This document shows, one piece after another, positions 1 through 64,000 of a DNA stretch of 64,000 bases (positions within the stretch are counted from its first letter, which is position 1; each line of letters begins with the position of its first letter). The notes under the pieces are model-generated. The model saw nothing but the letters and a program-made list of their open reading frames with translations, had not been told where the DNA came from and made no database searches. The position numbers and the translations under genes were made by a program. The DNA is taken from the NCBI GenBank assembly GCA_017513195.1, contig JAFXGM010000024.1:161634-225633 (forward strand), written 5' to 3'. Origin of the DNA: Clostridia bacterium (GTDB taxonomy: Bacteria; Bacillota; Clostridia; Oscillospirales; Acutalibacteraceae).

Positions 1-1
1 A

Positions 2-859
2 CTTATTGTTAACAAGCTTCGCGGCACATTTACCTGCGTTGCAGTAAAGGCTCCGGGCTTTGGTGACAGACGTAAAGAAATGCTTCGTGATATTGCCACT
101 CTTACAGGCGGCGAAGTTATTACCGAAGAGCTTGGTCTTGAACTTAAGGATGCAAGTGTTATGCAGCTTGGTCGCGCACGTCAGGTTAAGGTTACAAAAG
201 AAAACACCGTTATTGTTGATGGTGCTGGCGATAAGACTGCTATTAAGGACCGTGTTGCTCAAATTAGAAACGAAATCGCAATTACAACTTCAGAATTCGA
301 CCGTGAAAAATTGCAGGAGCGTCTTGCTAAACTTGCAGGCGGTGTTGCAGTAATTAAGGTTGGTGCCGCTACCGAAATCGAAATGAAGGACAAAAAGCTC
401 CGCATAGAAGATGCTCTTGCTGCTACTAAGGCTGCAGTTGAAGAGGGCATTGTAGCGGGTGGTGGTGTAGCGCTTCTTAACGCTATTCCTGCAGTAGCAG
501 ATCTTGCTAATAAGACCGAGGGTGACGAAAAGACAGGCGTTAACATTGTTCTTAAATCACTTGAAGCACCTATACGTCAGATTGCTTACAATGCAGGCAT
601 TGAAGGCTCTGTTATAATAGATAAGATTTTAAATAGCGGTAAGGTTAATTACGGCTTTGATGCTTATAGCGAAACCTATACCGATATGCTTGATGCCGGT
701 ATTGTTGATCCTACAAAGGTTACACGTTCGGCGCTTGAAAACGCAGCTAGTGTTGCCGCAATGGTGCTTACAACCGAAAGCCTTGTAGCCGATAAACCAG
801 AAGACGTAGCCGCAGCAAATGCCGCAGCTGCTGCAGCCGCTCAGGGCGGAATGTACTAA
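2..859 (+). CDS. groL: Chaperonin GroEL, C-terminal part (5' end outside window)
   Basis: This is the C-terminal half of the 60-kDa chaperonin, an ATP-driven cytosolic folding machine that works with GroES. The frame is open from base 2, and the first visible residues are apical-to-intermediate domain sequence ([16 protein letters not shown]), so the start lies upstream. Visible family signatures include [20 protein letters not shown], the [13 protein letters not shown] segment of the equatorial domain, and a terminal Ala-rich run ending GGMY in place of the usual GGM repeats. About 285 of some 540 residues are present. GroES would be expected just upstream. A strong hairpin terminator follows directly. 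Identification is secure. Confidence 0.98.
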
Positions 860-863
860 TAAT

Positions 864-898
864 AAAAAAGGCCTTGCTAAAAGCAAGGCCTTTTTTTA
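864..898. terminator. Bidirectional rho-independent terminator
   Basis: A perfect GGCCTTGC stem with a four-base loop is flanked by A5 on the left and T7 on the right. It can end both groL (rightward) and the converging LOG operon (leftward), whose last gene stops at 896. Confidence 0.93.
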
Positions 899-1474
899 TT
901 TTATAAACTTAAATTCTGCTGCTTCGTAATCGGTAGGGTTGTAGTTTGCAAAATAATCAATAATTTCTTGTGGATTATCGGATATAAAGAGAAGATCCAT
1001 ATTTGTTTGTGGCATGAATTTTTTATCAATCGCATTATTTAGCATATCTATAAGCGGATTATAGTAGCCGTTTGTATTGTAAATAGCAATCGGTTTTTTG
1101 TGTGTAGCAAGCTGACGAAGTGTGTAGATTTCAAAGAATTCGTCAAACGTGCCGATACCACCAGGGGTAATAATAAACGCATCAGACATTTCGTCAAGAA
1201 GTTGTTTTCGCTCACGCATGGTTTCGGTGTAAATCATTTCGGTGCAGTCTTCAAACAGTATGCCGTCAACGTTAAAAAATGATGGGCTGATACCAATAAT
1301 TTCACCATTTTTGGCTTTTGCTCCACGTGCTACTGCGCCCATAAGACCTGCGGCGCCGCCGCCAAAAACAACCGAGTGATTGTTTTGTGCTATTGTTTTA
1401 CCAAGCAGCTCACCAGCGTCTATAAATGATTTATCAATAGCATTTGATGATGCGCCATATATACAAATTTTCAT
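896..1474 (-). CDS. LOG-family protein (TIGR00730, nucleoside monophosphate phosphoribohydrolase type)
   Basis: A 192-residue Rossmann-like protein of the LOG/YvdD family, whose studied members split nucleoside 5'-monophosphates into base and ribose 5-phosphate in the cytosol. The diagnostic PGGxGTxxE motif is visible as PGGIGTFDEFFE (about residues 104-115). The N-terminal glycine-rich strand-turn VVFGGGAAGLMGAVARGA and the RERK segment are also intact. Length is usual for the family. It is the last gene of a leftward trio; its start overlaps the stop of the upstream Nudix gene by four bases (ATGA), which suggests translational coupling. The exact substrate cannot be read from sequence. Confidence 0.88.
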   Translation of the reverse strand: MKICIYGASSNAIDKSFIDAGELLGKTIAQNNHSVVFGGGAAGLMGAVARGAKAKNGEIIGISPSFFNVDGILFEDCTEMIYTETMRERKQLLDEMSDAFIITPGGIGTFDEFFEIYTLRQLATHKKPIAIYNTNGYYNPLIDMLNNAIDKKFMPQTNMDLLFISDNPQEIIDYFANYNPTDYEAAEFKFIK

Positions 1475-1941
1475 ACAATAACCTCATCGTTTAAAATTGC
1501 ACTTATTAGCGTATCGCCCTTGTACTCAAGCCTAAGTGAAAAGAACGGGGTGTATGGGTTTTCGATAAGTTTTAAAAATATTTTATCGCCCTGCCAAAGT
1601 GGAAGAGAGTATATTTTTTGCTTATCAACCCACTCAAGTACGCCTTCGTCACATTCTTTTATTTCGCCGACATAGTCAGAGCTTGTAAAAAGGTGCATAT
1701 ATTCGGTAGGCCACTTATCTGATACAAAGGTTATAATACCGCGATAATTGCACGCATTAAGTGTAAGACCTGTTTCCTCTAAAACCTCGCGCCGAACGCA
1801 CTGCTCGGGGCTTTCACGGTCCTCAAACTTGCCGCCTATACCAATCCATTTGTCCTGATTTAAATCGTTTTGCTTCTTGATGCGATGAAGCATCAAATAC
1901 TTTCCGTCTTTTTCGATATAACAGAGGGTGGTGTTAATCAT
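1471..1941 (-). CDS. Nudix hydrolase (MutT-like)
   Basis: A 156-residue Nudix hydrolase. The 23-residue Nudix box is complete: GGKFEDRESPEQ, then REVLEETGL (GX5EX7REUXEEXGU), about residues 37-59. Family members cleave nucleoside diphosphates linked to another moiety, and close relatives are annotated as 8-oxo-dGTP diphosphatases. The hydrophobic GIITFVSDKWPTEYMHLF strand fits that subgroup. It overlaps the upstream LTA-synthase-like gene and the downstream LOG gene by four bases each, forming a tightly coupled operon. Pairing with LOG suggests nucleotide housecleaning, but the substrate is inferred. Confidence 0.88.
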   Translation of the reverse strand: MINTTLCYIEKDGKYLMLHRIKKQNDLNQDKWIGIGGKFEDRESPEQCVRREVLEETGLTLNACNYRGIITFVSDKWPTEYMHLFTSSDYVGEIKECDEGVLEWVDKQKIYSLPLWQGDKIFLKLIENPYTPFFSLRLEYKGDTLISAILNDEVIV

Positions 1942-4244
1942 TCTCTTGTTTCCTCTGTTTCTGCCGATTCTTCTGATTCTTCCGTTTCGAGTGTTTCGGG
2001 CATTACATAACCGTCTAAGAAGAAAATCTCGTTTTTCTTATTTTCAGGGTCGAAAATATTGTTGTACTGAATTTTTTCGTATTCACTAATTGTTTGCTTA
2101 TAAGGGCTGTTGTCGCTCCATTTGTAGTAGTTGTTTTCGGCGTCAATGTAACCGACTGTATCTATTACCGGCAATGTTTCTGATAGCTTTAACAAATATT
2201 TGTTATATTCGGTTTGCTTAACGCCCGCAACATCTAACATATACGCTGACAAATAGTTTGAACTAAGCTTGTCAATTTGTTTTTCCTCAATATCATAGTT
2301 AGCCCAAATGTAGAAAGGAGTGACGTGACGAGCTTGCTCTTGTTCAACTGTAAGCGAGTTGATATTATCTGTTCCTAATAGTGATGCAATAAATTCGGTT
2401 TCAATATTTGGTTGGTGATCACCGAACATGCAAATAATGGTTGGTTCATCAACACCCTTGAAGTACTCAATAAGATCACGGAATGCGTCGTCACTAGCCT
2501 TTACAAGAGAAAGATATTTGCTTGCTTTGTTGTAGTATGGTGGAGTAGTGTTTTGTCCTATCGATTGAATTTGGATACACTCGTCGAAATTTTCTGCGCT
2601 GTTTGAATAACCACCGTGATTTTGCATTGTTACGTTGAATGCAAAATATGGTTTAGATTTGTCGCGATTTTCATAATTGTCAATTATAACGTCATAGTTG
2701 TAGCTGTCGCTTACATATTGACGAATAAGCATTTTTTCGCGGTCTGGATAGTAGGTATCAACAAGAGATTGTAAATATTCGGCATTACCGCCGTTTGTTC
2801 TGTAGTCTTCAAGGATTGATTCGTCTAATAAGTTCTCAAGGAACATTGTGGAGTTAAAGCCCAAGTGACCATAAACAGGCACACGGTCCCATCCTGTTGA
2901 ATAATAAGGATGGAAAGCCCATGATGAATAACCCTGACCTTCAAGTGTGGATACAATAGACGCAAGAGGGTCTTTTACGTAAAGCATATATGCGTTGCTT
3001 CCTGAGGGTAAAAATGCTGTTGAATGTCCTGTAAGGAATTCGAATTCGGTGTTAGAAGTACCTGCACCAATTACAGGAACGTATAAATTACCTTTTACGG
3101 TGTTTTCTGTAAGGCTACGCATAAAAGGCATATAATCTTCGTTGGTTGTAAATTCGCCAAGAACACTTAAATCTGAAAGAGATTCATTCATTATACAGAT
3201 AATGTTTGGTTCGTTTCCGGTTGGTTTTATTACGTTGGTGTCCTCTTTATCAATTGTACTTGAAACGTAGTCACCAATTTCATCTGCATTATAGCCGCTA
3301 GGTTCGGACATATACATATACTTTGTATTACAAAAGAAGCTGAAAACGAATCCGTAATTTCGATAGCCACGTGCCTGATTCCAAAAGTCTGGTTTTACGC
3401 CTGCATCTGCAAAAATAGAAGTAAAATAGAATATTATTACCAAGCAGGTGAAGAAAGAACCCATAAATGCACGCGAAATAATTTTTGAAATAAGGGTGAA
3501 TTTTGGTGTGCTCATTCTAAGGCTTATTACTACCATTAAAATGAATATTAGCGTTGCTAAAATAATTGTATATGTTGGGGTGTAGTTGTAGGTGTTAGCA
3601 ACGTTTGCTGCGGTTGTAATGGCGAAAAAGTCCATAGGAATAAACGGAGTACCTCTAAACATCATAACATAGCAGTTAGCAAGTGCAAAACCGTAACAAA
3701 TACAGTTTACAAGTAGTAGTGATACCCTAAAGCTGCCACTGATGGCAAAGAAGAAAAATTGGAATAATAATATGACAACGTAGTTTGCCAAAAAGCCGAG
3801 ATAGGTCATATCATAAACGAAGATTCCATTTAAACACTCCGTCATAGTCATTGTAATGATTGGGGAAAGGAAAAAGAATATAAAATGCCACGACTTATTA
3901 AGTAAATTGCGCTTGATTTTGATGTTAAATACTATTAACACACCGATTATCAAAGGTGCAACCAATGCAAGTATAAAAAGCAACCACTTGGTACCAATGG
4001 CTAATTTCATAAATTGGTTGTTAAAGAATGTTACAAGGAATAATAGGATACCTGCGATAACAGAGCCTGATATTATAGATCTTTTTGTAGCAGAAACTTC
4101 GAAAAAACGTCCCGAAGCAAGAACTCTTTCAGGACCTTTGGCGCTAACGATTTTCTTGAAAAAGTTTTTAATTAATATGAAAAATGCCGGAATTTTCTTG
4201 GTGAAAAAATGCGATATTTTGCCCAATACCGTTTGAGTATCCAT
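1938..4244 (-). CDS. LTA synthase-like membrane phosphoglycerol transferase (sulfatase fold)
   Basis: A 768-residue membrane enzyme of the LtaS/alkaline-phosphatase superfamily. The N-terminal 290 residues hold about seven hydrophobic helices. The extracellular sulfatase-like domain follows, with the conserved metal-binding Glu in CIMNESLSD (about residue 353), the likely Thr nucleophile in GAGTSNTEFEFLTG, and the metal-binding FGDHQP motif. LtaS transfers phosphoglycerol from phosphatidylglycerol onto lipoteichoic acid or related polymers at the outer membrane face. The C-terminus is a Glu/Thr-rich acidic tail. It is the first gene of a leftward operon with the Nudix and LOG genes. Whether the product is lipoteichoic acid or another polymer is unknown. 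Confidence 0.87.
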   Translation of the reverse strand: MDTQTVLGKISHFFTKKIPAFFILIKNFFKKIVSAKGPERVLASGRFFEVSATKRSIISGSVIAGILLFLVTFFNNQFMKLAIGTKWLLFILALVAPLIIGVLIVFNIKIKRNLLNKSWHFIFFFLSPIITMTMTECLNGIFVYDMTYLGFLANYVVILLFQFFFFAISGSFRVSLLLVNCICYGFALANCYVMMFRGTPFIPMDFFAITTAANVANTYNYTPTYTIILATLIFILMVVISLRMSTPKFTLISKIISRAFMGSFFTCLVIIFYFTSIFADAGVKPDFWNQARGYRNYGFVFSFFCNTKYMYMSEPSGYNADEIGDYVSSTIDKEDTNVIKPTGNEPNIICIMNESLSDLSVLGEFTTNEDYMPFMRSLTENTVKGNLYVPVIGAGTSNTEFEFLTGHSTAFLPSGSNAYMLYVKDPLASIVSTLEGQGYSSWAFHPYYSTGWDRVPVYGHLGFNSTMFLENLLDESILEDYRTNGGNAEYLQSLVDTYYPDREKMLIRQYVSDSYNYDVIIDNYENRDKSKPYFAFNVTMQNHGGYSNSAENFDECIQIQSIGQNTTPPYYNKASKYLSLVKASDDAFRDLIEYFKGVDEPTIICMFGDHQPNIETEFIASLLGTDNINSLTVEQEQARHVTPFYIWANYDIEEKQIDKLSSNYLSAYMLDVAGVKQTEYNKYLLKLSETLPVIDTVGYIDAENNYYKWSDNSPYKQTISEYEKIQYNNIFDPENKKNEIFFLDGYVMPETLETEESEESAETEETRE

Positions 4245-4321
4245 TATAATCGCTTTCCTTTCAAATCTTCAAATTTTATAATTCATATAAATAAGCATAA
4301 TATTCTAGTTTAGCATCATAT

Positions 4322-4349
4322 ATTATATCACTTTTTTGACAAAAAACAA
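4322..4349 (-). promoter_or_regulatory. Possible sigma-A promoter of the LTA synthase operon
   Basis: On the minus strand a perfect TATAAT lies 16 bases after a TTGTTT element, about 80 bases upstream of the 4244 start. The -35 is weak, so this is tentative. The rest of 4245-4406 is AT-rich and shows nothing else. Confidence 0.4.
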
Positions 4350-4406
4350 GGTATAATATATTAATAATTATTTAATATTACATTAGGTAAAATGTTGCAA
4401 AATGCA

Positions 4407-4438
4407 TAAAAAAATGCCCTGCAATTAAGCAAGGCATT
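4407..4438 (-). terminator. Terminator of ileS
   Basis: On the minus strand a hairpin of ATGCCTTGC and GCAGGGCAT around a six-base AATT-containing loop is followed by a run of U. It lies just beyond the ileS stop. Confidence 0.85.
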
Positions 4439-4461
4439 ACTTTACTTATATTTGTTTTTGA

Positions 4462-7400
4462 TTATAGGCATTTAACGCCGATTGTAAGCTTTTCACCGTT
4501 GATATCCCACTCTTTAACATAACCGTCTGCTTCACCAATAACAATTGAATCGGCAAGGGTATCACCGGAAATATCAGCTGATAACTTGTTTACAATAGCT
4601 ATAACCTTTTCGCTACCATTCATAGTAACGGTGATATGGTCGGTAACGTTAAAGTTTGCTTCTTTACGCATTGTTTGAATCTTACTTACAATTTCACGAA
4701 CAAAGCCTTCTTCGATAAGCTCGTCGGTGAGTGTTGTATCAAGAGCAACTGTAACACCGTGGTCGCTAACGGTATAGAAGCCTTCTTTTTGTTTTGCTTC
4801 AATAAGAAGGTCATCAACACCCAAACGAACTTCACCTGAAGCGAAATTAAATACCAATTCGCCGTTTTGGTCAAGCTCTGCTTTAGCGGCATTGCCATCA
4901 AGCTCTGAAAGGGCGGTACGGATTTCGCCAAGCTGTTTGCCGTATTTTGGACCAACCGTTTTAAGCTGTGGTTTAAAGCTATACGAAACAAGGTTGTCAA
5001 CCTCGTTTGTGAAATCAACCGCTTTGATATTAAGCTCATCCTTGATGATATCGGCATAGAAGCTGTCAAGCGGTGTATCGCACTTAACGTACATAGTGCT
5101 AAGTGGCTGACGGTTCTTTATTGCTGAACCGTTACGAGCGCTACGACCAAGAACTACTATGTCGAGTACGCTTTCCATATTTGCTTCGAGTTTTTGGTCA
5201 ATTGCAGCTTCATCAACAACGGGGAAGTCGCAAAGGTGAATACTTTCTGGGGCAGACTTATCGACGTTGCGAACAAGATTTTGGTAAATGCTTTCGGCCA
5301 TAAACGGAATCATAGGTGCGGCTGCTTTTGCAGTTGTAACAAGCGCGTTGTAAAGTACCAAGTATGCGGTTTCCTTATCGGCTGTCATACCTTGTACCCA
5401 ATAACGCTCACGACCGCGACGAACATACCAGTTACTCATTTCGTCAACAAATTCCTGTAATGCGCGAGCAGCCTCAGGAATACGGTAGTTAGCGAGGTTT
5501 TCGTCTACAGCCTTTACCATAGAATTAAGCTTTGAAATAAGCCATTTGTCCATAACGGTAAGGTTGTCAGGGTTAAGAGTATGAGCTGTTGGGTCAAATT
5601 TATCAATATTAGCATAAAGCACATAGAACGCGTAGGTGTTCCAAAGTGTGCCCATAAACTTGCGCTGACCTTCAACTACGGCTTTGCCGTGGAATCGGTT
5701 AGGAAGCCAAGGAGCAGAGTTGGTGTAGAAATACCAGCGAATTGCGTCAGCGCCGTAGCTTTCAAGCGCATCGAACGGGTCAACTGCATTGCCCTTTGAC
5801 TTGGACATCTTTTGACCGTTTTCGTCCTGAACGTGGCCTAGAACTATTACGTTTTTATAAGGAGCCTTATTGAAAATAAGGGTTGAAATTGCCATAAGTG
5901 AATAGAACCAACCACGAGTTTGGTCAACAGCCTCTGAAATGAAGTCGGCAGGGAACTGTGATTCGAATAAATCCTTATTTTCAAAAGGATAGTGGTGCTG
6001 TGCAAAAGGCATAGCACCCGAGTCGAACCAACAGTCTATAACCTCAGGCACGCGGTGCATAGCTTTGCCGCAATGTGGACACTTAATGGTAACTTCATCA
6101 ATGTATGGACGGTGAAGCTCGATATCGTCGGGGCAGTTGTCGGACATAGATTTAAGCTCTTCTATGCTACCAATAGAGTGCATATGGCCGCATTCACAGG
6201 TCCAAATATTAAGTGGAGTACCCCAATATCTGTTACGAGAAATACCCCAGTCCTGAACATTTTTAAGCCAGTCGCCAAAACGACCTTTACCGATGCTTTC
6301 GGGAATCCAGTTAACTGTATCGTTGTTACGAATAAGGTCATCCTTAACATCGGTCATCTTGATAAACCAAGACTCACGCGCGTAGTAGATAAGCGGAGTA
6401 TCACAACGCCAGCAGTGTGGGTAGTCGTGCTCAAACTTAGGAGCGTCAAAGAGTAGACCTGCTTTTTCGAGGTCAACGAGTACTAACGGGTCAGCCTTTT
6501 TAACAAATGTGCCGGCGTATGGTGTCTCGGCAGTAAGATTACCCTGACCGTCAACAAACTGAACGAAGGGTAAATCATATTTTCTGCCAACCTTAGCGTC
6601 ATCTTCACCAAATGCAGGAGCGATATGAACTATACCTGTACCGTCGGTCATAGTAACATAGCTGTCACAGGTGATAAAGTGACCTTTTTTATTTTGCTTT
6701 TCGCAAACTGGCTTTACGTAGTCAAATAGTGGCTCATATTCTTTGTATTCAAGTTCTGCGCCCTTGTAACTTTCAAGAATTTCATAAGCAGGGGTATCTT
6801 CGGTAGCAAGCTTACCAAGAACCTTGTCAAGAAGAGCCTCTGCCATATAATAGGTGTAGCCGTCAGCAGCCTTTACTTTACAATATGTTTCGTCTGGGTT
6901 TACGCAAAGTGCCACATTGGATGGAAGTGTCCAAGGTGTAGTGGTCCAAGCAAGGAAGTAAGCGTCTTCACCTACAACCTTGAAGCGAACAACCGCGCTA
7001 CGCTCTTTAACGTTTTTGTAGCCTTGTGCCACTTCGTGTGAAGAAAGCGGTGTGCCACAGCGCGGGCAGTAGGGAACAATTTTGAAGCCTTTATAAAGTA
7101 AGCCTTTGTCAAAGATTTGTTTGAGCGCCCACCATTCTGACTCGATAAAGTTGTTATCATAGGTAACGTATGGATTGTCCATATCGGCCCAGAAACCAAC
7201 GGTTTTTGAGAAATCTTCCCACATACCCTTGTATTTCCAAACGCTTTCTTTACAGTGACCGATAAATGGGTCGAGGCCATATTCTTCGATCTGTTCTTTA
7301 CCGTCAAGCCCTAAAAGCTTTTCAACCTCAAGCTCAACAGGAAGACCGTGTGTGTCCCAACCGGCTTTTCTTGGTACCATACAGCCTTTCATTGTGCGGT

Positions 7401-7611
7401 AACGTGGAATCATATCCTTGATAACACGTGTAAGCACGTGACCTATATGTGGCTTACCGTTAGCGGTAGGAGGACCGTCGTAGAACACGTAAGGTGTGCC
7501 TTTAGCCTTGGTTTCGATACTCTTTTCAAAGATTTTGTTGTCGTCCCAAAACTGTTTGATTTTCTTTTCTTGCTCTACAAAATTAAGATTTGGAGAGATG
7601 TTGTCGTACAT
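4462..7611 (-). CDS. ileS: Isoleucyl-tRNA synthetase, eukaryote-like (IleS2) type
   Basis: Class I aminoacyl-tRNA synthetase charging tRNA-Ile. The HIGH motif (GKPHIGHV), the GWDTHGLPVELEVEK segment, CPRCGTPLSSHE in the editing/zinc region and KMSKSKGN are all present. The protein is about 1049 residues, longer than the roughly 930 residues of standard bacterial IleRS, and lacks a C-terminal CxxC zinc module. This matches the eukaryote-like type associated with mupirocin tolerance. An earlier in-frame ATG at 7647 falls inside the T-box terminator hairpin, so I start at ATG 7611, preceded by GAAAGGA. It is controlled by the upstream T-box. Monocistronic. Confidence 0.96.
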   Translation of the reverse strand: MYDNISPNLNFVEQEKKIKQFWDDNKIFEKSIETKAKGTPYVFYDGPPTANGKPHIGHVLTRVIKDMIPRYRTMKGCMVPRKAGWDTHGLPVELEVEKLLGLDGKEQIEEYGLDPFIGHCKESVWKYKGMWEDFSKTVGFWADMDNPYVTYDNNFIESEWWALKQIFDKGLLYKGFKIVPYCPRCGTPLSSHEVAQGYKNVKERSAVVRFKVVGEDAYFLAWTTTPWTLPSNVALCVNPDETYCKVKAADGYTYYMAEALLDKVLGKLATEDTPAYEILESYKGAELEYKEYEPLFDYVKPVCEKQNKKGHFITCDSYVTMTDGTGIVHIAPAFGEDDAKVGRKYDLPFVQFVDGQGNLTAETPYAGTFVKKADPLVLVDLEKAGLLFDAPKFEHDYPHCWRCDTPLIYYARESWFIKMTDVKDDLIRNNDTVNWIPESIGKGRFGDWLKNVQDWGISRNRYWGTPLNIWTCECGHMHSIGSIEELKSMSDNCPDDIELHRPYIDEVTIKCPHCGKAMHRVPEVIDCWFDSGAMPFAQHHYPFENKDLFESQFPADFISEAVDQTRGWFYSLMAISTLIFNKAPYKNVIVLGHVQDENGQKMSKSKGNAVDPFDALESYGADAIRWYFYTNSAPWLPNRFHGKAVVEGQRKFMGTLWNTYAFYVLYANIDKFDPTAHTLNPDNLTVMDKWLISKLNSMVKAVDENLANYRIPEAARALQEFVDEMSNWYVRRGRERYWVQGMTADKETAYLVLYNALVTTAKAAAPMIPFMAESIYQNLVRNVDKSAPESIHLCDFPVVDEAAIDQKLEANMESVLDIVVLGRSARNGSAIKNRQPLSTMYVKCDTPLDSFYADIIKDELNIKAVDFTNEVDNLVSYSFKPQLKTVGPKYGKQLGEIRTALSELDGNAAKAELDQNGELVFNFASGEVRLGVDDLLIEAKQKEGFYTVSDHGVTVALDTTLTDELIEEGFVREIVSKIQTMRKEANFNVTDHITVTMNGSEKVIAIVNKLSADISGDTLADSIVIGEADGYVKEWDINGEKLTIGVKCL

Positions 7612-7621
7612 AGTAATAATC

Positions 7622-7877
7622 CTTTCAAAAATAAAATCCCCGTCCATAATAGGACGAGGATGAAAATATACATCACAAGCTTAAACCACCTATTAGAACG
7701 GACCAATATCCGCACTCCCGATAACGGTGGAGATAACCGTCTTACGCTACTTGAAACCTTTCACGCAGAAGCTCGGAAGTGATATTCACGTCTTTTCATA
7801 CCGCTGACCTTACACCATCGTCAACTCGCTTATGGTAATTATAAAACACGCTACTGTCTTCGTCACAGCCTTTACCG
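7622..7877 (-). promoter_or_regulatory. T-box riboswitch (tRNA-Ile responsive) upstream of ileS
   Basis: The leftward leader holds T-box hallmarks: a GACGAAGACAGTAGCG block near the 5' end, a specifier region with codon AUC (minus strand 7783-7781, in GAATATCAC), and an AGGTGGTTT element in which UGGU can pair with the ACCA end of tRNA-Ile (about 7691-7683). A terminator hairpin of ATCCTCGTCC and GGACGGGGAT (7661-7636) is followed by a U-run. Uncharged tRNA-Ile should favour the antiterminator and raise ileS expression. The T-box core departs from the common AGGGTGGNACCGCG consensus. Confidence 0.86.
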
Positions 7878-7883
7878 AGCATA

Positions 7884-7912
7884 ATATTAACACAAAGTTA
7901 TAAAAAAATCAA
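7884..7912 (-). promoter_or_regulatory. Sigma-A promoter of the ileS T-box leader
   Basis: On the minus strand TTGATT and TAATAT are separated by exactly 17 bases. Transcription would start about 7 bases later, at the 5' edge of the T-box. Confidence 0.72.
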
Positions 7913-7973
7913 TAGTTAAGTGTTTAAAAATAATACTTATGTTTAAGAATATATATTAAGGGAAGTGTTGTAA

Positions 7974-9299
7974 TTGATAAAAAAGAGAACATTTATAGGC
8001 GTAATATCTATTTTATCGGTCGTTATTTTGATTGTAGGCGTTTTTGCAGTCAAAGAAAAAAAGAAAAATGACAAATACGTATTGATGATAGAAAATCAGT
8101 ATTCACGCGCGTTTGAGCAACTAAACAGCAGTCTTAACAACATAAGCGTCGCCATGCAAAAAACGGCATACGTATCTTCGGCCAAAACGATGGGAGCATT
8201 AGCAACCGAAATTTTCAGTGAAGCAGAGCTTGCTAAATCGGCACTTTCGGAGCTGCCAATGGGGGCAAATAATATTTCAACAATTTATAGGTTTTTGTCA
8301 CAGGTAGGCAATTATGCGATTAGCGTTGCTAAAAAAATTACAAGCGAAAACAGCGTTACTTCAAAACAACGGGAAGAGCTTAAATTATTAAGTAATACGG
8401 CAAATATTATAACACAGGTTATAAACGACGTTGGTATAGAATATAACAATGCAGATGAGTGGGCAAAGGTTATTGAAAATAAATTAGATGAAGCTGTTGA
8501 TGAGGGGGGACTTGCCGACTCTCTTACTGAATTAGAGGAGGATTTGTCTGATTACCCGACGCTTATATTTGACGGACCATACTCTGATCACATATTAAAT
8601 AAACAACCGCTTATGACCGCTGTAGCAAATGAATTTTCAAAAGAGGAGGCACTTGCGGTTGCGCGCAAGGTAAGTGATAAAAGTGGTTTAGGCTTTAGCG
8701 GAATGCAAGAGGGGAAAATAGTATGTTATCGTTTTCAAAACGATGACATGAATATAGCAATTAGTAAAAAAGGCGGATATCCTGTATTTATGCGTAAAAA
8801 TCGAGCGGTCAAACAAAATAAAATTAAGTATGAACAGGCAATATTAGCTGCTAAAGAATTTTTGGAAAAAATAAAATTTAACAGTATGGTAGACACTTAT
8901 TATTACACGGACGACGGCATTTGTGTTGTAAACTTTGCATATTTAGACCACGATACAATATGCTATACCGATCTTATAAAAGTAGGTGTGGCAATGGATA
9001 CGGGCGAGATTATGTTGCTTGAAACGGCGGGCTACCTTGCAAATCACACCACCAGAGCATTTAGAGAACCGATGTTTACAATAGAAGAAGCGGCACAAAA
9101 GATAAGTAGTGATTTGAAAATAGAAAAAAGTACGTTGGCGCTTATTCCTACAGATTCCGGTGGCGAAATAAGGTGTTATGAGTTTTTGTGCAAAACGCAA
9201 GATAACAGGGAGGTTTTGGTGTATATAAATGCAAATACGCTTGAGGAAGAGCGAATTTATATACTTCTTAAAAGTGATGGGGGAACGTTGGTAAAATAG
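7974..9299 (+). CDS. ypeB: Germination protein YpeB
   Basis: A 441-residue YpeB-like spore protein. In Bacillus, YpeB stabilises and localises the cortex-lytic enzyme SleB in the spore and must be present for normal cortex hydrolysis at germination. One N-terminal membrane helix (about residues 7-27) is followed by a helical segment typical of YpeB N-domains. The C-terminal half has PepSY-like repeats starting at FSKEEALAVARKVSDKSG, YEQAILAAKEFLEK and TIEEAAQKISSDLK. The TTG start is supported by GGGAAGTG just upstream. The usual partner sleB is not adjacent; ileS lies divergent instead. A terminator follows. Confidence 0.88.
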   Translation: MIKKRTFIGVISILSVVILIVGVFAVKEKKKNDKYVLMIENQYSRAFEQLNSSLNNISVAMQKTAYVSSAKTMGALATEIFSEAELAKSALSELPMGANNISTIYRFLSQVGNYAISVAKKITSENSVTSKQREELKLLSNTANIITQVINDVGIEYNNADEWAKVIENKLDEAVDEGGLADSLTELEEDLSDYPTLIFDGPYSDHILNKQPLMTAVANEFSKEEALAVARKVSDKSGLGFSGMQEGKIVCYRFQNDDMNIAISKKGGYPVFMRKNRAVKQNKIKYEQAILAAKEFLEKIKFNSMVDTYYYTDDGICVVNFAYLDHDTICYTDLIKVGVAMDTGEIMLLETAGYLANHTTRAFREPMFTIEEAAQKISSDLKIEKSTLALIPTDSGGEIRCYEFLCKTQDNREVLVYINANTLEEERIYILLKSDGGTLVK

Positions 9300-9332
9300 C
9301 CTTGATATTTAAAGGGTAAAATATTATAATAG

Positions 9333-9365
9333 TTCCGTACGGGTACTGTACGGAATTTATTTTTT
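9333..9365 (+). terminator. Terminator after ypeB
   Basis: A perfect TTCCGTAC / GTACGGAA stem with a seven-base loop is followed by TTTATTTTTT. It separates ypeB from the next gene. Confidence 0.8.
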
Positions 9366-9377
9366 ATTGAGGTAATT

Positions 9378-9743
9378 ATGCCGTTAGTAGAAAAAGTTGA
9401 ACATATTTATGAGCCTAATCCGCTTGCGTGTGGGCAGGCTGTGCTTGCGATGCTTTCGGGGCTTGACGTAAATGAAATTTTTGATTTAGTGAAAACCGAA
9501 AAAGAGACCACCCTAAAAGATATGAAAATGGCCCTATTGAAGCTTGAAATTTTGTATAAAAATGAAAGGGTAGAGGTTAAAAATAAGGGTGAATTACCGC
9601 GTGTAGCGATTCTTAGTCTTGAAACGCCTAAGTGCTGGCATTGGTCGCTTTTTTTTGATGACAAATTTTATGACCCCGAATACGGTGTGCTCACAGATTT
9701 TCCGCCTAGTAATCGCCGCTATTTTTGGGAGATAACGGGTTGA
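9378..9743 (+). CDS. C39-like (papain-fold) small protein
   Basis: A 121-residue protein resembling the peptidase C39-like family. A Cys in LACGQAVLAMLSG (about residue 18) matches the family CG(P/Q)xxxxM motif. A His in CWHWSLFFDDKFYDPEYG (about residue 87) with a following Asp could complete the catalytic set. There is no signal peptide or transporter domain, so it is not a bacteriocin exporter. It may be an intracellular cysteine peptidase or an inactive relative. Start ATG 9378 is preceded by GAGGTAAT. It stands alone between the ypeB terminator and rpe; the role is unknown. Confidence 0.6.
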   Translation: MPLVEKVEHIYEPNPLACGQAVLAMLSGLDVNEIFDLVKTEKETTLKDMKMALLKLEILYKNERVEVKNKGELPRVAILSLETPKCWHWSLFFDDKFYDPEYGVLTDFPPSNRRYFWEITG

Positions 9744-9781
9744 CAAGATAGTGCATACAGATTAAAATTATAAAGAAAAAA

Positions 9782-9817
9782 CGGATTGCCGCGCCGACCA
9801 ATCGGCTCGCAATGACG
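9782..9817. repeat. Short palindromic intergenic repeat
   Basis: An inverted structure: outer ATTGC/GCAAT and inner GCCGA/TCGGC around CCAA. Its minus-strand translation (HCEPIGRRGNP) is the hallmark of a short repeat scattered between genes in many bacterial genomes. One copy is seen here. Recognition is from memory of such repeats. Confidence 0.55.
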
Positions 9818-9848
9818 ATTTATTAAAATAAAAAACTTGGGTGATTTT

Positions 9849-10493
9849 ATGGTAAAGGTTTCTCCGTCGGTGCTTACAGCCGACTTTTTGACACTTGGTG
9901 ACAGTATAAAAAAACTTGAAAATGCAGGGGTAGATATGCTGCATCTTGACGTTATGGATGGTATTTTTGTGCCGAATATTTCGTTTGGCAACCCCGTTAT
10001 AAAATCAATAAAGGCGCACACAAATTTGCCGCTTGATGTGCACCTTATGATAGACAGACCACACAGATATATAGAGGAATTTGCAAAATATGCCGACCTT
10101 TTAGGCTTTCATTATGAAGCGGGTTCCGATAATGCCGAACTGCTAAAAAAAATACGCGAGCTAGGTTGCAAGTCTTGCATAACCATTAAGCCTGCAACAG
10201 CGGCGGAAGAGATTTTTGAGTTATTACCACTTTGTGATATGGTGCTTGTTATGTCGGTAGAGCCGGGCTTTGGTGGGCAAAAGTTTATGCCCGCAGCGCT
10301 TGATAAAATTAAGGCTATTAAGGCTGAATGTGAGCGCCAAGGACTAAACATCGACATTGAGGTTGATGGCGGCATAAATGCTGAAACGGCGCCACTTGCT
10401 GTAGCTGCCGGAGCTAACGTGTTGGTGGCAGGCAATTTTTTGTTTTCTGCTGATGATATGGGTGCTCGTGTCAAAGAGATTAAAGCACTTTAA
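9849..10493 (+). CDS. rpe: Ribulose-phosphate 3-epimerase
   Basis: Interconverts D-ribulose 5-phosphate and D-xylulose 5-phosphate in the pentose phosphate pathway. A TIM-barrel protein of about 214 residues with all family blocks: VSPSVLTADF at the start, LHLDVMDGIFVPNISFG with metal and catalytic residues, DVHLMI, MSVEPGFGGQ, and DIEVDGGI near the C-terminus. I use ATG 9849, preceded by TTGGGTGA, rather than the in-frame TTG 9837, because the family starts at MVKVSPS. The next gene begins only after a small membrane ORF. Confidence 0.96.
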   Translation: MVKVSPSVLTADFLTLGDSIKKLENAGVDMLHLDVMDGIFVPNISFGNPVIKSIKAHTNLPLDVHLMIDRPHRYIEEFAKYADLLGFHYEAGSDNAELLKKIRELGCKSCITIKPATAAEEIFELLPLCDMVLVMSVEPGFGGQKFMPAALDKIKAIKAECERQGLNIDIEVDGGINAETAPLAVAAGANVLVAGNFLFSADDMGARVKEIKAL

Positions 10494-10549
10494 AATTTGA
10501 ATATTCGTTTTTGTTTTGCCAATACTTTTTTTGAGAGGAAAGTGGTAAA

Positions 10550-10672
10550 ATGCAAAACAAAAAAAGAGATTTTTGGGGTGTCGTTTTTAAATCAATGGTG
10601 GTTACCTTTTCGGTGATAGCACTAATTTTAATAGGATATTTTACGGCAGGTTTTTTGTCGGGAGGATTATAA
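10550..10672 (+). CDS. 40-residue single-pass membrane protein
   Basis: A short ORF starting MQNKKRDFWG. A basic N-terminus is followed by one strongly hydrophobic helix (about residues 16-35, VVTFSVIALILIGYFTAGF) and a short Gly-rich end. ATG 10550 has GAGAGGAAAG upstream at proper spacing. The stop shares bases with the next start (TAATG at 10670-10674), so translation of the phosphohexomutase is probably coupled to it. No family is recognised. A leader or membrane-anchor role is conceivable. Coding support comes from the Shine-Dalgarno, hydrophobic pattern and coupling only. Confidence 0.6.
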   Translation: MQNKKRDFWGVVFKSMVVTFSVIALILIGYFTAGFLSGGL

Positions 10673-12144
10673 TGGAATACATGTTTTTAAAAAGCGGTAC
10701 TGATGTACGTGGTATTGCATCGAATTTAGGTGGCAAAGAGGTAGAGCTTACCGACAAGGCGGTTTATGATATATCGGCTGCATTTGTAGCGTGGTGTGTT
10801 AACAAGCTTTCAAGACCTTCAAGTGAACTGCGTATTGCGCTTGGTCATGATTCACGCATTACTGCCGATAGAATATGCGAGCAGGTAAAAAAGGCACTTA
10901 TAAATGCGGGTGTAACTGTGCTAGACTGTGGCTTGGCTTCAACACCGGCAATGTTTATGACCACTGTTGATTTACATACCGATGCCGCTATACAGATTAC
11001 CGCAAGTCATCATCCTTTTGATAGGAACGGACTAAAATTCTTTATAGGCACAGGCGGTCTTGAGGGCAGTGATATTGCCGAAGTATTAGAGATTGCTGAA
11101 AACGAAGAAGAGTGTATTAGTGAAAAACCGGGTGTTGTAGAAAAGGTTGATTATATGACCGATTATGCAGCCCGACTTCGTGATATGATTATTCGTGAGG
11201 TTGGCAAAGGCGATAAGCCGCTTAAAAACTACCACATAGTAGTTGATGCGGGTAACGGCGTTGGCGGATTTTATGCAAATAATGTTTTATCACCTTTGGG
11301 TGCCGACATTTCGGGCAGTCAGTTTTTAGAGCCTGACGGCATGTTCCCCAATCATATACCAAATCCCGAAAACAAGCAGGCTATTGAGAGCATTTGTGAA
11401 GCGGTTAAAAACAGTAATGCCGACTTTGGCGTGATATTTGATACCGACGTAGACCGTGCGGGCTGTGTTGACGGAGACGGAAACGAGATAAACCGTAACA
11501 GACTTATAGCTATCGCTGCATATATTGCTTTAGGTGGTAAAAAGGGTGGTACAATAGTTACCGACTCGGTCACATCTGATGGACTTAAAAAGTATATAAA
11601 CGAAGACTTAGGTGGTGTACACTACCGCTATCGTCGCGGATACAAAAATGTTATAAACAAGGCTATTGAACTTTGTGAGCAGGGAATTGATTGCCCGCTT
11701 GCTATTGAAACTTCGGGACATGCGGCGCTAAAAGAAAATTACTTCCTTGACGATGGCGCATATCTTGCGACCAAGATTATAATTGAGCTTGCAAAGGGTA
11801 CCGATATTAAGGCACTGCTCTCTACAATGGAAATGCCTGCTGAGGAAGAAGAACACAGATTTAACATAAAGGCTGACTATTTTAAGGTTTACGGTCAACG
11901 TGTTATAGATGAATTAGAAGAATTCGCAAAACAACAGCAGGGTTATGTTATTGCTGATGATAACCGTGAGGGGATAAGGGTATCAACACCAAACGGTTGG
12001 TTTTTGTTGCGTCTTAGTGTGCACGACCCTGTTATGCCGATGAACCTTGAAAGCAACAGGTTAGGTGGCATTGCTGTTATGAAAAAAGAACTAAAAGCGT
12101 TTTTTGAAGGCTTTAGTGAACTTGAAATGCCAAATGGATTTTAA
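10672..12144 (+). CDS. Phosphomannomutase/phosphoglucomutase family enzyme
   Basis: A 490-residue alpha-D-phosphohexomutase that moves a phosphate between the C1 and C6 positions of hexoses, feeding nucleotide-sugar and envelope synthesis. The phosphoserine loop is TASHHPFDRNGLKFF (family TASHNP), with the catalytic Ser about residue 120. The metal loop is DTDVDRAG, and the sugar-binding loop is ETSGHAALKENYFLDDGAYLA. The C-terminal phosphate-binding region appears as DDNREGIRVSTPNGWFLLR. The TASHHP and DTDVDR variants resemble a ManB subgroup. Gluco- versus manno-specificity cannot be decided. Coupled to the preceding micro-ORF and ended by a bidirectional terminator. Confidence 0.9.
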   Translation: MEYMFLKSGTDVRGIASNLGGKEVELTDKAVYDISAAFVAWCVNKLSRPSSELRIALGHDSRITADRICEQVKKALINAGVTVLDCGLASTPAMFMTTVDLHTDAAIQITASHHPFDRNGLKFFIGTGGLEGSDIAEVLEIAENEEECISEKPGVVEKVDYMTDYAARLRDMIIREVGKGDKPLKNYHIVVDAGNGVGGFYANNVLSPLGADISGSQFLEPDGMFPNHIPNPENKQAIESICEAVKNSNADFGVIFDTDVDRAGCVDGDGNEINRNRLIAIAAYIALGGKKGGTIVTDSVTSDGLKKYINEDLGGVHYRYRRGYKNVINKAIELCEQGIDCPLAIETSGHAALKENYFLDDGAYLATKIIIELAKGTDIKALLSTMEMPAEEEEHRFNIKADYFKVYGQRVIDELEEFAKQQQGYVIADDNREGIRVSTPNGWFLLRLSVHDPVMPMNLESNRLGGIAVMKKELKAFFEGFSELEMPNGF

Positions 12145-12157
12145 TTATTTTTTTAAA

Positions 12158-12187
12158 AAAAGAACCTGCAAAAGCAGGTTCTTTTTC
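12158..12187. terminator. Bidirectional terminator
   Basis: AAAGAACCTGC pairs with GCAGGTTCTTT around an AAAA loop, with A- and T-runs on either side. It serves the converging phosphohexomutase and amino-acid ABC operons. Confidence 0.92.
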
Positions 12188-12191
12188 TATT

Positions 12192-12974
12192 TTATAAAAC
12201 TTTGCTTAAAAATTCTTTAAGTCTTGGACACTGTGGGTTTCCAAAAAGCTCTTCGGGAGTGCCTTCTTCGGCTATTACGCCTTCGTCAATAAATATTACT
12301 CGGTCGGCAACCTCACGTGCAAAGCCCATTTCGTGTGTAACAACAACCATTGTCATACCTTCGTGAGCAAGTTCCTTCATAAGCTCTAATACCTCGCCAA
12401 CCATTTCAGGATCAAGTGCTGAGGTTGGCTCATCAAAGAGTATAACGTCGGGATTCATTGCCAAAGCTCTAACAATAGCTACACGTTGTTTTTGACCGCC
12501 AGATAGTTGAGAGGGGAAAACGTCAGCCTTTTCTTCAAGACCGATACGTTTAAGTAGCTTCATAGCATTTTCTTTTGCTTCTGCCTTAATTTGTTTAGTA
12601 GACTTAATTTCTTCACCGTTTGGATTGCTAAAACGCAATTTGCGCATTCGCTTTTTCTCAACGTATATAGGAGCTAACATGATATTATCTATAACTGTTT
12701 TGTTATTGAAAAGATTAAAGTGTTGGAAAACCATTCCCATTTTTTGACGGTGCACATTGATGTTTACACTCATATCGGCAATATCTACACCGTTAAAAAT
12801 AATGCTACCGGAGGTTGGGTCTTCCATACAGTTAAGGCAACGCAAAAAGGTTGATTTACCGGAACCTGATGGGCCGAGAACAACAATTTTTTCGCCCTTA
12901 TTGATAGTAACGTTAATGCCTTTTAAAACGTCAACGTTTTTAAAAGATTTTGTAAGATTAACAACTTCTATCAC
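12192..12974 (-). CDS. Polar amino-acid ABC transporter ATPase (GlnQ/HisP type)
   Basis: The 260-residue cytoplasmic ATPase subunit. Walker A is GPSGSGKST, the signature is [15 protein letters not shown], Walker B is [15 protein letters not shown], and the switch His lies in [16 protein letters not shown]. The domain layout and the PEELFGNPQ tail are typical of GlnQ/HisP. A longer insertion with basic residues (about 86-107, KKRMRKLRF then [10 protein letters not shown]) lies after the Q-loop. It ends a leftward operon, binding protein-permease-ATPase, and overlaps the permease by 17 bases. Substrate is probably a polar amino acid; which one is unknown. Confidence 0.94.
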
Positions 12975-13668
12975 TTTTTCTCAAGCTCCTTTCTAAAAGT
13001 TTTACCAAACCGCTGATGAAAAGCACCAATACAATGTAAATGATTGCCATTACAAGATAGGGCACCATAAATTCATAACTGTTAGAACCAATTCGGTTAA
13101 ATGCAACATACAGGTCAAGCGCACCAACAAAGCTTACGACAGAGGTTTCTTTGATAAGGGTTATAAACTCATTGCCGAGAGTAGGCAAAATATTTTTAAC
13201 CGCTTGTGGAATTATGATTGAAAGCATAGTTTTCGAAAAAGAAAGACCAACAGCTCGGCCACCCTCCATTTGACCGGGGTCAACCGACAAAATACCACCA
13301 CGCATTATTTCTGATATGTATGCGCCGGAATTTAGTCCGAATACTATAATGGCGACAGTTACTGACGGAAGGTTGATTTCCATTAAAGGCAGGGCAACGT
13401 AGTAGGACAACAAAAGTTGTACCACCATTGGTGTTCCACGGAAAAATGCAACATAAAAAGTACATATTCCGTTAAGAATTTTTGGCAATACCTTATACTT
13501 TGGTAACACGCGAACCGTTGCAATCAGTGTACCTATAACAATACCGATTATAAGACCGATTACTGCGATTTTAAGGGTGTTTTCTAAACCGGTTAAAACC
13601 TCTTTGTAGCCGCCATTATCAATAAAAACTTCTATGAAACGTTCAATTTTTAAACCTAAATTTCCCAT
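12958..13668 (-). CDS. Polar amino-acid ABC transporter permease (HisMQ family)
   Basis: A 236-residue inner-membrane permease with about five helices. The ATPase-contacting EAA loop is [27 protein letters not shown], near the middle. The region [14 protein letters not shown] is the classic HisM/GlnP signature. One permease gene is visible, so the transporter is probably a homodimer. The short intergenic hairpin between it and the binding protein gene may tune relative expression. It overlaps the ATPase gene. Confidence 0.94.
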
Positions 13669-13690
13669 AATAAATAATCCTTATAACAAC

Positions 13691-13721
13691 ACAATACCCC
13701 ACCTTGCGGTGAGGTTATTGT
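13691..13721 (-). promoter_or_regulatory. Intercistronic hairpin between binding protein and permease genes
   Basis: On the minus strand ACAATA-A-CCTCACC-GCAA-GGTGGGG-TATTGT forms a long stem with a GCAA tetraloop and no strong U-run. Such hairpins commonly protect the upstream message and lower expression of downstream genes, giving excess binding protein. Confidence 0.6.
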
Positions 13722-13738
13722 TGTAAATTTAATATTGA

Positions 13739-14623
13739 TTAAGCTACAGCGTTGATAGCTTCAACAATAAATGTTGCAGGGTCAGAGTCAATTACAACAT
13801 ATTTGATGTTGCCGTTGATAAGATCTTGTACTGCAAGAGAACCAGAGCCATAGCCCTTACCTTCTACATCGTAACCATCAAAGCCCCAGTCAGCATCACC
13901 CTGAACATAGAGGCTACCGGTTGTGCCGTTTTGGTAACCAATCTTTGTTGTCTTGTCTAATGATTTAAGGATTGCTTCAACATCTTCTGTTGTTTTGCAA
14001 GCATCGAATGTTGTATCGTCACCCTTAACGATAAGCTTTTGGTTTGCAGTGTAGTATGATGTTGAGAAGGTAACGTGCTCCTCACGCTTTTCGTTTACTG
14101 TAAGACCGGCCATAGCGATATCGCACTTGTGCTGACCCACTGACAAGCAAACAGCGTCAAATTCCATATCTTTAATAACGAGTTCTTTGCCGAGATAATC
14201 AGCAAGGAGCTTTGCGATTTCCATATCAATACCATAGAAGTTTTCGCCTACTTTGTACTCGAAAGGCTCAAACTGTGCGTTTGTAGCAACTACTAACTGA
14301 TCCTTTGAAGCATCTTCTGCTGCTGACTTAACGGGAGTCTTTTCGCCGTCACCAAAGTATTTGTCGCAGATTTCATCAAATGTGCCGTCGTCCTGAATTT
14401 TCTTAACGAATTCATTAACCTTTGTTAAAAGTTCAGGTTGGTCTTTGTCAACACCAAAGGCATATTCTTCTTCGGTAAGGTTGATGTCGATTACCTTAAC
14501 CTTAGCGGTAGCCTTAGCAGTGTCATCAGCGGTGCTGCTTGTTTCGGTGTCGCCGCAGCCAACGAAGCAGAAAAGCATACAAAGTGCTAAAGCGGCTGCC
14601 AAAATTTTCTTTAGATTTTTCAT
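13739..14623 (-). CDS. Amino-acid ABC transporter substrate-binding lipoprotein, apparently circularly permuted
   Basis: A 294-residue family-3 solute-binding protein. A lipoprotein signal ends at Cys23 (FVGC). Residues about 41-91 (VKVIDINLTEEEYAFGVDKD, then DGTFDEICDKYFG) are what normally forms the C-terminus of this family. A 16-residue linker follows. Only then comes the usual N-terminal start, DQLVVATNAQFEPFEYKVG (from residue 108), running to VVIDSDPATFIVEAINAV at the very end. In ordinary members that end segment would continue directly into VKVIDI..LTEEEYA. The order is therefore permuted while all pieces are present. The first gene of the ABC operon, with its own promoter. Confidence 0.9.
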   Translation of the reverse strand: MKNLKKILAAALALCMLFCFVGCGDTETSSTADDTAKATAKVKVIDINLTEEEYAFGVDKDQPELLTKVNEFVKKIQDDGTFDEICDKYFGDGEKTPVKSAAEDASKDQLVVATNAQFEPFEYKVGENFYGIDMEIAKLLADYLGKELVIKDMEFDAVCLSVGQHKCDIAMAGLTVNEKREEHVTFSTSYYTANQKLIVKGDDTTFDACKTTEDVEAILKSLDKTTKIGYQNGTTGSLYVQGDADWGFDGYDVEGKGYGSGSLAVQDLINGNIKYVVIDSDPATFIVEAINAVA

Positions 14624-14689
14624 TTTGTTTACCTCATTTCAAGATTTTAATTTAATTACAATGTTATGTAACTTTTTTAGGATGAACCG

Positions 14690-14718
14690 ATTTTAGCATA
14701 CTAAAGTGGTTTTGTCAA
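14690..14718 (-). promoter_or_regulatory. Sigma-A promoter of the amino-acid ABC operon
   Basis: On the minus strand a perfect TTGACA is followed after 17 bases by TAAAAT, about 65 bases upstream of the binding protein start. Confidence 0.82.
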
Positions 14719-14817
14719 GTGAAAATGCATAAATATTTTAAAGTTTTGCAATTTTATAAAAAATATGCAAAAAATAATGCATATTTTCGTTTTTAACACA
14801 AAAATATGCATATAGGT
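14719..14817 (-). promoter_or_regulatory. AT-rich region with repeated ATGCAT motifs
   Basis: Directly upstream of the ABC promoter lie three ATGCAT palindromes (14725, 14777, 14806) and one ATGCAA (14765). Two of the sites sit in an inverted AATATGCA-N8-TGCATATT arrangement. This could be a regulator-binding or curved upstream element. No known operator is recognised. Confidence 0.3.
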
Positions 14818-15171
14818 TTAATAAAAACTGTGCAAACCGAATTTTTGTTCCGCCTTAATTAGAACTAAAACACTTTCAATGTTTTTATAAACGGCGTTTA
14901 ATTCGAGTGAAGTGTTGTCCGTGGAGGCAACGGTTAGTTGACCGATATAAATTGAAATTTTATCTAAAAATCCGTGATTTACAAAAAGGGACATATTTTC
15001 TTTTTGTTCTTGCCATTTGTTTTCGAGTTGGGTGCCCGTGATTTTTTTATTACGAAACTGTTCGATGTCGTTAAGTGTTTTGTTACAAGCGTTTTCGACA
15101 TATATATGTGCCCAAAAGCAAATTATAATCACCAATACAAAAATTATTGTGGCAGGTATTAGTCTTTTCAT
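14818..15171 (-). CDS. DUF4363-like membrane-anchored protein
   Basis: A 117-residue protein with one N-terminal membrane helix (about residues 4-21, IPATIIFVLVIIICFWAHI) and an extracytoplasmic helical domain. It overlaps the end of the DUF421 gene by four bases. Size, topology and pairing with DUF421 match the DUF4363 family seen beside YetF-like genes in clostridia. No catalytic motif is visible. It is probably a partner of the DUF421 membrane protein. The assignment rests mainly on context. Confidence 0.62.
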   Translation of the reverse strand: MKRLIPATIIFVLVIIICFWAHIYVENACNKTLNDIEQFRNKKITGTQLENKWQEQKENMSLFVNHGFLDKISIYIGQLTVASTDNTSLELNAVYKNIESVLVLIKAEQKFGLHSFY

Positions 15172-15848
15172 TTTTTGACACCGCCTTTTTTTATTATTGT
15201 GTGGTTGCCGTCACGGTCAAGCGTCATTAAAAATACGTCTTTTACGCTGTCACATTGATGCTTTAAAATTTTATTTAACTTTTGTTTGGTTATTTCAAGT
15301 GCTTTAAGAGATTCGTAAACGATTTTTCCATCGCTTATAACAGGTAGAGGTAGTTTGCTGTCGGGTAGATTTAATTTTGCATCTTTTACCGAAATGGGTT
15401 GAGCGTCTTTTTTAAGCAGTACACTTAAATTACCGTTGACCTCTAAAACTGCAAAGGCGACATCTTCAATATTGAATACATCTTGTCCACGAAGCTGTTC
15501 AATAAGGTCAACCACAGTCATACGAACGTTACGCATGGCGTGCTGGTCGATAACACCGTTTTTAATTATAACAACCGATTGACCGTTTAATAGTTTCCTT
15601 ACGAAAAAACTTTTCATAGCAAGAATAGATATTATTATTTCAAGAAAAACTAAAACAAAAATTGCCGCAAGGCCTATGGACATTGGTTGCTCTGTGTCTT
15701 GCAAAGGTATTGCTGCAATTTCTGAAATTAGTAACGTTATTACAAGTTCGTTAGGCTGCATATCACCGATTTGGCGCTTGCCCATAAGTCGTATTGCTAC
15801 CGTTACTGTGACGTATAGTATAAACGTTCTTATTACCGTAGAAATCAT
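15168..15848 (-). CDS. DUF421 (YetF-like) membrane protein
   Basis: About 226 residues. Three N-terminal hydrophobic helices contain the family block IRLMGKRQIGDMQPNELVITLLISEIAAIPL. A cytoplasmic two-part beta domain with LLKKDAQPISVKDAKL and a C-terminal GNHTIIKKGG follow. The function of the family is unresolved; in Bacillus, relatives (YetF, YdfS, YrbG types) are linked to spores. ATG 15848 (MISTVIRTF) fits the family start better than the longer frame from 15923, whose extra 25 residues look non-conserved. Overlaps the DUF4363 gene and is divergent from the polysaccharide exporter. Confidence 0.82.
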   Translation of the reverse strand: MISTVIRTFILYVTVTVAIRLMGKRQIGDMQPNELVITLLISEIAAIPLQDTEQPMSIGLAAIFVLVFLEIIISILAMKSFFVRKLLNGQSVVIIKNGVIDQHAMRNVRMTVVDLIEQLRGQDVFNIEDVAFAVLEVNGNLSVLLKKDAQPISVKDAKLNLPDSKLPLPVISDGKIVYESLKALEITKQKLNKILKHQCDSVKDVFLMTLDRDGNHTIIKKGGVKK

Positions 15849-15883
15849 TAATAAATCACCAAGTGTAGTATTTGCTTTTTTTC

Positions 15884-15912
15884 TTGCATTATTATTGATG
15901 TAATGATATAAT
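15884..15912 (+). promoter_or_regulatory. Sigma-A promoter of the polysaccharide export operon
   Basis: TTGCAT and TATAAT are separated by 17 bases, 40 bases upstream of the permease start. It overlaps the region upstream of the divergent DUF421 gene. Confidence 0.7.
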
Positions 15913-15951
15913 AAACATACCAATATATTACTTTAATGTTAAAGTGAGGAA

Positions 15952-16761
15952 ATGTGTGTGTCAAAAGATACTTTAAATAAAGCGAACTTTTTTTCTGATA
16001 TGAAAAAGTTTATGCCGCTACTTAAAAATTTGGTATCAAAAGATTTTAAAATAAAATATCGTCGCTCGGTGCTTGGTGTAGCATGGAGTGTGCTTAATCC
16101 ACTTTTTACAATGTTGGTAATTACCACGGTGTTTGGCAAATTACTTAAAATTGAAGTAGATAACTTTGCTACCTACTATATAGTTGGTTTTGCAATATGG
16201 AACTTTTTCTCTGAGGCAACATCAAGCTCGCTTAGTTCTATTTTAAGCTCGGCGGCGCTTATAAAAAAAGTGTATATTCCCAAGTATATATTCCCACTTG
16301 AAAAGTGTCTGTTTTCGCTTGTGAACTTTTTCTTTACACTTATAGCGGTCGTAATTGTTATGCTGTTCCAAGGTTTTGTGCCAAGCATTACAACTATATT
16401 GTTCCCGATACCTGTTATTTATTGTTTTGTTTTTGTATGTGGTGTAAGCCTGTTTTTAAGTGCTGCTACGGTGTACTTTAGAGATATACAGCACCTTTAT
16501 GGCGTTTTGCTTACTATTCTTATGTATCTTACTCCCATAATTTATCCGTTGGAAATACTTAAAGATTACAAGCTTGTTTTAAGAATAGTTGAGCTTAATC
16601 CAATTACTCATTACGTTGAGTACTTTAGAGGTTTGGTTATGTATAATCATATTCCGGGACTTAAGGAAAATCTTATTTGCGCCGGTATGGCTATAGGCGT
16701 ATTTTTGATTGGTGCGCTTGTATTTAAAAAGGCGCAACGCAAGTTTATTCTTCATATATAA
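15952..16761 (+). CDS. ABC-2 type polysaccharide/teichoic acid export permease
   Basis: A 269-residue permease of the Wzm/TagG type with six hydrophobic helices. The family start is clear: the region DFKIKYRRSVLGVAWSVLNPLF precedes the first helix. SLFLSAATVYFRDIQHL and LNPITHYVEYFRGLVM are further signatures. With the next gene it forms a transporter that moves a lipid-linked glycan or teichoic-type polymer across the membrane. ATG 15952 follows GTGAGGAA. The polymer identity is unknown; the adjacent glycosyltransferase probably helps build it. Confidence 0.9.
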   Translation: MCVSKDTLNKANFFSDMKKFMPLLKNLVSKDFKIKYRRSVLGVAWSVLNPLFTMLVITTVFGKLLKIEVDNFATYYIVGFAIWNFFSEATSSSLSSILSSAALIKKVYIPKYIFPLEKCLFSLVNFFFTLIAVVIVMLFQGFVPSITTILFPIPVIYCFVFVCGVSLFLSAATVYFRDIQHLYGVLLTILMYLTPIIYPLEILKDYKLVLRIVELNPITHYVEYFRGLVMYNHIPGLKENLICAGMAIGVFLIGALVFKKAQRKFILHI

Positions 16762-16776
16762 TAAAGGAGTGTATTT

Positions 16777-17517
16777 ATGATTAACGAAAATGCAGTTGAA
16801 CTTCGCAATGTCGAAATGCACTTTAACATGAGCAAGGAAAAGCTTGAAAGCCTTAAAGAGTATTTTTTAAAGCTTGTTAAGCGTCAGCTTCATTATGAAG
16901 ATTTTGTAGCGGTAAACGACGTATCTTTTGATATTAAAAAAGGTGACGTTTTTGGCATAGTTGGTCTTAATGGTTGCGGTAAAAGTACAACCCTTAAAAT
17001 TATTTCGGGCATACTTGAGCCGACAAAGGGTACGGTAAAAACTTATGGTACTATTGCGCCGCTTATAGAATTGGGTGCCGGCTTTGATATGGACCTTACT
17101 GCGAGAGAAAACATTTATCTTAACGGCTCAGTGCTTGGATATTCTAAAAAGTTTATTGACGAAAAATTTCAAGATATCGTTGATTTTTCGGAGATGCATG
17201 AATTTTTAGACGTGCCAATGAAGAACTATTCTTCGGGTATGGTCGCGCGTATTGCCTTTGCGATTGCTACTGTTACTACGCCTGATATACTTATAGTCGA
17301 TGAAATACTAGCTGTAGGTGACTTTTTATTTCAGCAGAAGTGCGAGGAACGCATTAACTCTATGATAAACGATGATACTACTGTTATTATCGTTTCGCAC
17401 TCTATTGAGCAAATAGAACGTCTTTGCAAGCACTGTGTATGGCTTGAAAAAGGCAAAATAAAGATGATCGGTGACGCGTTGGAGGTTTGTGACGCGTATA
17501 AAAATTCTCAAAGGTAG
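16777..17517 (+). CDS. ABC polysaccharide/teichoic acid export ATPase (Wzt/TagH type)
   Basis: A 246-residue ATPase. Walker A is GLNGCGKST, the signature is YSSGMVARIAFAIA, Walker B is DILIVDEILAVGD, and the switch His lies in IIVSHSIEQIERLC. The long N-terminal strand before Walker A and the IAPLIELGAGFD block are diagnostic for Wzt/TagH ATPases. It lacks the C-terminal carbohydrate-binding domain of some Wzt proteins. The start is 15 bases after the permease stop with AAAGGAG upstream. Confidence 0.93.
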   Translation: MINENAVELRNVEMHFNMSKEKLESLKEYFLKLVKRQLHYEDFVAVNDVSFDIKKGDVFGIVGLNGCGKSTTLKIISGILEPTKGTVKTYGTIAPLIELGAGFDMDLTARENIYLNGSVLGYSKKFIDEKFQDIVDFSEMHEFLDVPMKNYSSGMVARIAFAIATVTTPDILIVDEILAVGDFLFQQKCEERINSMINDDTTVIIVSHSIEQIERLCKHCVWLEKGKIKMIGDALEVCDAYKNSQR

Positions 17518-17528
17518 GCAAGCATTAA

Positions 17529-19343
17529 ATGTTTGAAAAAACACCTGTGCAGGAAAAATCTTTTAAAGGCTTTTTAAAAAGATTGGCACTGCGACTTAAA
17601 GAACATCCGCACGTCTTTGCGTTTATAAGGTTTTTTATAGTTGCTTTAAGAAAATTCCGCCGCAAGTTAAATCGACTTGTCGGCGGCTTTGCTGTGCGTT
17701 ATAGAATAAGTGGTCGCCGTAGAAAAAGAGAAAAGGCTACCGTATTTAACAAAAATGTAAAGTTTAGTATTGTTGTGCCGCTATATAACACGCCCATTAA
17801 GTTTTTGCGTGAAATGATTAAGTCAGTGCAAAATCAAACGTATGCCAACTGGCAGTTGTGTATGGCTGATGGTAGCGATAGCGAACACAGCTATGTAGGC
17901 GAGTATGTGCAAAGCGTAGCAGATGATAGAATTTGCTATAAAAAATTAGAAAAGAATATGGGCATTGCCGATAACACTAATGCTTGCATAGAAATGGCCA
18001 GTGGCGATTTTATAGCGCTTTTTGATCATGATGATCTGCTTCATCCGTCGGCGCTGTTTGAAATGGCAAAGGCAATAGATGAGGGTGCTGATTTTGTATA
18101 TACCGATGAAGTTACCTTTGTCGGCAGAACCTCTAATATAACAATTTATAATTTTAAACCCGACTATTCGCCTGACACTTTGCGTTCATATAATTATATA
18201 TGTCATTTAACGGCTTTTAGCAAAGAATTGCTAAATAAGGTTGGCGGATTTAACCGAGATTATGACGGCAGTCAGGACTATGATTTGATTTTGCGACTTA
18301 CCGAAAAGGCGAAAAATATAGTGCATATACCCAAAGCGCTTTATTTTTGGCGCTCTCATAAAGCGTCGGTGGCATCCGACGTATCGGCGAAGCCCTATGT
18401 TGTAGAAAGCGCTAAGCGCGCGCTTGTATCCCATATTGAAAGATTAGGTTTATCCGGCAGGGTAGAGGATGCAACAGTACCTACAACCTACAAAATTCAG
18501 TATGACATTATAGGCGAACCGTTGGTTTCGATTATAATACCAAATAAAGATCATACTGACGACCTTGAAAAATGTTTGAGTTCGGTATATGAAAAATCGA
18601 CATATAAAAACTTTGAGGTTATTGTTGTTGAAAACAACAGTACCGAGCCCGAAACCTTTGAGTATTATAAAACGGCGCAAAGCAAGTATAGTAATTTAAG
18701 GGTTATTACTTGGGAAAGTGGTTTTAATTATTCGGCAATAAATAATTTTGCTGTAGAACAAGCAAGTGGAGATTATATTTTATTGCTCAATAATGACATA
18801 GAGGTTATAACTTCTGATTGGATTGAGCAGATGCTTATGTTTGCTCAGCGCAAGGATGTAGGTGCGGTTGGCGCAAAGCTTTACTACGATGATGACACAA
18901 TTCAACATGCGGGCGTAATAGTTGGTCTTGGCGGTGTGGCCGGTCACTCTCATAAAGGCTTTGCAAGAGATAATCCCGGATATATGGCAAGAGCTAGCAT
19001 AGCCCAAAATTTAAGTGCTTGTACGGCAGCATGCCTTATGATAAGAAAAGATGTGTATAATGAGGTTGGTGGTCTTGACGAAGGTTATGCCGTTGCGTTT
19101 AATGATATTGATTTTTGTATGAAAATTCGCGACTTCGGGTACTTGATTGTGTTTACACCGTTTGCAGAGTTTTATCATTATGAATCCAAAAGCCGCGGTG
19201 ATGAAGACACACCTGAAAAGCGAGCACGTTTTAACGGTGAAATATTCCGTTTCCAAGAGCGATGGGGAAAAGAACTAAAAGCAGGTGACCCATATTACAA
19301 TCCAAATCTAACGCTTGATAGTGAAGATTTTACATTAAGATAA
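17529..19343 (+). CDS. Tandem GT2 glycosyltransferase
   Basis: A 604-residue protein with two GT-A family 2 domains. The first (about residues 80-290) has FSIVVPLYNTPIKFLREM, an ADGSDS acceptor region and FDHDDLLH as the DxD-like motif. The second (about 335-560) has VSIIIPNKDHTDDLEKCLSS, EVIVVENNS and LLNNDIEV as its DxD-type motif. A basic N-terminal segment of 75 residues may associate with the membrane. Such double-domain enzymes assemble rhamnose-rich or O-antigen-like polymers. It is the third gene of the export operon, so it probably builds or caps the exported glycan. Confidence 0.88.
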   Translation: MFEKTPVQEKSFKGFLKRLALRLKEHPHVFAFIRFFIVALRKFRRKLNRLVGGFAVRYRISGRRRKREKATVFNKNVKFSIVVPLYNTPIKFLREMIKSVQNQTYANWQLCMADGSDSEHSYVGEYVQSVADDRICYKKLEKNMGIADNTNACIEMASGDFIALFDHDDLLHPSALFEMAKAIDEGADFVYTDEVTFVGRTSNITIYNFKPDYSPDTLRSYNYICHLTAFSKELLNKVGGFNRDYDGSQDYDLILRLTEKAKNIVHIPKALYFWRSHKASVASDVSAKPYVVESAKRALVSHIERLGLSGRVEDATVPTTYKIQYDIIGEPLVSIIIPNKDHTDDLEKCLSSVYEKSTYKNFEVIVVENNSTEPETFEYYKTAQSKYSNLRVITWESGFNYSAINNFAVEQASGDYILLLNNDIEVITSDWIEQMLMFAQRKDVGAVGAKLYYDDDTIQHAGVIVGLGGVAGHSHKGFARDNPGYMARASIAQNLSACTAACLMIRKDVYNEVGGLDEGYAVAFNDIDFCMKIRDFGYLIVFTPFAEFYHYESKSRGDEDTPEKRARFNGEIFRFQERWGKELKAGDPYYNPNLTLDSEDFTLR

Positions 19344-19348
19344 TATTT

Positions 19349-19384
19349 AAAGGATGCTGTCTTTTGCGACAAGCATCTTTTAAA
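19349..19384 (+). terminator. Terminator of the polysaccharide operon
   Basis: The stem GATGCT(.)GTC / GAC(A)AGCATC around TTTTGC is followed by TTTT. It is moderately strong because of the bulge and short T-run. Confidence 0.65.
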
Positions 19385-19445
19385 TTCACTATATTGTTAA
19401 AAAAATAACAATAAAATTTACCGGGAAAAAGAAATTTTTAAAAAG

Positions 19446-19498
19446 TTTGTTTATTTTTTAACAAACCTATTGACATTGAATATACTGTAATGTATAAT
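19446..19498 (+). promoter_or_regulatory. serCA promoter with adjacent palindrome
   Basis: Consensus TTGACA (19470) and TATAAT (19493) are separated by exactly 17 bases. A palindrome GTTTGTT-N8-AACAAAC (19446-19467) ends two bases before the -35 and could be an operator or activator site. It drives serC-serA. Confidence 0.85.
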
Positions 19499-19545
19499 AG
19501 TGAGCAAATTCGGGAAAACAAGTCCCAATATGGAGGTTTTATATT

Positions 19546-20628
19546 ATGGCAAGAGTTTATAATTTTAGTGCAGGTCCTTCAATGCTACCTGAAGACGTAC
19601 TTAAGACTGCTGCGGCAGAGATGTTAGAATACGGTAATAGCGGTCAATCGGTTATGGAGATGTCACACCGATCAAAAGAGTATCAGGCAATATTTGATGA
19701 AGCTGAGGCTAATTTGCGTGAGATTATGAATATTCCTGATAATTATAAGGTGCTGTTCTTGCAGGGTGGTGCTTCCACTCAGTTTGCGATGATTCCGCTT
19801 AATCTTATGAATAAGAATAAAAAGGCCGACTTTATTATTACAGGTCAGTGGGCTAACAAGGCTTATAAAGAGGCAGCACGCTATGGTGAAGCACGTGCTG
19901 TTGCATCAAGTGCTGATAAGACCTATTCGTACATTCCAAAGACAACTGCAGCTGATTTTGACCCCGAGGCTGACTTTGTTCATATTTGTATGAATAATAC
20001 CATTTACGGTACAAAGTATAACGAATTGCCCGATACAGGTGATGTTCCGCTTATTGCTGATATTTCAAGCTGTATTCTTTCAGAACCGATTGACGTAACA
20101 AAGTTTGGTATGCTTTATGCAGGCGCTCAAAAGAACGTTGCTCCTGCAGGTGTTACCATTGTAATTATTCGTGAAGACCTTATTGGTAACGCTATGGATA
20201 TTACACCTACAATGCTTAACTATGTAACGCACGCCGAAAACGGCTCTATGTTTAATACACCTCCTTGTTATACAATTTATATAGCAGGTCTTACGTTTAA
20301 ATGGATTAAAAAGATGGGCGGACTTGAAGCAATAAAGGAAATGAACGTTAAGAAGGCTAAGGTTCTTTACGATTTTCTTGATAACAGCAAGCTCTTTAAG
20401 GGCACCGTTGTGTCAGAGGACCGTTCACTTATGAACGTACCTTTTGTTACGGGTAACGATGAGCTTGACGCTAAGTTTGTAGCAGAATCTAAGGCGGCTG
20501 GCTTTGTAAACCTTAAGGGTCACCGTAGCGTTGGCGGTATGAGAGCGTCAATTTATAACGCAATGCCAATTGAAGGCGTAGAAAAACTTGTAGAGTTTAT
20601 GAAGAAATTTGAAGAGGAGAACGCATAA
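19546..20628 (+). CDS. serC: Phosphoserine aminotransferase
   Basis: A 360-residue PLP enzyme converting 3-phosphohydroxypyruvate to 3-phosphoserine with glutamate as amino donor (serine synthesis). The N-terminal VYNFSAGPSMLPEDVL block is diagnostic. FLQGGASTQFAMIP and the PLP-lysine segment YAGAQKNVAPAGVTIVIIR (Lys about residue 192) are intact. C-terminal GHRSVGGMRASIYNAMP matches the family. ATG has GGAGG upstream. The stop overlaps the serA start (TAATG), so the two are coupled. Confidence 0.97.
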   Translation: MARVYNFSAGPSMLPEDVLKTAAAEMLEYGNSGQSVMEMSHRSKEYQAIFDEAEANLREIMNIPDNYKVLFLQGGASTQFAMIPLNLMNKNKKADFIITGQWANKAYKEAARYGEARAVASSADKTYSYIPKTTAADFDPEADFVHICMNNTIYGTKYNELPDTGDVPLIADISSCILSEPIDVTKFGMLYAGAQKNVAPAGVTIVIIREDLIGNAMDITPTMLNYVTHAENGSMFNTPPCYTIYIAGLTFKWIKKMGGLEAIKEMNVKKAKVLYDFLDNSKLFKGTVVSEDRSLMNVPFVTGNDELDAKFVAESKAAGFVNLKGHRSVGGMRASIYNAMPIEGVEKLVEFMKKFEEENA

Positions 20629-21788
20629 TGTATAAGATTAAAACCTATAACAAAATCTCTAAAATCGGTCTTCAGGTTTTTGATGACAAATATACCGTAG
20701 GTGATGAGGTTGATAATGCTGATGGCGCGATTGTGCGTTCGGCAGCTCTTCACGATACTGAATTTCCTGTAACACTTAAGGCAATTGCTCGCGCCGGTGC
20801 AGGTACTAATAATATTCCGATTGACCGTTGCAGTGAACAGGGTATAGTTGTGTTTAATACACCCGGTGCTAATGCAAATGCCGTTAAAGAGCTTGTGCTT
20901 GCAGGTATGCTTATATCATCTCGTCGTGTTATTCCTGCAATTGAGTGGGCAAAAACTCTTAAAGGTGAGGGCGACGCAGTAGGAAAGCTTGTAGAAAAAG
21001 GCAAAGGAGCATTTGCTGGCCCTGAGCTTAAGGGTAAGACCTTGGGTATTATAGGTCTTGGTGCAATAGGTGTTATGGTAGCGAATGCCGCTAATCACCT
21101 TGGTATGACCGTTTACGGTTATGACCCATATCTTTCTGTAAACTCTGCTTGGAACCTTAACCACAATGCAGTTCATATTTACGATATTAACGAAATCTAC
21201 AAGAAATGTGATTATATTAGCGTTCACGTGCCGCTACTCGACAGCACAAAAAATATGATTAATGCTGATGCCATTGCTATGATGAAGGAGGGGGTAAGAA
21301 TCCTTAACTTCTCACGTGCAGCCTTGGTTAATTCGGATGATATGCTCAAAGCACTTGAAAACGGTAAGGTAGCAGCATACGTTACCGACTTTCCAACAGA
21401 AGAAATGCTTTGTGTTGATGGTGTTATTGCAATTCCTCACCTGGGTGCATCTACACCTGAGTCTGAAGATAACTGCGCTGATATGGCAGCCCGTCAGCTT
21501 GTTGATTATATTGAAAATGGTAATATCGTTAACTCGGTTAATATGCCTGCAATTACGATGCCAAGAAGTGGTAAGCACCGTGTGTGCGTAATCCATAAGA
21601 ACATACCTAATATGCTTACTGCAATTACCGGTATTGTTGCTGAAAACAACGTTAACATTGAAAATATGCTTAACAAATCACGTGGCGACTACGCATATAC
21701 CATGATTGACGTTAGCGTTGATGACACTGCAGCAGTAGAAGAAAGAATTGCTGCGATTGATGGCGTAATAAGAGTACGCGTTATCTAA
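20628..21788 (+). CDS. serA: D-3-phosphoglycerate dehydrogenase
   Basis: Oxidises 3-phosphoglycerate to 3-phosphohydroxypyruvate with NAD, the first step of serine synthesis. 386 residues. The catalytic domain has ARAGAGTNNIP. The NAD-binding Rossmann motif is LGIIGLGAIGVMVANAA, followed by HVPLLDSTKNMI, NFSRAALVNSDDML (Arg) and the catalytic His in PHLGASTPES. A C-terminal ACT domain (about residues 318-386, starting at HRVCVIHKNIPNML) suggests serine feedback control. Translationally coupled to serC and ended by a strong terminator. Confidence 0.96.
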   Translation: MYKIKTYNKISKIGLQVFDDKYTVGDEVDNADGAIVRSAALHDTEFPVTLKAIARAGAGTNNIPIDRCSEQGIVVFNTPGANANAVKELVLAGMLISSRRVIPAIEWAKTLKGEGDAVGKLVEKGKGAFAGPELKGKTLGIIGLGAIGVMVANAANHLGMTVYGYDPYLSVNSAWNLNHNAVHIYDINEIYKKCDYISVHVPLLDSTKNMINADAIAMMKEGVRILNFSRAALVNSDDMLKALENGKVAAYVTDFPTEEMLCVDGVIAIPHLGASTPESEDNCADMAARQLVDYIENGNIVNSVNMPAITMPRSGKHRVCVIHKNIPNMLTAITGIVAENNVNIENMLNKSRGDYAYTMIDVSVDDTAAVEERIAAIDGVIRVRVI

Positions 21789-21804
21789 TTAAATATTTGT
21801 AATG

Positions 21805-21838
21805 AAAAACACCTGCTTAAACCGAAGCAGGTGTTTTT
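21805..21838. terminator. Bidirectional terminator after serA
   Basis: The perfect stem AACACCTGCTT / AAGCAGGTGTT with A- and T-runs sits between serA and the converging glycosyltransferase gene. Confidence 0.92.
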
Positions 21839-21841
21839 GTT

Positions 21842-23305
21842 TTAGGTTTTCGTTGTGTAATTGTCTTTAAGTGGTCCGCCCTTGCGAATATCTTCAATCT
21901 TTACGCTTGAAGTGTGGGGGATTGCTTTCCACTCGACCTTTTTAAATAATGCGACAAGTAATGAGAATTTACCGATAAGATCAAAAATTGGGAATGTAAT
22001 ACAGTACCAAACCTTTTTGAAAAGCGGTATATGCTCAATGTGCTTGCGTTCGATAAAGTAAATATAAACTGCTGAAAATATATTCTTAAAGTAACTTACA
22101 AGTGAAGCATAGAAAGCGGAAAGTGTCATAATGCCGATTACAGCGCCTGTACCGTGATTTGCACTAATGAATTTAAGTCCGTCAATAACCGGTGTGCCAA
22201 ACACGCCAACCTTGAAGAAATCAAAATTATAACACTGCCAACCGATAAGAATAAGTGATAGAACTAAGTAATATTTTACTATTCTTTTAAACAAAATTAA
22301 AAGTGCACGTGGATAAACTACCGACAACATATCAAGACTCATAAAACGGAGTCTAATATTGTTGAATAACTTTTTCCACCAAGGTGCATTTTTACATTCG
22401 CGATTTGCGGCACCCCCGGTTACAAAGATGTGTTTTAGTAATTGTGGTCCCGTTTCGGCAAGTGCCTGTAGATGGCCTTTTGACCAACGAACACGTTGAC
22501 GCCAAGCAATTTTCATATCTACGGGTTGTTCGTCATAAAACTCGGCATCGTTATTGTATGAAATTTGATATCCTTGTGCTACCGCATCGGCGCAAAATGC
22601 GCGGTCTTCTGTAAGAGATACATAATTCCAGCCGTCTTTGATAAGCTCGTGCGCAAATAAAAATCCGGTACCTTGAATACGTGTAGCTAAATGGAACAAT
22701 GAACGTGCGCGATGCTCGTTACGTATTGTGCGAAGCCAGTGCACGCCGTAGGATGCTGAAATCCAGTTGTCGCCAAAGTTTTTGGTGTTGCGGTATGATG
22801 TTATAATTTTTTGACCGGCATCAAATGATTCGTTCATACGGGTGATATAGTCCTCTTTTAAAAGGTTGTCCGCATCAAAAATGAAATAACCTTCGAAGCT
22901 GTCAATGCCGTAATCACGTCTGATGTTTTCGACCAAGAACTGCAATGCATAGCCTTTGGTGCGATGATCTGGGTCAAAACGCTCATAGCAAATAGCACCA
23001 AGCTCGCGTGCGATTTTTGCAGTATTGTCGGTACAGTTATCGGCAACTACAAAAACTGTTACAAGCTCACTAGGGTAATCTTGCTTGTTTATACTGTCGA
23101 CAAGATTGCCTATAACCGTTTCTTCATTTCGGGCTGCAACAAGTATTGCGTACTTGTGATTTTGTTTTGCCTCCTTGAATTTTCTTGTGAAGAAAATACC
23201 GGTTATTTTATAAATGATCTTGTATTTTAGCAGATAGCCGATAGAGTCTGATACAACGTCAATAACATCTCTGATAATCAGTAAAATTTTCATTAAAGTT
23301 TTCAT
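21842..23305 (-). CDS. Processive membrane GT2 glycosyltransferase
   Basis: About 487 residues. The N-terminal amphipathic/hydrophobic segment is followed by a GT-A domain with AILVAARNEETVIGNLVDSI, VVADNCTDN, a DxD motif in YFIFDADNLL, the acceptor-site ED (SLTEDRAFC), and QRVRWSKG as the QxxRW motif of processive enzymes. The C-terminal half has four or more membrane helices. This matches cellulose/hyaluronan-synthase-like or GtrB-like enzymes making an envelope glycan. ATG 23305 is used; an in-frame GTG lies at 23314. The promoter sits so close that the message may be leaderless. Confidence 0.86.
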   Translation of the reverse strand: MKTLMKILLIIRDVIDVVSDSIGYLLKYKIIYKITGIFFTRKFKEAKQNHKYAILVAARNEETVIGNLVDSINKQDYPSELVTVFVVADNCTDNTAKIARELGAICYERFDPDHRTKGYALQFLVENIRRDYGIDSFEGYFIFDADNLLKEDYITRMNESFDAGQKIITSYRNTKNFGDNWISASYGVHWLRTIRNEHRARSLFHLATRIQGTGFLFAHELIKDGWNYVSLTEDRAFCADAVAQGYQISYNNDAEFYDEQPVDMKIAWRQRVRWSKGHLQALAETGPQLLKHIFVTGGAANRECKNAPWWKKLFNNIRLRFMSLDMLSVVYPRALLILFKRIVKYYLVLSLILIGWQCYNFDFFKVGVFGTPVIDGLKFISANHGTGAVIGIMTLSAFYASLVSYFKNIFSAVYIYFIERKHIEHIPLFKKVWYCITFPIFDLIGKFSLLVALFKKVEWKAIPHTSSVKIEDIRKGGPLKDNYTTKT

Positions 23306-23314
23306 AGCCAGCAC

Positions 23315-23343
23315 ATTATATCACCAAACGACAAAAAAATCAA
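23315..23343 (-). promoter_or_regulatory. Promoter of the GT2 gene, abutting its start codon
   Basis: On the minus strand TTGATT and a perfect TATAAT are separated by 17 bases. The -10 ends 9 bases before the ATG at 23305, so transcription should begin within a few bases of the start codon. Confidence 0.7.
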
Positions 23344-23383
23344 TAGAATTAAATTTTAAGAAACAATTAAGGCTATATTTTGC

Positions 23384-23412
23384 TTGTAATTTTATTAGTA
23401 ATGTTATATAAT
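23384..23412 (+). promoter_or_regulatory. Promoter of the M50-scpAB cluster
   Basis: TTGTAA and TATAAT are separated by 17 bases and lie 36 bases before the TTG start of the protease gene. Confidence 0.7.
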
Positions 23413-23447
23413 AAATTGAATAATTATTTAGATTGGAGTGTTAGTGC

Positions 23448-24146
23448 TTGTTACTAGACGCTATTACAAATAAATACCCGTTATCTGAAATAATAATGAT
23501 GATATTGTCGGCGGCAGTGGTTGTATTACTTACTTTACCGGTACACGAATGGGCTCATGGATTTGTATCAACAAAGCTTGGTGACCCAACACCACGCATG
23601 CAGGGAAGGCTGACCCTTAACCCGCTAGCGCATATTGATTGGATTGGTGCTTTATGTATATTGCTTGTAGGTATTGGTTGGGCTAAGCCTGTACAGGTTA
23701 ACGCGAGATATTATAAGTATCCTAAGTGGGGTATGGCGCTTGTAGCTTTAGCAGGACCACTTTCCAATTTGATAGTTGCGTTTTTATTTTTGTTTTTATA
23801 TGGCTTGATAGTTACAATTTTTATTGCTACGGAAATATATTGGGACTATATTGCTTTAATAAGTGTAATGGAATATTTCTTTGGAACAGTTGCTATGATA
23901 AACGTATATCTTGCGGTGTTTAATCTAATACCGGTGCCACCGTTTGATGGTTCAAGAATACTGTTTACATTCTTGCCGCAAAAATATTATTTTAAAATTA
24001 TGCGATACGAACAAATTATTTTTATCGGCGTTTTTGCGTTGCTGTGCAGTGGCGTTTTAGATCCGATTATTAGTGGCATTGCGACTAATGTTTTTAATGA
24101 AATATCAAATATCGCATCACTGCCTTTTACCTTACTTGGAGTGTGA
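23448..24146 (+). CDS. Site-2 protease family (M50) membrane metalloprotease
   Basis: A 232-residue intramembrane zinc metalloprotease of the YwhC/rhomboid-like S2P branch. The zinc motif HEWAHG (HExxH) is in the first helix and NLIPVPPFDGSRIL carries the second metal ligand (Asp). Four to five hydrophobic helices are seen. TTG 23448 has TTGGAGTG upstream. It is placed directly before scpA, an order common in clostridia. Its substrate is unknown. Confidence 0.9.
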   Translation: MLLDAITNKYPLSEIIMMILSAAVVVLLTLPVHEWAHGFVSTKLGDPTPRMQGRLTLNPLAHIDWIGALCILLVGIGWAKPVQVNARYYKYPKWGMALVALAGPLSNLIVAFLFLFLYGLIVTIFIATEIYWDYIALISVMEYFFGTVAMINVYLAVFNLIPVPPFDGSRILFTFLPQKYYFKIMRYEQIIFIGVFALLCSGVLDPIISGIATNVFNEISNIASLPFTLLGV

Positions 24147-24150
24147 AATA

Positions 24151-24879
24151 ATGGAACAGACGGTTACGCTGTCTTATAAAATAGAAAATTTTGAAGGCCC
24201 GCTTGATTTGCTTTTACAGCTTATAGCGCGCAACAAACTTAATATTTATGACATACAGTTGTCCGTGCTTATTGAGCAGTATCTTGAGCAGATGGAGGTA
24301 TTTCGCTCTCAGGATATGGAAATATCAAGTGAGTTTTTAGAGATGGCATCACGCCTTATCTATATAAAAACTGTAAGCCTGCTACCTAAGCATGACGAGA
24401 TTGTAAGGCTAAAGGAAGAGCTTACTGGCGAATTGCTTGAGTATCAGCTTTGTCGTGAAATGGCAGCAAAGCTTGGTAATATGACGAGTGGCTTTGACCG
24501 CTTTGTTCGTGTGCCTACAGAGTACGATTTTGATAAGACGTACGAGCTTGTTCACGATAGTGAAGTTATGTATCAGTATTATCTTGCTGCGGTAGGTCGT
24601 GGACAGCGAAAATTACCACCGAGTGTTGCGCCGTTTACAAAAATTGTTGCAAAAAAAATAGTTTCGGTATCAACAAAGATAGTTTTTGTAATACGTAATC
24701 TTGTAAAAGGCGGCAAAAGTAAGCTGTCTTCGCTGTACAAAACAGCGCGCAGCCGTTCGGAACTTGTTGCAACGTTTTTGGCGGTGCTTGAGTTGTGTAA
24801 GGCAAACCGTGTTGAAATAACGGGAGATAGCGCTGATACAGCAGAAATCAAGATAGTTAAGGGGCACAAAAGAGGATGA
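24151..24879 (+). CDS. scpA: Segregation and condensation protein A (kleisin)
   Basis: A 242-residue kleisin that bridges the SMC ATPase heads and binds ScpB in the bacterial condensin. The N-terminal block YKIENFEGPLDLLLQLI and EFLEMASRLIYIKT are hallmark sequences; the C-terminal winged helix has VATFLAVLELCKANRV. ATG 24151, preceded by TTGGAGTG, is preferred to the upstream in-frame ATG at 24073, which lies inside the protease gene. It overlaps scpB by four bases. Confidence 0.95.
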   Translation: MEQTVTLSYKIENFEGPLDLLLQLIARNKLNIYDIQLSVLIEQYLEQMEVFRSQDMEISSEFLEMASRLIYIKTVSLLPKHDEIVRLKEELTGELLEYQLCREMAAKLGNMTSGFDRFVRVPTEYDFDKTYELVHDSEVMYQYYLAAVGRGQRKLPPSVAPFTKIVAKKIVSVSTKIVFVIRNLVKGGKSKLSSLYKTARSRSELVATFLAVLELCKANRVEITGDSADTAEIKIVKGHKRG

Positions 24880-25460
24880 ACAAACAACAAACAATAGCGG
24901 CGCTTGAGGCGGTTTTATTTGCATCGGGCGATCCTATAAGCATAGACCGACTTTCTCAAACCTTTGAAATTAAGCCTGAGGAAATAGAAAAATATATTAA
25001 AGAGCTTGAAAAGCGTTATGATGAGCAGGGTAGCGGTTTTTACGTTGTAAGACTTGAAAACACATACCAGCTTGTAACACGAGAGGATTATGCTCCATAT
25101 ATTAAAACGGCATTTGACATTAAGCGTCGAACACCGTTATCACCTGCGGCGCTTGAGGTTTTGGCAGTAATTGCGTACAATCAGCCTGTAACGCGTGCTT
25201 TTATAGAGCAGGTGCGAGGAGTTGACTGTTCGGGTGTAGTATCTACACTTATTGAAAAAGGTCTTATTGAAGAAAGAGGAAGGCTTGAATTACCGGGTAG
25301 ACCGCTTTTATATGGAACTACCAAGACGTTTTTACGTAGCTTTAGCTTAAACGATTTAAGCGATTTGCCGCCGTTACCAAAGGACAATCCGGAAGTAAAC
25401 GATATAGGCGAGCAGTTGCAGATTAGTGAAGAAGAAATGACCAACGAGGAAGTGTCATAG
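24876..25460 (+). CDS. scpB: Segregation and condensation protein B
   Basis: A 194-residue winged-helix partner of ScpA and SMC in chromosome compaction. AALEAVLFASGDPISIDRLS and LEVLAVIAYNQPVTRAFIEQVRGVD are diagnostic. The C-terminus LYGTTKTFLRSFSLNDLSDLPPLP is typical, followed by a Glu-rich tail. It starts four bases before the scpA stop, and its own TAG overlaps the GTG start of the next gene, indicating a coupled chain. Confidence 0.95.
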   Translation: MNKQQTIAALEAVLFASGDPISIDRLSQTFEIKPEEIEKYIKELEKRYDEQGSGFYVVRLENTYQLVTREDYAPYIKTAFDIKRRTPLSPAALEVLAVIAYNQPVTRAFIEQVRGVDCSGVVSTLIEKGLIEERGRLELPGRPLLYGTTKTFLRSFSLNDLSDLPPLPKDNPEVNDIGEQLQISEEEMTNEEVS

Positions 25461-26119
25461 TGATAGCACTGATTATTATAGGTGCGATAGTAGGACTTTT
25501 GTTGATTGCAATTTTTTTGCCGATTACAATAGATTTGTCTTATGACAGTGAATTTTTAATAAAAATTAAATATTCGGGAATAACTGTTTTTGATAACAAA
25601 AAAAGTGAAAAGAAGCAAAAAAATAAATATAAAAAGCAAAAAGTAACCAATGAAAAGTCTGCTAAAACTAAAAAAGATAATTTCTTTATAAGAACCTATA
25701 AGCAAAAGGGTTTAATGGGAACAATTAAATATTTTAGTGCGATACTAAAGATCGTTCTAAAAAAGCTTATGTGGCTTTTAAAGAAATTTAAATTCAGACG
25801 GTTTAAATTTGACTTAACCGTGGCGACATCCGATGCCGCTGATACTGCAATAAAATATGGCGAGGTTTGCGCGGCAACCTATCCGGTGTTTGCATTAATA
25901 CAATCGGTTGCGGATTTTAAGCCTAAAGATATAAACATTAGTGCCGATTTTGATAAATCAAAATGGGAGTTTAAATGTGCGGCTTTGGTTAAAACATCGG
26001 CTATAAACTGGATTATTGCCGGAATTTCGGTATTGATAGAAATATTTAAAATACAACGTAAGGAAAGTGAAGAAAATGAGCGAAAACAATCTAAAGACCG
26101 TAATGGACACAACACTTGA
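25460..26119 (+). CDS. DUF2953 domain protein
   Basis: A 219-residue protein with one N-terminal membrane helix (about residues 2-22), a Lys-rich stretch (about 50-75) and a beta-rich domain containing RRFKFDLTVATSDAADTAIKYGEVCAATYPV. This matches DUF2953, a clostridial/bacillar family commonly next to ytfJ. Relatives sit in sporulation gene neighbourhoods; the role is unknown. GTG start overlaps the scpB stop. Its 3' end overlaps the start of ytfJ in another frame by 44 bases. Confidence 0.78.
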   Translation: MIALIIIGAIVGLLLIAIFLPITIDLSYDSEFLIKIKYSGITVFDNKKSEKKQKNKYKKQKVTNEKSAKTKKDNFFIRTYKQKGLMGTIKYFSAILKIVLKKLMWLLKKFKFRRFKFDLTVATSDAADTAIKYGEVCAATYPVFALIQSVADFKPKDINISADFDKSKWEFKCAALVKTSAINWIIAGISVLIEIFKIQRKESEENERKQSKDRNGHNT

Positions 26120-26462
26120 AAATCTTCGCACAATGGTTGACGCCGATACAATTATCGGTACACCTATTGTAGTTGGCAACGTTACGCTTTTGCCGGTGTC
26201 TAAGGTTTCGTTTGGACTTGCTACCGGTGGTAGTGATTTTCCAAGCAAGAACGGTCAGCAGCTCTTTGGTGGCGGTGGCGGAGCAGGTGTTACCGTTAAT
26301 CCTGTTGCATTTATTTGCATAAATGGAGATAACGTGCACATGATGCCTATATATAATGAAATGAACACAATAGATAAGGCAATAAACATGGCGCCCGAGC
26401 TTATTGATAAGGTAAAGAGTCTTTTTACAAAAAAGACTGAAATTCCGCTAGAAAAAGAATAA
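26076..26462 (+). CDS. ytfJ: Spore protein YtfJ (GerW family)
   Basis: A 128-residue GerW/YtfJ protein. IIGTPIVVGNVTLLPVSKVSFGLATGGSDF is the family core, followed by a Gly-rich loop (GGGGGAG) and VTVNPVAFICIN. In Bacillus it is a forespore-made protein needed for certain germination responses. The ATG 26076 has AAGGAAAGTG upstream and is preferred to GTG 26067. The gene is overlapped by the DUF2953 gene end and followed by a hairpin before dacF. Confidence 0.93.
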   Translation: MSENNLKTVMDTTLENLRTMVDADTIIGTPIVVGNVTLLPVSKVSFGLATGGSDFPSKNGQQLFGGGGGAGVTVNPVAFICINGDNVHMMPIYNEMNTIDKAINMAPELIDKVKSLFTKKTEIPLEKE

Positions 26463-26471
26463 CATAAAAAT

Positions 26472-26508
26472 TAAAACCTCACTCATAAAATTTATGGGTG
26501 AAGTTTTT
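26472..26508 (+). promoter_or_regulatory. Hairpin overlapping the dacF translation start
   Basis: CCTCACTCATAAA pairs with TTTATGGGTGAAG and is followed by T6, which runs into the TTG start of dacF. It resembles a terminator or attenuator that also buries the GGGTGAAG Shine-Dalgarno. Confidence 0.5.
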
Positions 26509-27611
26509 TGAAAAAAATAATTTGTACTACGTTATGCTTTCTAGTCTTAATAAATCTTTTCACTGTATCTGCCTATAACACCTCTGCTAAAGCTGCGGTG
26601 GTGATAGACGGATTTACAGGTGAAATATTGTATTCGCAAAACTGCGACGAGCGTCTTTCGATGGCGAGCACTACCAAGATTATGACAGCGTTACTGCTTT
26701 GCGAGCTTGGCGGGGATTTAAGCCGTGAAATAGTAACCACGCGTGAAATGGTAACGGTTGAGGGTTCGTCGATGGGTCTGCAGGTGGGAGACAGGGTTTC
26801 GTACCATGACCTTCTTTATGGCATGATGCTATCTTCCGGTAATGATGCGGCAAACACTACGGCTATTGCAATAGGTGGCAGTGTTCATAACTTTGTAGAG
26901 CTTATGAATGAGCGTGCGCGTAAAATGGGACTTGTTGACACGAATTTTGTGACACCATCAGGTCTTGATGCAGATGAGCATTACACAACGGCTTATGAGT
27001 TGGCACTTATTGCCAAGGAAGCGCTTTCTAATGAACAGTTTGCGAAGGCTGCCGCTTCAAAAACTGCTCGTTTATGCTATGGGAACCCACCATATAATCG
27101 TACACTTACCAATCACAATAAACTGCTAAAAATGTATGATGATATTGTTGGGGTAAAAACCGGATTTACAAAAAAATCAGGCAGGTGCTTGGTTTCTGCT
27201 TCAAAAAAAGATGGCAAATTTGTAATTGCTGTAACGTTAAACGATAAAAACGATTGGCAAGACCATAGAAATCTTTTGGATTTAGGGTTATCACTTATAG
27301 AAAGCAAGACTATTTCACCAAAGATGAGTGAATATTCGATTTGTGTTGCAAATGGTGAAAAATTCGATGTATTAGTACCATCTGCCACTATAAGCGTACC
27401 ACAAAATGCAAAGGTTAGTTATTTGATAAAATTACCTCATTTTTTATATTGCCCAATAAAAAAAGGGGAGAAAATTGGCAGCGTTAGTTATATTTGCAAT
27501 AATGACAATATTTATGAATTGCCAATAGCGTCGAATGATGATATAGAGTATAATCAAAATAAAATCAGATTGTTTTTTGAAATGTTTAAGAGTTTACTTT
27601 TGAAAATATAG
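26508..27611 (+). CDS. D-alanyl-D-alanine carboxypeptidase (DacF/PBP5 type)
   Basis: A 367-residue secreted low-molecular-mass penicillin-binding protein that trims the terminal D-Ala from peptidoglycan stem peptides. A signal sequence spans about residues 1-22. Active-site motifs: SxxK in SMASTTKIMT (Ser about 51), SGN in MLSSGNDAANT, and KTG in VGVKTGFTKKSGR. A C-terminal PBP5-like beta domain and a final amphipathic anchor helix (LFFEMFKSLLLK) follow. Position after ytfJ suggests the DacF sporulation paralogue, which lowers cortex cross-linking. Only a TTG start is available. Confidence 0.92.
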   Translation: MKKIICTTLCFLVLINLFTVSAYNTSAKAAVVIDGFTGEILYSQNCDERLSMASTTKIMTALLLCELGGDLSREIVTTREMVTVEGSSMGLQVGDRVSYHDLLYGMMLSSGNDAANTTAIAIGGSVHNFVELMNERARKMGLVDTNFVTPSGLDADEHYTTAYELALIAKEALSNEQFAKAAASKTARLCYGNPPYNRTLTNHNKLLKMYDDIVGVKTGFTKKSGRCLVSASKKDGKFVIAVTLNDKNDWQDHRNLLDLGLSLIESKTISPKMSEYSICVANGEKFDVLVPSATISVPQNAKVSYLIKLPHFLYCPIKKGEKIGSVSYICNNDNIYELPIASNDDIEYNQNKIRLFFEMFKSLLLKI

Positions 27612-27620
27612 GAGTTCAAT

Positions 27621-28364
27621 ATGAAGGATAATAAAATAAGACTGCAAAAGCATTTGTCTGCTTGCGGAATAGCATCACGACGTAAGGCAGAGGAATTGAT
27701 AGAGCAGGGAAAGGTGCGCGTTAACGGTAGAATTGCCGCGCTTGGCGATAAGGTTGATCCTAAACGTGATAAAGTTAGTGTTAGAGGTAAAACGGTTGTA
27801 CCGATAACCCAAAAGGTTTACATAATGTTGCACAAGCCGCGCGGTTATGTTACGACGCTAAGCGATGAATTTGACCGTAAAAACGTGGCAGACCTTGTAA
27901 AAGACGTGGGGGTTAAGGTTTTTCCTGTAGGACGACTTGACCGAGATTCTGAAGGTTTGCTTATTATGACAAATGATGGTGAGCTTGCCAATATTATTAC
28001 TCACCCGAGAAGTCACGTGAATAAAACATATCGCGTAACGGTTGGCGGCGCTGTTGATGATGACCAAATAAAGAAGCTTTGTGAAGGCGTTATTATTGAC
28101 GGCAAAAAAACACTGCCTTGCGACGTTTTTGTTGTAGAAAGACGCGAGGATAGAACAGTGCTTAATTTTATTATTCAAGAAGGTCGAAACCGACAAATAA
28201 GAAAAATGTGCGCTGTGGTAGGTCTTGATGTTTTAAGACTCAAGCGCATTGAAATTGCCGGTGTAAAGCTTGGCGGATTAAAGTCGGGCTCATGGCGTGA
28301 GCTTAATGAAAGAGAGCTTACTCGTCTTGAGAATATATCTAAGGAAAGGCAAGAAGAAGAGTGA
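27621..28364 (+). CDS. rluB: 23S rRNA pseudouridine synthase (RluB/RsuA family)
   Basis: A 247-residue RsuA/RluB-type enzyme that isomerises a uridine in ribosomal RNA. An N-terminal S4 RNA-binding domain (RLQKHLSACGIASRRKAEELI) is followed by the catalytic motif VGRLDRDSEGLLIMTNDGEL with the catalytic Asp (about residue 112), then KTYRVTV and EGRNRQIRKMC. Length and layout fit RluB, which commonly follows scpB and dacF in Firmicutes. RsuA-type 16S specificity cannot be excluded. Overlaps the next gene by four bases. Confidence 0.92.
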   Translation: MKDNKIRLQKHLSACGIASRRKAEELIEQGKVRVNGRIAALGDKVDPKRDKVSVRGKTVVPITQKVYIMLHKPRGYVTTLSDEFDRKNVADLVKDVGVKVFPVGRLDRDSEGLLIMTNDGELANIITHPRSHVNKTYRVTVGGAVDDDQIKKLCEGVIIDGKKTLPCDVFVVERREDRTVLNFIIQEGRNRQIRKMCAVVGLDVLRLKRIEIAGVKLGGLKSGSWRELNERELTRLENISKERQEEE

Positions 28365-28738
28365 TAAGTGTTATTCCTTGTCGTGAAAAAAAGAAAATCA
28401 TAGAACTGTTTAAACGGCATAATCTTGCTGTGGATGAATTTTCAGGCTGTGTTATAGCAAGCCAAAATGAAGATGTTTTGGGCTATTGTTTATATAGTCT
28501 TTCGAAAAAAGAAATGACAGTTTTTGCTGTTGAACCGCAAAGCGATATACCGCTAGCAGATGGAATTTTGCGCAGTGCGTTGCACGTAGCGGCAGAGAAC
28601 TTTGTGCTTGATGCTTTTTATGCAGATTGTGCGCCGATTAATTTGTTCCGCACATTGCAGTTTATAAAAAACGAGGATGAAAAACGTCTTAATATAGATA
28701 AACTTTTTGGCGGTTGTAATTGCCATAATAAAAATTAA
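28361..28738 (+). CDS. Small GNAT-like protein
   Basis: A 125-residue protein starting at GTG 28361, overlapping the rluB stop (GTGA). The layout resembles a truncated GNAT acetyltransferase: a strand with SGCVIASQNEDVLGYCLYSLS, then MTVFAVEPQ (the beta4 strand), and a helix (ILRSALHVAAENFVLDAFYAD). The usual Q/RxxGxG/A acetyl-CoA loop is not convincing, so it may bind a ligand without catalysis. It ends with a Cys-rich CNCH tail. Co-translated with rluB; the role is unknown. Confidence 0.6.
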   Translation: MISVIPCREKKKIIELFKRHNLAVDEFSGCVIASQNEDVLGYCLYSLSKKEMTVFAVEPQSDIPLADGILRSALHVAAENFVLDAFYADCAPINLFRTLQFIKNEDEKRLNIDKLFGGCNCHNKN

Positions 28739-28746
28739 AAAAACTC

Positions 28747-28775
28747 TTGCAAATTGCTAAACTTTATGGTATGAT
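28747..28775 (+). promoter_or_regulatory. Promoter of secG
   Basis: TTGCAA and TATGAT are separated by 17 bases, 53 bases before the secG start. Confidence 0.68.
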
Positions 28776-28828
28776 AGTTTTTGCGAAATTTATCAGATAA
28801 CTGATTTGTATAGTTTGGAGGTTTAAAA

Positions 28829-29074
28829 ATGGGTGGTTTAGAAATAGCTTTAGGTATAGTTATGATATTGGTTTGCATTATCATTATCGCTGTTATCCTT
28901 CTTCAACAGGGTCATCGTTCAGGCGTAAACGGCGTTATTTCGGGTGCTGCTGATACATTCCTTTCAAAGAATAAGGCACGTACTGTTAATGCAAAGCTTG
29001 CTAGCATTACTAAGTATATTACAATTTTGTTCTTCATCTTAGCGCTTGTCGCTAACGTTATTGCACTTAGCTAA
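28829..29074 (+). CDS. secG: Preprotein translocase subunit SecG
   Basis: An 81-residue SecG with two membrane helices (about residues 5-25 and 57-77). The connecting loop has QQGHRSGVNGVISGAADTFLSKNKART, matching the conserved SecG loop. It joins SecYE in the translocon and improves protein export. ATG has TTGGAGG upstream. Monocistronic, with its own promoter and a terminator. Confidence 0.95.
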   Translation: MGGLEIALGIVMILVCIIIIAVILLQQGHRSGVNGVISGAADTFLSKNKARTVNAKLASITKYITILFFILALVANVIALS

Positions 29075-29092
29075 TAGTTTTTAAGAATTATT

Positions 29093-29122
29093 AAAGAACC
29101 TTATGTTTAATAAGGTTCTTTA
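29093..29122. terminator. Bidirectional terminator after secG
   Basis: The AAAGAACCTTAT / ATAAGGTTCTTT stem with a five-base loop and flanking T/A runs separates secG from the converging araC-type gene. Confidence 0.9.
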
Positions 29123-29970
29123 TTTTTTTGCTTTATATAATTGTTGCGATATTTTGTAGGTGATATATTGTATGCGGTTTTAAAACAGTTTGTAAAGTAT
29201 GCCGCATCTATAAAGCCACAAGAAATGGCAATATGACGTACAGATTCTTCGGTTTTTTCTAGTAGTCTGCGGGCGTGCTCGAGTCGCTGCGTGCGAATAT
29301 AGTTTGTAACCGTAATACCAGTAGCTTTTTTGAATTTGCGACAAAAATAAGATTCGTCATAGCCGAATTGCCGACTTATGCTTGCTGATGATATATTTTT
29401 TGTGAAATTTAAGTTTATGTAATTTATAACATTATCAAAGCTTTCAAATAGCTGTGGGGAAGAATGAGTATCGTCGATGCAATGTTCACACAGTAATCCT
29501 AAAAGTCTGTAGAGTCGACCAACCGTTTCAAGCGGATGATAGTTTTTGCTGTTTTGTTGCATTTCTACTATTTGGTTTGCAAGTGTTACAATTTCACTAT
29601 TATCGGTTTTGTATTTAAAACGTATCTTACCATTTATTATTGGTTCAATATATTGCTTGGCTGATACCGTCCCGTTATATAGGTCGGCAACCTCAAACAT
29701 TATAACGTAACATTCATAGCCTTCGCTGCCGGATTTACCGCTATGCAACATAGTAGGGGAAACGATTGAAAGCTCGTTGGCATTTACAAATACTTTTTCG
29801 TCATTACAACACAATTCAAGACTACCTGACTTTATTAAGTGCAGTTCTAATCGGTCATGCCAATGTTGCTCAAACGCACGAATGTGGGGTCCTAACTTGG
29901 TTTTTAAAATTTTTACAGAGGTTTCACCAAATACAACGGGAGTCAATTCTTTTTTTGAATTTAGTTGCAC
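29107..29970 (-). CDS. AraC-family transcriptional regulator
   Basis: A 287-residue one-component regulator. The N-terminal cupin-like sensor (about residues 10-150) has RAFEQHWHDRLELHLIKSGSLEL. The C-terminal pair of helix-turn-helix motifs includes SSASISRQFGYDESYFCRKFKKATG and AISCGFIDAAYFTNCFK, ending ISPTKYRN. It is divergent from a sugar isomerase/oxidoreductase operon and probably activates it in response to a sugar. GTG 29970 follows GGGGGAG. Two AAGTCAA half-sites in the intergenic region are good candidates for its binding site. Confidence 0.92.
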   Translation of the reverse strand: MQLNSKKELTPVVFGETSVKILKTKLGPHIRAFEQHWHDRLELHLIKSGSLELCCNDEKVFVNANELSIVSPTMLHSGKSGSEGYECYVIMFEVADLYNGTVSAKQYIEPIINGKIRFKYKTDNSEIVTLANQIVEMQQNSKNYHPLETVGRLYRLLGLLCEHCIDDTHSSPQLFESFDNVINYINLNFTKNISSASISRQFGYDESYFCRKFKKATGITVTNYIRTQRLEHARRLLEKTEESVRHIAISCGFIDAAYFTNCFKTAYNISPTKYRNNYIKQKNKEPY

Positions 29971-29990
29971 AATATGCTCCCCCTTTTATC

Positions 29991-30025
29991 AAAAGTCAAT
30001 AATATATAATTTCAAGTCAAAATAA
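29991..30025. promoter_or_regulatory. Candidate AraC-type operator (direct repeat)
   Basis: AAGTCAA occurs at 29993 and 30014, the same orientation, 21 bases apart (two helical turns), each followed by an A/T-rich tract. This is the spacing expected for a dimeric AraC-type activator. It lies between araC and the sugar operon. Confidence 0.5.
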
Positions 30026-30097
30026 TACAAATTGTAATTTTGCATATATGGTATCATAAAGTTAACAAAAAATCAATCCTTTAAGGAGGCAAATATA

Positions 30098-30934
30098 ATG
30101 AAAATAGGTAATGTGATTCACTTTGCGGAACGTGAGAAGCTTGAAAAGTATTTTGAGCAGCTTGTATTTTTTGGTTTTGATAACTGTCAGTTGGGTTCTT
30201 GGAATCCAAAGGATTGGACAGATGAAAATGCCCAGATGGTAAAAGAACTTTGCGAAAAATATGGTGTTACCATTTCTGCTTTTTGGTGTGGCTGGTCGGG
30301 TCCTGTTGTTTGGGACTTTTATGATGGTCAATTAACACTAGGTCTTGTTCCACCCGAATACCGTCAAATGCGTGTTGAGCAGCTTTGCGCCGGTGCTGAT
30401 TGGGCTAAAAAGCTTGGCGTTACTGACGTTATTACACACATGGGATTTATTCCCGAAAATCCAAACGACCCTCAGTTTGCTCCTTTTTGTATAGCGGTAA
30501 GAACCGTTGCCGGTCACTTGAAGAAAAACGATCAGTGGTTGCTTTTTGAAACCGGTCAGGAAACACCTGTTACAATGATGCGTTGTTTTGAAAAGGTTAA
30601 TATGGATAATCTTGGTATAAATCTTGATACCGCTAACCTTATTCTTTATGGCAGAGCAAATCCTGTTGATGCACTTGATGTGTTTGGTAAATATGTTCGT
30701 AATATTCACGCCAAAGATGGCTTTTATCCCACAAACGGTCATTCGCTTGGTCAGGAAGTTCGTCTTGGTGATGGCAAGGTTGACTTTAAAGCTTTATTTA
30801 AAAAGCTTAAAGAACTCCAGTATGACGGTTATGTTACCATTGAACGTGAAATTTGGAACGAGCAACAACAGCCCGATATAATTCACGCAAGAGATTATCT
30901 TACTGAAATTATAAACGAAGTATATGGAGGATAA
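30098..30934 (+). CDS. Sugar phosphate isomerase/epimerase (xylose isomerase-like TIM barrel)
   Basis: A 278-residue AP-endonuclease-2-type TIM barrel. The metal-ligand pattern is recognisable: LFETGQE (Glu), GINLDTANLILYG (Asp), NIHAKDG (His/Asp) and a late VTIERE (Glu). These enzymes isomerise or epimerise sugars or inositol derivatives with a divalent metal. It is the first gene of a three-gene operon with two oxidoreductases, under the divergent AraC regulator. Substrate is unknown. AAGGAGG precedes the start. Confidence 0.88.
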   Translation: MKIGNVIHFAEREKLEKYFEQLVFFGFDNCQLGSWNPKDWTDENAQMVKELCEKYGVTISAFWCGWSGPVVWDFYDGQLTLGLVPPEYRQMRVEQLCAGADWAKKLGVTDVITHMGFIPENPNDPQFAPFCIAVRTVAGHLKKNDQWLLFETGQETPVTMMRCFEKVNMDNLGINLDTANLILYGRANPVDALDVFGKYVRNIHAKDGFYPTNGHSLGQEVRLGDGKVDFKALFKKLKELQYDGYVTIEREIWNEQQQPDIIHARDYLTEIINEVYGG

Positions 30935-30938
30935 TTTT

Positions 30939-31883
30939 ATGTTAAAGGTTGGTTTAGTAGGTGTTGGCGGCATTAGTGGCGCGCATATTCCCGGTTGGCT
31001 TGCTCTTGACGACGTAGAGCTTGTTGCACTTTGCGACGTAAGACCCGAGCAAATGGAAAAATATCCTGATATCAGACATTATACCGATTTTGAAGAGATG
31101 CTCGCAAACGAAACTCTTGATATTCTTGATATATGTCTTCCTACCAATTTGCACGTGGAATATGCTATTAAAGCGATGGAAAAGGGAATTAACGTGTTGT
31201 GCGAAAAGCCAATTTCATTAAATCGTGATGATGTTAAACGAGTTTATGAGGTGGCAGAAAAGAACAATGTTAAGTTTATGGTGGCTCACGTTATTCGTTT
31301 TTGGCGTGAATACGAGTTTGTAAAGAGTATTTATGAAAGCGGTAAATATGGTAAATTGCTATTTGGTAATATGAAGCGACTCAGTGCTTTCCCGGCTTGG
31401 AGTTGGGACAACTGGATGCGCGATGAAAAACGTAGTGGTTTTGTACCGTATGACCTTCATATTCACGATTTAGACTTTATGATTTATGCTTTCGGTGCTC
31501 CAAAAGATATAAAATCTTATCGTACAAAGCTGTCTGATCAAGACTATATTAACGTTACATACGATTTTGGTGATTTTGCCATAAATGCTGAATCATCATG
31601 GTTTGCTTGTGGTTATCCATTTACAGCGCAATTCCGATTTCAGTTTGAAGATGCCATAATCTCTAACGAAGGTCAAGGTCTAAAAATTTATGAACGCGGT
31701 GGAAGTGTTGTTAGTCTTGAAGAGGCTGCAACAGGTGACACAGGTGAAATTAACCTTCCTAAGAGTGGCGCTTATGCAGTTGAAATCGCATATTTTAAGG
31801 ACTGCGTGAAGAATAACACAACACCCGAAAAGGTTAAACCCGACGAACTTGAAACTGTTATTGATATATTAAATAATCTGTGA
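30939..31883 (+). CDS. Gfo/Idh/MocA family oxidoreductase (first of two)
   Basis: About 314 residues. The N-terminal Rossmann dinucleotide motif is VGLVGVGGISGAHIPG, followed by LCDVRPEQ and the signature CEKPISLN with the catalytic Lys (about residue 91). The C-terminal alpha/beta domain has DLHIHDLDFMIYAFG. These NAD(P)-dependent enzymes oxidise sugars, inositols or glycosides. ATG 30939 follows GGAGG; the frame open from 30924 overlaps the previous gene and is not preferred. Followed after 7 bases by a second family member. Confidence 0.92.
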   Translation: MLKVGLVGVGGISGAHIPGWLALDDVELVALCDVRPEQMEKYPDIRHYTDFEEMLANETLDILDICLPTNLHVEYAIKAMEKGINVLCEKPISLNRDDVKRVYEVAEKNNVKFMVAHVIRFWREYEFVKSIYESGKYGKLLFGNMKRLSAFPAWSWDNWMRDEKRSGFVPYDLHIHDLDFMIYAFGAPKDIKSYRTKLSDQDYINVTYDFGDFAINAESSWFACGYPFTAQFRFQFEDAIISNEGQGLKIYERGGSVVSLEEAATGDTGEINLPKSGAYAVEIAYFKDCVKNNTTPEKVKPDELETVIDILNNL

Positions 31884-31890
31884 GGCTATT

Positions 31891-32907
31891 ATGGAAAAAT
31901 TAAGAGTAGCAGTCATAGGCTGCGGTAATATTTCGGTTATGCACCTTGATTCTATTAAGGCTTTCGATGATGTGGAATTAGTTGCAGTTTGTGACATTAA
32001 AGAGGATAGAGCAATAACCGCATCACAAAAATACGGCGGTAAGGTATATACCGATTATAAAAAAATGTTTGAATGCGAAAAGTTGGATGCAGTAAATTTG
32101 TGTTTGCCACATTATTTGCATGTGCCGGTTGCTATTGATGCGTTTCGTGCAGGAATTAATGTTTTGTCTGAAAAACCGATGAGCATTAAATATGAAGATG
32201 CTGTAAAAGCTGTTGAAACTGCAAAAGAATGTGGAGTTCTTTATGGTGTTATTTTCCAGTGCCGCTATAATGCGCCGTCACAGCTTGTAAAGCAGCGTGT
32301 TATGGATGGAAAGTTGGGGCCGGTTAAGTGCGGAAGAACGACGCTTACTTGGTATCGCCCGGATCACTATTACGATCATTCCGATTGGAAAGGCACTTGG
32401 GATAAAGAGGGTGGCGGTGTTATAATAGACCAAGCCATACACTCTATTGATCTTGCTAACTGGATGATTGGCAGTAAGCCTGTTGAGATTCAGTCAACGC
32501 TTCATAACCGTAACCACGATATTATGGTGGTAGAAGATACGGGTGAAGGTCTTATTAAGTATGAAAACGGCGCATTGTTGTCTTTTTATGCTATGAATAA
32601 CTACCTTTGCGATGAACCGATTGAGATACGTCTTCTTTGTGAAAACGGCAAAGCTATATTCTCTTATGGTGAGGCTAAAGTCATATATAAAGACGGTAGT
32701 GTTGAAACTGCAACCAATAAACCTGAAGATATGTTTAAGTATACAGGTGGTAAGGATTATTGGGGTTTTCAACACGCAGTTCAAATTAGGCAGTTCTTTA
32801 ATGCGGTAAAAGGCGAAGAAGAACTAGAGATTACCGGTGAGGAAGCGCTAAAAATACAAAATATTATTTGTCAGATATATAGTAATAATGATAATCCTTT
32901 TAAATGA
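31891..32907 (+). CDS. Gfo/Idh/MocA family oxidoreductase (second of two)
   Basis: A 338-residue relative of the preceding gene. Rossmann motif VAVIGCGNISVMHLDS, cofactor-binding VCDIKEDRA, signature SEKPMSIK with catalytic Lys (about residue 93), and GGGVIIDQAIHSIDLANWMIG in the C-terminal domain. The two differ enough to have different substrates or successive steps (oxidation then reduction), a scheme known for some glycoside and inositol pathways. Ends the operon at a strong terminator. Confidence 0.92.
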   Translation: MEKLRVAVIGCGNISVMHLDSIKAFDDVELVAVCDIKEDRAITASQKYGGKVYTDYKKMFECEKLDAVNLCLPHYLHVPVAIDAFRAGINVLSEKPMSIKYEDAVKAVETAKECGVLYGVIFQCRYNAPSQLVKQRVMDGKLGPVKCGRTTLTWYRPDHYYDHSDWKGTWDKEGGGVIIDQAIHSIDLANWMIGSKPVEIQSTLHNRNHDIMVVEDTGEGLIKYENGALLSFYAMNNYLCDEPIEIRLLCENGKAIFSYGEAKVIYKDGSVETATNKPEDMFKYTGGKDYWGFQHAVQIRQFFNAVKGEEELEITGEEALKIQNIICQIYSNNDNPFK

Positions 32908-32910
32908 TGT

Positions 32911-32944
32911 AAAAAGCACTCAGGAGTAACCCTGAGTGCTTTTT
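32911..32944. terminator. Bidirectional terminator
   Basis: The stem AAAAAGCACTCAGG / CCTGAGTGCTTTTT with an AGTAA loop sits between the sugar operon and the converging deacetylase gene. Confidence 0.93.
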
Positions 32945-32945
32945 G

Positions 32946-33572
32946 TTATATATTGTTTACATTGTGAATATGTACGCCGTATGGAAGATTGGTTTTACCA
33001 TAAATTTTAAATAATTCGTCGGGATTTACAAGCATGAAACCTCGTGCCTTTAGTTCCGGTAAAATGGTTTTAAGTGCCTCGTAGGTATGTTCTTTAACAT
33101 GCATACAAGCGACAGCGCCGTCACATGCGGTATCAAGAGTTTCTTTTATGATGTTTTCTGGTGTTGCGTCCGGCAGCCAGTCACTACCGCATTTCATACC
33201 GTGACCGAGCAAAACAAGTTTTAATTCTTTGCAGATTTTAAGTACGTTATCGTCACGACATAAATTCGGTAAGCGTGTCATGGTTATATTATAATTAAAA
33301 CGATTTTTAATATTATTAATTGGGGTTGTTAGTTCGTCGACAACCTGTTCGGATGTAATTGTTTCTAAACGGGGATGTGTTTGTGAGTGACCTACAAGCT
33401 GAAAACCGTTATCAATAGCGTATTCTATCATATATTCAGTATCAGGAGTGATTCTGCTACCCATTACGGCAAAACCCGCTTTAAAGCCATATTGGTTAAA
33501 TAAATCAATCATTTCGCACATATAGGGAAGTGGTCCATCGTCAAAAACTATGGTTAAATATTTCTTTTCCAT
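32946..33572 (-). CDS. Polysaccharide deacetylase family protein
   Basis: About 208 residues with a NodB-like fold. Motif 1 is IVFDDGPLPY (Asp-Asp); motif 2 is HSQTHPRL (the HxxxH metal site); later DELTTPINNIKNRF and ARGFMLVNPDEL complete the barrel. Family members remove N- or O-acetyl groups from glycans such as peptidoglycan. There is no signal peptide, so it may act in the cytosol on a soluble sugar. ATG 33572 has AAGGTG at 8-base spacing; the frame extends to GTG 33581. Confidence 0.82.
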   Translation of the reverse strand: MEKKYLTIVFDDGPLPYMCEMIDLFNQYGFKAGFAVMGSRITPDTEYMIEYAIDNGFQLVGHSQTHPRLETITSEQVVDELTTPINNIKNRFNYNITMTRLPNLCRDDNVLKICKELKLVLLGHGMKCGSDWLPDATPENIIKETLDTACDGAVACMHVKEHTYEALKTILPELKARGFMLVNPDELFKIYGKTNLPYGVHIHNVNNI

Positions 33573-33645
33573 ATTCATCACACCTTAGATAAGTTTATAG
33601 CTTTATTATAGTGTTTTTTTATAAAAAGTAAATATAAATTTGTAC

Positions 33646-33674
33646 TTGATTATTTTATTTTGTTATGATATAAT
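33646..33674 (+). promoter_or_regulatory. Promoter of tRNA-Arg
   Basis: TTGATT and TATAAT are separated by 17 bases, 27 bases before the tRNA. Confidence 0.78.
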
Positions 33675-33701
33675 ACTTTGCGTTGCCAAGTTTGGCGATA
33701 T

Positions 33702-33778
33702 GCGCTGATAGCTCAGTTGGATAGAGCATCTGCCTTCTAAGCAGAGGGTCGGGGGTTCGAATCCCTTTCAGCGTGCCA
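33702..33778 (+). tRNA. tRNA-Arg (anticodon TCT)
   Basis: A 77-base cloverleaf. The acceptor GCGCTGA pairs with TCAGCGT (one G-U). The D-arm has AGCTCAGTTGGATAGAGC. The anticodon stem TCTGC/GCAGA encloses CTTCTAA with TCT at positions 34-36, reading AGA. The T-arm is GGGGGTTCGAATCCC-like, and a 3' CCA is encoded. It is followed by a hairpin terminator. Confidence 0.95.
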
Positions 33779-33780
33779 AT

Positions 33781-33817
33781 AATGCGGAATCCACGAAAGT
33801 GGGTTCCGTATTTTTTT
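33781..33817 (+). terminator. tRNA-Arg terminator (copy 1)
   Basis: GGAATCCAC-GAAA-GTGGGTTCC is followed by a T7 run, directly after the tRNA. Confidence 0.9.
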
Positions 33818-33965
33818 ATATAGAGAAAGGGATTCGAACAAGGGCGGTTTGTCGAAAGACAAATTGCAACCTTTCGGTGAACGGTTGCAAAGCCCGTGGG
33901 TAACGAGCGTTAGCGAGGCGATAGCACACGGTAGTGTGTGGAAAAATCCCTTTCAGCGTGCCAAT

Positions 33966-34005
33966 AATGCGGAATCCACAAAAGTGGGTTCCGTATTATT
34001 TTTTT
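33966..34005 (+). terminator. Duplicated terminator (copy 2)
   Basis: The second copy of the tRNA terminator, with an AAAA loop in place of GAAA and a T-run interrupted by one A. Confidence 0.8.
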
Positions 34006-34070
34006 ATATGGAGAAAGGGATTCGAATAAGGAGGGAACTGCATTTTGTTTTCAAATTTCTTTTAAATTTC

Positions 34071-34358
34071 TTAATCAAAATTTTCCAGATATTTTTCGGC
34101 TTGCGCTTGTGTTGAGACGGTAATTCCGTCATTAAATTTTTTAATATCATTTTGCGGTAAAGTGTTTAAGACAATGCTATCATATATTTCTACTATTTCA
34201 TCGTTGTTGTATAAAGCAATTGTGTTTTTGTATGACTTTATAATATATTTTTTATCTTTTGGTTTTTGTGAGTTATTCTTTGTATAAAAAGCGATTAGAA
34301 TGAATGTTAACGCGAAAATTAATGTTGGAAATAAAATTTTTTTAATAAAAATACGCAT
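34071..34358 (-). CDS. Small membrane-anchored protein
   Basis: A 95-residue protein with one N-terminal hydrophobic helix (about residues 8-25, ILFPTLIFALTFILIAFY) and an extracytoplasmic part containing YIIKSYKNTIALYNNDEIVEIYD and LPQNDIKKFNDGITVSTQAQAEKYLENFD. ATG 34358 follows GGGTGA. The SYKNTIALYN..DE..E.YD segment resembles small exported proteins annotated as hypothetical in gut clostridia. No function is recognised. It is divergent from the class A PBP gene, which hints at envelope work. Confidence 0.65.
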   Translation of the reverse strand: MRIFIKKILFPTLIFALTFILIAFYTKNNSQKPKDKKYIIKSYKNTIALYNNDEIVEIYDSIVLNTLPQNDIKKFNDGITVSTQAQAEKYLENFD

Positions 34359-34496
34359 AAAATCACCCGAAAATAGTATTGCCTTAATAATTTATTAATA
34401 TAAGTTAAAAAATTGTAACTACCCAAAATGAAAATTATGGTGTATAATACATATGTATTATTATAAGTGTGTCCATTTTTAACGGAGGTGTTTTTT

Positions 34497-36923
34497 ATGG
34501 ACGATAAAGATTTATTTAGTTTTAGTGAATCTAATGATGAGCCAGAAAAACAATCGTATGATACTAATAGCAATTCAGATGGTGTTGTAGAGGATTCGCA
34601 CGATATTAGCAGCAGTTCGGAAGAGTCTGCACCTGAATCGCTTGACCTTAATAGTTTTTCGGCAGCTTCTGCTGACAAGGCTCGTAAGGGTAAGAAAAAT
34701 AAAAAAAGCGGTTGGCAAAGGTTTTTAAAGGTTTCACTTACTGTTATGCTAATTGGTATAATAACCGTTAGTATTGTTTGCGGTTCGTTTTTATTGTATG
34801 CATTTACTATGGTAGATGGTACAATGGACGTTGATTTGCATAACCCGGATGAACTGTTCTATACTACTACGATTTATGTAAAAGATAAAACCAATGACGA
34901 CTGGGTTGAATACCAAAGATTGCACGGCGAATTTAACCGTATTTGGGTGCCTTATAATGAAATAGAGGCCAAAAAAGAAGATAACGCTGATTATACCGGT
35001 ATTCCACAGCTATTGGCGGATGCTTTTGTTGCCATTGAAGATAAGAGGTTCCATACACATTACGGTGTCGACTGGAAGCGTACCTTTGGTGCGGTTATAA
35101 ACACCTTTATTCCGATATATTCGTCGCAACAGGGTGGTTCTACAATAACACAACAGTTGGTAAAAAATCTTACCAATGACCGTGAAGATGCAGCAAGTCG
35201 TAAGGTGCGCGAAATTATGAGAGCGCGTTATCTTGAAAACGAATACAGTAAATCCACCATACTAGAGTGTTATATGAACACAATCCCTATGGGACACGGT
35301 ATTTATGGTGTTGAGGTAGCGGCTAACTATTATTTTGGCAAGAGTGTAAAGGACTTGACACTGCTTGAGTGCGCAAGCCTAGCGTCAATTACCAAAGCAC
35401 CATCAAACTATGCGCCTGATGATAATCCAGAAAGAAATAAGGAAAGACGCGAGACTGTTCTTGCGCTTATGCTTCAGGAAGGGTATATAACCAAAGAAGA
35501 GCACGATGCGGCACTAAAAGAAGAATTAAATCTTGTAGCATCGCGTGAAGAGCTTAATGAAACGGAAGTAAACAATTATTTTGTAGATGCTTTAATAGTT
35601 GACGTAACCAATGATTTGGCCGATAAATATGGTTGGGACGATGCAGATGCGGCTGAGAATTTTTATAACGGCGGTTATAAGATTTATGCAACATTGGACC
35701 CAGAAATACAGTCGGCGGTAGATGAGGTCTTCTCTAACGCGGAGGCTTATGGTTTAAAGGCAAAGGATGGCTCACAGTTGCAGGGTGCAATTACCGTTAT
35801 GGACTATAACGGTAGAGTAAAGGGACTTGCCGGCGGTATAGGTGAAAAGACGGTAAACCTTGGACTTTCGGGATTTAACAGAGCAACCGATGCTATACGT
35901 CAGCCGGGTTCTACAATGAAACCACTAGCGGCGTACACGCCTGCAATTGAGGAAGGCAGAATTCATTATTCATCAATTTTAAACGATACTGCCACAAAGT
36001 ATAAAAACTGGACACCAAAAAACTGGTATAACTCTTATTGGGGTGGTGTAACCACACAGTATGCGCTTGAGCGTTCTATAAACACAATTCCTGTTTATTT
36101 GGTAAATGAGATGGGTCCACAAAACAGCTACGATTTCTTGACACAAAAATTGGGCATTACTACACTTAACAAAAACGATATTGATTTGTCACCTTTGGGA
36201 ATGGGTGGTACAAACGGCGGTATTACAACTGTGGAATCGGCAGCGGCGTATGCTATATACGGCAACGGTGGTAAATATTATGAGCCAACTCTTTACTATG
36301 CGGTTTATGATCAGCAAAATAATGTTGTATTATCTCACGAAAAGTCAAAGCCGCAAACTGCTATTAGCGAAGATACAGCGACTGTTATGAACAAAATGCT
36401 TCAAAAGGTTGTTTATGGTTCTAATGGTACGGGTAAAGCAGCAGCGGGATATATTAAAGATATGAAAATATATGCGAAAACCGGTACTTCAAATAATGCA
36501 AACGACTTATGGTTTGTTGGTGGTACACCATATTACGTTGCATCATGCTGGTGTGGCTACGATAATCCACAATCAATTTCCGACAGTGCAATTGCTCTAA
36601 AAATGTGGGGTAACGTTATGTCGAAAGTGCATTCGGGACTTGAAAAAAGGGAGTTTAAGGAAAGTACGTATGCGTTAGATCGATACTATTGTACCGAAAC
36701 AGGAAAGCTCGCAACCGACGCGTGTCCATCAAAGGCTGTGGGTTGGTATAAGAAGGGTAAAAAATATATGCCTGCTTTGTGTGATAAACACGAGGGTACA
36801 GCACTTGATTCCCCAAAAGTTGAGGCAGAAAAGGCTAAACAAGAGACAGAAAAGGCCGAAAATGCTGCAAATCCGGACAATGCAGGTAATACAACGAGTA
36901 GTACACCGTCAACAACGGGCTAA
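34497..36923 (+). CDS. Class A penicillin-binding protein (PBP1A-like)
   Basis: About 808 residues, bifunctional peptidoglycan synthase. A Ser/Asp-rich cytoplasmic tail and one membrane helix (about residues 78-100) precede the GT51 transglycosylase domain with AIEDKRFHTHYGVDWKR and GGSTITQQLVKNL. The transpeptidase domain has SxxK in RQPGSTMKPLAAY, SxN in ERSINTIPVY and KTGTS. The C-terminus carries a Cys-containing module (CTETGKLATDACP) and an Ala/Glu/Thr/Asn-rich tail. ATG 34497 follows ACGGAGGTG and is preferred to 34467. It has no visible terminator before eda. Confidence 0.95.
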   Translation: MDDKDLFSFSESNDEPEKQSYDTNSNSDGVVEDSHDISSSSEESAPESLDLNSFSAASADKARKGKKNKKSGWQRFLKVSLTVMLIGIITVSIVCGSFLLYAFTMVDGTMDVDLHNPDELFYTTTIYVKDKTNDDWVEYQRLHGEFNRIWVPYNEIEAKKEDNADYTGIPQLLADAFVAIEDKRFHTHYGVDWKRTFGAVINTFIPIYSSQQGGSTITQQLVKNLTNDREDAASRKVREIMRARYLENEYSKSTILECYMNTIPMGHGIYGVEVAANYYFGKSVKDLTLLECASLASITKAPSNYAPDDNPERNKERRETVLALMLQEGYITKEEHDAALKEELNLVASREELNETEVNNYFVDALIVDVTNDLADKYGWDDADAAENFYNGGYKIYATLDPEIQSAVDEVFSNAEAYGLKAKDGSQLQGAITVMDYNGRVKGLAGGIGEKTVNLGLSGFNRATDAIRQPGSTMKPLAAYTPAIEEGRIHYSSILNDTATKYKNWTPKNWYNSYWGGVTTQYALERSINTIPVYLVNEMGPQNSYDFLTQKLGITTLNKNDIDLSPLGMGGTNGGITTVESAAAYAIYGNGGKYYEPTLYYAVYDQQNNVVLSHEKSKPQTAISEDTATVMNKMLQKVVYGSNGTGKAAAGYIKDMKIYAKTGTSNNANDLWFVGGTPYYVASCWCGYDNPQSISDSAIALKMWGNVMSKVHSGLEKREFKESTYALDRYYCTETGKLATDACPSKAVGWYKKGKKYMPALCDKHEGTALDSPKVEAEKAKQETEKAENAANPDNAGNTTSSTPSTTG

Positions 36924-36949
36924 AAATTACAATCTTGTGCATTTATTTG

Positions 36950-36977
36950 TTGACAATATTTTGATATGTGGTAAAAT
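36950..36977 (+). promoter_or_regulatory. Promoter of eda-kdgK
   Basis: Consensus TTGACA and TAAAAT with a 16-base spacer lie 39 bases before eda. Confidence 0.7.
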
Positions 36978-37015
36978 TAAAGTTGTAAAAATTTTCTTGT
37001 AAAGAAGGTAACAAA

Positions 37016-37654
37016 ATGGAAAATTTAATTAAAAGAATCAGTGATATTGGCGTAGTGCCGGTTATCAAGATCGACAACGCAAAGGATGCAGTGCCACTAG
37101 CAGCTGCACTTAAAAAAGGTGGTCTTTGCTGTGCAGAGGTAACCTTTAGAACAGATGCTGCAGAAGAAGCAATTCGTCTTATTGCACAGGAATATCCTGA
37201 TTTTCTTGTAGCGGCAGGTACCGTTCTTACACCAAAGCAGGCTGATGCTGCAATGGCAGCCGGTGCATCATTTATTGTAAGCCCGGGTCTTAATCCAATA
37301 GTTGTTAAACACTGTATTGAAAAGGGTTATCCAATTATACCGGGTGTTTGCACACCAAGCGAAGTAGAGCAGGGTATGTCGTTAGGTCTTACTTATCTTA
37401 AGTTCTTCCCAGCAGAAGCAGCCGGTGGCGTTAAGATGATAAAGGCTATGGCTGCTCCATATACAAAGGTTAAATTTATGCCTACAGGCGGTATTGGACC
37501 TAAAAATCTTGCGGAATATCTCAACTGTAAAGCTATTTTTGCTTGCGGTGGTAGCTGGATGGTACCAGGTGATATGATTACCGAAGGCAAGTTTGATGAG
37601 ATTGAAAAACTTACAGCAGAAGCTGTTGAACTTTTAAAGGAGATTAGAGGATAA
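37016..37654 (+). CDS. eda: KDPG/KHG aldolase
   Basis: A 212-residue class I aldolase that splits 2-keto-3-deoxy-6-phosphogluconate into pyruvate and glyceraldehyde 3-phosphate (Entner-Doudoroff and uronate pathways). VVPVIKIDNAKDAVPLA, CAEVTFRT with the catalytic Glu, AAGTVLTPKQADAA, the Schiff-base Lys in YLKFFPAEAAGG (about residue 129), and FMPTGGIGPKN are all present. The stop overlaps the kdgK start (TAATG). Pairing with kdgK indicates hexuronate or 2-keto-3-deoxygluconate breakdown. Confidence 0.95.
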   Translation: MENLIKRISDIGVVPVIKIDNAKDAVPLAAALKKGGLCCAEVTFRTDAAEEAIRLIAQEYPDFLVAAGTVLTPKQADAAMAAGASFIVSPGLNPIVVKHCIEKGYPIIPGVCTPSEVEQGMSLGLTYLKFFPAEAAGGVKMIKAMAAPYTKVKFMPTGGIGPKNLAEYLNCKAIFACGGSWMVPGDMITEGKFDEIEKLTAEAVELLKEIRG

Positions 37655-38676
37655 TGGCTAGAATTATTACTTTTGGTGAACTAATGCTTCGTTTGGCTCC
37701 TAACGGTTACTATCGTTTTTTCCAAAACGACCAAATGCAAGCAACCTTTGGCGGTGGTGAAGCAAACGTTGCTGTTTCTCTTGCAAACTATGGTATGGAC
37801 AGTGCTTACGTAACAAAGCTTCCAAAGCATGCAATCGGTCAAGCAGCAGTTGATTCACTTCGTTATTTTGGTGTTGATACTTCTAACATCACTCGTGGTG
37901 GCGAGCGCGTAGGCATTTACTATCTTGAAAAGGGCGCTTCACAGCGTGGTTCGGTATGTATTTACGACCGTAAGTATTCTGCAATTCAGCAGGCTACAAA
38001 GGAAGATTTTGATTGGGATAAGATTTTTGAAGGTGCCGACTGGTTCCACTTTACCGGTATTACACCGGCTCTTGGTCCAAACGTTGTAGAAATTTGTCGC
38101 GAGGCTTGTATTGCAGCAAAGGCAAAGGGCGTTAAGATTTCTTGCGACCTTAACTATCGCGGTAAGCTTTGGACTCGTGACGAAGCACGTGCTGCAATGA
38201 CTGACCTTTGTCAGTACGTTGACGTTTGCATTTCTAACGAAGAAGATGCGAAAGACGTATTTGGTATTGAGGCTGAAGGCACTGATATTTATGGTGGTAA
38301 GTTAAATCACGAAGGTTATAAGTCGGTTGCTAAGCAGCTTGCTGACAAATTCGGCTTTGAAAAGGTAGCTATTACTCTTCGTTCATCTATTTCTGCCAGC
38401 GATAACGATTGGGCAGGTATGCTTTATGATGGCGAAAACTACTGTTTCTCTAAATCATATCATCTACATATCGTTGACCGTGTTGGCGGTGGCGATTCAT
38501 TTGGTGGTGGACTTATCTATTCACTTCTTTCGGATAAGTCAACACAAGAGGCTATTGAGTTTGCTGTTGCAGCATCTGCACTCAAGCATTCTGTTGAAGG
38601 TGACTACAACCGTGTAAGTGTTGCTGAGGTTGAAAAGCTTGCGGGCGGCGACGGTTCAGGTCGTGTTCAGAGATAA
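37654..38676 (+). CDS. kdgK: 2-keto-3-deoxygluconate kinase (PfkB family)
   Basis: A 340-residue sugar kinase producing KDPG from 2-keto-3-deoxygluconate and ATP, the substrate for the adjacent aldolase. The N-terminal GGGEANVAVSLANYGMDSAYVTKLP is the PfkB substrate motif. The C-terminal DRVGGGDSFGGGLIYSL is PfkB signature 2 with the catalytic Asp. KdgK assignment comes from the eda context and the DRKYSAIQQA region. Coupled to eda and followed by a strong terminator. Confidence 0.92.
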   Translation: MARIITFGELMLRLAPNGYYRFFQNDQMQATFGGGEANVAVSLANYGMDSAYVTKLPKHAIGQAAVDSLRYFGVDTSNITRGGERVGIYYLEKGASQRGSVCIYDRKYSAIQQATKEDFDWDKIFEGADWFHFTGITPALGPNVVEICREACIAAKAKGVKISCDLNYRGKLWTRDEARAAMTDLCQYVDVCISNEEDAKDVFGIEAEGTDIYGGKLNHEGYKSVAKQLADKFGFEKVAITLRSSISASDNDWAGMLYDGENYCFSKSYHLHIVDRVGGGDSFGGGLIYSLLSDKSTQEAIEFAVAASALKHSVEGDYNRVSVAEVEKLAGGDGSGRVQR

Positions 38677-38689
38677 TTTGAATATAATT

Positions 38690-38722
38690 AAAATCGGCTT
38701 ACATAACGTAAGCCGATTTTTT
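38690..38722. terminator. Bidirectional terminator after kdgK; left limit of phage-like region
   Basis: AAAATCGGCTTAC / GTAAGCCGATTTT with an ATAAC loop. It ends kdgK and also the converging repressor operon. Confidence 0.92.
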
Positions 38723-38724
38723 GT

Positions 38725-39138
38725 TTATAATATTGTACTTGTAAAACCTACTGCCTTACCAAGTATATGAATTTGATTTAGCTGTTCGCCTGTATAGACA
38801 AATGGTTGATACTTTGAATTGCAAGCAACAAGTGTAATGGTGTCATTGGAAATATATACACGTTTTAGTGTTGCTTCCTCATCAATAAGAACTGCGGCGA
38901 TTTCACCATTTTCTACAGTAGGTTGTTGACGAATATATACGATGTCACCATTGTGAATACGAGCATCTATCATACTGTCGCCTTTACAACGAAGGGCAAA
39001 GTCGGCGTTTATGTCTTCGGGGACGGTTACTTCACCATCGAGATTTTCGGAAGCAAGAATAGGTGTGCCACATGCTATTGTACCAACAAGGGGAATGCGA
39101 TTCATTTTTGGAAACGAGATTACATTGTCGTAGTTCAT
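38725..39138 (-). CDS. S24/LexA-like peptidase domain protein (repressor C-half)
   Basis: A 137-residue S24 autoprotease domain. A cleavage-type site lies at IPLVGTIACGTPILA (Cys-Gly instead of Ala-Gly, about residues 22-23). The catalytic Ser is in KGDSMIDARIHNGDIVYI and the catalytic Lys in EATLKRVYI. In a typical CI/LexA-like repressor it would follow an HTH domain in one chain. Here the HTH is a separate ORF whose TGA overlaps this ATG (ATGA). It probably forms the self-cleaving half of the prophage repressor. Confidence 0.85.
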   Translation of the reverse strand: MNYDNVISFPKMNRIPLVGTIACGTPILASENLDGEVTVPEDINADFALRCKGDSMIDARIHNGDIVYIRQQPTVENGEIAAVLIDEEATLKRVYISNDTITLVACNSKYQPFVYTGEQLNQIHILGKAVGFTSTIL

Positions 39139-39338
39139 ATAATCGGCATCAATAAATAAGATGAGGGGACATTAAATATTTCAGACAATTTAATTATTGT
39201 TTCTTTTTTAAGATTTTTAACTGCGCCGCTTTCCCATTTTTGAACAGCAGCACGTTGAACACCTAACATAGAACCGAGTTGCTCTTGAGAGTATCCGTAT
39301 TCATTACGGAGCTTTTTAATTTTGGCACCTGTATTCAT
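39135..39338 (-). CDS. XRE-family HTH repressor (N-half)
   Basis: A 67-residue DNA-binding protein starting MNTGAKIKKLRNEYGYSQEQ. The helix-turn-helix is SQEQLGSMLGVQRAAVQKWESG, and the domain ends with IIKLSEIFNVPSSYLL, the usual end of such repressor heads. I use ATG 39338, which has AGAAAGGAC upstream. The ATG at 39383 lies upstream of the predicted transcript start. It is overlapped by the S24 ORF in the next frame. It probably binds the GTATCT palindromes upstream. Confidence 0.86.
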   Translation of the reverse strand: MNTGAKIKKLRNEYGYSQEQLGSMLGVQRAAVQKWESGAVKNLKKETIIKLSEIFNVPSSYLLMPII

Positions 39339-39361
39339 ATTATCAAGTCCTTTCTGCAACA

Positions 39362-39551
39362 ATTGTATCTTAAAAGTATTCATTTGTCAAGGAAAAGTTT
39401 TAAATTGCTAAAAAAAAGATACAAAACGCTTGACAAATGAAAAAAACGGTGGTAATATTGTTGTATCTCAAAAAGATACACGTTTAACTGTTTTGTGTAA
39501 GGAGGCGAATGTTTATATTTTTTTGCTATATGTGTATCTTTAAAAGATACA
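39362..39551. promoter_or_regulatory. Prophage switch region: divergent promoters and palindromic operators
   Basis: Leftward promoter: TTGACA (39390-39385), 17-base spacer, TACAAT (39367-39362), driving the repressor. Rightward promoter: TTGACA (39430), 17-base spacer, TAATAT (39453), driving the early genes. Two perfect operators TGTATCT-N5-AGATACA lie at 39462-39480 (rightward start site) and 39533-39551. Degenerate or half-sites occur at 39365 (GTATCT, next to the leftward -10) and 39417 (AGATAC). The layout matches a lambdoid-style switch. Confidence 0.85.
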
Positions 39552-39571
39552 AAAAGGAGGATGATATATGA
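39509..39571 (+). CDS. 20-residue leader ORF in the early operon
   Basis: A short ORF (MFIFFCYMCIFKRYKKEDDI) with a strong TAAGGAGGCG Shine-Dalgarno. Its stop overlaps the next start (ATGA). The second full operator lies within it. It may be a leader peptide for coupling, or incidental. Aromatic/Cys-rich start and Lys/Asp-rich end; no family is recognised. Confidence 0.45.
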   Translation: MFIFFCYMCIFKRYKKEDDI

Positions 39572-39792
39572 ATTGTATAATTTTAGAAGGAATTGGTTTA
39601 TGGATTGCGGTTATTTTGGTTGTTTTATTATTGACAGTATTGTTAGTGAGCCTTTTGTGTGTTGTATGGTCTGATAAGAAAATCACTTCACTTGAAGCAC
39701 AGCTGCGTGATAAAGACATAAAGCTCAGCTTGCTGTTGAGAAAAAACTTTTTACTTAATTTAAAATACGGAGAATTTGATATTGATGGGTAG
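39568..39792 (+). CDS. Small phage membrane protein
   Basis: A 74-residue protein with one long hydrophobic helix (about residues 7-33, GIGLWIAVILVVLLLTVLLVSLLCVVW) and a short basic/helical cytoplasmic tail with heptad character (KITSLEAQLRDKDIKLSLLL). AAGGAGG precedes the ATG. First substantial gene from the rightward early promoter. No known family. A superinfection-exclusion or anchor role is possible but not shown. Confidence 0.7.
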   Translation: MNCIILEGIGLWIAVILVVLLLTVLLVSLLCVVWSDKKITSLEAQLRDKDIKLSLLLRKNFLLNLKYGEFDIDG

Positions 39793-40186
39793 TGAAAGAT
39801 TTTATTGTACGGAATGCAAAAGATATTTTGATGAAACAGCATTTTATGAAGAAAGGCACGGACTTGATGCTCCACCATATGAGAGGGTGGCGATTTGCCC
39901 TCATTGTAAAAGCACGGACTTTGAAAAAATTGAAATTTTAATTGATAAATTTGAAATGATGGAGGCGCTACTACCGGCTCTTATGTACATAAATAGATAT
40001 ATGAATTCTATTAGGGATGTTTTTGGTCTTAATATAAATAACAATGATTTAAACGATGCTGTAGATATTATAGTTGAAAAAATTTGTGAAATGTATGACT
40101 TTTTAGAAAGTGATATTCAGTCGGAGCTATTTGATATGTCGACTGAATATGATTTAGAAAAAATGCTTATGAGGTTTAATGGTTGA
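39785..40186 (+). CDS. Zinc-ribbon phage protein of unknown function
   Basis: About 133 residues. The N-terminal zinc ribbon has CTECKRYF and CPHCKSTD (CxxC...CxxC, about residues 8-43). The rest is acidic and helical (MMEALLPALMYINRYMNSIRDVF, then DIIVEKICEMYDFLES). It overlaps the preceding gene slightly. Such ribbons occur in small phage regulators and replication accessory proteins. No function is assigned. Confidence 0.68.
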   Translation: MGSERFYCTECKRYFDETAFYEERHGLDAPPYERVAICPHCKSTDFEKIEILIDKFEMMEALLPALMYINRYMNSIRDVFGLNINNNDLNDAVDIIVEKICEMYDFLESDIQSELFDMSTEYDLEKMLMRFNG

Positions 40187-40188
40187 TA

Positions 40189-40452
40189 ATGAAAAAAAAT
40201 GAATTTTGTATTTGTGGAAATAAAGCCGTAAGACACGGTTTGTGCAATGAGTGTATTTATTTGCTTAGAGCAAAACGTAGTAAAAGCATAGCCATAGTAG
40301 AAAAATTTAGAGATGATTATAATAAAACGCATAATTTATATAAATCGTACGGGCAATTTGTGTTACTGTTGGACTTAATATACAGGAGGAAAAAAGAGGT
40401 TGACGATAGAGCAAAAAAAGCTGTTGTTAAAAAAGTACGGCGAAATAGATGA
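40189..40452 (+). CDS. Small Cys-containing basic phage protein
   Basis: About 87 residues. The N-terminus CICGNKAVRHGLCNEC (CxC...CxxC) looks like a minimal zinc-binding knuckle; the C-terminus is strongly basic (RRKKEVDDRAKKAVVKKVRRNR), suggesting nucleic-acid binding. The start follows the preceding stop at once. The 3' end overlaps the following regulator gene by 53 bases in a different frame. Confidence 0.66.
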   Translation: MKKNEFCICGNKAVRHGLCNECIYLLRAKRSKSIAIVEKFRDDYNKTHNLYKSYGQFVLLLDLIYRRKKEVDDRAKKAVVKKVRRNR

Positions 40453-40867
40453 ACGTATAGAGCAGTTACGTCGCGCAAAAGAAAAAAGTAAAAATTGTGA
40501 CGAATATCAAAGTCCTGAATTTGAAGAAAAAATTAAAGTAAGTAAAGATAAAGGTTCAATTGTTGAAATTACGGTAGAAAAAAGAGCGGTAAATTGGGAC
40601 AAACTTATACAAAAGGAATTGGATTTGTTATATGATTTGAGGTTAAAGATAGAAAAAGCAATAAACGAACTGAGTGATTTAACGCAACAGCGATTACTAA
40701 GACTTTTGTATTTGGGAGAAATTGATGAATATGGTGATAGGACACGATTTAGCTTTGCGGAGATTTCTAAAATCCTTTGTTATAGTGAAAGACAAATATA
40801 TAGAATATATAAAAAGGCGTTAATAAATTTACCTGAAATAACTTATGATGTCAGTGAATGTCAGTAA
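40400..40867 (+). CDS. DUF1492/ArpU-like phage late regulator (sigma region 4-like)
   Basis: A 155-residue protein. The N-terminal coiled coil (QKKLLLKKYGEIDERIEQLRRAKEK) is followed by a conserved LRLKIEKAINELSDLTQQRLLRLLYL segment and a C-terminal sigma-70 region 4-like helix-turn-helix (SFAEISKILCYSERQIYRIYKKAL). This layout matches DUF1492 proteins found directly before terminase genes in Firmicutes prophages, where they are thought to switch on late genes. TTG 40400 follows CAGGAGG. Confidence 0.78.
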   Translation: MTIEQKKLLLKKYGEIDERIEQLRRAKEKSKNCDEYQSPEFEEKIKVSKDKGSIVEITVEKRAVNWDKLIQKELDLLYDLRLKIEKAINELSDLTQQRLLRLLYLGEIDEYGDRTRFSFAEISKILCYSERQIYRIYKKALINLPEITYDVSECQ

Positions 40868-40924
40868 AAAGTGTGCTAGTATACCAACGTGGCAAGAAAT
40901 ATTTAATAATATGGAGGTGTAAAA

Positions 40925-41275
40925 ATGAAAAGTGAAAATGGATTTTCAATATCACCTAAAATGAAAAAGTGTGCAGAAAGATTAATTAGTCAAGAGTTTG
41001 ACGGAAACATAAGTAAACTGTGTGATGAGCTTTCAATAGCGAGATCTACATTCTATAGGTGGTATGACAAAAAAGAATTTAAGCAGTACATAAATTTTCT
41101 TATTGCCAGATACACCGAAACAGAGCTATTTGAAATTTGGAAAGCAATTATTGAAACGGCTAAAAAGGGGAGTCCTCAGGCGCTGAAATTGTTTTTTGAA
41201 CTAAAAAGCTTGCAAAACAATGCTTCCACTAATAGTGTAGTTTTTATTTCCGGTGAGGATAAAATTGAAGAATAG
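40925..41275 (+). CDS. Phage terminase small subunit (phBC6A51-type HTH)
   Basis: A 116-residue protein. The N-terminal HTH (CDELSIARSTFYRWYDKKEFKQYINFL) resembles the phBC6A51 terminase small-subunit family. The C-terminal helix contains WKAIIETAKKGSPQALKLFFELK, a pattern usual in TerS proteins. It would recognise packaging sites on phage DNA and deliver it to TerL, whose gene overlaps its 3' end. ATG has ATGGAGGTG upstream. Confidence 0.82.
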   Translation: MKSENGFSISPKMKKCAERLISQEFDGNISKLCDELSIARSTFYRWYDKKEFKQYINFLIARYTETELFEIWKAIIETAKKGSPQALKLFFELKSLQNNASTNSVVFISGEDKIEE

Positions 41276-42638
41276 AATATATTTACCAAATATTATTGGA
41301 AAAGGATATGGAAAGTTTTGGTATGACAAAGGAAGATATAGGGTACTTAAAGGTGGTAAGGGTAGTAAGAAGAGTGCTACGACGGCTCTGAATTTGATAT
41401 ATCGACTTATGAAGTATCCGGACAGTAATTTGCTTGTGGTACGCGCGGTGTTTAACACGCATCGTGACAGTACCTTTGCACAGCTTAAATGGGCGCAGGA
41501 AAAGTTGGGTGTGGCGCACTTGTGGCAAAACACTGTATCACCTATGGAAATGACATATAAGCCGACTGGACAAAGGATACTTTTTAGAGGTTTTGATGAC
41601 GTTTTGAAGTTGGCGTCGACCACTGTATCAAAAGGTTATTTGTGTTGGGTGTGGATTGAGGAAGCTTTTGAAATAGAAAGAGAGACTGATTTTGAAAAGC
41701 TGGACCTTTCGGTGCCGCGTGGTAATATACCGCCGCATTTATTTAAACAAACTACGCTAACCTTTAACCCGTGGAGTGAGGCACATTGGCTTAAGAAACG
41801 TTTTTTTGATAAGCGGCAAGATAATGTGAATACATACTCTACAAATTACTTGTGTAATGAATTTCTTGACGATACTGACCGTGATATTTTTGAACGTATG
41901 CGCAATACAAATTACAGACGGTATGCGGTTGCAGGTCTTGGTGAGTGGGGCGTGGCCGAAGGACTTATTTATGAGAACTTTGAGATGCTTGATTTTGGGT
42001 TTGATGAAAAGGGGAATTTGGTATATGACAAACGGACCGTCGAGGACGCCGGTCCCTACACAATTGAAAATTGGAAGTTGCGGCACTTTTTTGGGCTGGA
42101 TTACGGTTATACAAATGACCCAACTGCTTTTATTGCTTTTGCGGTAAGTCCCTCAGCTAAAGAGATTTACATATACGATGAGCACTATGAAACGAAGATG
42201 CTAAACAGCGACATTGCCGATATGATAAAGCGTAAAGGCTTTTCGAAAGAACGAATACGCGCCGACTGTGCAGAGCCCAAGTCAAACGATGATTTAAGGC
42301 GGCTTGGTATTTCAAGAATTATGCCGAGTGTTAAGGGTAAGGACTCGATACTAAACGGTATTGCACAGATACAAGAATATAAGATTTATGTGCATCCGAA
42401 ATGTAAAAATACATTTGCCGAGCTTAGCAGCTACTGTTGGAAAAAGGATAAAAATGAGAATGGTGTGAACGAACCGGAAGATAAAAGCAATCATTTGATG
42501 GATGCAATGCGTTACGCATTTTATGATGTAAAATATTTTAGGCCACAAAATCCTAATGAGAATAAGCAGAAGTTTGATGGTGATAAGTGTTACGGGAAAA
42601 AACACGCTTTAAAGTTAAAAGATATTGGTTTTAGATAG
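41253..42638 (+). CDS. Phage terminase large subunit (PBSX/TerL family)
   Basis: A 461-residue packaging motor. Walker A is GGKGSKKS (residues 34-41), Walker B is WVWIEEAFE, and the adenine/coupling region includes FNPWSEAHWLKKRFF. The C-terminal RNase H-like nuclease has GLDYGYTNDPTAF, RADCAEPKSNDDLRRLG and a late MDAMRYAFYD. This matches PBSX-family TerL. It translocates and cuts concatemeric DNA at the portal. The GTG start lies within the terS end; TTG 41265 is an alternative. Confidence 0.95.
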   Translation: MRIKLKNRIYLPNIIGKGYGKFWYDKGRYRVLKGGKGSKKSATTALNLIYRLMKYPDSNLLVVRAVFNTHRDSTFAQLKWAQEKLGVAHLWQNTVSPMEMTYKPTGQRILFRGFDDVLKLASTTVSKGYLCWVWIEEAFEIERETDFEKLDLSVPRGNIPPHLFKQTTLTFNPWSEAHWLKKRFFDKRQDNVNTYSTNYLCNEFLDDTDRDIFERMRNTNYRRYAVAGLGEWGVAEGLIYENFEMLDFGFDEKGNLVYDKRTVEDAGPYTIENWKLRHFFGLDYGYTNDPTAFIAFAVSPSAKEIYIYDEHYETKMLNSDIADMIKRKGFSKERIRADCAEPKSNDDLRRLGISRIMPSVKGKDSILNGIAQIQEYKIYVHPKCKNTFAELSSYCWKKDKNENGVNEPEDKSNHLMDAMRYAFYDVKYFRPQNPNENKQKFDGDKCYGKKHALKLKDIGFR

Positions 42639-42649
42639 AGGAGAATAAA

Positions 42650-42889
42650 GTGAACAATTCGATTATTTTTACAGCAATTTTAATAATTATTAATTTTGCT
42701 TTGGTTGCAGTTGCAATTTTTGGTATTGGATTTTTTATTGGATATAAATACGAAGATAGAGGAATTAAACTTAAAAAAGAAAATATTGATACCAAAGAAA
42801 TTGTAGAAAGCGATAAGGAAAAGAAAGCTAAAAAAGAGTGGAGAAAATTTTTGGAATATGACGGAAGCACTCCACAAGAAAAAATATAA
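42650..42889 (+). CDS. Small phage membrane protein
   Basis: A 79-residue protein with one N-terminal hydrophobic helix (about residues 4-27, IIFTAILIIINFALVAVAIFGIGFF) and a charged helical tail (ESDKEKKAKKEWRKFLEYDG). The GTG start has AGAGGAGAA upstream. It sits between terminase and scaffold genes. No family is recognised. Confidence 0.68.
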   Translation: MNNSIIFTAILIIINFALVAVAIFGIGFFIGYKYEDRGIKLKKENIDTKEIVESDKEKKAKKEWRKFLEYDGSTPQEKI

Positions 42890-42937
42890 TGGTTATTTTC
42901 CCTTTACCATAGGGATGTATATAAAGGAGAATGAGAA

Positions 42938-43759
42938 ATGAACGATAATTATATTATCGATGATTACGAGTATCAGGACACCATACCTGATGCTTTTGAT
43001 CAAGAAGAAACAGACATATACGAGGATGATACTATTGACACACCAGACAGTGAAGATCAGTATTCGGAAAATGTCGAGCGAGATGCGGAGAATTTGGATG
43101 TGCAGCAATCCGCGTCAGAAAAGCCGGAAACAAATGAACCTTTTATTTCGGTGCAATATAATCACAAAAATCGAGATTTTACAAAGCAAGAGGCAATAAA
43201 TTTTATACAAAAGGGAATGCATACAGAAGCCTTGCGCACAAAGCTTGAATATCTTGCTAAAAAGCAGGGTACTGACGTAAACTCTATTGTAGAAAGAATA
43301 GTCATGGCGCCCGAAAATGAATATCGTAGACATCTTGAAGAAATGTACGGAAAAGATAGCCCTGACGTAGAAATCGGCATGGCAATATATAGGGAAAGAC
43401 AGTCGGATGATTATAAGAAAATGATGGGTGAACACGAAAACAGTGTAAGGGAGCAAAAAAACACCGAAAGTATTAATACGCGACTTGCAAATGAGTATAT
43501 GACATTAAAAAATGAAATGCCCGATGCGCCAGATTATAGCGAATTGCCCAATTCGGTGATTATGGACGCAGCAAAAGGAAATAGAGATTTATATTCTGCA
43601 TATCTGCACTATTTAAATAAAGAAAGAATGAGAATTGATGCCGCAAATAAAACAAGCAAGGCGGCAAATGCGGCAAGTCTTGGGAAAATGAGTACAAACG
43701 ATGGAGGAAATATGGATTCTACCGATAGAAAGTTTTTGTCGGGCTTGTGGCAAAAATAG
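42938..43759 (+). CDS. Probable phage scaffold protein
   Basis: A 273-residue acidic protein directly upstream of the major capsid gene. The first 70 residues are Asp/Glu-rich and low complexity. The middle has charged helices (YLAKKQGTDVNSIVERIVMAPENEY, QKNTESINTRLANEY). The C-terminus has KFLSGLWQK. Size, charge, helical content and position fit an internal scaffold that guides procapsid assembly. There is no protease gene nearby, so it may exit intact as in P22. Functional call is from position and composition. Confidence 0.75.
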   Translation: MNDNYIIDDYEYQDTIPDAFDQEETDIYEDDTIDTPDSEDQYSENVERDAENLDVQQSASEKPETNEPFISVQYNHKNRDFTKQEAINFIQKGMHTEALRTKLEYLAKKQGTDVNSIVERIVMAPENEYRRHLEEMYGKDSPDVEIGMAIYRERQSDDYKKMMGEHENSVREQKNTESINTRLANEYMTLKNEMPDAPDYSELPNSVIMDAAKGNRDLYSAYLHYLNKERMRIDAANKTSKAANAASLGKMSTNDGGNMDSTDRKFLSGLWQK

Positions 43760-43777
43760 AAAAGGAAGGTATAAATT

Positions 43778-44665
43778 ATGGCAAATATTTTTGAAAATGC
43801 AAGCAAATATGCACACGAACTTGATAAGATGATAGTTCAGGAATCTAAGACAGGCTTTTTGGCCGATGGTAAGTTTAAGGCAAGATTTACAGGCGCTAGA
43901 ACTGTAAATATGCCACAGATTGATTTTGACGGTCTTGGTGATTACGACCGTGAAACAGGTTACTCGAAGGGTGGTACCAACTTTAATTACACCGCTTATA
44001 CACTCGGTCAAGAGCGTAGCAAGCAGCTTGTAATTGATGCGCAGGATGCTGATGAAAGCGGTATGACATCCCTTGCAGGTAAAATTGTGGGTGAATACAC
44101 TCGCACAAAGGTAAACCCTGAAATTGATGCATACGTAATGTCAAAGCTTTATGGAATTGCAAATGAAAAGGGCAACGTAACAACATTTGATGCTGATAAG
44201 GCAGCGTCTATTATGCTAGATGCAATCAACAATGCAGAAGCAGCAAACGGCTATACAAATTCACAGATGGTAGCGTTTGTTGACCCTGTAATGTATGCCG
44301 CTCTTATGACAAGCAATGATTTGCAGCGTTCAATCACCGTTAGTGAATTTGAACAGGGTAATGCTGACCTTAAGGTAAAGCATCTTAACGGTTGCGCTAT
44401 TATTCCGGTAGCTGCTGATAGAATGAGAACCGAGTATACATTTAACGACACAGGTTTTGCGGCAGCAGACGGCGCCGGCTATATTAAGGCAATTATTATG
44501 CCTAAAAGTGCAGCATCACTTGTTAAGAAGGTAGATAAGGTTGATATCTACACACCTGAAATTGTGCAGGACATGGATGCATATAAGATTAATTTCAGAC
44601 TATATTATGACTGCTTTGTAACAGAGAATAAGAAAGGTCTTATTTTTGCAATCAGCGGTGAATAA
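43778..44665 (+). CDS. Phage major capsid protein
   Basis: A 295-residue capsid subunit, HK97-fold type by sequence pattern. MANIFENASKYAHELDKMIVQESKTG starts the protein; GRDYxxE-like DYDRETGYSKGG, RSKQLVIDAQDADES and INNAEAANGYTNSQMVAFVDPVMY follow. The C-terminus has KNKKGLIFAIS. Placement after the scaffold and high-usage codons support it. AAAGGAAGG precedes the ATG. A strong terminator follows, which isolates the next module. Confidence 0.92.
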   Translation: MANIFENASKYAHELDKMIVQESKTGFLADGKFKARFTGARTVNMPQIDFDGLGDYDRETGYSKGGTNFNYTAYTLGQERSKQLVIDAQDADESGMTSLAGKIVGEYTRTKVNPEIDAYVMSKLYGIANEKGNVTTFDADKAASIMLDAINNAEAANGYTNSQMVAFVDPVMYAALMTSNDLQRSITVSEFEQGNADLKVKHLNGCAIIPVAADRMRTEYTFNDTGFAAADGAGYIKAIIMPKSAASLVKKVDKVDIYTPEIVQDMDAYKINFRLYYDCFVTENKKGLIFAISGE

Positions 44666-44680
44666 AAACTTAGTACATTA

Positions 44681-44712
44681 AAAAGCGGTTGCTGTAAAGC
44701 AACCGCTTTTTG
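44681..44712 (+). terminator. Terminator after the major capsid gene
   Basis: The stem AAAAGCGGTTGC / GCAACCGCTTTT with a TGTAAA loop and T5. It splits the late operon before the toxin-immunity module. Confidence 0.9.
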
Positions 44713-44759
44713 CTTATGGGGTTTGAATATGGAAAAATTTAATAACAGGTGGTGAATAA

Positions 44760-47700
44760 ATGGAAGCTGCGAATAAAGCCGCGGTTGTCGCAATGCATAT
44801 AGGTGCGACAGCAGGACTTTTGGCAAAAAATATAGTTACAGAGTCAAATGATAATATTCAAAATAAAAATGATAATACTAGTTCAAATCTGGGATTCCTT
44901 GAAAATGGCAGACTACCACATCCAGATACGCTTGCACGTAAAAAAGGATTTAAAAATTATGATGAACTTGTGAAATATAAAGAAAAGAATCCAGAACTTT
45001 ACAATGCTATGGATGGGGTAAAATATGGTGAACTTGAAGGCTCCGTATTAGAAAGAAGAAATTTTGAATTAAGTAGCTTACGTTCAAAAGCAAAAGAAAA
45101 GATTATTGAGCGAATAAAAAATATTGATATTAATGAGTTGAAAAAATCAATTGAATTTTTTAATTCCAATGAATGGCAGAATTCGGATACCTCAAAAAAG
45201 CATAGCGATATCATTAATACATATGTTGACGATTGGATCGCGCTTGAAAATATGGGATATTTTAACCAACTTTCTAAAGATGAAAGAACAGGGTATGTTA
45301 CTGCGTTGCGAGAAATTAAACAAGGTGTGCAGGGTAAAAACTTTCTCTACACCAATTTTAATAATATAAATGAGTATAACTCGTTTATTATGAATAATAC
45401 AGCGGAATTAGAAGATGGCATGAGCACAAATAGTATACAAGCAAGGGTCAAAGCGTATGAAAGCTGTGTTGCGCGATTGGATGTAATTAAAAAACAAACA
45501 TCTAATATGTCGGATGAAGAGAAGTGGACTAAAAAAGCATCAAGCGGTAGCGGACGAATGATATATAGCACTAATGTGGAAACAAAAAAATATAAAGCAT
45601 TGTTAGATGAAAAAGAATATCTTGAAGAGCAAATTAGATTATATGAAATGTATAATAAGAAAAATGATAGTTTGGCTACTCAATTTGTAAATAGCGCAGA
45701 TTTTGCCGTTAATTCGGTCTATATACCACAAAAAGATTCAAGTGGTAAGCTTATAACATGGGACGTAAGTAATTATAGAGCATTTCTTGATTATTATAGT
45801 GTTGGTACTGATGCGCTTGTGCATTCTGAACGAGTAAGAAACGGCTTGGAACCGGACGATTATTGGTATGGTGGGCAGTCGCGTGGTTGGGATTATGCGA
45901 CTGAAGATGAATTTAAGATGCTAAATTATCTTGCTAATACACAGGGGGATGTGGCAGCACAAAGTTATTATGATGCACTATCAAGAGATTTGACACGCAG
46001 GCGAAGGATTGCAAAAGAACAAAAATGGGATGAAAATTACAAAAATGCGGAATGGTACGAAAAAATAGGATTAAATATATTGTCGGTACCCGAAAAGTTA
46101 TATGGGAATACTTTCAATGCTATAGAGGACCTTGGGAATTTGGTTACCGGACAGAAATATGACCCTTATGCTGCCTATAGAGATACAACTTCACATGCGG
46201 ACAACACAAGAAAAAATACTGCGATAGAGATTGAGGAATTAACGAATAATGCAGAGTTTTTAGGTGTGACGTGGGGCGATGCGTATCAAGCAGTGATGGC
46301 GGGTGTTGACTCTATTGCCGGTGTTGCTACATTTGGTGGCAAAATATATCCTGTTATAGCTGGTATGGGTGCTAGTTCAGCTAAAGCAAAACAATTATAT
46401 GAACAAGGTGCAAGTAATGAGCAAATTGCCGTGGCTTCAATTTTTGCCGGTGTTACTGAAATGGCATTTGAAAAAATTTCTATTGGTCATTTTTTAGATG
46501 AATTTGTGAATGCGCCTGCAAAAAAATGGTATCAATTGTTAGGGAAGGCTGCAATGCAAGGTGGTATTGAAATGAGTGAAGAAATGGCCACCGAGCTTTC
46601 AAATATAATTACGGATACACTAGTTTTGGGCAGTCGTTCTGAGTGGGAACAGCTAATTGCCTCGTATAAACAGCAAGGCTATAGCGATACTGATGCTGTT
46701 ATAAATGCTATGTGGGATAAAGGCGGAGATATACTTGAAGCGGGTATATGTGGTCTTATTTCAGGTGGGACTATAAGTAGTGCAGGTTCTACGGTAAATT
46801 ATTTATCCAACAATATTCAAGACGGTAATAAGGCATATATAAGTTTTGAAGAATTTTGCAATAATCATAGCACTATTTGGAATAATGTAGAATATTTTGA
46901 CGAACAAACAAAATTAGATATTATGCAAAAAACGCATGATGCAATGATACAAGATGGTGATATAGTAAAAGTACCGCAAAAAACAATAGAAAATGTAGCG
47001 GAATCATATCCTGATTTACGTGGGATCAAGAAAAAGGAACGCACACCAATACTTAAAGAATCAATACATAATCTTAAAGAAAATATACGTCAATTTTTAA
47101 ATAAATTCAAAAACAAAGACTTTGAGTTTGAAGTTAACGGAAAAATATTGGAGGCGCGTTTATATAGCACAGGAATAAATGAAGTGTTAGAAAAAATTAC
47201 GCAGGAAAAAGCAAATATGCTTTATTCCACAAAAGATATTTTTAAAAATTCCCGCTATTTATATTCAACGGCCGATTACGATGGAGAACCAAATGTGTAT
47301 CGATGGAATTATTTTTACACACCTGTGCAGATCGGTGAGGATATAGTTGGTGTACGAATTGCTATACGAGATATTGCAGAAGGACAATGGCATAGAGGAG
47401 AAAGTCAAATATATAACTGGAACATAAAAAAAGATATATCCTTGGACGGTGCGCAACCTGTCAAAAATAACTCATCACGCGATGTCTCATCAGATATATC
47501 TAATTATAATATACAAAATGAAAATGAAAATGTCAAGGGTGAACATGTGCAAAAAGGAGTGGCTTCACAAAGTGGGGCTGCTCCTTTTATTTCTAAAGAT
47601 GGTAGTATTAAAGCAGTACCGAATATTACAGAAAAAGATGGGATTCGCACAATAGATGTAGAAAAAATTATTGATGAAAAGGCGTTTGTTGAGGGGCTTT

Positions 47701-48188
47701 GGGAAGGTGCAGAGAACACCCAAAAAAATAATGTCGAAAAAAGTCAGTTGGAAAGTGTTGAAAATACCCAAGGAAATGGTATAATAGAAGAAACAAGGGT
47801 ACTAACACTTGATGATTTAACAAAGGATGTATTAAAGACAAAACCACTTTATTCGCCAAGACCTAAAAGGTGGTTGAAAAATGGTGGGAAAATTGAGATA
47901 GATACTAGCAATAATTGGATTTACACTAATTCAGATGGAATAAGTGTAAAGTACGTGGATGGATATCCCGATTTTAAAAGTGCAGAGTTAGTAAATCAAG
48001 AGGTGGATATTGGTGATTTTATTAATCGGGAAATAGATAAGAGAAAAGCTAAAAAGTTGGTTGAGCAAAATCCTAATACGGTATGGCATCATCCACCAAA
48101 TAGCAATATGCTTCAAGAAATTGATGCAAATATTCATCGACAGTTTACCCATATTGGACCGATGTCTAAAATTAGAAGAGGAGATTAG
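44760..48188 (+). CDS. Large phage effector protein with C-terminal WHH (HNH/ENDO VII) nuclease domain
   Basis: A 1142-residue protein. The N-terminal 500 residues are helical and charged. About residues 505-690 are hydrophobic and Gly/Ala-rich, with ATFGGKIYPVIAGMGASSAK and MQGGIEMSEEMATELSNI, resembling the same region of the giant ORF at 54602. Around residues 780-895 there is an LPD3-like domain (FEFEVNGKILEARLYSTGI, VGVRIAIRDIAEGQW). The C-terminus has a WHH nuclease signature: TVWHHPPNSNMLQEID (W1109-H1110-H1111) with later His1126 and His1131. An SUKH immunity gene follows after two bases. I infer a virion-associated or ejected effector carrying a toxin tip. Confidence 0.82.
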   Translation: MEAANKAAVVAMHIGATAGLLAKNIVTESNDNIQNKNDNTSSNLGFLENGRLPHPDTLARKKGFKNYDELVKYKEKNPELYNAMDGVKYGELEGSVLERRNFELSSLRSKAKEKIIERIKNIDINELKKSIEFFNSNEWQNSDTSKKHSDIINTYVDDWIALENMGYFNQLSKDERTGYVTALREIKQGVQGKNFLYTNFNNINEYNSFIMNNTAELEDGMSTNSIQARVKAYESCVARLDVIKKQTSNMSDEEKWTKKASSGSGRMIYSTNVETKKYKALLDEKEYLEEQIRLYEMYNKKNDSLATQFVNSADFAVNSVYIPQKDSSGKLITWDVSNYRAFLDYYSVGTDALVHSERVRNGLEPDDYWYGGQSRGWDYATEDEFKMLNYLANTQGDVAAQSYYDALSRDLTRRRRIAKEQKWDENYKNAEWYEKIGLNILSVPEKLYGNTFNAIEDLGNLVTGQKYDPYAAYRDTTSHADNTRKNTAIEIEELTNNAEFLGVTWGDAYQAVMAGVDSIAGVATFGGKIYPVIAGMGASSAKAKQLYEQGASNEQIAVASIFAGVTEMAFEKISIGHFLDEFVNAPAKKWYQLLGKAAMQGGIEMSEEMATELSNIITDTLVLGSRSEWEQLIASYKQQGYSDTDAVINAMWDKGGDILEAGICGLISGGTISSAGSTVNYLSNNIQDGNKAYISFEEFCNNHSTIWNNVEYFDEQTKLDIMQKTHDAMIQDGDIVKVPQKTIENVAESYPDLRGIKKKERTPILKESIHNLKENIRQFLNKFKNKDFEFEVNGKILEARLYSTGINEVLEKITQEKANMLYSTKDIFKNSRYLYSTADYDGEPNVYRWNYFYTPVQIGEDIVGVRIAIRDIAEGQWHRGESQIYNWNIKKDISLDGAQPVKNNSSRDVSSDISNYNIQNENENVKGEHVQKGVASQSGAAPFISKDGSIKAVPNITEKDGIRTIDVEKIIDEKAFVEGLWEGAENTQKNNVEKSQLESVENTQGNGIIEETRVLTLDDLTKDVLKTKPLYSPRPKRWLKNGGKIEIDTSNNWIYTNSDGISVKYVDGYPDFKSAELVNQEVDIGDFINREIDKRKAKKLVEQNPNTVWHHPPNSNMLQEIDANIHRQFTHIGPMSKIRRGD

Positions 48189-48190
48189 TT

Positions 48191-48787
48191 ATGGCTTTTA
48201 ACAAATATGGAAAATTAGATGCTGCATTAGTTAATCAATTAGATGGATTACTCGGTTTTGAGGTGCCGCAGGACTATAAAGAATTTTTAATAAAAACAAA
48301 TGGTGGACGTTTTGATTTTGAAGATGAACACTATATGTTAATTAAAAATAAAAAAATATGGATAGATGTTCTTTATGGCAATAAAAAGAGTAAGCGTTCC
48401 AGTTTGTTGTTTTGGAACAATGAATATGGTGATGAAATTCCTGAAAGTGCTATTATAATAGGTGATACACAAGACCATGGTTTTATTGTATATATATGCG
48501 CAGGTGTACAAAAAGGAATATATTTTTGGGATGATGTTTTAAGCATTGAGGGTTCTTCAATTGAGGGCAAAAATGCGTATTTTGTTGCAAACGATATGAA
48601 TGAATTTCTTAAAAAATTTAATATTTCAATAAAAAAATTCGACTTATTTGCAAAAACTTCTAATATAGATGAAAAAATTGGTGAGGATAATATATTGTAT
48701 AAAGCACCAAATGAAAAGAAAATGCAAGTTATAGATGCGATAACATTTAAGAGATTTATGCATCCGTGCGATGAATTTATAATTTAA
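48191..48787 (+). CDS. SMI1/KNR4 (SUKH) family immunity protein
   Basis: A 198-residue SUKH-superfamily protein, the commonest immunity type for nuclease polymorphic toxins. The hallmark VPQDYKEFLIKTNGGRFDF lies near residues 24-42, followed by beta strands with ILFYGN-like VLYGNKK, IPESAIIIGDTQDHGFIVYI and GIYFWDD. It begins two bases after the stop of the WHH-domain protein with GAGGAG upstream, so the two form a classic toxin-immunity pair. It probably binds and blocks the WHH nuclease. A terminator follows. Confidence 0.9.
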   Translation: MAFNKYGKLDAALVNQLDGLLGFEVPQDYKEFLIKTNGGRFDFEDEHYMLIKNKKIWIDVLYGNKKSKRSSLLFWNNEYGDEIPESAIIIGDTQDHGFIVYICAGVQKGIYFWDDVLSIEGSSIEGKNAYFVANDMNEFLKKFNISIKKFDLFAKTSNIDEKIGEDNILYKAPNEKKMQVIDAITFKRFMHPCDEFII

Positions 48788-48803
48788 TACTATCAACAAA
48801 TTA

Positions 48804-48832
48804 GAAGACAGGGTATTACACCCTGTCTTTTA
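48804..48832 (+). terminator. Terminator after the immunity gene
   Basis: AAGACAGGG / CCCTGTCTT with a TATTACA loop and a TTTT tail closes the toxin-immunity unit. Confidence 0.8.
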
Positions 48833-48843
48833 ATTTGGCGAGT

Positions 48844-48996
48844 ATGGAACAAAGCCGAGCGGAGCAGGAGTTTGTATATACAAAAATAGGTGAGCAATTA
48901 GATCAAAATAATTGATATGAAGTATATAACCTTATAAGAGAGACTTTGGGAAAATTAACCAAAAAAATTGAAACATTTTTAAAAAAGTGGTTGTAA
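48844..48996 (+). pseudogene. Small broken ORF with in-frame TGA between immunity and portal genes
   Basis: From ATG 48844 one frame reads MEQSRAEQEFVYTKIGEQLD and continues to a TGA after QNN, then YEVYNLIRETLGKLTKKIE to TAA at 48996. Without the TGA (one base from TGG, Trp) it would be a 50-residue helical protein. Nearby genes use TGA as a normal stop (for example the 742-residue ORF), so recoding is unlikely. It may be a remnant of a second cargo or immunity gene left by module exchange. Confidence 0.45.
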
Positions 48997-49019
48997 ATCA
49001 TACAACCACTTTTATTTTT
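48983..49019 (+). terminator. Terminator just upstream of the portal gene
   Basis: AAAAGTGGTTGT / ACAACCACTTTT with an AAATCAT loop and a T-rich tail. It lies immediately before the portal Shine-Dalgarno. The toxin module is thus bounded by terminators on both sides. Confidence 0.82.
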
Positions 49020-49034
49020 GGAGGTAAAAAATAG

Positions 49035-50927
49035 ATGATAAAGCTAAAAGCAGAACAAATTTGGTCGGAATATGAAGCAGGTCAGCAATATAAAAACAGT
49101 ATTGGTGACAAGGGTATACACGACCAGGCAAGAATAAACGAGAGATTTTTTGTAGGTGATCAGTGGCACGGTGTAAATGCCGGTAATGAAAAACCGCTGA
49201 CGAGGCGAAACATTATAAAGCGAATCGGAGAATATAAGATGGCTACCATCGGCAGCGCACCGATTGCTGTAAACTATAGCGCAGAGGGTGTACCCGATAC
49301 ATCGGATATAGAGGATAATAAAACCGCAGTAAGAGAGCAGCTGATGGGTGGCGAGGTGCCGAAAGGAAGTGCCAGTGATGCTGAAGTATCGGTTGTAATG
49401 AATGCGCTTACAAATTACTTTAAAATTACAGCCGAGAGGCTAAAATACGATGACAAAAAGGACCAGTTGCTAAGAAATGCATATATTTCGGGCACGGGTA
49501 TTTTATATACATATTGGGACAGTGATATTCGCACAGGATTATACGCCGACGAAGGCAGAACGGCACCGATTAAGGGCGATATTAACTGCGAAGTGTTAGA
49601 TATAGAAAACGTAGTATTTGGTGACCCGAATAACGAAGAGGTTGAAAGCCAGCCGTATATTATAATTGCGCGCAGAATGGACGTTGAAGCAGTAAAACGA
49701 GAGGCTGAAAAATATGGTCAGCCGGTGGAGGATATTGTTCCTGACGGGCAAAACGGTTTTTACCGCAACGCGGGTGATCGCGGTGAAGATGAGCCTGCAG
49801 ACTCAAAGCGAGTGACCGTAATCACAAAGTTATATAAAAAGTACGATGACAATGGTACCGCAACAATTTGGGGTAAGACAGTAACTGAAAATGCTGTTGT
49901 GCGCCCTGAATGGAATTTGCTGATACACAGATACCCAATTGCAAAATATATTTGGGAACGCAGACGCAGTTGCGCTTACGGCGACAGCGAGATAACCTAT
50001 CAAATCCCAAATCAAATAGCACTTAATCAAGCTCACTCTATTTCGGTATGGGCAATGCAGAACACCGGTATGCCAAAGACCGTTATTAACGGTGACCTTA
50101 TACCTGACGGAATATCAAATGATCCTGCTGAAGTTGTGAAGATTTATGGTAGTGCTGAAGATATGATGAGCGCGATACGCTACGTAGCACCACCAAACTA
50201 TGGCGCGGCATTTATAAACTTTACCGATGCCTTTGCTCAAAACGTGCTTATGGACAATGGCGCGAATGACGCGGCACTTGGTAATTTTATACCGGACAAT
50301 GCCACGGCTATTGTGCAAGCACGAGAAGCGGCTATTGCGCCGATGCAGATGTATCAAAACCGTTTTTACAGCGCAAACGAGGATGTGGCACGCATATGGG
50401 CAGATTTTTGGATTACAATGTACGGCAAGCGCTCTATTAAAGTAAATGATGGCGGTAATATACGCTATATGGTATTTGATGCCCAGCGTTATCGCGACCT
50501 TGTAATTACGGCGCGTATAGACGTTGGTGCATCGACACTTTGGAGCGAGGCGGTGTCGATTAGTAATCTTGGCAATTTGCTTATGTCACAGCAAATCAGC
50601 TTTATTGAATATCTTGAACGTTTGCCGAAGGGTCTTATTCCAGACGTTGGCGGCTTGCTTAATTCAAGAAAAGAGCAAGCGGCGGCGCAGCAGCAAGCAA
50701 TGGTACAACAACAGGATATGATGCAGCAGGCAACCGCACAGCCCGAAGTGACGCCCGACCAGATAGGCGATGAGGAAGTACTTGAATATATAAAACAAAC
50801 CAACCCTGAAGTTTATGAGAAGCTGATGAGCTTACCACCCGAAGACCAACAAAGAGCAATGACTATGATGAGAAACGGTGCTGGCAGTGCACCCGTACAA
50901 AATGAAAATATGGTAGGTGACTTATAA
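49035..50927 (+). CDS. Phage portal protein (P22-like)
   Basis: A 630-residue portal, the dodecameric ring through which DNA enters and leaves the head. It has the long N-terminal segment RINERFFVGDQWHGVNAG, the wing/stem region ISGTGILYTYWDSD, a middle AYGDSEITYQIPNQIALNQAHSIS and a C-terminal Gln/Met-rich tail (QQQAMVQQQDMMQQ). Length over 600 and this layout fit portals of short-tailed phages. It is unusual that the gene lies 4.4 kb downstream of the capsid gene, separated by a toxin module. The stop overlaps the next gene. Confidence 0.88.
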   Translation: MIKLKAEQIWSEYEAGQQYKNSIGDKGIHDQARINERFFVGDQWHGVNAGNEKPLTRRNIIKRIGEYKMATIGSAPIAVNYSAEGVPDTSDIEDNKTAVREQLMGGEVPKGSASDAEVSVVMNALTNYFKITAERLKYDDKKDQLLRNAYISGTGILYTYWDSDIRTGLYADEGRTAPIKGDINCEVLDIENVVFGDPNNEEVESQPYIIIARRMDVEAVKREAEKYGQPVEDIVPDGQNGFYRNAGDRGEDEPADSKRVTVITKLYKKYDDNGTATIWGKTVTENAVVRPEWNLLIHRYPIAKYIWERRRSCAYGDSEITYQIPNQIALNQAHSISVWAMQNTGMPKTVINGDLIPDGISNDPAEVVKIYGSAEDMMSAIRYVAPPNYGAAFINFTDAFAQNVLMDNGANDAALGNFIPDNATAIVQAREAAIAPMQMYQNRFYSANEDVARIWADFWITMYGKRSIKVNDGGNIRYMVFDAQRYRDLVITARIDVGASTLWSEAVSISNLGNLLMSQQISFIEYLERLPKGLIPDVGGLLNSRKEQAAAQQQAMVQQQDMMQQATAQPEVTPDQIGDEEVLEYIKQTNPEVYEKLMSLPPEDQQRAMTMMRNGAGSAPVQNENMVGDL

Positions 50928-51292
50928 TGAAAGCAAAGGAACTTTTGAATAATGCGTTAAAAATGCTTGGTTACACTAACGCTGACGGTAACGCGGAGTT
51001 GACCACAAGAATTAGAAACAGTGCTATTGTGACTGTAAACTTGGTTTATAGCGATTTGTGGAAGACGACAAGCCGTGAAGCCTTTAAACCAATAAATAGT
51101 CTTAATGACGAAATTTTATTGCCGCAAAGGGTAACGGATGAATGCTTTTTGTACGGACTTGCTATGCACATAGCGCGTAGTGAGAATGATGGTGACCAGC
51201 AACAGTACTTTGCGCATTTGTATAATGCTAAACGTGCAGGACTGACAAATTATGAGAGGGTAAAGAATGCAATGCCATTCCCAGAGAATTAG
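50927..51292 (+). CDS. Head-tail adaptor-like protein
   Basis: A 121-residue helical protein (MKAKELLNNALKMLGYTNAD..., RIRNSAIVTVNLVYSDLWKTTSREAF, LYGLAMHIARSENDGDQQQYFAHLYNAKRAGL). Size, helical content and location directly after portal with overlapping stop/start (TAATG) fit a connector/adaptor ring such as P22 gp4 or gp6-type proteins. Assigned by position and pattern, not by a strong motif. Confidence 0.6.
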   Translation: MKAKELLNNALKMLGYTNADGNAELTTRIRNSAIVTVNLVYSDLWKTTSREAFKPINSLNDEILLPQRVTDECFLYGLAMHIARSENDGDQQQYFAHLYNAKRAGLTNYERVKNAMPFPEN

Positions 51293-51295
51293 GAG

Positions 51296-51362
51296 ACATT
51301 ATCCCCTCAGTCAGTATTTACTGACAGCTCCCCTTGAGACAAACACGGGGAGCCTTATAAGG
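51296..51362. repeat. Palindromic intergenic repeat in the late operon
   Basis: Two nested hairpins: GTCAGTA-TT-TACTGAC inside, and GCTCCCC...GGGGAGC. The CCCCTCAGTCA...TGACAGCTCCCC pattern is that of a REP-like element often seen between genes in gut clostridia. It lies between the adaptor and nozzle genes and may affect their relative expression. Confidence 0.6.
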
Positions 51363-51387
51363 AAATTTATATAGAAAGGATAAGGGA

Positions 51388-53616
51388 ATGAAATATCCAA
51401 TGATAAATAGACAGCCGCGCCGAGAGGTTAATGTACCGCAACTTAGCGGCGGTTTAAATTTACGTGACAGTTTGTCGGGTATTAGAGACAACCAGATGAC
51501 CGATTGCGTTAATATGTGGTACAAAGAAGGAATGCTGCGCACTAGGCCGGGGTTTGTGACGAATGATTGTATGCACGTAACGTCGACAAGAGCGTTTGAA
51601 GACGTATATATTGCCGATGTTCGCTCACATCCACAGGTAAAAAACGGAGATGCAGTGCTTGTAAGTTGTATAGACTGTGACGGTGGTTTTGAGCATGGTA
51701 GTTGGCTTACAATTATGAAGTTTTTTTGGCAGTATCCGGAAAAAACTGTTTGGGTAGGAAGTGTTGACTGCGATTTGTTAAGAGAAGAAAATTGTAAAAC
51801 TAGTGAAGAGATTGAAAGTCAACTGGCTATGTCATCACGTCTTGTTTTTGAAAAAGACGGATATATATATTTATTTTTAAATGATAATGGATCCTTTAAG
51901 GCATATAAAACGCAAATTGCCGATGAATTAAGTTGGGAATATATACATTGGTACGAATATTATGTTCCGACAGTTTACGCACATTGTTTGCCGACAAATA
52001 ATGGTAAAGATTTTACCGGTACGCAATTTGAGGCGTATAACAGCCTTTGTGACAGTTATAAAATGGTTTATTCGTTATATAATCCTGCAAACACAAAGCA
52101 CAATATGGCATATAAATTAGCAGGAATGTTTAATTTAAATGATGGATATTTGATAGAAGCTACTATAATTGGTAGAAATGGTGAAGAAGATAAATACGTT
52201 GTAGAAATATCAAGTGATGCTACAAGTGCGAATAGCGAAGAAGTAAATGGTAGGGTTATGACTGTTTATTTAAACGAAGAATACCAGCATATTTTATTTA
52301 GCACAGATGGAGATTATCAAAATAATCTTATTCAACTTACAGAAGCAGATAATTATGCTGAAGATAATCTTATAATAACTATTTCGCCGAGTCATCCTTA
52401 CAACGATAAAAACAGAGCAAAAATATTTAACATGTCTCAAAGTATCTGGTTTGGTGGGGCGGCTAACGGTATTAACGGTGGCTCGCGACTTTTCCTTTGC
52501 GGCAATACAGATGAAAAAGAAAAGTCGCTTGTTGTGTGGTCTAGTCTTAATAATCCGTTATATTTCCCCGAAAATAACTATGCATACGTGGGAGATAAGT
52601 CACAGGGTGTGACGGTGTTTGGGCAACAGGGTGAGAACCTTATAATCTTTAAGGAAAAATCAACCTATTATTCGTATTATAACGTTAATGATAATATTAC
52701 GGCGGATGACCTTATAAATCAGTCTGTGGTAGATTATGAGGCGAACAGTGCGATTTTTCCGATGATTCAGTTAAATGCAAATATTGGTTGTGATTGCCCG
52801 TATACTGTGCAATTGTGCCGCAACCGATTAGTTTGGATCAATAGTGACGGAAACGTATATACACTATATTCAAACAATCAATACAGTGAGCGAACAATAT
52901 ACAAGATATCAGATATGATAAATTCTATGCTAAAAAAAGAAAATGACCTTAAAAACGCAATTTCCTGCGATTTTGAAGGTCATTATTTGTTATGTGTTGG
53001 AAATAAAATTTACGTTATGGATTATAACAGCTACGGTTATCAGTATGCAGCGTCTTTTTCTAAAAATGAAGATAGCAACGTGCAGATACCGTGGTATATA
53101 TGGGAGATAAGCGATGTAGGCTATGTCGGTAAACTTTTTGCGATGAATAACAAACTGATGCGGATGAATAGTTACGATACAAGTGATGGTGTGATGCTAA
53201 CGTTTTCAACACTCTCTGCTGATGAAAATACAGCAAATGATAAGATTTTGTTTTTAAATCAGAATGATGAGCTAGAGATTGTCGAAAAGAAAATAAACTC
53301 TAAGCTGCAGACAAAGCTATTTGATTTTTCGGCGGCGGGGTATTTAAAAAATGTTGACCGAGTAAGTATTGCCTTTGGTAATAATGGCGGTGAGCCGATA
53401 AACGTAGGCTTTTTAACCGATAAAGGCAGTGAAAGCGATGTGGTAACACTTGCCGGAAGTTCTATAGATGAACGTGATGCGGCATTTGTGACAGTTAAAA
53501 ATTTTTATGTATCAGCGCGTGCGATGCGCACGTTTGGTGTAAAGATAGAATGTGAGGGTCCGCTTATTATAGACGGACTATCGTTACAATATAGGATGTT
53601 AGGGGGAGTTAAGTGA
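51388..53616 (+). CDS. Tail nozzle/stabilisation-like protein (P22 gp10-like)
   Basis: A 742-residue beta-rich protein. The N-terminus (VNVPQLSGGLNLRDSLSGIRDNQMTDCVNMWYKEGMLRTRPGF) is the hallmark of phage tail-hub/stabilisation proteins related to P22 gp10 and T7 gp12, which plug the portal channel in short-tailed phages. Many short beta repeats (QGVTVFGQQGENLIIFKEKSTYY; SPHPYNDK-type loops) suggest a propeller-like nozzle. It starts with GAAAGGATAAGGG upstream, and its stop overlaps the next start. Confidence 0.72.
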   Translation: MKYPMINRQPRREVNVPQLSGGLNLRDSLSGIRDNQMTDCVNMWYKEGMLRTRPGFVTNDCMHVTSTRAFEDVYIADVRSHPQVKNGDAVLVSCIDCDGGFEHGSWLTIMKFFWQYPEKTVWVGSVDCDLLREENCKTSEEIESQLAMSSRLVFEKDGYIYLFLNDNGSFKAYKTQIADELSWEYIHWYEYYVPTVYAHCLPTNNGKDFTGTQFEAYNSLCDSYKMVYSLYNPANTKHNMAYKLAGMFNLNDGYLIEATIIGRNGEEDKYVVEISSDATSANSEEVNGRVMTVYLNEEYQHILFSTDGDYQNNLIQLTEADNYAEDNLIITISPSHPYNDKNRAKIFNMSQSIWFGGAANGINGGSRLFLCGNTDEKEKSLVVWSSLNNPLYFPENNYAYVGDKSQGVTVFGQQGENLIIFKEKSTYYSYYNVNDNITADDLINQSVVDYEANSAIFPMIQLNANIGCDCPYTVQLCRNRLVWINSDGNVYTLYSNNQYSERTIYKISDMINSMLKKENDLKNAISCDFEGHYLLCVGNKIYVMDYNSYGYQYAASFSKNEDSNVQIPWYIWEISDVGYVGKLFAMNNKLMRMNSYDTSDGVMLTFSTLSADENTANDKILFLNQNDELEIVEKKINSKLQTKLFDFSAAGYLKNVDRVSIAFGNNGGEPINVGFLTDKGSESDVVTLAGSSIDERDAAFVTVKNFYVSARAMRTFGVKIECEGPLIIDGLSLQYRMLGGVK

Positions 53617-54587
53617 TGACGAAAACATTTAAAGAATATAAAGCGGATGCCGATAAGCAAAACGCTGAATTAAAAAAGAATGATTTAGGCTCTATTGATA
53701 ATAGTGCTGATGCTGCTATAAAGTTGGCTGAAGATACATACAAGAAAGCTGAGGCTAATACTATTGCTGATTACGCGAGCGACTATGAGCGCAATGCAGT
53801 ACAAAAGCTTATAAATGAAAAAAAGATTGCTGAAACCAATGCCAATTTAGGTCTGACAGATTCGGGTCTTAACCGCACACAGCAGACTGCGGTGCAGCTT
53901 AGTTATGCAAATCAAAAGGGCAAGCTTGATCTTGCAAGGCAACAAGCGCTTGATAAATTAAGCAGTGATTTAGCATCATACGTAACCAGCATAAATAATC
54001 AGCGTGAGGCAGATAAATTAAGCGTTAATCAGTTTTATGACCAGCAAAGCAACACAATTGCAACCGAGCTATATAATACGGATGTTGAAGATGCACGCAA
54101 GAGATGGGAAACCGAATATAATGCGGGTGTAGAGTTAAATAAAGCTGCGATTGAGGCGAGTGCTAAGGGAAATACTACACCCCAAAAAATATACTGGTTT
54201 AGAGGAGTGGCTGACGAGAACGACAATTATTTATATTACAATACCGAGACCGGAAAGACCGAAGAAGTGCCACCATATATGAATCCATATACTTCTAATG
54301 ATAACAGAATTGCTTATAGTGCTGAATATAACGATAAAAATATAGGTTTTTTCCAGTTGGCAGATGGAACGCCAGGTTACCAGCCTAGAGGTCTTGTGAG
54401 TGAAGGCGGTAAATTCTCAAAAGCGACTGTCGGTAATACGGTTGTTAAATATGATTTATATGACAATGGAAAAGAGAATACTATTTGGAAGAGCAAAACG
54501 GGTAAATTCTTTATTTGGGACGACATAAATAATGTATATTTAGATTATACCGAAGAAATAAAGGCAATTTATCCAAATATAAATTAA
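53616..54587 (+). CDS. Coiled-coil phage structural protein, possible ejection protein
   Basis: About 323 residues. The first 190 are Ala/Gln/Lys-rich, strongly helical (KTFKEYKADADKQNAELKKND; LDLARQQALDKLSSDLASYVTSINNQREADKL). The last 130 are beta-like with YWFRGVADENDNYLYYN and FFQLADGTPGYQPRGLVSEGG. The location between the nozzle gene and the giant ORF matches the ejection-protein slot of short-tailed phages. ATG 53616 is used, with TTAGGGGGAG upstream; GTG 53613 is possible. Function is inferred. Confidence 0.58.
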   Translation: MTKTFKEYKADADKQNAELKKNDLGSIDNSADAAIKLAEDTYKKAEANTIADYASDYERNAVQKLINEKKIAETNANLGLTDSGLNRTQQTAVQLSYANQKGKLDLARQQALDKLSSDLASYVTSINNQREADKLSVNQFYDQQSNTIATELYNTDVEDARKRWETEYNAGVELNKAAIEASAKGNTTPQKIYWFRGVADENDNYLYYNTETGKTEEVPPYMNPYTSNDNRIAYSAEYNDKNIGFFQLADGTPGYQPRGLVSEGGKFSKATVGNTVVKYDLYDNGKENTIWKSKTGKFFIWDDINNVYLDYTEEIKAIYPNIN

Positions 54588-54601
54588 AGGTGGTGTGATT
54601 T

Positions 54602-57600
54602 ATGGCAATATTAGATCCATCAAGATTTAATATTAAACCTGGCAGTGAAAAAAACACTTCTATTTCAATAGATCCAACAAGGATACATCTTAGTAAGATG
54701 ACTGAAAACGATATAAAGTATAACAAGTCAGTGATGAATGAAAAAATCAATTCGCAACGAAGTGATATATTACTTTCGGCGCCGAAGATTGTAAATGGTA
54801 GGCTGACCGTCGACAATGATGCTTTGGCGCAGAGCAAAGGCTTTATTAATGCTATGGATGAGGTGAATTATAAGGCTAATAATCCTGATTTATATGAAGC
54901 CTCTGGTGGTGTTAAAGTTATAAAACCGGGTACAAATGTGGATATGTCCGGTGCGCCTTTAAAATCTGTGGGTACATATGATCATAACTATGCAACGAAT
55001 TTAAGTAGTGCGGCGGTCAACAAGGCTTATGAGAATTCTAATAGTGATAAAGTCAAAGAGGTCGTGAACATAGTCAATACGATAAAATCAGGTAAGTGGT
55101 TCGATGCTAATACTATGAAAAAGTACAGTGAAACAGTTAGCTCATATGCTAATGGTGTTATTATGCTTAATGAACTTGGACTTTTGAATTTCAATACTGA
55201 AGAAGATAGAAAAAGCACGATAGACAGCTTGAAAACGCTAAAGGATGATGTTAATAAAATAAAAAATTATTATGCAGAATATAAGGATGTAGATAGTTAC
55301 AATAAATCCGTATGGAATAACAAATACGGCGTTATGACATGGGATGAGTTGGTAGAACGACAAAAGCAATTACAAGTTTCTTTGCCTAGTCAAGACAGCA
55401 GCACTATGAAAGAATTAGCATTTATTAATAATATTCTTTCTAATAGAGATAAGCAAATGTGGGACGCGATGGCGAACTTAAAGGGCAAAAATATTAATGA
55501 AATAAACGAAATTGCAAGCGGATATTTTTACGCCGGAGAAGATTATAAAAAATATAATGGTTATATAGAAACTTTCAAAAACACCCACAAGGATTCTGAG
55601 ATTAAAGATTTTGAATCGGATGAAGAAATTGATGCATACGTTAAGGAAGCAAGAGAATTTTTTGTGGAATACCGCAAGGAAAACGGAAGTTTTGATGGTG
55701 CAAGGGAAGCGTATCAGCTTAAAAAAGGTTATCTCAACTACGACGGAAAACCTGATAAACTCGAAGAAAAAAGCACTTTTCTACTTAATATGGCTGAAAA
55801 ATTAGCGAGACTTGAAGTTTCATATGGCAATGAGGAATTTGTTGAAGATTTTTATGAAAAAGAAGAAGAATATAGATGGAATTTAATGTCAAGTCAAGAA
55901 TTTCGTAAGTACTATGCGGAGATGCAGGATGATCCAAATGCGAGTAGTTACATAGCTAAGGGCAAAGAAAAGTATGACATAAAGGACGAGAACATTTCCG
56001 AAGAAGAATATAACGTTGCTTGTTATCATCTTGGAAAAGGAGCAACAAAGAAACATGATTATTTTGTATGGCTTAAAGACTGGGTTTACAAACGCGAGGT
56101 GGCAGCCAAAGATGGTTGGTCGGCACTTAGTGATGGTGAAACACTTAAATATCATACGTTGTGGTCGGATTATACTAATGATGCACCACTAGAAGCAAAT
56201 ATTATGTCAGTAGCGCTTAATCTTGGTTCGGGAATAGAATTTGCACACAATGCTCTTAATGGCGAGATAAAGGAAAGTAAATTAAGCAAGGCAAGTTCAA
56301 AAATAAGAGAAGCGTATGCGAATTCGCATGATGGTGAATTTTTGGGGATTGACTATGACTTTTTGTATAATACGGTAATGTCAGGGATAGATAGTCTTAC
56401 AGCGGGTAAATTATTTGGTAAAGGTAAAGTGGCCGTTGAGGCTGCATCAATTCTTCTCGGTTTGTCTGCAGCGGCTTCAGGTGTCAACGATGCACTTGAT
56501 AGAGGTATGACAGGCGCACAAGCGCTTTTCAATGGTTTAGCAAATGGTATAAATGAATACCTTTGGGAAAAAGTTTCTTTAGGGCAACTAGATAAGTTAT
56601 CGGCTTCAAATGGTGCAGAATTTAAGACTTGGTTTAAGAATCTTTTGAAAGAAAGTTTTGTAAATGCAACAGAAGAAACTGCTACAGAAGCTTCTAATAT
56701 GTTGTACGACACTGTGTTTAACGGCGATTTGTCACATTATTCATTAAGTGTGCAACGATATATAGATAATGGTCTTACTGAAGAAGAAGCAAAAAATCAA
56801 GCATTAAAAGATTTGGGAAACCAAATCGCAGAAGCGGCTGGAAGCGGTGCTTTGATGGGTTTTGGTTTTTCTTTTGTGGGAAACACATCAGCATCTATTA
56901 ACGCAGCACGATATGGTAAATATTATTACGGTTTTTCACAAAAGAGTGTTTATGCGCTTGTGGATAACGGTTTGGCGATGCCGGAAGGTAGTGAAGCTTA
57001 TAAGTTGGCAATTAAGTCAGACGCAAAACTTAAGAAGGGTAAAAACTTGTCGGGTACGGCGCTTTATAATCTTGCTACGGCAATTGAGAGTGAGATTGAG
57101 ACCAAGAGCAAAACACGATTTAGTGAATTGGGAATTGATAAAAAGGCAGCTAAAGAGTTGTCGCCTATTGTGGCGAAGGCGGTGTTTGGTGAAAAACTTA
57201 ATTCAGCAGAACGCGCGACGCTTAACAATAGTGAGATAGCGACGCAGGTTGTAAAAGAACTATCTGCAGATAGAGCGAATACCGTTTGGAAAGATGCGAT
57301 AAAAAACAGTCGCAACAATAACGTGGATGAGAATAATGCAGTGACTGAGCAAGGTGAGGTTTTGCAATTGGCTACAGACGGTGTGGTTGACAGTGATAAT
57401 AAATTTAACTATAATTATAGTAAAAAAGAAGGTGAAAAGTATGCAGAAGATTACCAAGGAACAATGGGAGCGTTTGGGCGAGAAATCAGAGAAGATGACG
57501 CCGGAGGAAAAAGCGAAAATGCAGAAATTACAAAAGAAGATAAAATCTCTTTCAAAAGAAGAATTAAGAGAACTTACAAAAATTCCGGACGACTGTTTGT

Positions 57601-60600
57601 TCATCTAAATGTAACAGTTGGTTGCAAAGAACCCAAAACAATCAATAGTAATTCACCCGCGGGTATGGCATATGCTATTTTAAAATCAAAAGGATATAAT
57701 GTTATATATTGCGATGGACCAATACAAATAAACAATAATGAATATACTGTAGAAAGAACTCAAGCAGTAACAATATTTGATGGGACGATATATATTTCAG
57801 GTGATTCTACACTCAACGGAGACGGTATAGCTCTACACGAGGTCGTGCATGTATGGCAATATTCTAATATGGAAGAGTATTTGAATTATAAGGATGTACT
57901 ATGCGAAGAGCTCATCCTTACAAGTGAAAAATATAAAGAAATCGCCAGAGAAATAAACGATAATCATTATAATGGTAGATACGATATCGAAGATATAAAT
58001 TCTTTTGAGCATATAATACGAGAATTGGCTGCATATATAAGTCAATATGTTTGTACCAATCCTAAATTTGCAAGAGAAAAATTCGCCGAAATGTTTGAAA
58101 ATTGGGAAAATGTTGTACAAGCTGTTTACAACATGAATGATAAACTCGGATTTGGCGATGTAATAAAAGAAGCAATCACAGAAACGCAGGTTGCTTTTTT
58201 AAATTCAAATGAAACACAAACAAATGGAATTGATGCAGATGAATTTATTAAAGGCATTAGTGGAGAAGATAGTGGTGATAGTGAAAGTTTTGTTCAAAAC
58301 AGTACAAACGCGGTTACAAATCCGCTAAGTAGTTATGCGCCGGAAAAGAGGGGTATGATAATTGACTTTCTTAATTCGGTTGATGAAAAACTTAAGGCGT
58401 TTGTTGAGAGAGTAAAAAATGGTAGTAATAAATTTGAAAGATTTACTATATCCGACGTGAGTGACCGAGAAGCTGCTGATATTAAGTATTTGTTAGGTAT
58501 TGATGTTGATGGGTACACGCATAACATAAACACAAATGGTATAAGGCATATACTTAAGCGACACGGCATTAGTGGTAGTCACGACCACACGATGTCAAAC
58601 AATAATGATATTGCCCGAATGGGTTGGGTAATAAAGAACTATGATAGTGTAGAAGTGTTGTTTAAAAAAGGTGAGGTTGCTACAAGTGATGAGTTTAGAG
58701 ATACGATAAATAGACGTGCACCACAGATACGATACAGTAAAAAAATAAACGGCACCTACTATGTAGTAGAGGCTGTTTTTGAAAATAATTATAACAAATT
58801 GTGGGTGCAGTCGGCATATTTAAAAAATAATAAAGAAGGCGTTACGCAAGATCCTGCTGAAAGTCAAAAAGACCAACCACATGACCACGCCCGAAGCGCA
58901 CTTGCATCTCCGCCTTCTTATGAAGTGGTTACGCAGGTCCCTAATGCTGCCAAAAGGCTCCCCATGGTTACGTCCGAAACGCCAGCTGCTTCTCCCACTT
59001 CTAATAACAATGTATCACAGAGCGGAAATTTTGTCAATGACAAATATTTGGGAGAAAAGTCGAGTTTTGCAAATGATAATATGCAGGCAATAATTCAGGC
59101 TGTGTATGGAGATAGTCTAAAGTTCGGTAACAATGAGGTTTCGCAGTCGAATGCAGATGGTGTGGTTGATGGTGATATTGCTGCAACGCAACATAATGAA
59201 AATTCGAAGTTGCAATCTAATAAAAAAAATAATATAATTAATTCGGTAGGTGATAATTTTGTTAACAAAGAAGCAGATAATGAAAGCGTTCGGGAAATCA
59301 GAGAAAAATACTTCCGAAAAATCGGAGACGATTTCCAAGGAGGTATATCAGAAACTGCTGAAACTTTCTCCGAAAGAACGCGCAGAAATAGCCTTGAAGG
59401 AAGTGGAAAAGAGAGGTTACTTTTAAATGAAGGGAAGTTAATTATTGCATATACCCCTGTAAAAGACGATAATTCGCCAAAAAATATTTTCTTTAAAAAA
59501 TTGCGTGAGCGTGGAATAGACATTTACTATTGTGACGGTGTTATAGAAACTAACGTTGATGGAATAACTCTGGTACATAATCAGGCAATTACTACAAGAG
59601 GCGGAAAAATATTTGTTTCAAATGTAGCAACGGTTGAATTTAAGAGTATGATGGATCATGAACTTGTTCATTGGAAAATGAGAATGTTTAGCGATTCGTA
59701 TTTTGAATATGAAGACATTGTGTTACGAAATTTGAACCGAGAATCAAATTACTATATTGATTTTTGTGAAGAGTTAAATTTACGGGAATATAATAATAGA
59801 TATGATATTAATACTATTGAAGGTGCAATAGCACTTAACTCGGAAATAACTGCGTATGTATATCAATATGTCTTGAATGACAGTAACTTTGCAGAAAATT
59901 TCTTTTCAAAAATGTTTTTTGATTGGCATAATGTAAAAAATGCTGTTAAACGCTTTAACAGCAAGATGGAAATTAATACCGAACTATTTAATCAGGTGGG
60001 CTCATATGATGAGTCTGCTTTTTTTGCTTATAAAAACAAAATTGAAAATAATACAACCGAGCAAGGTGAGGTTTTGCAGTCAACTGCAGATGGGGTGGTT
60101 GATAATGTTGCAGGCAGTACCGTTGCACAACAAGGTGGACAGGTTGATGCGCCCGAAGGTGTTGGAGCTGTTCAAAGTGATTCTAACGGAGTAGCATCAC
60201 CAGGTGTGGTTCGAGGTGCTGACGGTAAGCAGTACTTTGACGATGATAGTGGGGATGAACATTTTGGTGAACACGAAATATCGTATTTATCAGAAAGTGA
60301 TGTCATATCGTCTTTTGATATAAAAAGAATGAATGATACTATTCATGTTCAGGAAAAAGTATTTGAAACTCTTTTAGATGAAGGCTTTTTTGAGGATTTT
60401 AATGAACGAAAAACATTGGTAAAAAACAAATCCAGTGGCATGATTATTGAAATTAATAAGAGCGGTATTAGGGAAACATTTAATTATCACAATTTTACAC
60501 AAATGCCACATGAAATAATGATGGATAAATTATTGTTGATTAGAAATCTTCCTTTGATTATAAGAAATGGTAAGATTATCGAAGATAATGTCAAAAATAT

Positions 60601-63600
60601 TCATAGCCCAAAAACGTCAGTAAGTTATGCCTATATAGTTCAAACCGTTAGAATTAACGGGGTTGAAAAGGTTGCCACAGTAGTTATTAGAAAATCGCCG
60701 CAAAAGAATAAATTTTGGACTTTGCAAATTGATATAAAAAATAACATTGGAAGCACACCTGCTGGAATTTCACAGAATTCTATAACAGGACTTCTTACTT
60801 CCAATGTCAATGATAGTTTATCACAAAAATTTAAATTCGTCAATATAGGAAATAATTTTGACGGTAGTGGGGATGAATATTTTGGTGACACATCAGGTGA
60901 TGACGTCACCCATGGCGGTGATGAATATGATAATGTAGCACACCTCACCACCGCCGAAGACGGAGCCTCTCCTCAAGGAGAAGCCTCTGACAGCAGTTCG
61001 TTTGATTTAACCGAACCCACACCAAAAGATATAGCACGTGCGCCTACGGCTGAGGAAGCGATTGAGGAAGCCATAACCGGCAAGCAGAAAACAAATATAC
61101 AGCGGCATATAGTAGATATTTGTAAAAAACTATTTCCAAATATAACTGTAGAGTTTGTTGATAAAATTGATGAAAAAGGCAAGATTAAAGGTAAGTTTAT
61201 ACGAAGTCAGAATAAAATACTTATTCGTTCGGACCTTAATGCTGTGCAGATGTATATAGAAGTGTTTAAGCATGAATTTATGCATAGGCTTGAGACAAAG
61301 GCGCTTTATAGCAAGTTCTTTAATTATTGCTTTAAAAAAAGTAAGGCATTCGAGCAATATGTGAGAGCAGAACTTAATGCCGCAGGTTTTGAGATTGACG
61401 CGGCAACGCGTGAGAGTGCACTTCAGGATTATACCAACTATAAGTATGAGCAGTATAAAAATGCTGAGGGTATACCACAAGAAGACCGAGATGCTTTTAC
61501 AATGGAAATGGCAAGGGAAGAGATTATTGCAGATTTCTTTGCGCAAATATTAATCCAAGGTAAGCAATACCGCGCGAGAATAATTGAGGCGCTTGAAAAT
61601 GCTGACGGGGAATCGCTTATTGGTATAGGTGATGAAATAAGTAGCGAAGCGGCGCTAATGGAACTAAAACAAAAAGAACCTACTCTTTATGAGCAGGTTA
61701 AACAGTGGATTAGGGATATTATAGATAAGCTACGCGGTATGCCACAGGCGAAGAGTGTAGTAACCGACCTTGAGTATATGGAAAGTCTGCTTACAAGGGT
61801 TTATAACTCGAAAGATAGCAAGCGACTGATGAAGAAAAAGCTTAATGAAGAAAAATATCTTATTGCCGGAGAAAAATCACAAACGGCAAATCACAGTTTA
61901 CTCTTCGAGGCACAACTACGTGCGTATAAAGGTGAAGATAGCGAAAGCATCCGACGTGATACCGGCTGGTACAAAGGTAGAGATGGCAAGTGGAGATATT
62001 ATATACCGGATAATGAGCTTAATATTGATCGACTTATTGACTTTGCAAATTCGGATGAAGACGTTGCGTTGCTTGGTGATGTAATAGTGCATGATAAATT
62101 GTTTGCAGCGTATCCGGAACTTAAAAGTGTTAAAGTTGAGTTTAAAAATCTCAAAGAACATAGTTATGGGGAGTTTATACCAAATAAAAATATCATTTAT
62201 TTCGATTATGGTTTGTTGAATAATAGGGAAATGTTTGTTGATGTGTTAATACATGAAACACAGCATGCAATACAAGTTGTAGAGGGTTTTGCGCGAGGCG
62301 GCAACGAAAAAACAGGATTTTATTATGCAATAAATATAGCATACGATATGGTTAGCAGGAGCAAAGAGTTTAATAGTCTTGCGACCAAGGAAGAAAAGTT
62401 TGATTACTTGTGTAATATAGCACTAAAGTTATTTGATGCTAACAGTTTGGAAGAACTAGCCTATAAATCATATTTGAAAATTTACGGTGAGGTAGAAGCA
62501 AGAGAAGTATCAAAATACCGTGAGTATGATGAAAATCTTTTGCAAATGGTTGAGCCTATTATTGACGGTAATATTGTAAGTTTTAAAGCGGAAGAAAATA
62601 AATTCTTTACAATGCTAAAACTCTTGGGTTATAATGATAATGAAATAAAAAGTTTTCTTAAAAAGGTTGGTATTACAAGTGTTTACAAATGGAGAAATGG
62701 CTATATGGATAGCCGAGGTGATATATCGGGAGTGCAAAGAGTCTGGAATAACATTGGAGGAATTAATGAGTTCGGCGGCTACAAAAGAAACAATTTTGAC
62801 ACACTGGGCGATAGAGGATGGCGAACTGTATTACTCAACGGCGGACCCGATAGCCGAGCTGCAATTTCTAATGAAGGAAGCGAAAACAAAGGAAAACTTT
62901 TGGGAACAGGAGTTCGTGCCACATTATCCACGAAAGAGAAACCTATATCGAACAGAGGATTGGATGAAAAATCCGTAATTGAAAACACTGGACTTTATTA
63001 CGCTATAAATACCGCGTATGATATGGTTAGCAGGAGCGAAGAGTTTAATAATCTTGCGAACAAGGAAGAAAAGTTTAATTACTTGTGCAATATAGCACTA
63101 AAGTTATTTGATGCTAACAGTTTGGAAGAACTAGCCTATAAATCATATTTGAAAATTTATGGTGAAGTGGAAGCCCGTCAGGTCACACGAAATCGTCTTT
63201 TTGATGATGAACTTTTGAGGTATGCAACGCCCGATGTATCAGGTAACGTTGTTGACGTTACCGATGAAAGTATAAAATTTATTGAAAACTTTACCGAGAT
63301 GGGTTATACTGAAAAAGAAATATTGAAATTTTTTAGAGGTGTGACAAGTGACGAATCGAGAAGCGTTGGAAATATTGAGAAAAGAAGTGGAATTGATAAA
63401 GAAAAATCCAAATTTCGAAAGCGAAATATCTTTTGGACCGAGAGCGGAACTGATGCTGTTAGAAGGATGGATGAAGGAGGAGCCCGAAATGATGGAAGAG
63501 GAGTTCGAAGCAGCATTTCCCCCTTGGGTGGAATAAGTGGTAGAGGTTCAAGTGTAGATAGTGATATAATCGTTGAAAAAAACATGGGCGTTAGAGGTGT

Positions 63601-64000
63601 CAACCAAAAAACAGGATTTTATTATGCAACAAATAAAAAAATGAGTAGTTCTCAATATCTCGCTGATTTAAATGAAATCCGCAAGGCGTACGTCCAAGAC
63701 GTTAAAGAGAACTACTCTAATTTTATTATACCCAATTCTTTCGGAAATGTCAATATTGAAGGTAATAATGGGGCGTCTTTGGATCAATATTCTTTAAGTT
63801 CACCATTACAGGAATTTAAAAATAATAATGAGTTTGAACTAAGTGAGCCAGATATAGATAACATAGAAATATCTGACGAAGTAGAGTTTTTGGTGGGTTT
63901 AAATGGTGTTAAGTTAAGTAAAACACAAAAGCATATTGTAGATATTTGTAAAAATCTTGATTCTAATATTACTGTTGAATTTGTAGATAATCTTGAAACA
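54602..64000 (+). CDS. Giant phage polyvalent protein (3' end outside window)
   Basis: One frame is open from ATG 54602 to the window end, 3133 codons, with no stop. Residues 1-900 resemble the N-terminal core of the WHH-toxin protein: KGFINAMDEVNYKANNPDLYEA, and a hydrophobic ASILLGLSAAASGVNDALD around 620. Then follow metallopeptidase-like HEVVH (1079-1083, Glu1141 as possible third ligand), a PBECR-type nuclease region (about 1247-1407, INTNGIRHILKRHG), HELVH (1686-1690), an LPD3-like region (about 1909-2050), HEFMH (2224-2228), and an LPD23-like region with TGWYKGRDGKWRYYIPD, HETQH (2551-2555) and GEVEAR. Linkers are Ser/Asn/Gly/Gln-rich. It is likely a delivered multi-effector protein. 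Domain names are from memory. Confidence 0.85.
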   Translation, partial: MAILDPSRFNIKPGSEKNTSISIDPTRIHLSKMTENDIKYNKSVMNEKINSQRSDILLSAPKIVNGRLTVDNDALAQSKGFINAMDEVNYKANNPDLYEASGGVKVIKPGTNVDMSGAPLKSVGTYDHNYATNLSSAAVNKAYENSNSDKVKEVVNIVNTIKSGKWFDANTMKKYSETVSSYANGVIMLNELGLLNFNTEEDRKSTIDSLKTLKDDVNKIKNYYAEYKDVDSYNKSVWNNKYGVMTWDELVERQKQLQVSLPSQDSSTMKELAFINNILSNRDKQMWDAMANLKGKNINEINEIASGYFYAGEDYKKYNGYIETFKNTHKDSEIKDFESDEEIDAYVKEAREFFVEYRKENGSFDGAREAYQLKKGYLNYDGKPDKLEEKSTFLLNMAEKLARLEVSYGNEEFVEDFYEKEEEYRWNLMSSQEFRKYYAEMQDDPNASSYIAKGKEKYDIKDENISEEEYNVACYHLGKGATKKHDYFVWLKDWVYKREVAAKDGWSALSDGETLKYHTLWSDYTNDAPLEANIMSVALNLGSGIEFAHNALNGEIKESKLSKASSKIREAYANSHDGEFLGIDYDFLYNTVMSGIDSLTAGKLFGKGKVAVEAASILLGLSAAASGVNDALDRGMTGAQALFNGLANGINEYLWEKVSLGQLDKLSASNGAEFKTWFKNLLKESFVNATEETATEASNMLYDTVFNGDLSHYSLSVQRYIDNGLTEEEAKNQALKDLGNQIAEAAGSGALMGFGFSFVGNTSASINAARYGKYYYGFSQKSVYALVDNGLAMPEGSEAYKLAIKSDAKLKKGKNLSGTALYNLATAIESEIETKSKTRFSELGIDKKAAKELSPIVAKAVFGEKLNSAERATLNNSEIATQVVKELSADRANTVWKDAIKNSRNNNVDENNAVTEQGEVLQLATDGVVDSDNKFNYNYSKKEGEKYAEDYQGTMGAFGREIREDDAGGKSENAEITKEDKISFKRRIKRTYKNSGRLFVHLNVTVGCKEPKTINSNSPAGMAYAILKSKGYNVIYCDGPIQINNNEYTVERTQAVTIFDGTIYISGDSTLNGDGIALHEVVHVWQYSNMEEYLNYKDVLCEELILTSEKYKEIAREINDNHYNGRYDIEDINSFEHIIRELAAYISQYVCTNPKFAREKFAEMFENWENVVQAVYNMNDKLGFGDVIKEAITETQVAFLNSNETQTNGIDADEFIKGISGEDSGDSESFVQNSTNAVTNPLSSYAPEKRGMIIDFLNSVDEKLKAFVERVKNGSNKFERFTISDVSDREAADIKYLLGIDVDGYTHNINTNGIRHILKRHGISGSHDHTMSNNNDIARMGWVIKNYDSVEVLFKKGEVATSDEFRDTINRRAPQIRYSKKINGTYYVVEAVFENNYNKLWVQSAYLKNNKEGVTQDPAESQKDQPHDHARSALASPPSYEVVTQVPNAAKRLPMVTSETPAASPTSNNNVSQSGNFVNDKYLGEKSSFANDNMQAIIQAVYGDSLKFGNNEVSQSNADGVVDGDIAATQHNENSKLQSNKKNNIINSVGDNFVNKEADNESVREIREKYFRKIGDDFQGGISETAETFSERTRRNSLEGSGKERLLLNEGKLIIAYTPVKDDNSPKNIFFKKLRERGIDIYYCDGVIETNVDGITLVHNQAITTRGGKIFVSNVATVEFKSMMDHELVHWKMRMFSDSYFEYEDIVLRNLNRESNYYIDFCEELNLREYNNRYDINTIEGAIALNSEITAYVYQYVLNDSNFAENFFSKMFFDWHNVKNAVKRFNSKMEINTELFNQVGSYDESAFFAYKNKIENNTTEQGEVLQSTADGVVDNVAGSTVAQQGGQVDAPEGVGAVQSDSNGVASPGVVRGADGKQYFDDDSGDEHFGEHEISYLSESDVISSFDIKRMNDTIHVQEKVFETLLDEGFFEDFNERKTLVKNKSSGMIIEINKSGIRETFNYHNFTQMPHEIMMDKLLLIRNLPLIIRNGKIIEDNVKNIHSPKTSVSYAYIVQTVRINGVEKVATVVIRKSPQKNKFWTLQIDIKNNIGSTPAGISQNSITGLLTSNVNDSLSQKFKFVNIGNNFDGSGDEYFGDTSGDDVTHGGDEYDNVAHLTTAEDGASPQGEASDSSSFDLTEPTPKDIARAPTAEEAIEEAITGKQKTNIQRHIVDICKKLFPNITVEFVDKIDEKGKIKGKFIRSQNKILIRSDLNAVQMYIEVFKHEFMHRLETKALYSKFFNYCFKKSKAFEQYVRAELNAAGFEIDAATRESALQDYTNYKYEQYKNAEGIPQEDRDAFTMEMAREEIIADFFAQILIQGKQYRARIIEALENADGESLIGIGDEISSEAALMELKQKEPTLYEQVKQWIRDIIDKLRGMPQAKSVVTDLEYMESLLTRVYNSKDSKRLMKKKLNEEKYLIAGEKSQTANHSLLFEAQLRAYKGEDSESIRRDTGWYKGRDGKWRYYIPDNELNIDRLIDFANSDEDVALLGDVIVHDKLFAAYPELKSVKVEFKNLKEHSYGEFIPNKNIIYFDYGLLNNREMFVDVLIHETQHAIQVVEGFARGGNEKTGFYYAINIAYDMVSRSKEFNSLATKEEKFDYLCNIALKLFDANSLEELAYKSYLKIYGEVEAREVSKYREYDENLLQMVEPIIDGNIVSFKAEENKFFTMLKLLGYNDNEIKSFLKKVGITSVYKWRNGYMDSRGDISGVQRVWNNIGGINEFGGYKRNNFDTLGDRGWRTVLLNGGPDSRAAISNEGSENKGKLLGTGVRATLSTKEKPISNRGLDEKSVIENTGLYYAINTAYDMVSRSEEFNNLANKEEKFNYLCNIALKLFDANSLEELAYKSYLKIYGEVEARQVTRNRLFDDELLRYATPDVSGNVVDVTDESIKFIENFTEMGYTEKEILKFFRGVTSDESRSVGNIEKRSGIDKEKSKFRKRNIFWTESGTDAVRRMDEGGARNDGRGVRSSISPLGGISGRGSSVDSDIIVEKNMGVRGVNQKTGFYYATNKKMSSSQYLADLNEIRKAYVQDVKENYSNFIIPNSFGNVNIEGNNGASLDQYSLSSPLQEFKNNNEFELSEPDIDNIEISDEVEFLVGLNGVKLSKTQKHIVDICKNLDSNITVEFVDNLET
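57441..57608 (+). CDS. Nested +1-frame ORF a (55 residues)
   Basis: It lies wholly inside the giant ORF but in the +1 frame. It starts MQKITKEQWERLGEKSEKMT and continues highly charged and helical to LTKIPDDCLFI. GAAGGTGAAAAGT precedes the ATG. The giant-ORF frame across the same bases reads as a low-complexity charged linker just before the first HExxH domain. It resembles nested ORF b (GEKSEK..T, then SLSKEELREL against KLSPKERAEI). No function is known. A free-standing small protein or relic of an ancestral two-gene cassette are the main options. Confidence 0.5.
   Translation: MQKITKEQWERLGEKSEKMTPEEKAKMQKLQKKIKSLSKEELRELTKIPDDCLFI
59259..59426 (+). CDS. Nested +1-frame ORF b (55 residues)
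   Basis: It lies inside the giant ORF, in the +1 frame, starting at TTG 59259 (GGTGAT upstream) or ATG 59280. It reads MLTKKQIMKAFGKSEKNTSE, then VYQKLLKLSPKERAEIAL and ends EKRGYF. It is Lys/Glu-rich, helical and similar in length and pattern to ORF a. Like ORF a it sits immediately before an HExxH domain of the large frame (HELVH). The large frame over this stretch is a Ser/Arg/Glu-rich linker. Coding status is inferred from composition and recurrence. Confidence 0.48.
   Translation: MLTKKQIMKAFGKSEKNTSEKSETISKEVYQKLLKLSPKERAEIALKEVEKRGYF
62306..63178 (+). repeat. Direct tandem repeat inside the giant ORF
   Basis: Bases 62306-62503 and 62981-63178 (198 bases each, 675 apart) encode the same segment, from TG(F/L)YYAIN through AYDMVSRS to IYGEVEAR. 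A central stretch of about 70 bases is identical. A third short copy of the TGFYYA start lies at 63611. Nested ORFs c and d fill the spaces between copies. The repeat carries the GEVEAR ligand segment but not the HETQH motif. Confidence 0.85.
62679..62978 (+). CDS. Nested +1-frame ORF c (about 99 residues)
   Basis: In the +1 frame of the giant ORF. GTG 62679 (AGGTTGG upstream; the frame extends to TTG 62667) leads to MAIWIAEVIYRECKESG, LEELMSSAATKETILTHW and EDGELYYSTADPIAELQFL, ending TEDWMKNP. Its amino-acid use looks like a folded acidic protein. The large frame over the same bases is a Gly/Asn/Arg/Ser-rich linker (GGINEFGGYKRNNFDTLGD). It starts at the end of the HETQH-associated domain and ends where a duplicate of that domain's tail begins. 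No family is recognised. Confidence 0.55.
   Translation: MFTNGEMAIWIAEVIYRECKESGITLEELMSSAATKETILTHWAIEDGELYYSTADPIAELQFLMKEAKTKENFWEQEFVPHYPRKRNLYRTEDWMKNP
63348..63536 (+). CDS. Nested +1-frame ORF d (62 residues)
   Basis: In the +1 frame of the giant ORF. GTG 63348 has AGAGGTG at a 7-base spacing. It reads MTNREALEILRKEVELIKKN, then SFGPRAELMLLEGWMKEE and ends EAAFPPWVE: acidic, helical and natural-looking. The large frame here is an Arg/Gly/Ser-rich linker (RRMDEGGARNDGRGVRSS). The context copies ORF c: it begins after a GY..KEI..F...G(I/V)TS segment and ends before a TGFYYA segment. It may be a relative of ORF c (WMKEEP.MMEEEFEAAFP against LMKEAKTKENFWEQEFVP). Confidence 0.55.
   Translation: MTNREALEILRKEVELIKKNPNFESEISFGPRAELMLLEGWMKEEPEMMEEEFEAAFPPWVE

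Follow-up and report, generated by a model that had tools for sequence, protein, structure and literature searches.

Four small genes appear to be nested, in the +1 frame, within the linkers of a giant phage gene in the genome of a Clostridia bacterium. What is unusual about these open reading frames (ORFs) is coding-like composition combined with ribosome-binding sites. Our analysis favors, with somewhat better than even confidence, the view that they are real small genes, probably encoding partners of the neighboring protein modules; translation of the four ORFs, as judged from their sequences, is likely.

A giant polyvalent-protein gene and the ORFs in its linkers

The window analyzed is a stretch of 64,000 nucleotides from a 1.88-Mb assembly; all giant-frame features and nested ORFs described here lie on its forward (+) strand. 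The giant ORF (54602..64000) has, as the initial annotation stated, no stop from 54602 onward, 3133 codons being open up to the end of the contig, which is also the end of the window, so that the 3′ end of the gene lies beyond the available sequence. Three Pfam domains score above their curated cut-offs in the translated product (LPD23, 5.9e-18; PBECR3, 4e-14; LPD3, 1.2e-8), a DUF6782-like stretch falls below the cut-off of its own family, and HExxH motifs were read from the translation. Because of its PBECR3, LPD3, and LPD23 domains, the predicted product is classed as a phage polyvalent protein (one polypeptide combining several disparate domains, LPD and PBECR types among them) in the sense of a survey that describes giant multidomain proteins with zincin-like HExxH peptidases and predicts their injection with DNA (PMC5512222). 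The gene sits among phage structural genes, as polyvalent proteins do, with a portal gene upstream (49035-50927; phrog_156, 8e-17).

The giant gene contains duplicated cassettes. A first HExxH (HEVVH) module (57617..58249) has a paralog in a second (HELVH; 59429..60013), and the two regions, at 57.6 and 59.4 kb, are identical at 87 of 288 aligned positions with the linker included (BLAST). An LPD23 domain and an HExxH (HETQH) peptidase with its tail (61862..62565) are followed by a second copy of the tail (62981..63330, a duplicate of about 62327-62680); the tail at 62.3 kb and its repeat at 63.0 kb share 107 of 245 positions (BLAST). The tail copies (62327-63155) are nearly identical initially and then lose similarity suddenly, which looks like a recent recombination event in the first segment. 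The stretch 60965-61171 recurs in a further copy that begins at 63797..63997, where the contig stops; because the contig ends inside this copy, the assembly probably broke on the repeat (63797-64000) and the giant gene is longer than seen. The phrase EVLQ/EVSQ..ADGVVD or TDGVVD is common to three linkers (57356, 59135, and 60060) and may mark a recombination joint between modules. Upstream of the portal gene, a second large ORF (1142 aa, 44760-48188) is kin to two parts of the giant (44904-45398 at 1e-12 and 46242-46793 at 5e-16 in local BLAST); it also matches parts of very long PHROG families without known function.

The four +1-frame ORFs are present where the initial annotation had placed them, with stops at 57608, 59426, 62978, and 63536. 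ORF1 (57441..57608, 55 aa) lies in the linker before the first HExxH module and starts with ATG at 57441, 5 nt after a Shine-Dalgarno-like AGGTGA (57430..57435); ORF2 (59259..59426, 55 aa) lies in the linker before the second module and starts with TTG at 59259, again 5 nt after an AGGTGA (59248..59253). ORF4 (63348..63536, 62 aa), after tail copy 2, starts with GTG at 63348, 6 nt after a Shine-Dalgarno-like GAGGTG (63336..63341). These three starts, each with a 6-nt match, agree with those proposed at the outset; that of ORF3, after tail copy 1, is revised. Its best signal is not at the proposed 62679 (99 aa) but at the ATG at 62766, 5 nt after a Shine-Dalgarno GGAGG (62756..62760), giving 62766..62978 and 70 aa; the best +1 coding-score window here begins at 62762, in line with that start. 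Each ORF is thus contained entirely within the giant ORF and has its own start, stop, and translation start signal, a geometry like that of phage lambda Rz1. The predicted products, 55-70 aa long, are charged and mostly helix-prone. All four share the +1 frame, as had been pointed out, but this is not informative: of 336 background shifted ORFs of at least 50 aa, 306 are also +1, as expected from the lower frequency of stops in that frame (0.062 vs 0.101 per codon).

Coding scores and start signals against the genomic background

The background consisted of 445 mechanically picked long ORFs from 57 stretches (671 kb) of the same genome, plus 41 elsewhere in the window; each coding score was computed from the earliest start in its frame. 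Shifted ORFs of at least 50 aa are denser in the giant gene (11, or 1.17 per kb) than in the background (0.60 per kb), where 25 in 564 kb reach 95 aa. By absolute coding score, ORF3, ORF4, ORF1, and ORF2 rank 2, 4, 6, and 18 among 347 shifted ORFs; the top rank is held by a stretch near the start of a long ORF, which we read as apparently normal protein in the other frame. Scores above -0.06 are reached by 4 of the 11 shifted ORFs of the giant and by 22 of 336 elsewhere (Fisher p 0.006).

The Shine-Dalgarno test draws on bases other than those behind the coding score. A Shine-Dalgarno match of at least 6 nt precedes 10 of 333 background shifted ORFs and three of the four nested ORFs (Fisher p 0.0002), the match of ORF3 (GGAGG) being of 5 nt. 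The four nested ORFs score 0.028, 0.025, 0.003, and -0.035, and none of 48 background shifted ORFs of at least 45 aa with a match of at least 5 nt (564 kb) scores above -0.039. When both properties are combined, four ORFs in 9.4 kb compare with three in 564 kb (0.05 expected; Poisson p 2.5e-7, with a score cut-off picked after the scores were known); in a rank version that needs no cut-off, the best four of 54 candidates bearing a Shine-Dalgarno match all lie in the giant gene, which holds six of the 54 (p 4.7e-5).

The +1 score exceeds that expected under synonymous resampling of the giant frame for ORF1 (p 0.0003), ORF2 (p 0.0165), ORF3 (p <0.00025), and ORF4 (p 0.004). Because the same resampling gives background ORFs a mean z of 1.57 already, only ORF3 and ORF1 are notable by this measure (ranks 6 and 9 among 347, with ORF4 at 21 and ORF2 at 33). 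Permutation of codon order leaves a significant excess for ORF3 alone (p 0.0005; ORF1 0.05, ORF2 0.19, ORF4 0.43). In a scan by 150-nt windows, ORF3 and ORF4 each have one window in which +1 outscores the other five frames; over ORF1 and ORF2 the +1 score goes up yet remains below that of the giant frame.

These results bear on a rival explanation, in which the codon content of the linkers (much Arg, Gly, Glu, Lys, and Ser, little T) leaves, as a by-product, a +1 frame that is open and charged-helical-looking but untranslated. Permuted codons do score in +1 like the originals for ORF2 and ORF4, and almost so for ORF1, and mostly +1 shifted ORFs abound in the background; the giant-frame linkers of the duplicate modules, moreover, align on into the next module (BLAST), and in the giant frame the ORF1 linker can be aligned with that of a relative, L027 (p 0.001, as one comparison out of eight; 0.002 in a second test). 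Left unexplained are the Shine-Dalgarno sites, the permutation result for ORF3, and the frame change that withstands permutation in L027 and a second relative, L062. We consider this explanation doubtful, though one to be taken seriously.

When the +1 proteins were held fixed and their codons redrawn (20,000 draws each), the giant frame was open in 0.4%, 0.4%, 1.0%, and 0% of draws over the four ORFs. The giant frame would rarely be open by accident over the nested proteins, which suggests that it is held open by selection as well; both frames look maintained. Over all four ORFs the giant frame has the synonymous codon usage of an out-of-frame reading, at the 0 to 1st percentile of true frames by host and phage usage and at the 1st to 6th percentile when measured against late phage genes. 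Native synonymous codon usage in +1 is lacking in ORF2, ORF3, and ORF4. Usage poor in the giant frame and clearly better in +1, the pattern to be expected had a small gene come first, is present in L027, L062, and ORF1, but not clearly in the other three. Synonymous codon usage alone was dropped as a detector of nested genes, as the giant frame is poor elsewhere too, where there is no nested ORF. In a Pro/Ala/Ser-rich linker after PBECR3 (58862-59071) the giant-frame coding signal is lost as well; a +1 ORF there has a Shine-Dalgarno match no longer than 4 nt.

The out-of-frame-like usage over all four would also fit relics, that is, once-separate small genes or segments shifted by compensating indels that the giant frame has overprinted and that are now nonfunctional. 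The same is suggested by the low coding score of the giant frame across the nested ORFs of L027 and L062. Against relics stand the start, stop, and Shine-Dalgarno site retained in these two relatives despite divergence of the nested protein to 49% identity, and the fact that each of the six +1 frames (four in the window, two in relatives) has its own stop, where a simple double frameshift needs none. We regard relics as improbable. An origin by compensating indels, suggested by a resemblance of the ORF2 +1 product to the relatives' giant-frame linker, was rejected as not significant (p 0.06 and 0.64).

Nested ORFs in relatives of the first HExxH module

For the first HExxH module, two relatives could be used: L062, from isolate RUG798, and L027/L061, from isolate RGIG2049 (goat colon), in which L027 and L061 are taken as one contig because they have the same length and mirrored coordinates. 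The modules of L062 and L027 are 56% identical over 190 positions, and each carries a 51-codon +1 ORF that spans the linker and the start of the module. The two ORFs share their ATG and TAA and have AAGGAGG 9 nt ahead of the start, and their proteins are the pair just cited as 49% identical. Among 57 shifted ORFs of at least 45 aa in the long ORFs of eight relatives' loci (L062 being covered up to base 1060), a Shine-Dalgarno match of at least 6 nt is found in two, both of them the nested ORF described here, with 7 nt.

The two frames are easier to separate in L027, because of the G+C content of the gene (0.62 as a whole, about 0.50 at the nested ORF). When the scoring model was trained on the remainder of the L027 gene, the nested ORF reached +0.086 in +1, with -0.239 for the giant frame, as against -0.38 to -0.92 for the other 15 shifted ORFs of the gene, over which the giant frame scores +0.09 to +0.36; the six lowest giant-frame windows of the gene all overlap the nested ORF. 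In 90-nt windows the frame change covers roughly the nested ORF, with the giant-frame score declining just before the ORF start and one window at the ORF end slightly preferring the other strand. The +1 excess by resampling in L027 and L062 amounts to z 6.4 and 6.8 with L027 codon usage and 3.9 and 3.9 with L062 usage; it holds with uniform usage (p 0.0003 and 0.001) and under codon permutation (p <0.00025 and 0.0043), and is weaker with the AT-rich usage of the window's genome (p 0.04 and 0.025). Further along L062 (1100-2893), the forward frame continuing the module lies open over an opposite-strand ORF, which we take from its appearance to be an adenine deaminase; the open length there is no evidence of a longer polyvalent protein.

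The drop in G+C from 0.62 to about 0.50 at the L027 nested ORF, and a geometry like that of the out-of-frame HNH insertions of phage methylases (PMC11855218), recall mobile insertions: small in-frame, stop-free elements with a hidden gene that promotes their own spread. In ShiLan, as apparently in the giant gene, a stretch without stops in the host frame encodes, out of frame, another protein that has a start and a stop of its own. That protein is an HNH endonuclease of 195 aa for which no ribosome-binding site could be detected (PMC11855218), unlike the 51-70 aa products of the window and the relatives, for which no HNH family was found and Shine-Dalgarno sites are present. Nor does any product, at 51-70 aa, match a nuclease family (HNH or other homing endonuclease) above cut-off, and among the few relatives there is no insert-free copy of the module, both module relatives carrying the nested ORF; insertions of this type are highly improbable here.

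L062 was compared with L027 for the synonymous constraint expected over a nested ORF. Changes are fewer there (8 of 30 vs 20 of 36 conserved codons, p 0.025). When only the giant frame was simulated, +1 conservation exceeded expectation both ways (0 of 3000 simulations one way, p 0.0027 the other way), but so did that of frame +2 (p 0.002). Use of the local synonymous rate reduces the +1 excess to p 0.05 and 0.46, and neither frame shows an excess in six control windows downstream. The constraint is regional and not clearly frame-specific, and comes from one pair of relatives with small overlap-aware counts. The nested start and stop are identical in L027 and L062, yet their nested protein has no detectable likeness to ORF1 or ORF2 (p 0.2 to 0.95); the nested ORFs accompany the same module with starts and stops offset. 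The recurrent dual coding proposed initially is supported by start signals and coding scores, in the window and also, as separate evidence, in two relatives of a single module, whereas frame-specific constraint is not clear.

Within the window, ORF1 and ORF2 are alike in +1 (p 0.006) and in the giant frame (p 0.005), and because the likeness is present in both frames it has no power to choose between them. The likeness of ORF3 to ORF4 is weak in +1 (p 0.024) and absent from the giant frame (p 0.15). For the LPD23 module, the relatives identified (42 phage records and six other genomes of 391) did not extend into the ORF3 and ORF4 linkers in any case. No relative carrying the giant gene was found in the searches made, and none of three portal relatives has it: in L058 other genes follow the portal, L059 stops about 3 kb past it, and L060 (86% identical) breaks off within it.

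Candidate partners of effectors predicted to be injected

The small proteins have no stand-alone homologs in the collections and genomes searched with ORF1, ORF3, ORF4, and the L027/L062 protein (ORF2 was searched against family libraries and by local BLAST only), contrary to what descent from separate partner genes had led the initial annotation to seek; by the same searches, ORF2 excluded, no small gene stands as a partner beside an effector elsewhere, as in toxin-antitoxin systems. ORF3 was searched in sets of 60 and 123 genomes and in phages, plasmids, and viral contigs and returned the window itself, plus two records of one Pantoea phage (E 8); ORF1 and ORF4 had no match in phages. In a search of 391 genomes of the class at E up to 1, ORF4 hit 38, counting the window's own genome, and 39 places besides the window itself. 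Of these, the 29 for which a locus was available were aligned (L029-L057, best local alignment each) and were rejected as homologs, since they look like chance; the three best (E 0.007 to 0.03) we take to be peptide release factor 2, and the others presumably ABC transporters and the like. The L062/L027 nested protein had no confirmed match in viral contigs and, in 138 genomes, matched only L027's own genome and, weakly (E 0.005), the inside of a 253-aa frame.

No family was found above curated cut-offs for the four window ORFs in Pfam, NCBIfam, PHROGs, and PADLOC, nor above cut-off for the nested proteins of L027 and L062 in Pfam, PADLOC, and PHROGs. The best weak match is of ORF1 to DUF3106 (E 0.0036; 18.2 bits, cut-off 24.3). 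Matches of ORF3 to designed TIM barrels among solved structures (8e-7 and 1e-5) were taken as an artefact, no stretch passing alone, and a phrog_8570 match of long-form ORF3 (E 0.007) is gone with the short form.

If the four are small genes, ribosomes on the giant frame would pass through each linker and read it as a flexible spacer, while others would initiate within the linker at the Shine-Dalgarno site and produce a protein of 55-70 aa, so that each linker may be read twice and both products made. The small product could in turn serve the neighboring peptidase or effector module as an inhibitor or chaperone; it would be synthesized alongside that module in the producing cell but would lie outside the chain predicted to be injected with DNA. 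A partner role of this kind, acting through obligatory co-production, would account for a small gene staying with its cassette, and seems the most economical use of that co-production; given translation, we put such a role for the adjacent module at a little under even. Restraint in the producing cell and release on injection follow if both the partner role and injection hold. The full proposal, that each dangerous module carries a built-in, out-of-frame inhibitor or chaperone that is left behind at injection, with the effector armed only in the next host, is speculative, and we hold it to be unlikely.

Nesting of this kind has precedents. In lambda, Rz1 is a small phage gene fully nested in the +1 frame of the larger Rz, over a mutation-tolerant stretch of the host protein; there the partner function is proven, whereas in the giant gene four nested ORFs occur in one gene and their partner role is conjectural (PMC5295617). 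The hepadnavirus polymerase likewise has a linker between enzyme domains, the spacer, which overlaps a small gene, that for the surface protein, and which has been attributed to a new frame that arose within the small gene and linked the two genes on either side of it (PMC8227390). That case belongs to an animal virus with a far longer overlap, while here the arrangement would be repeated at several linkers of one gene (PMC8227390). Nested genes are absent from the passages of the polyvalent-protein survey, as is the word "overlapping" from its text (PMC5512222). Within the terms searched, no title or abstract on nested genes in polyvalent proteins was found in the open-access literature. As far as these searches show, linker-nested genes are known in other viruses, and the presence of several beside the modules of one polyvalent protein is new.

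Short ORFs within long ones are usually discarded by annotation. A screen that combines a start signal with a coding score judged against the genome's own shifted ORFs is applicable to all giant phage genes. Should hidden small genes prove common in the linkers of polyvalent proteins, some of the toolkit injected by phages has been overlooked and, if the partner role is true, so has part of what keeps that toolkit harmless to the producing cell.
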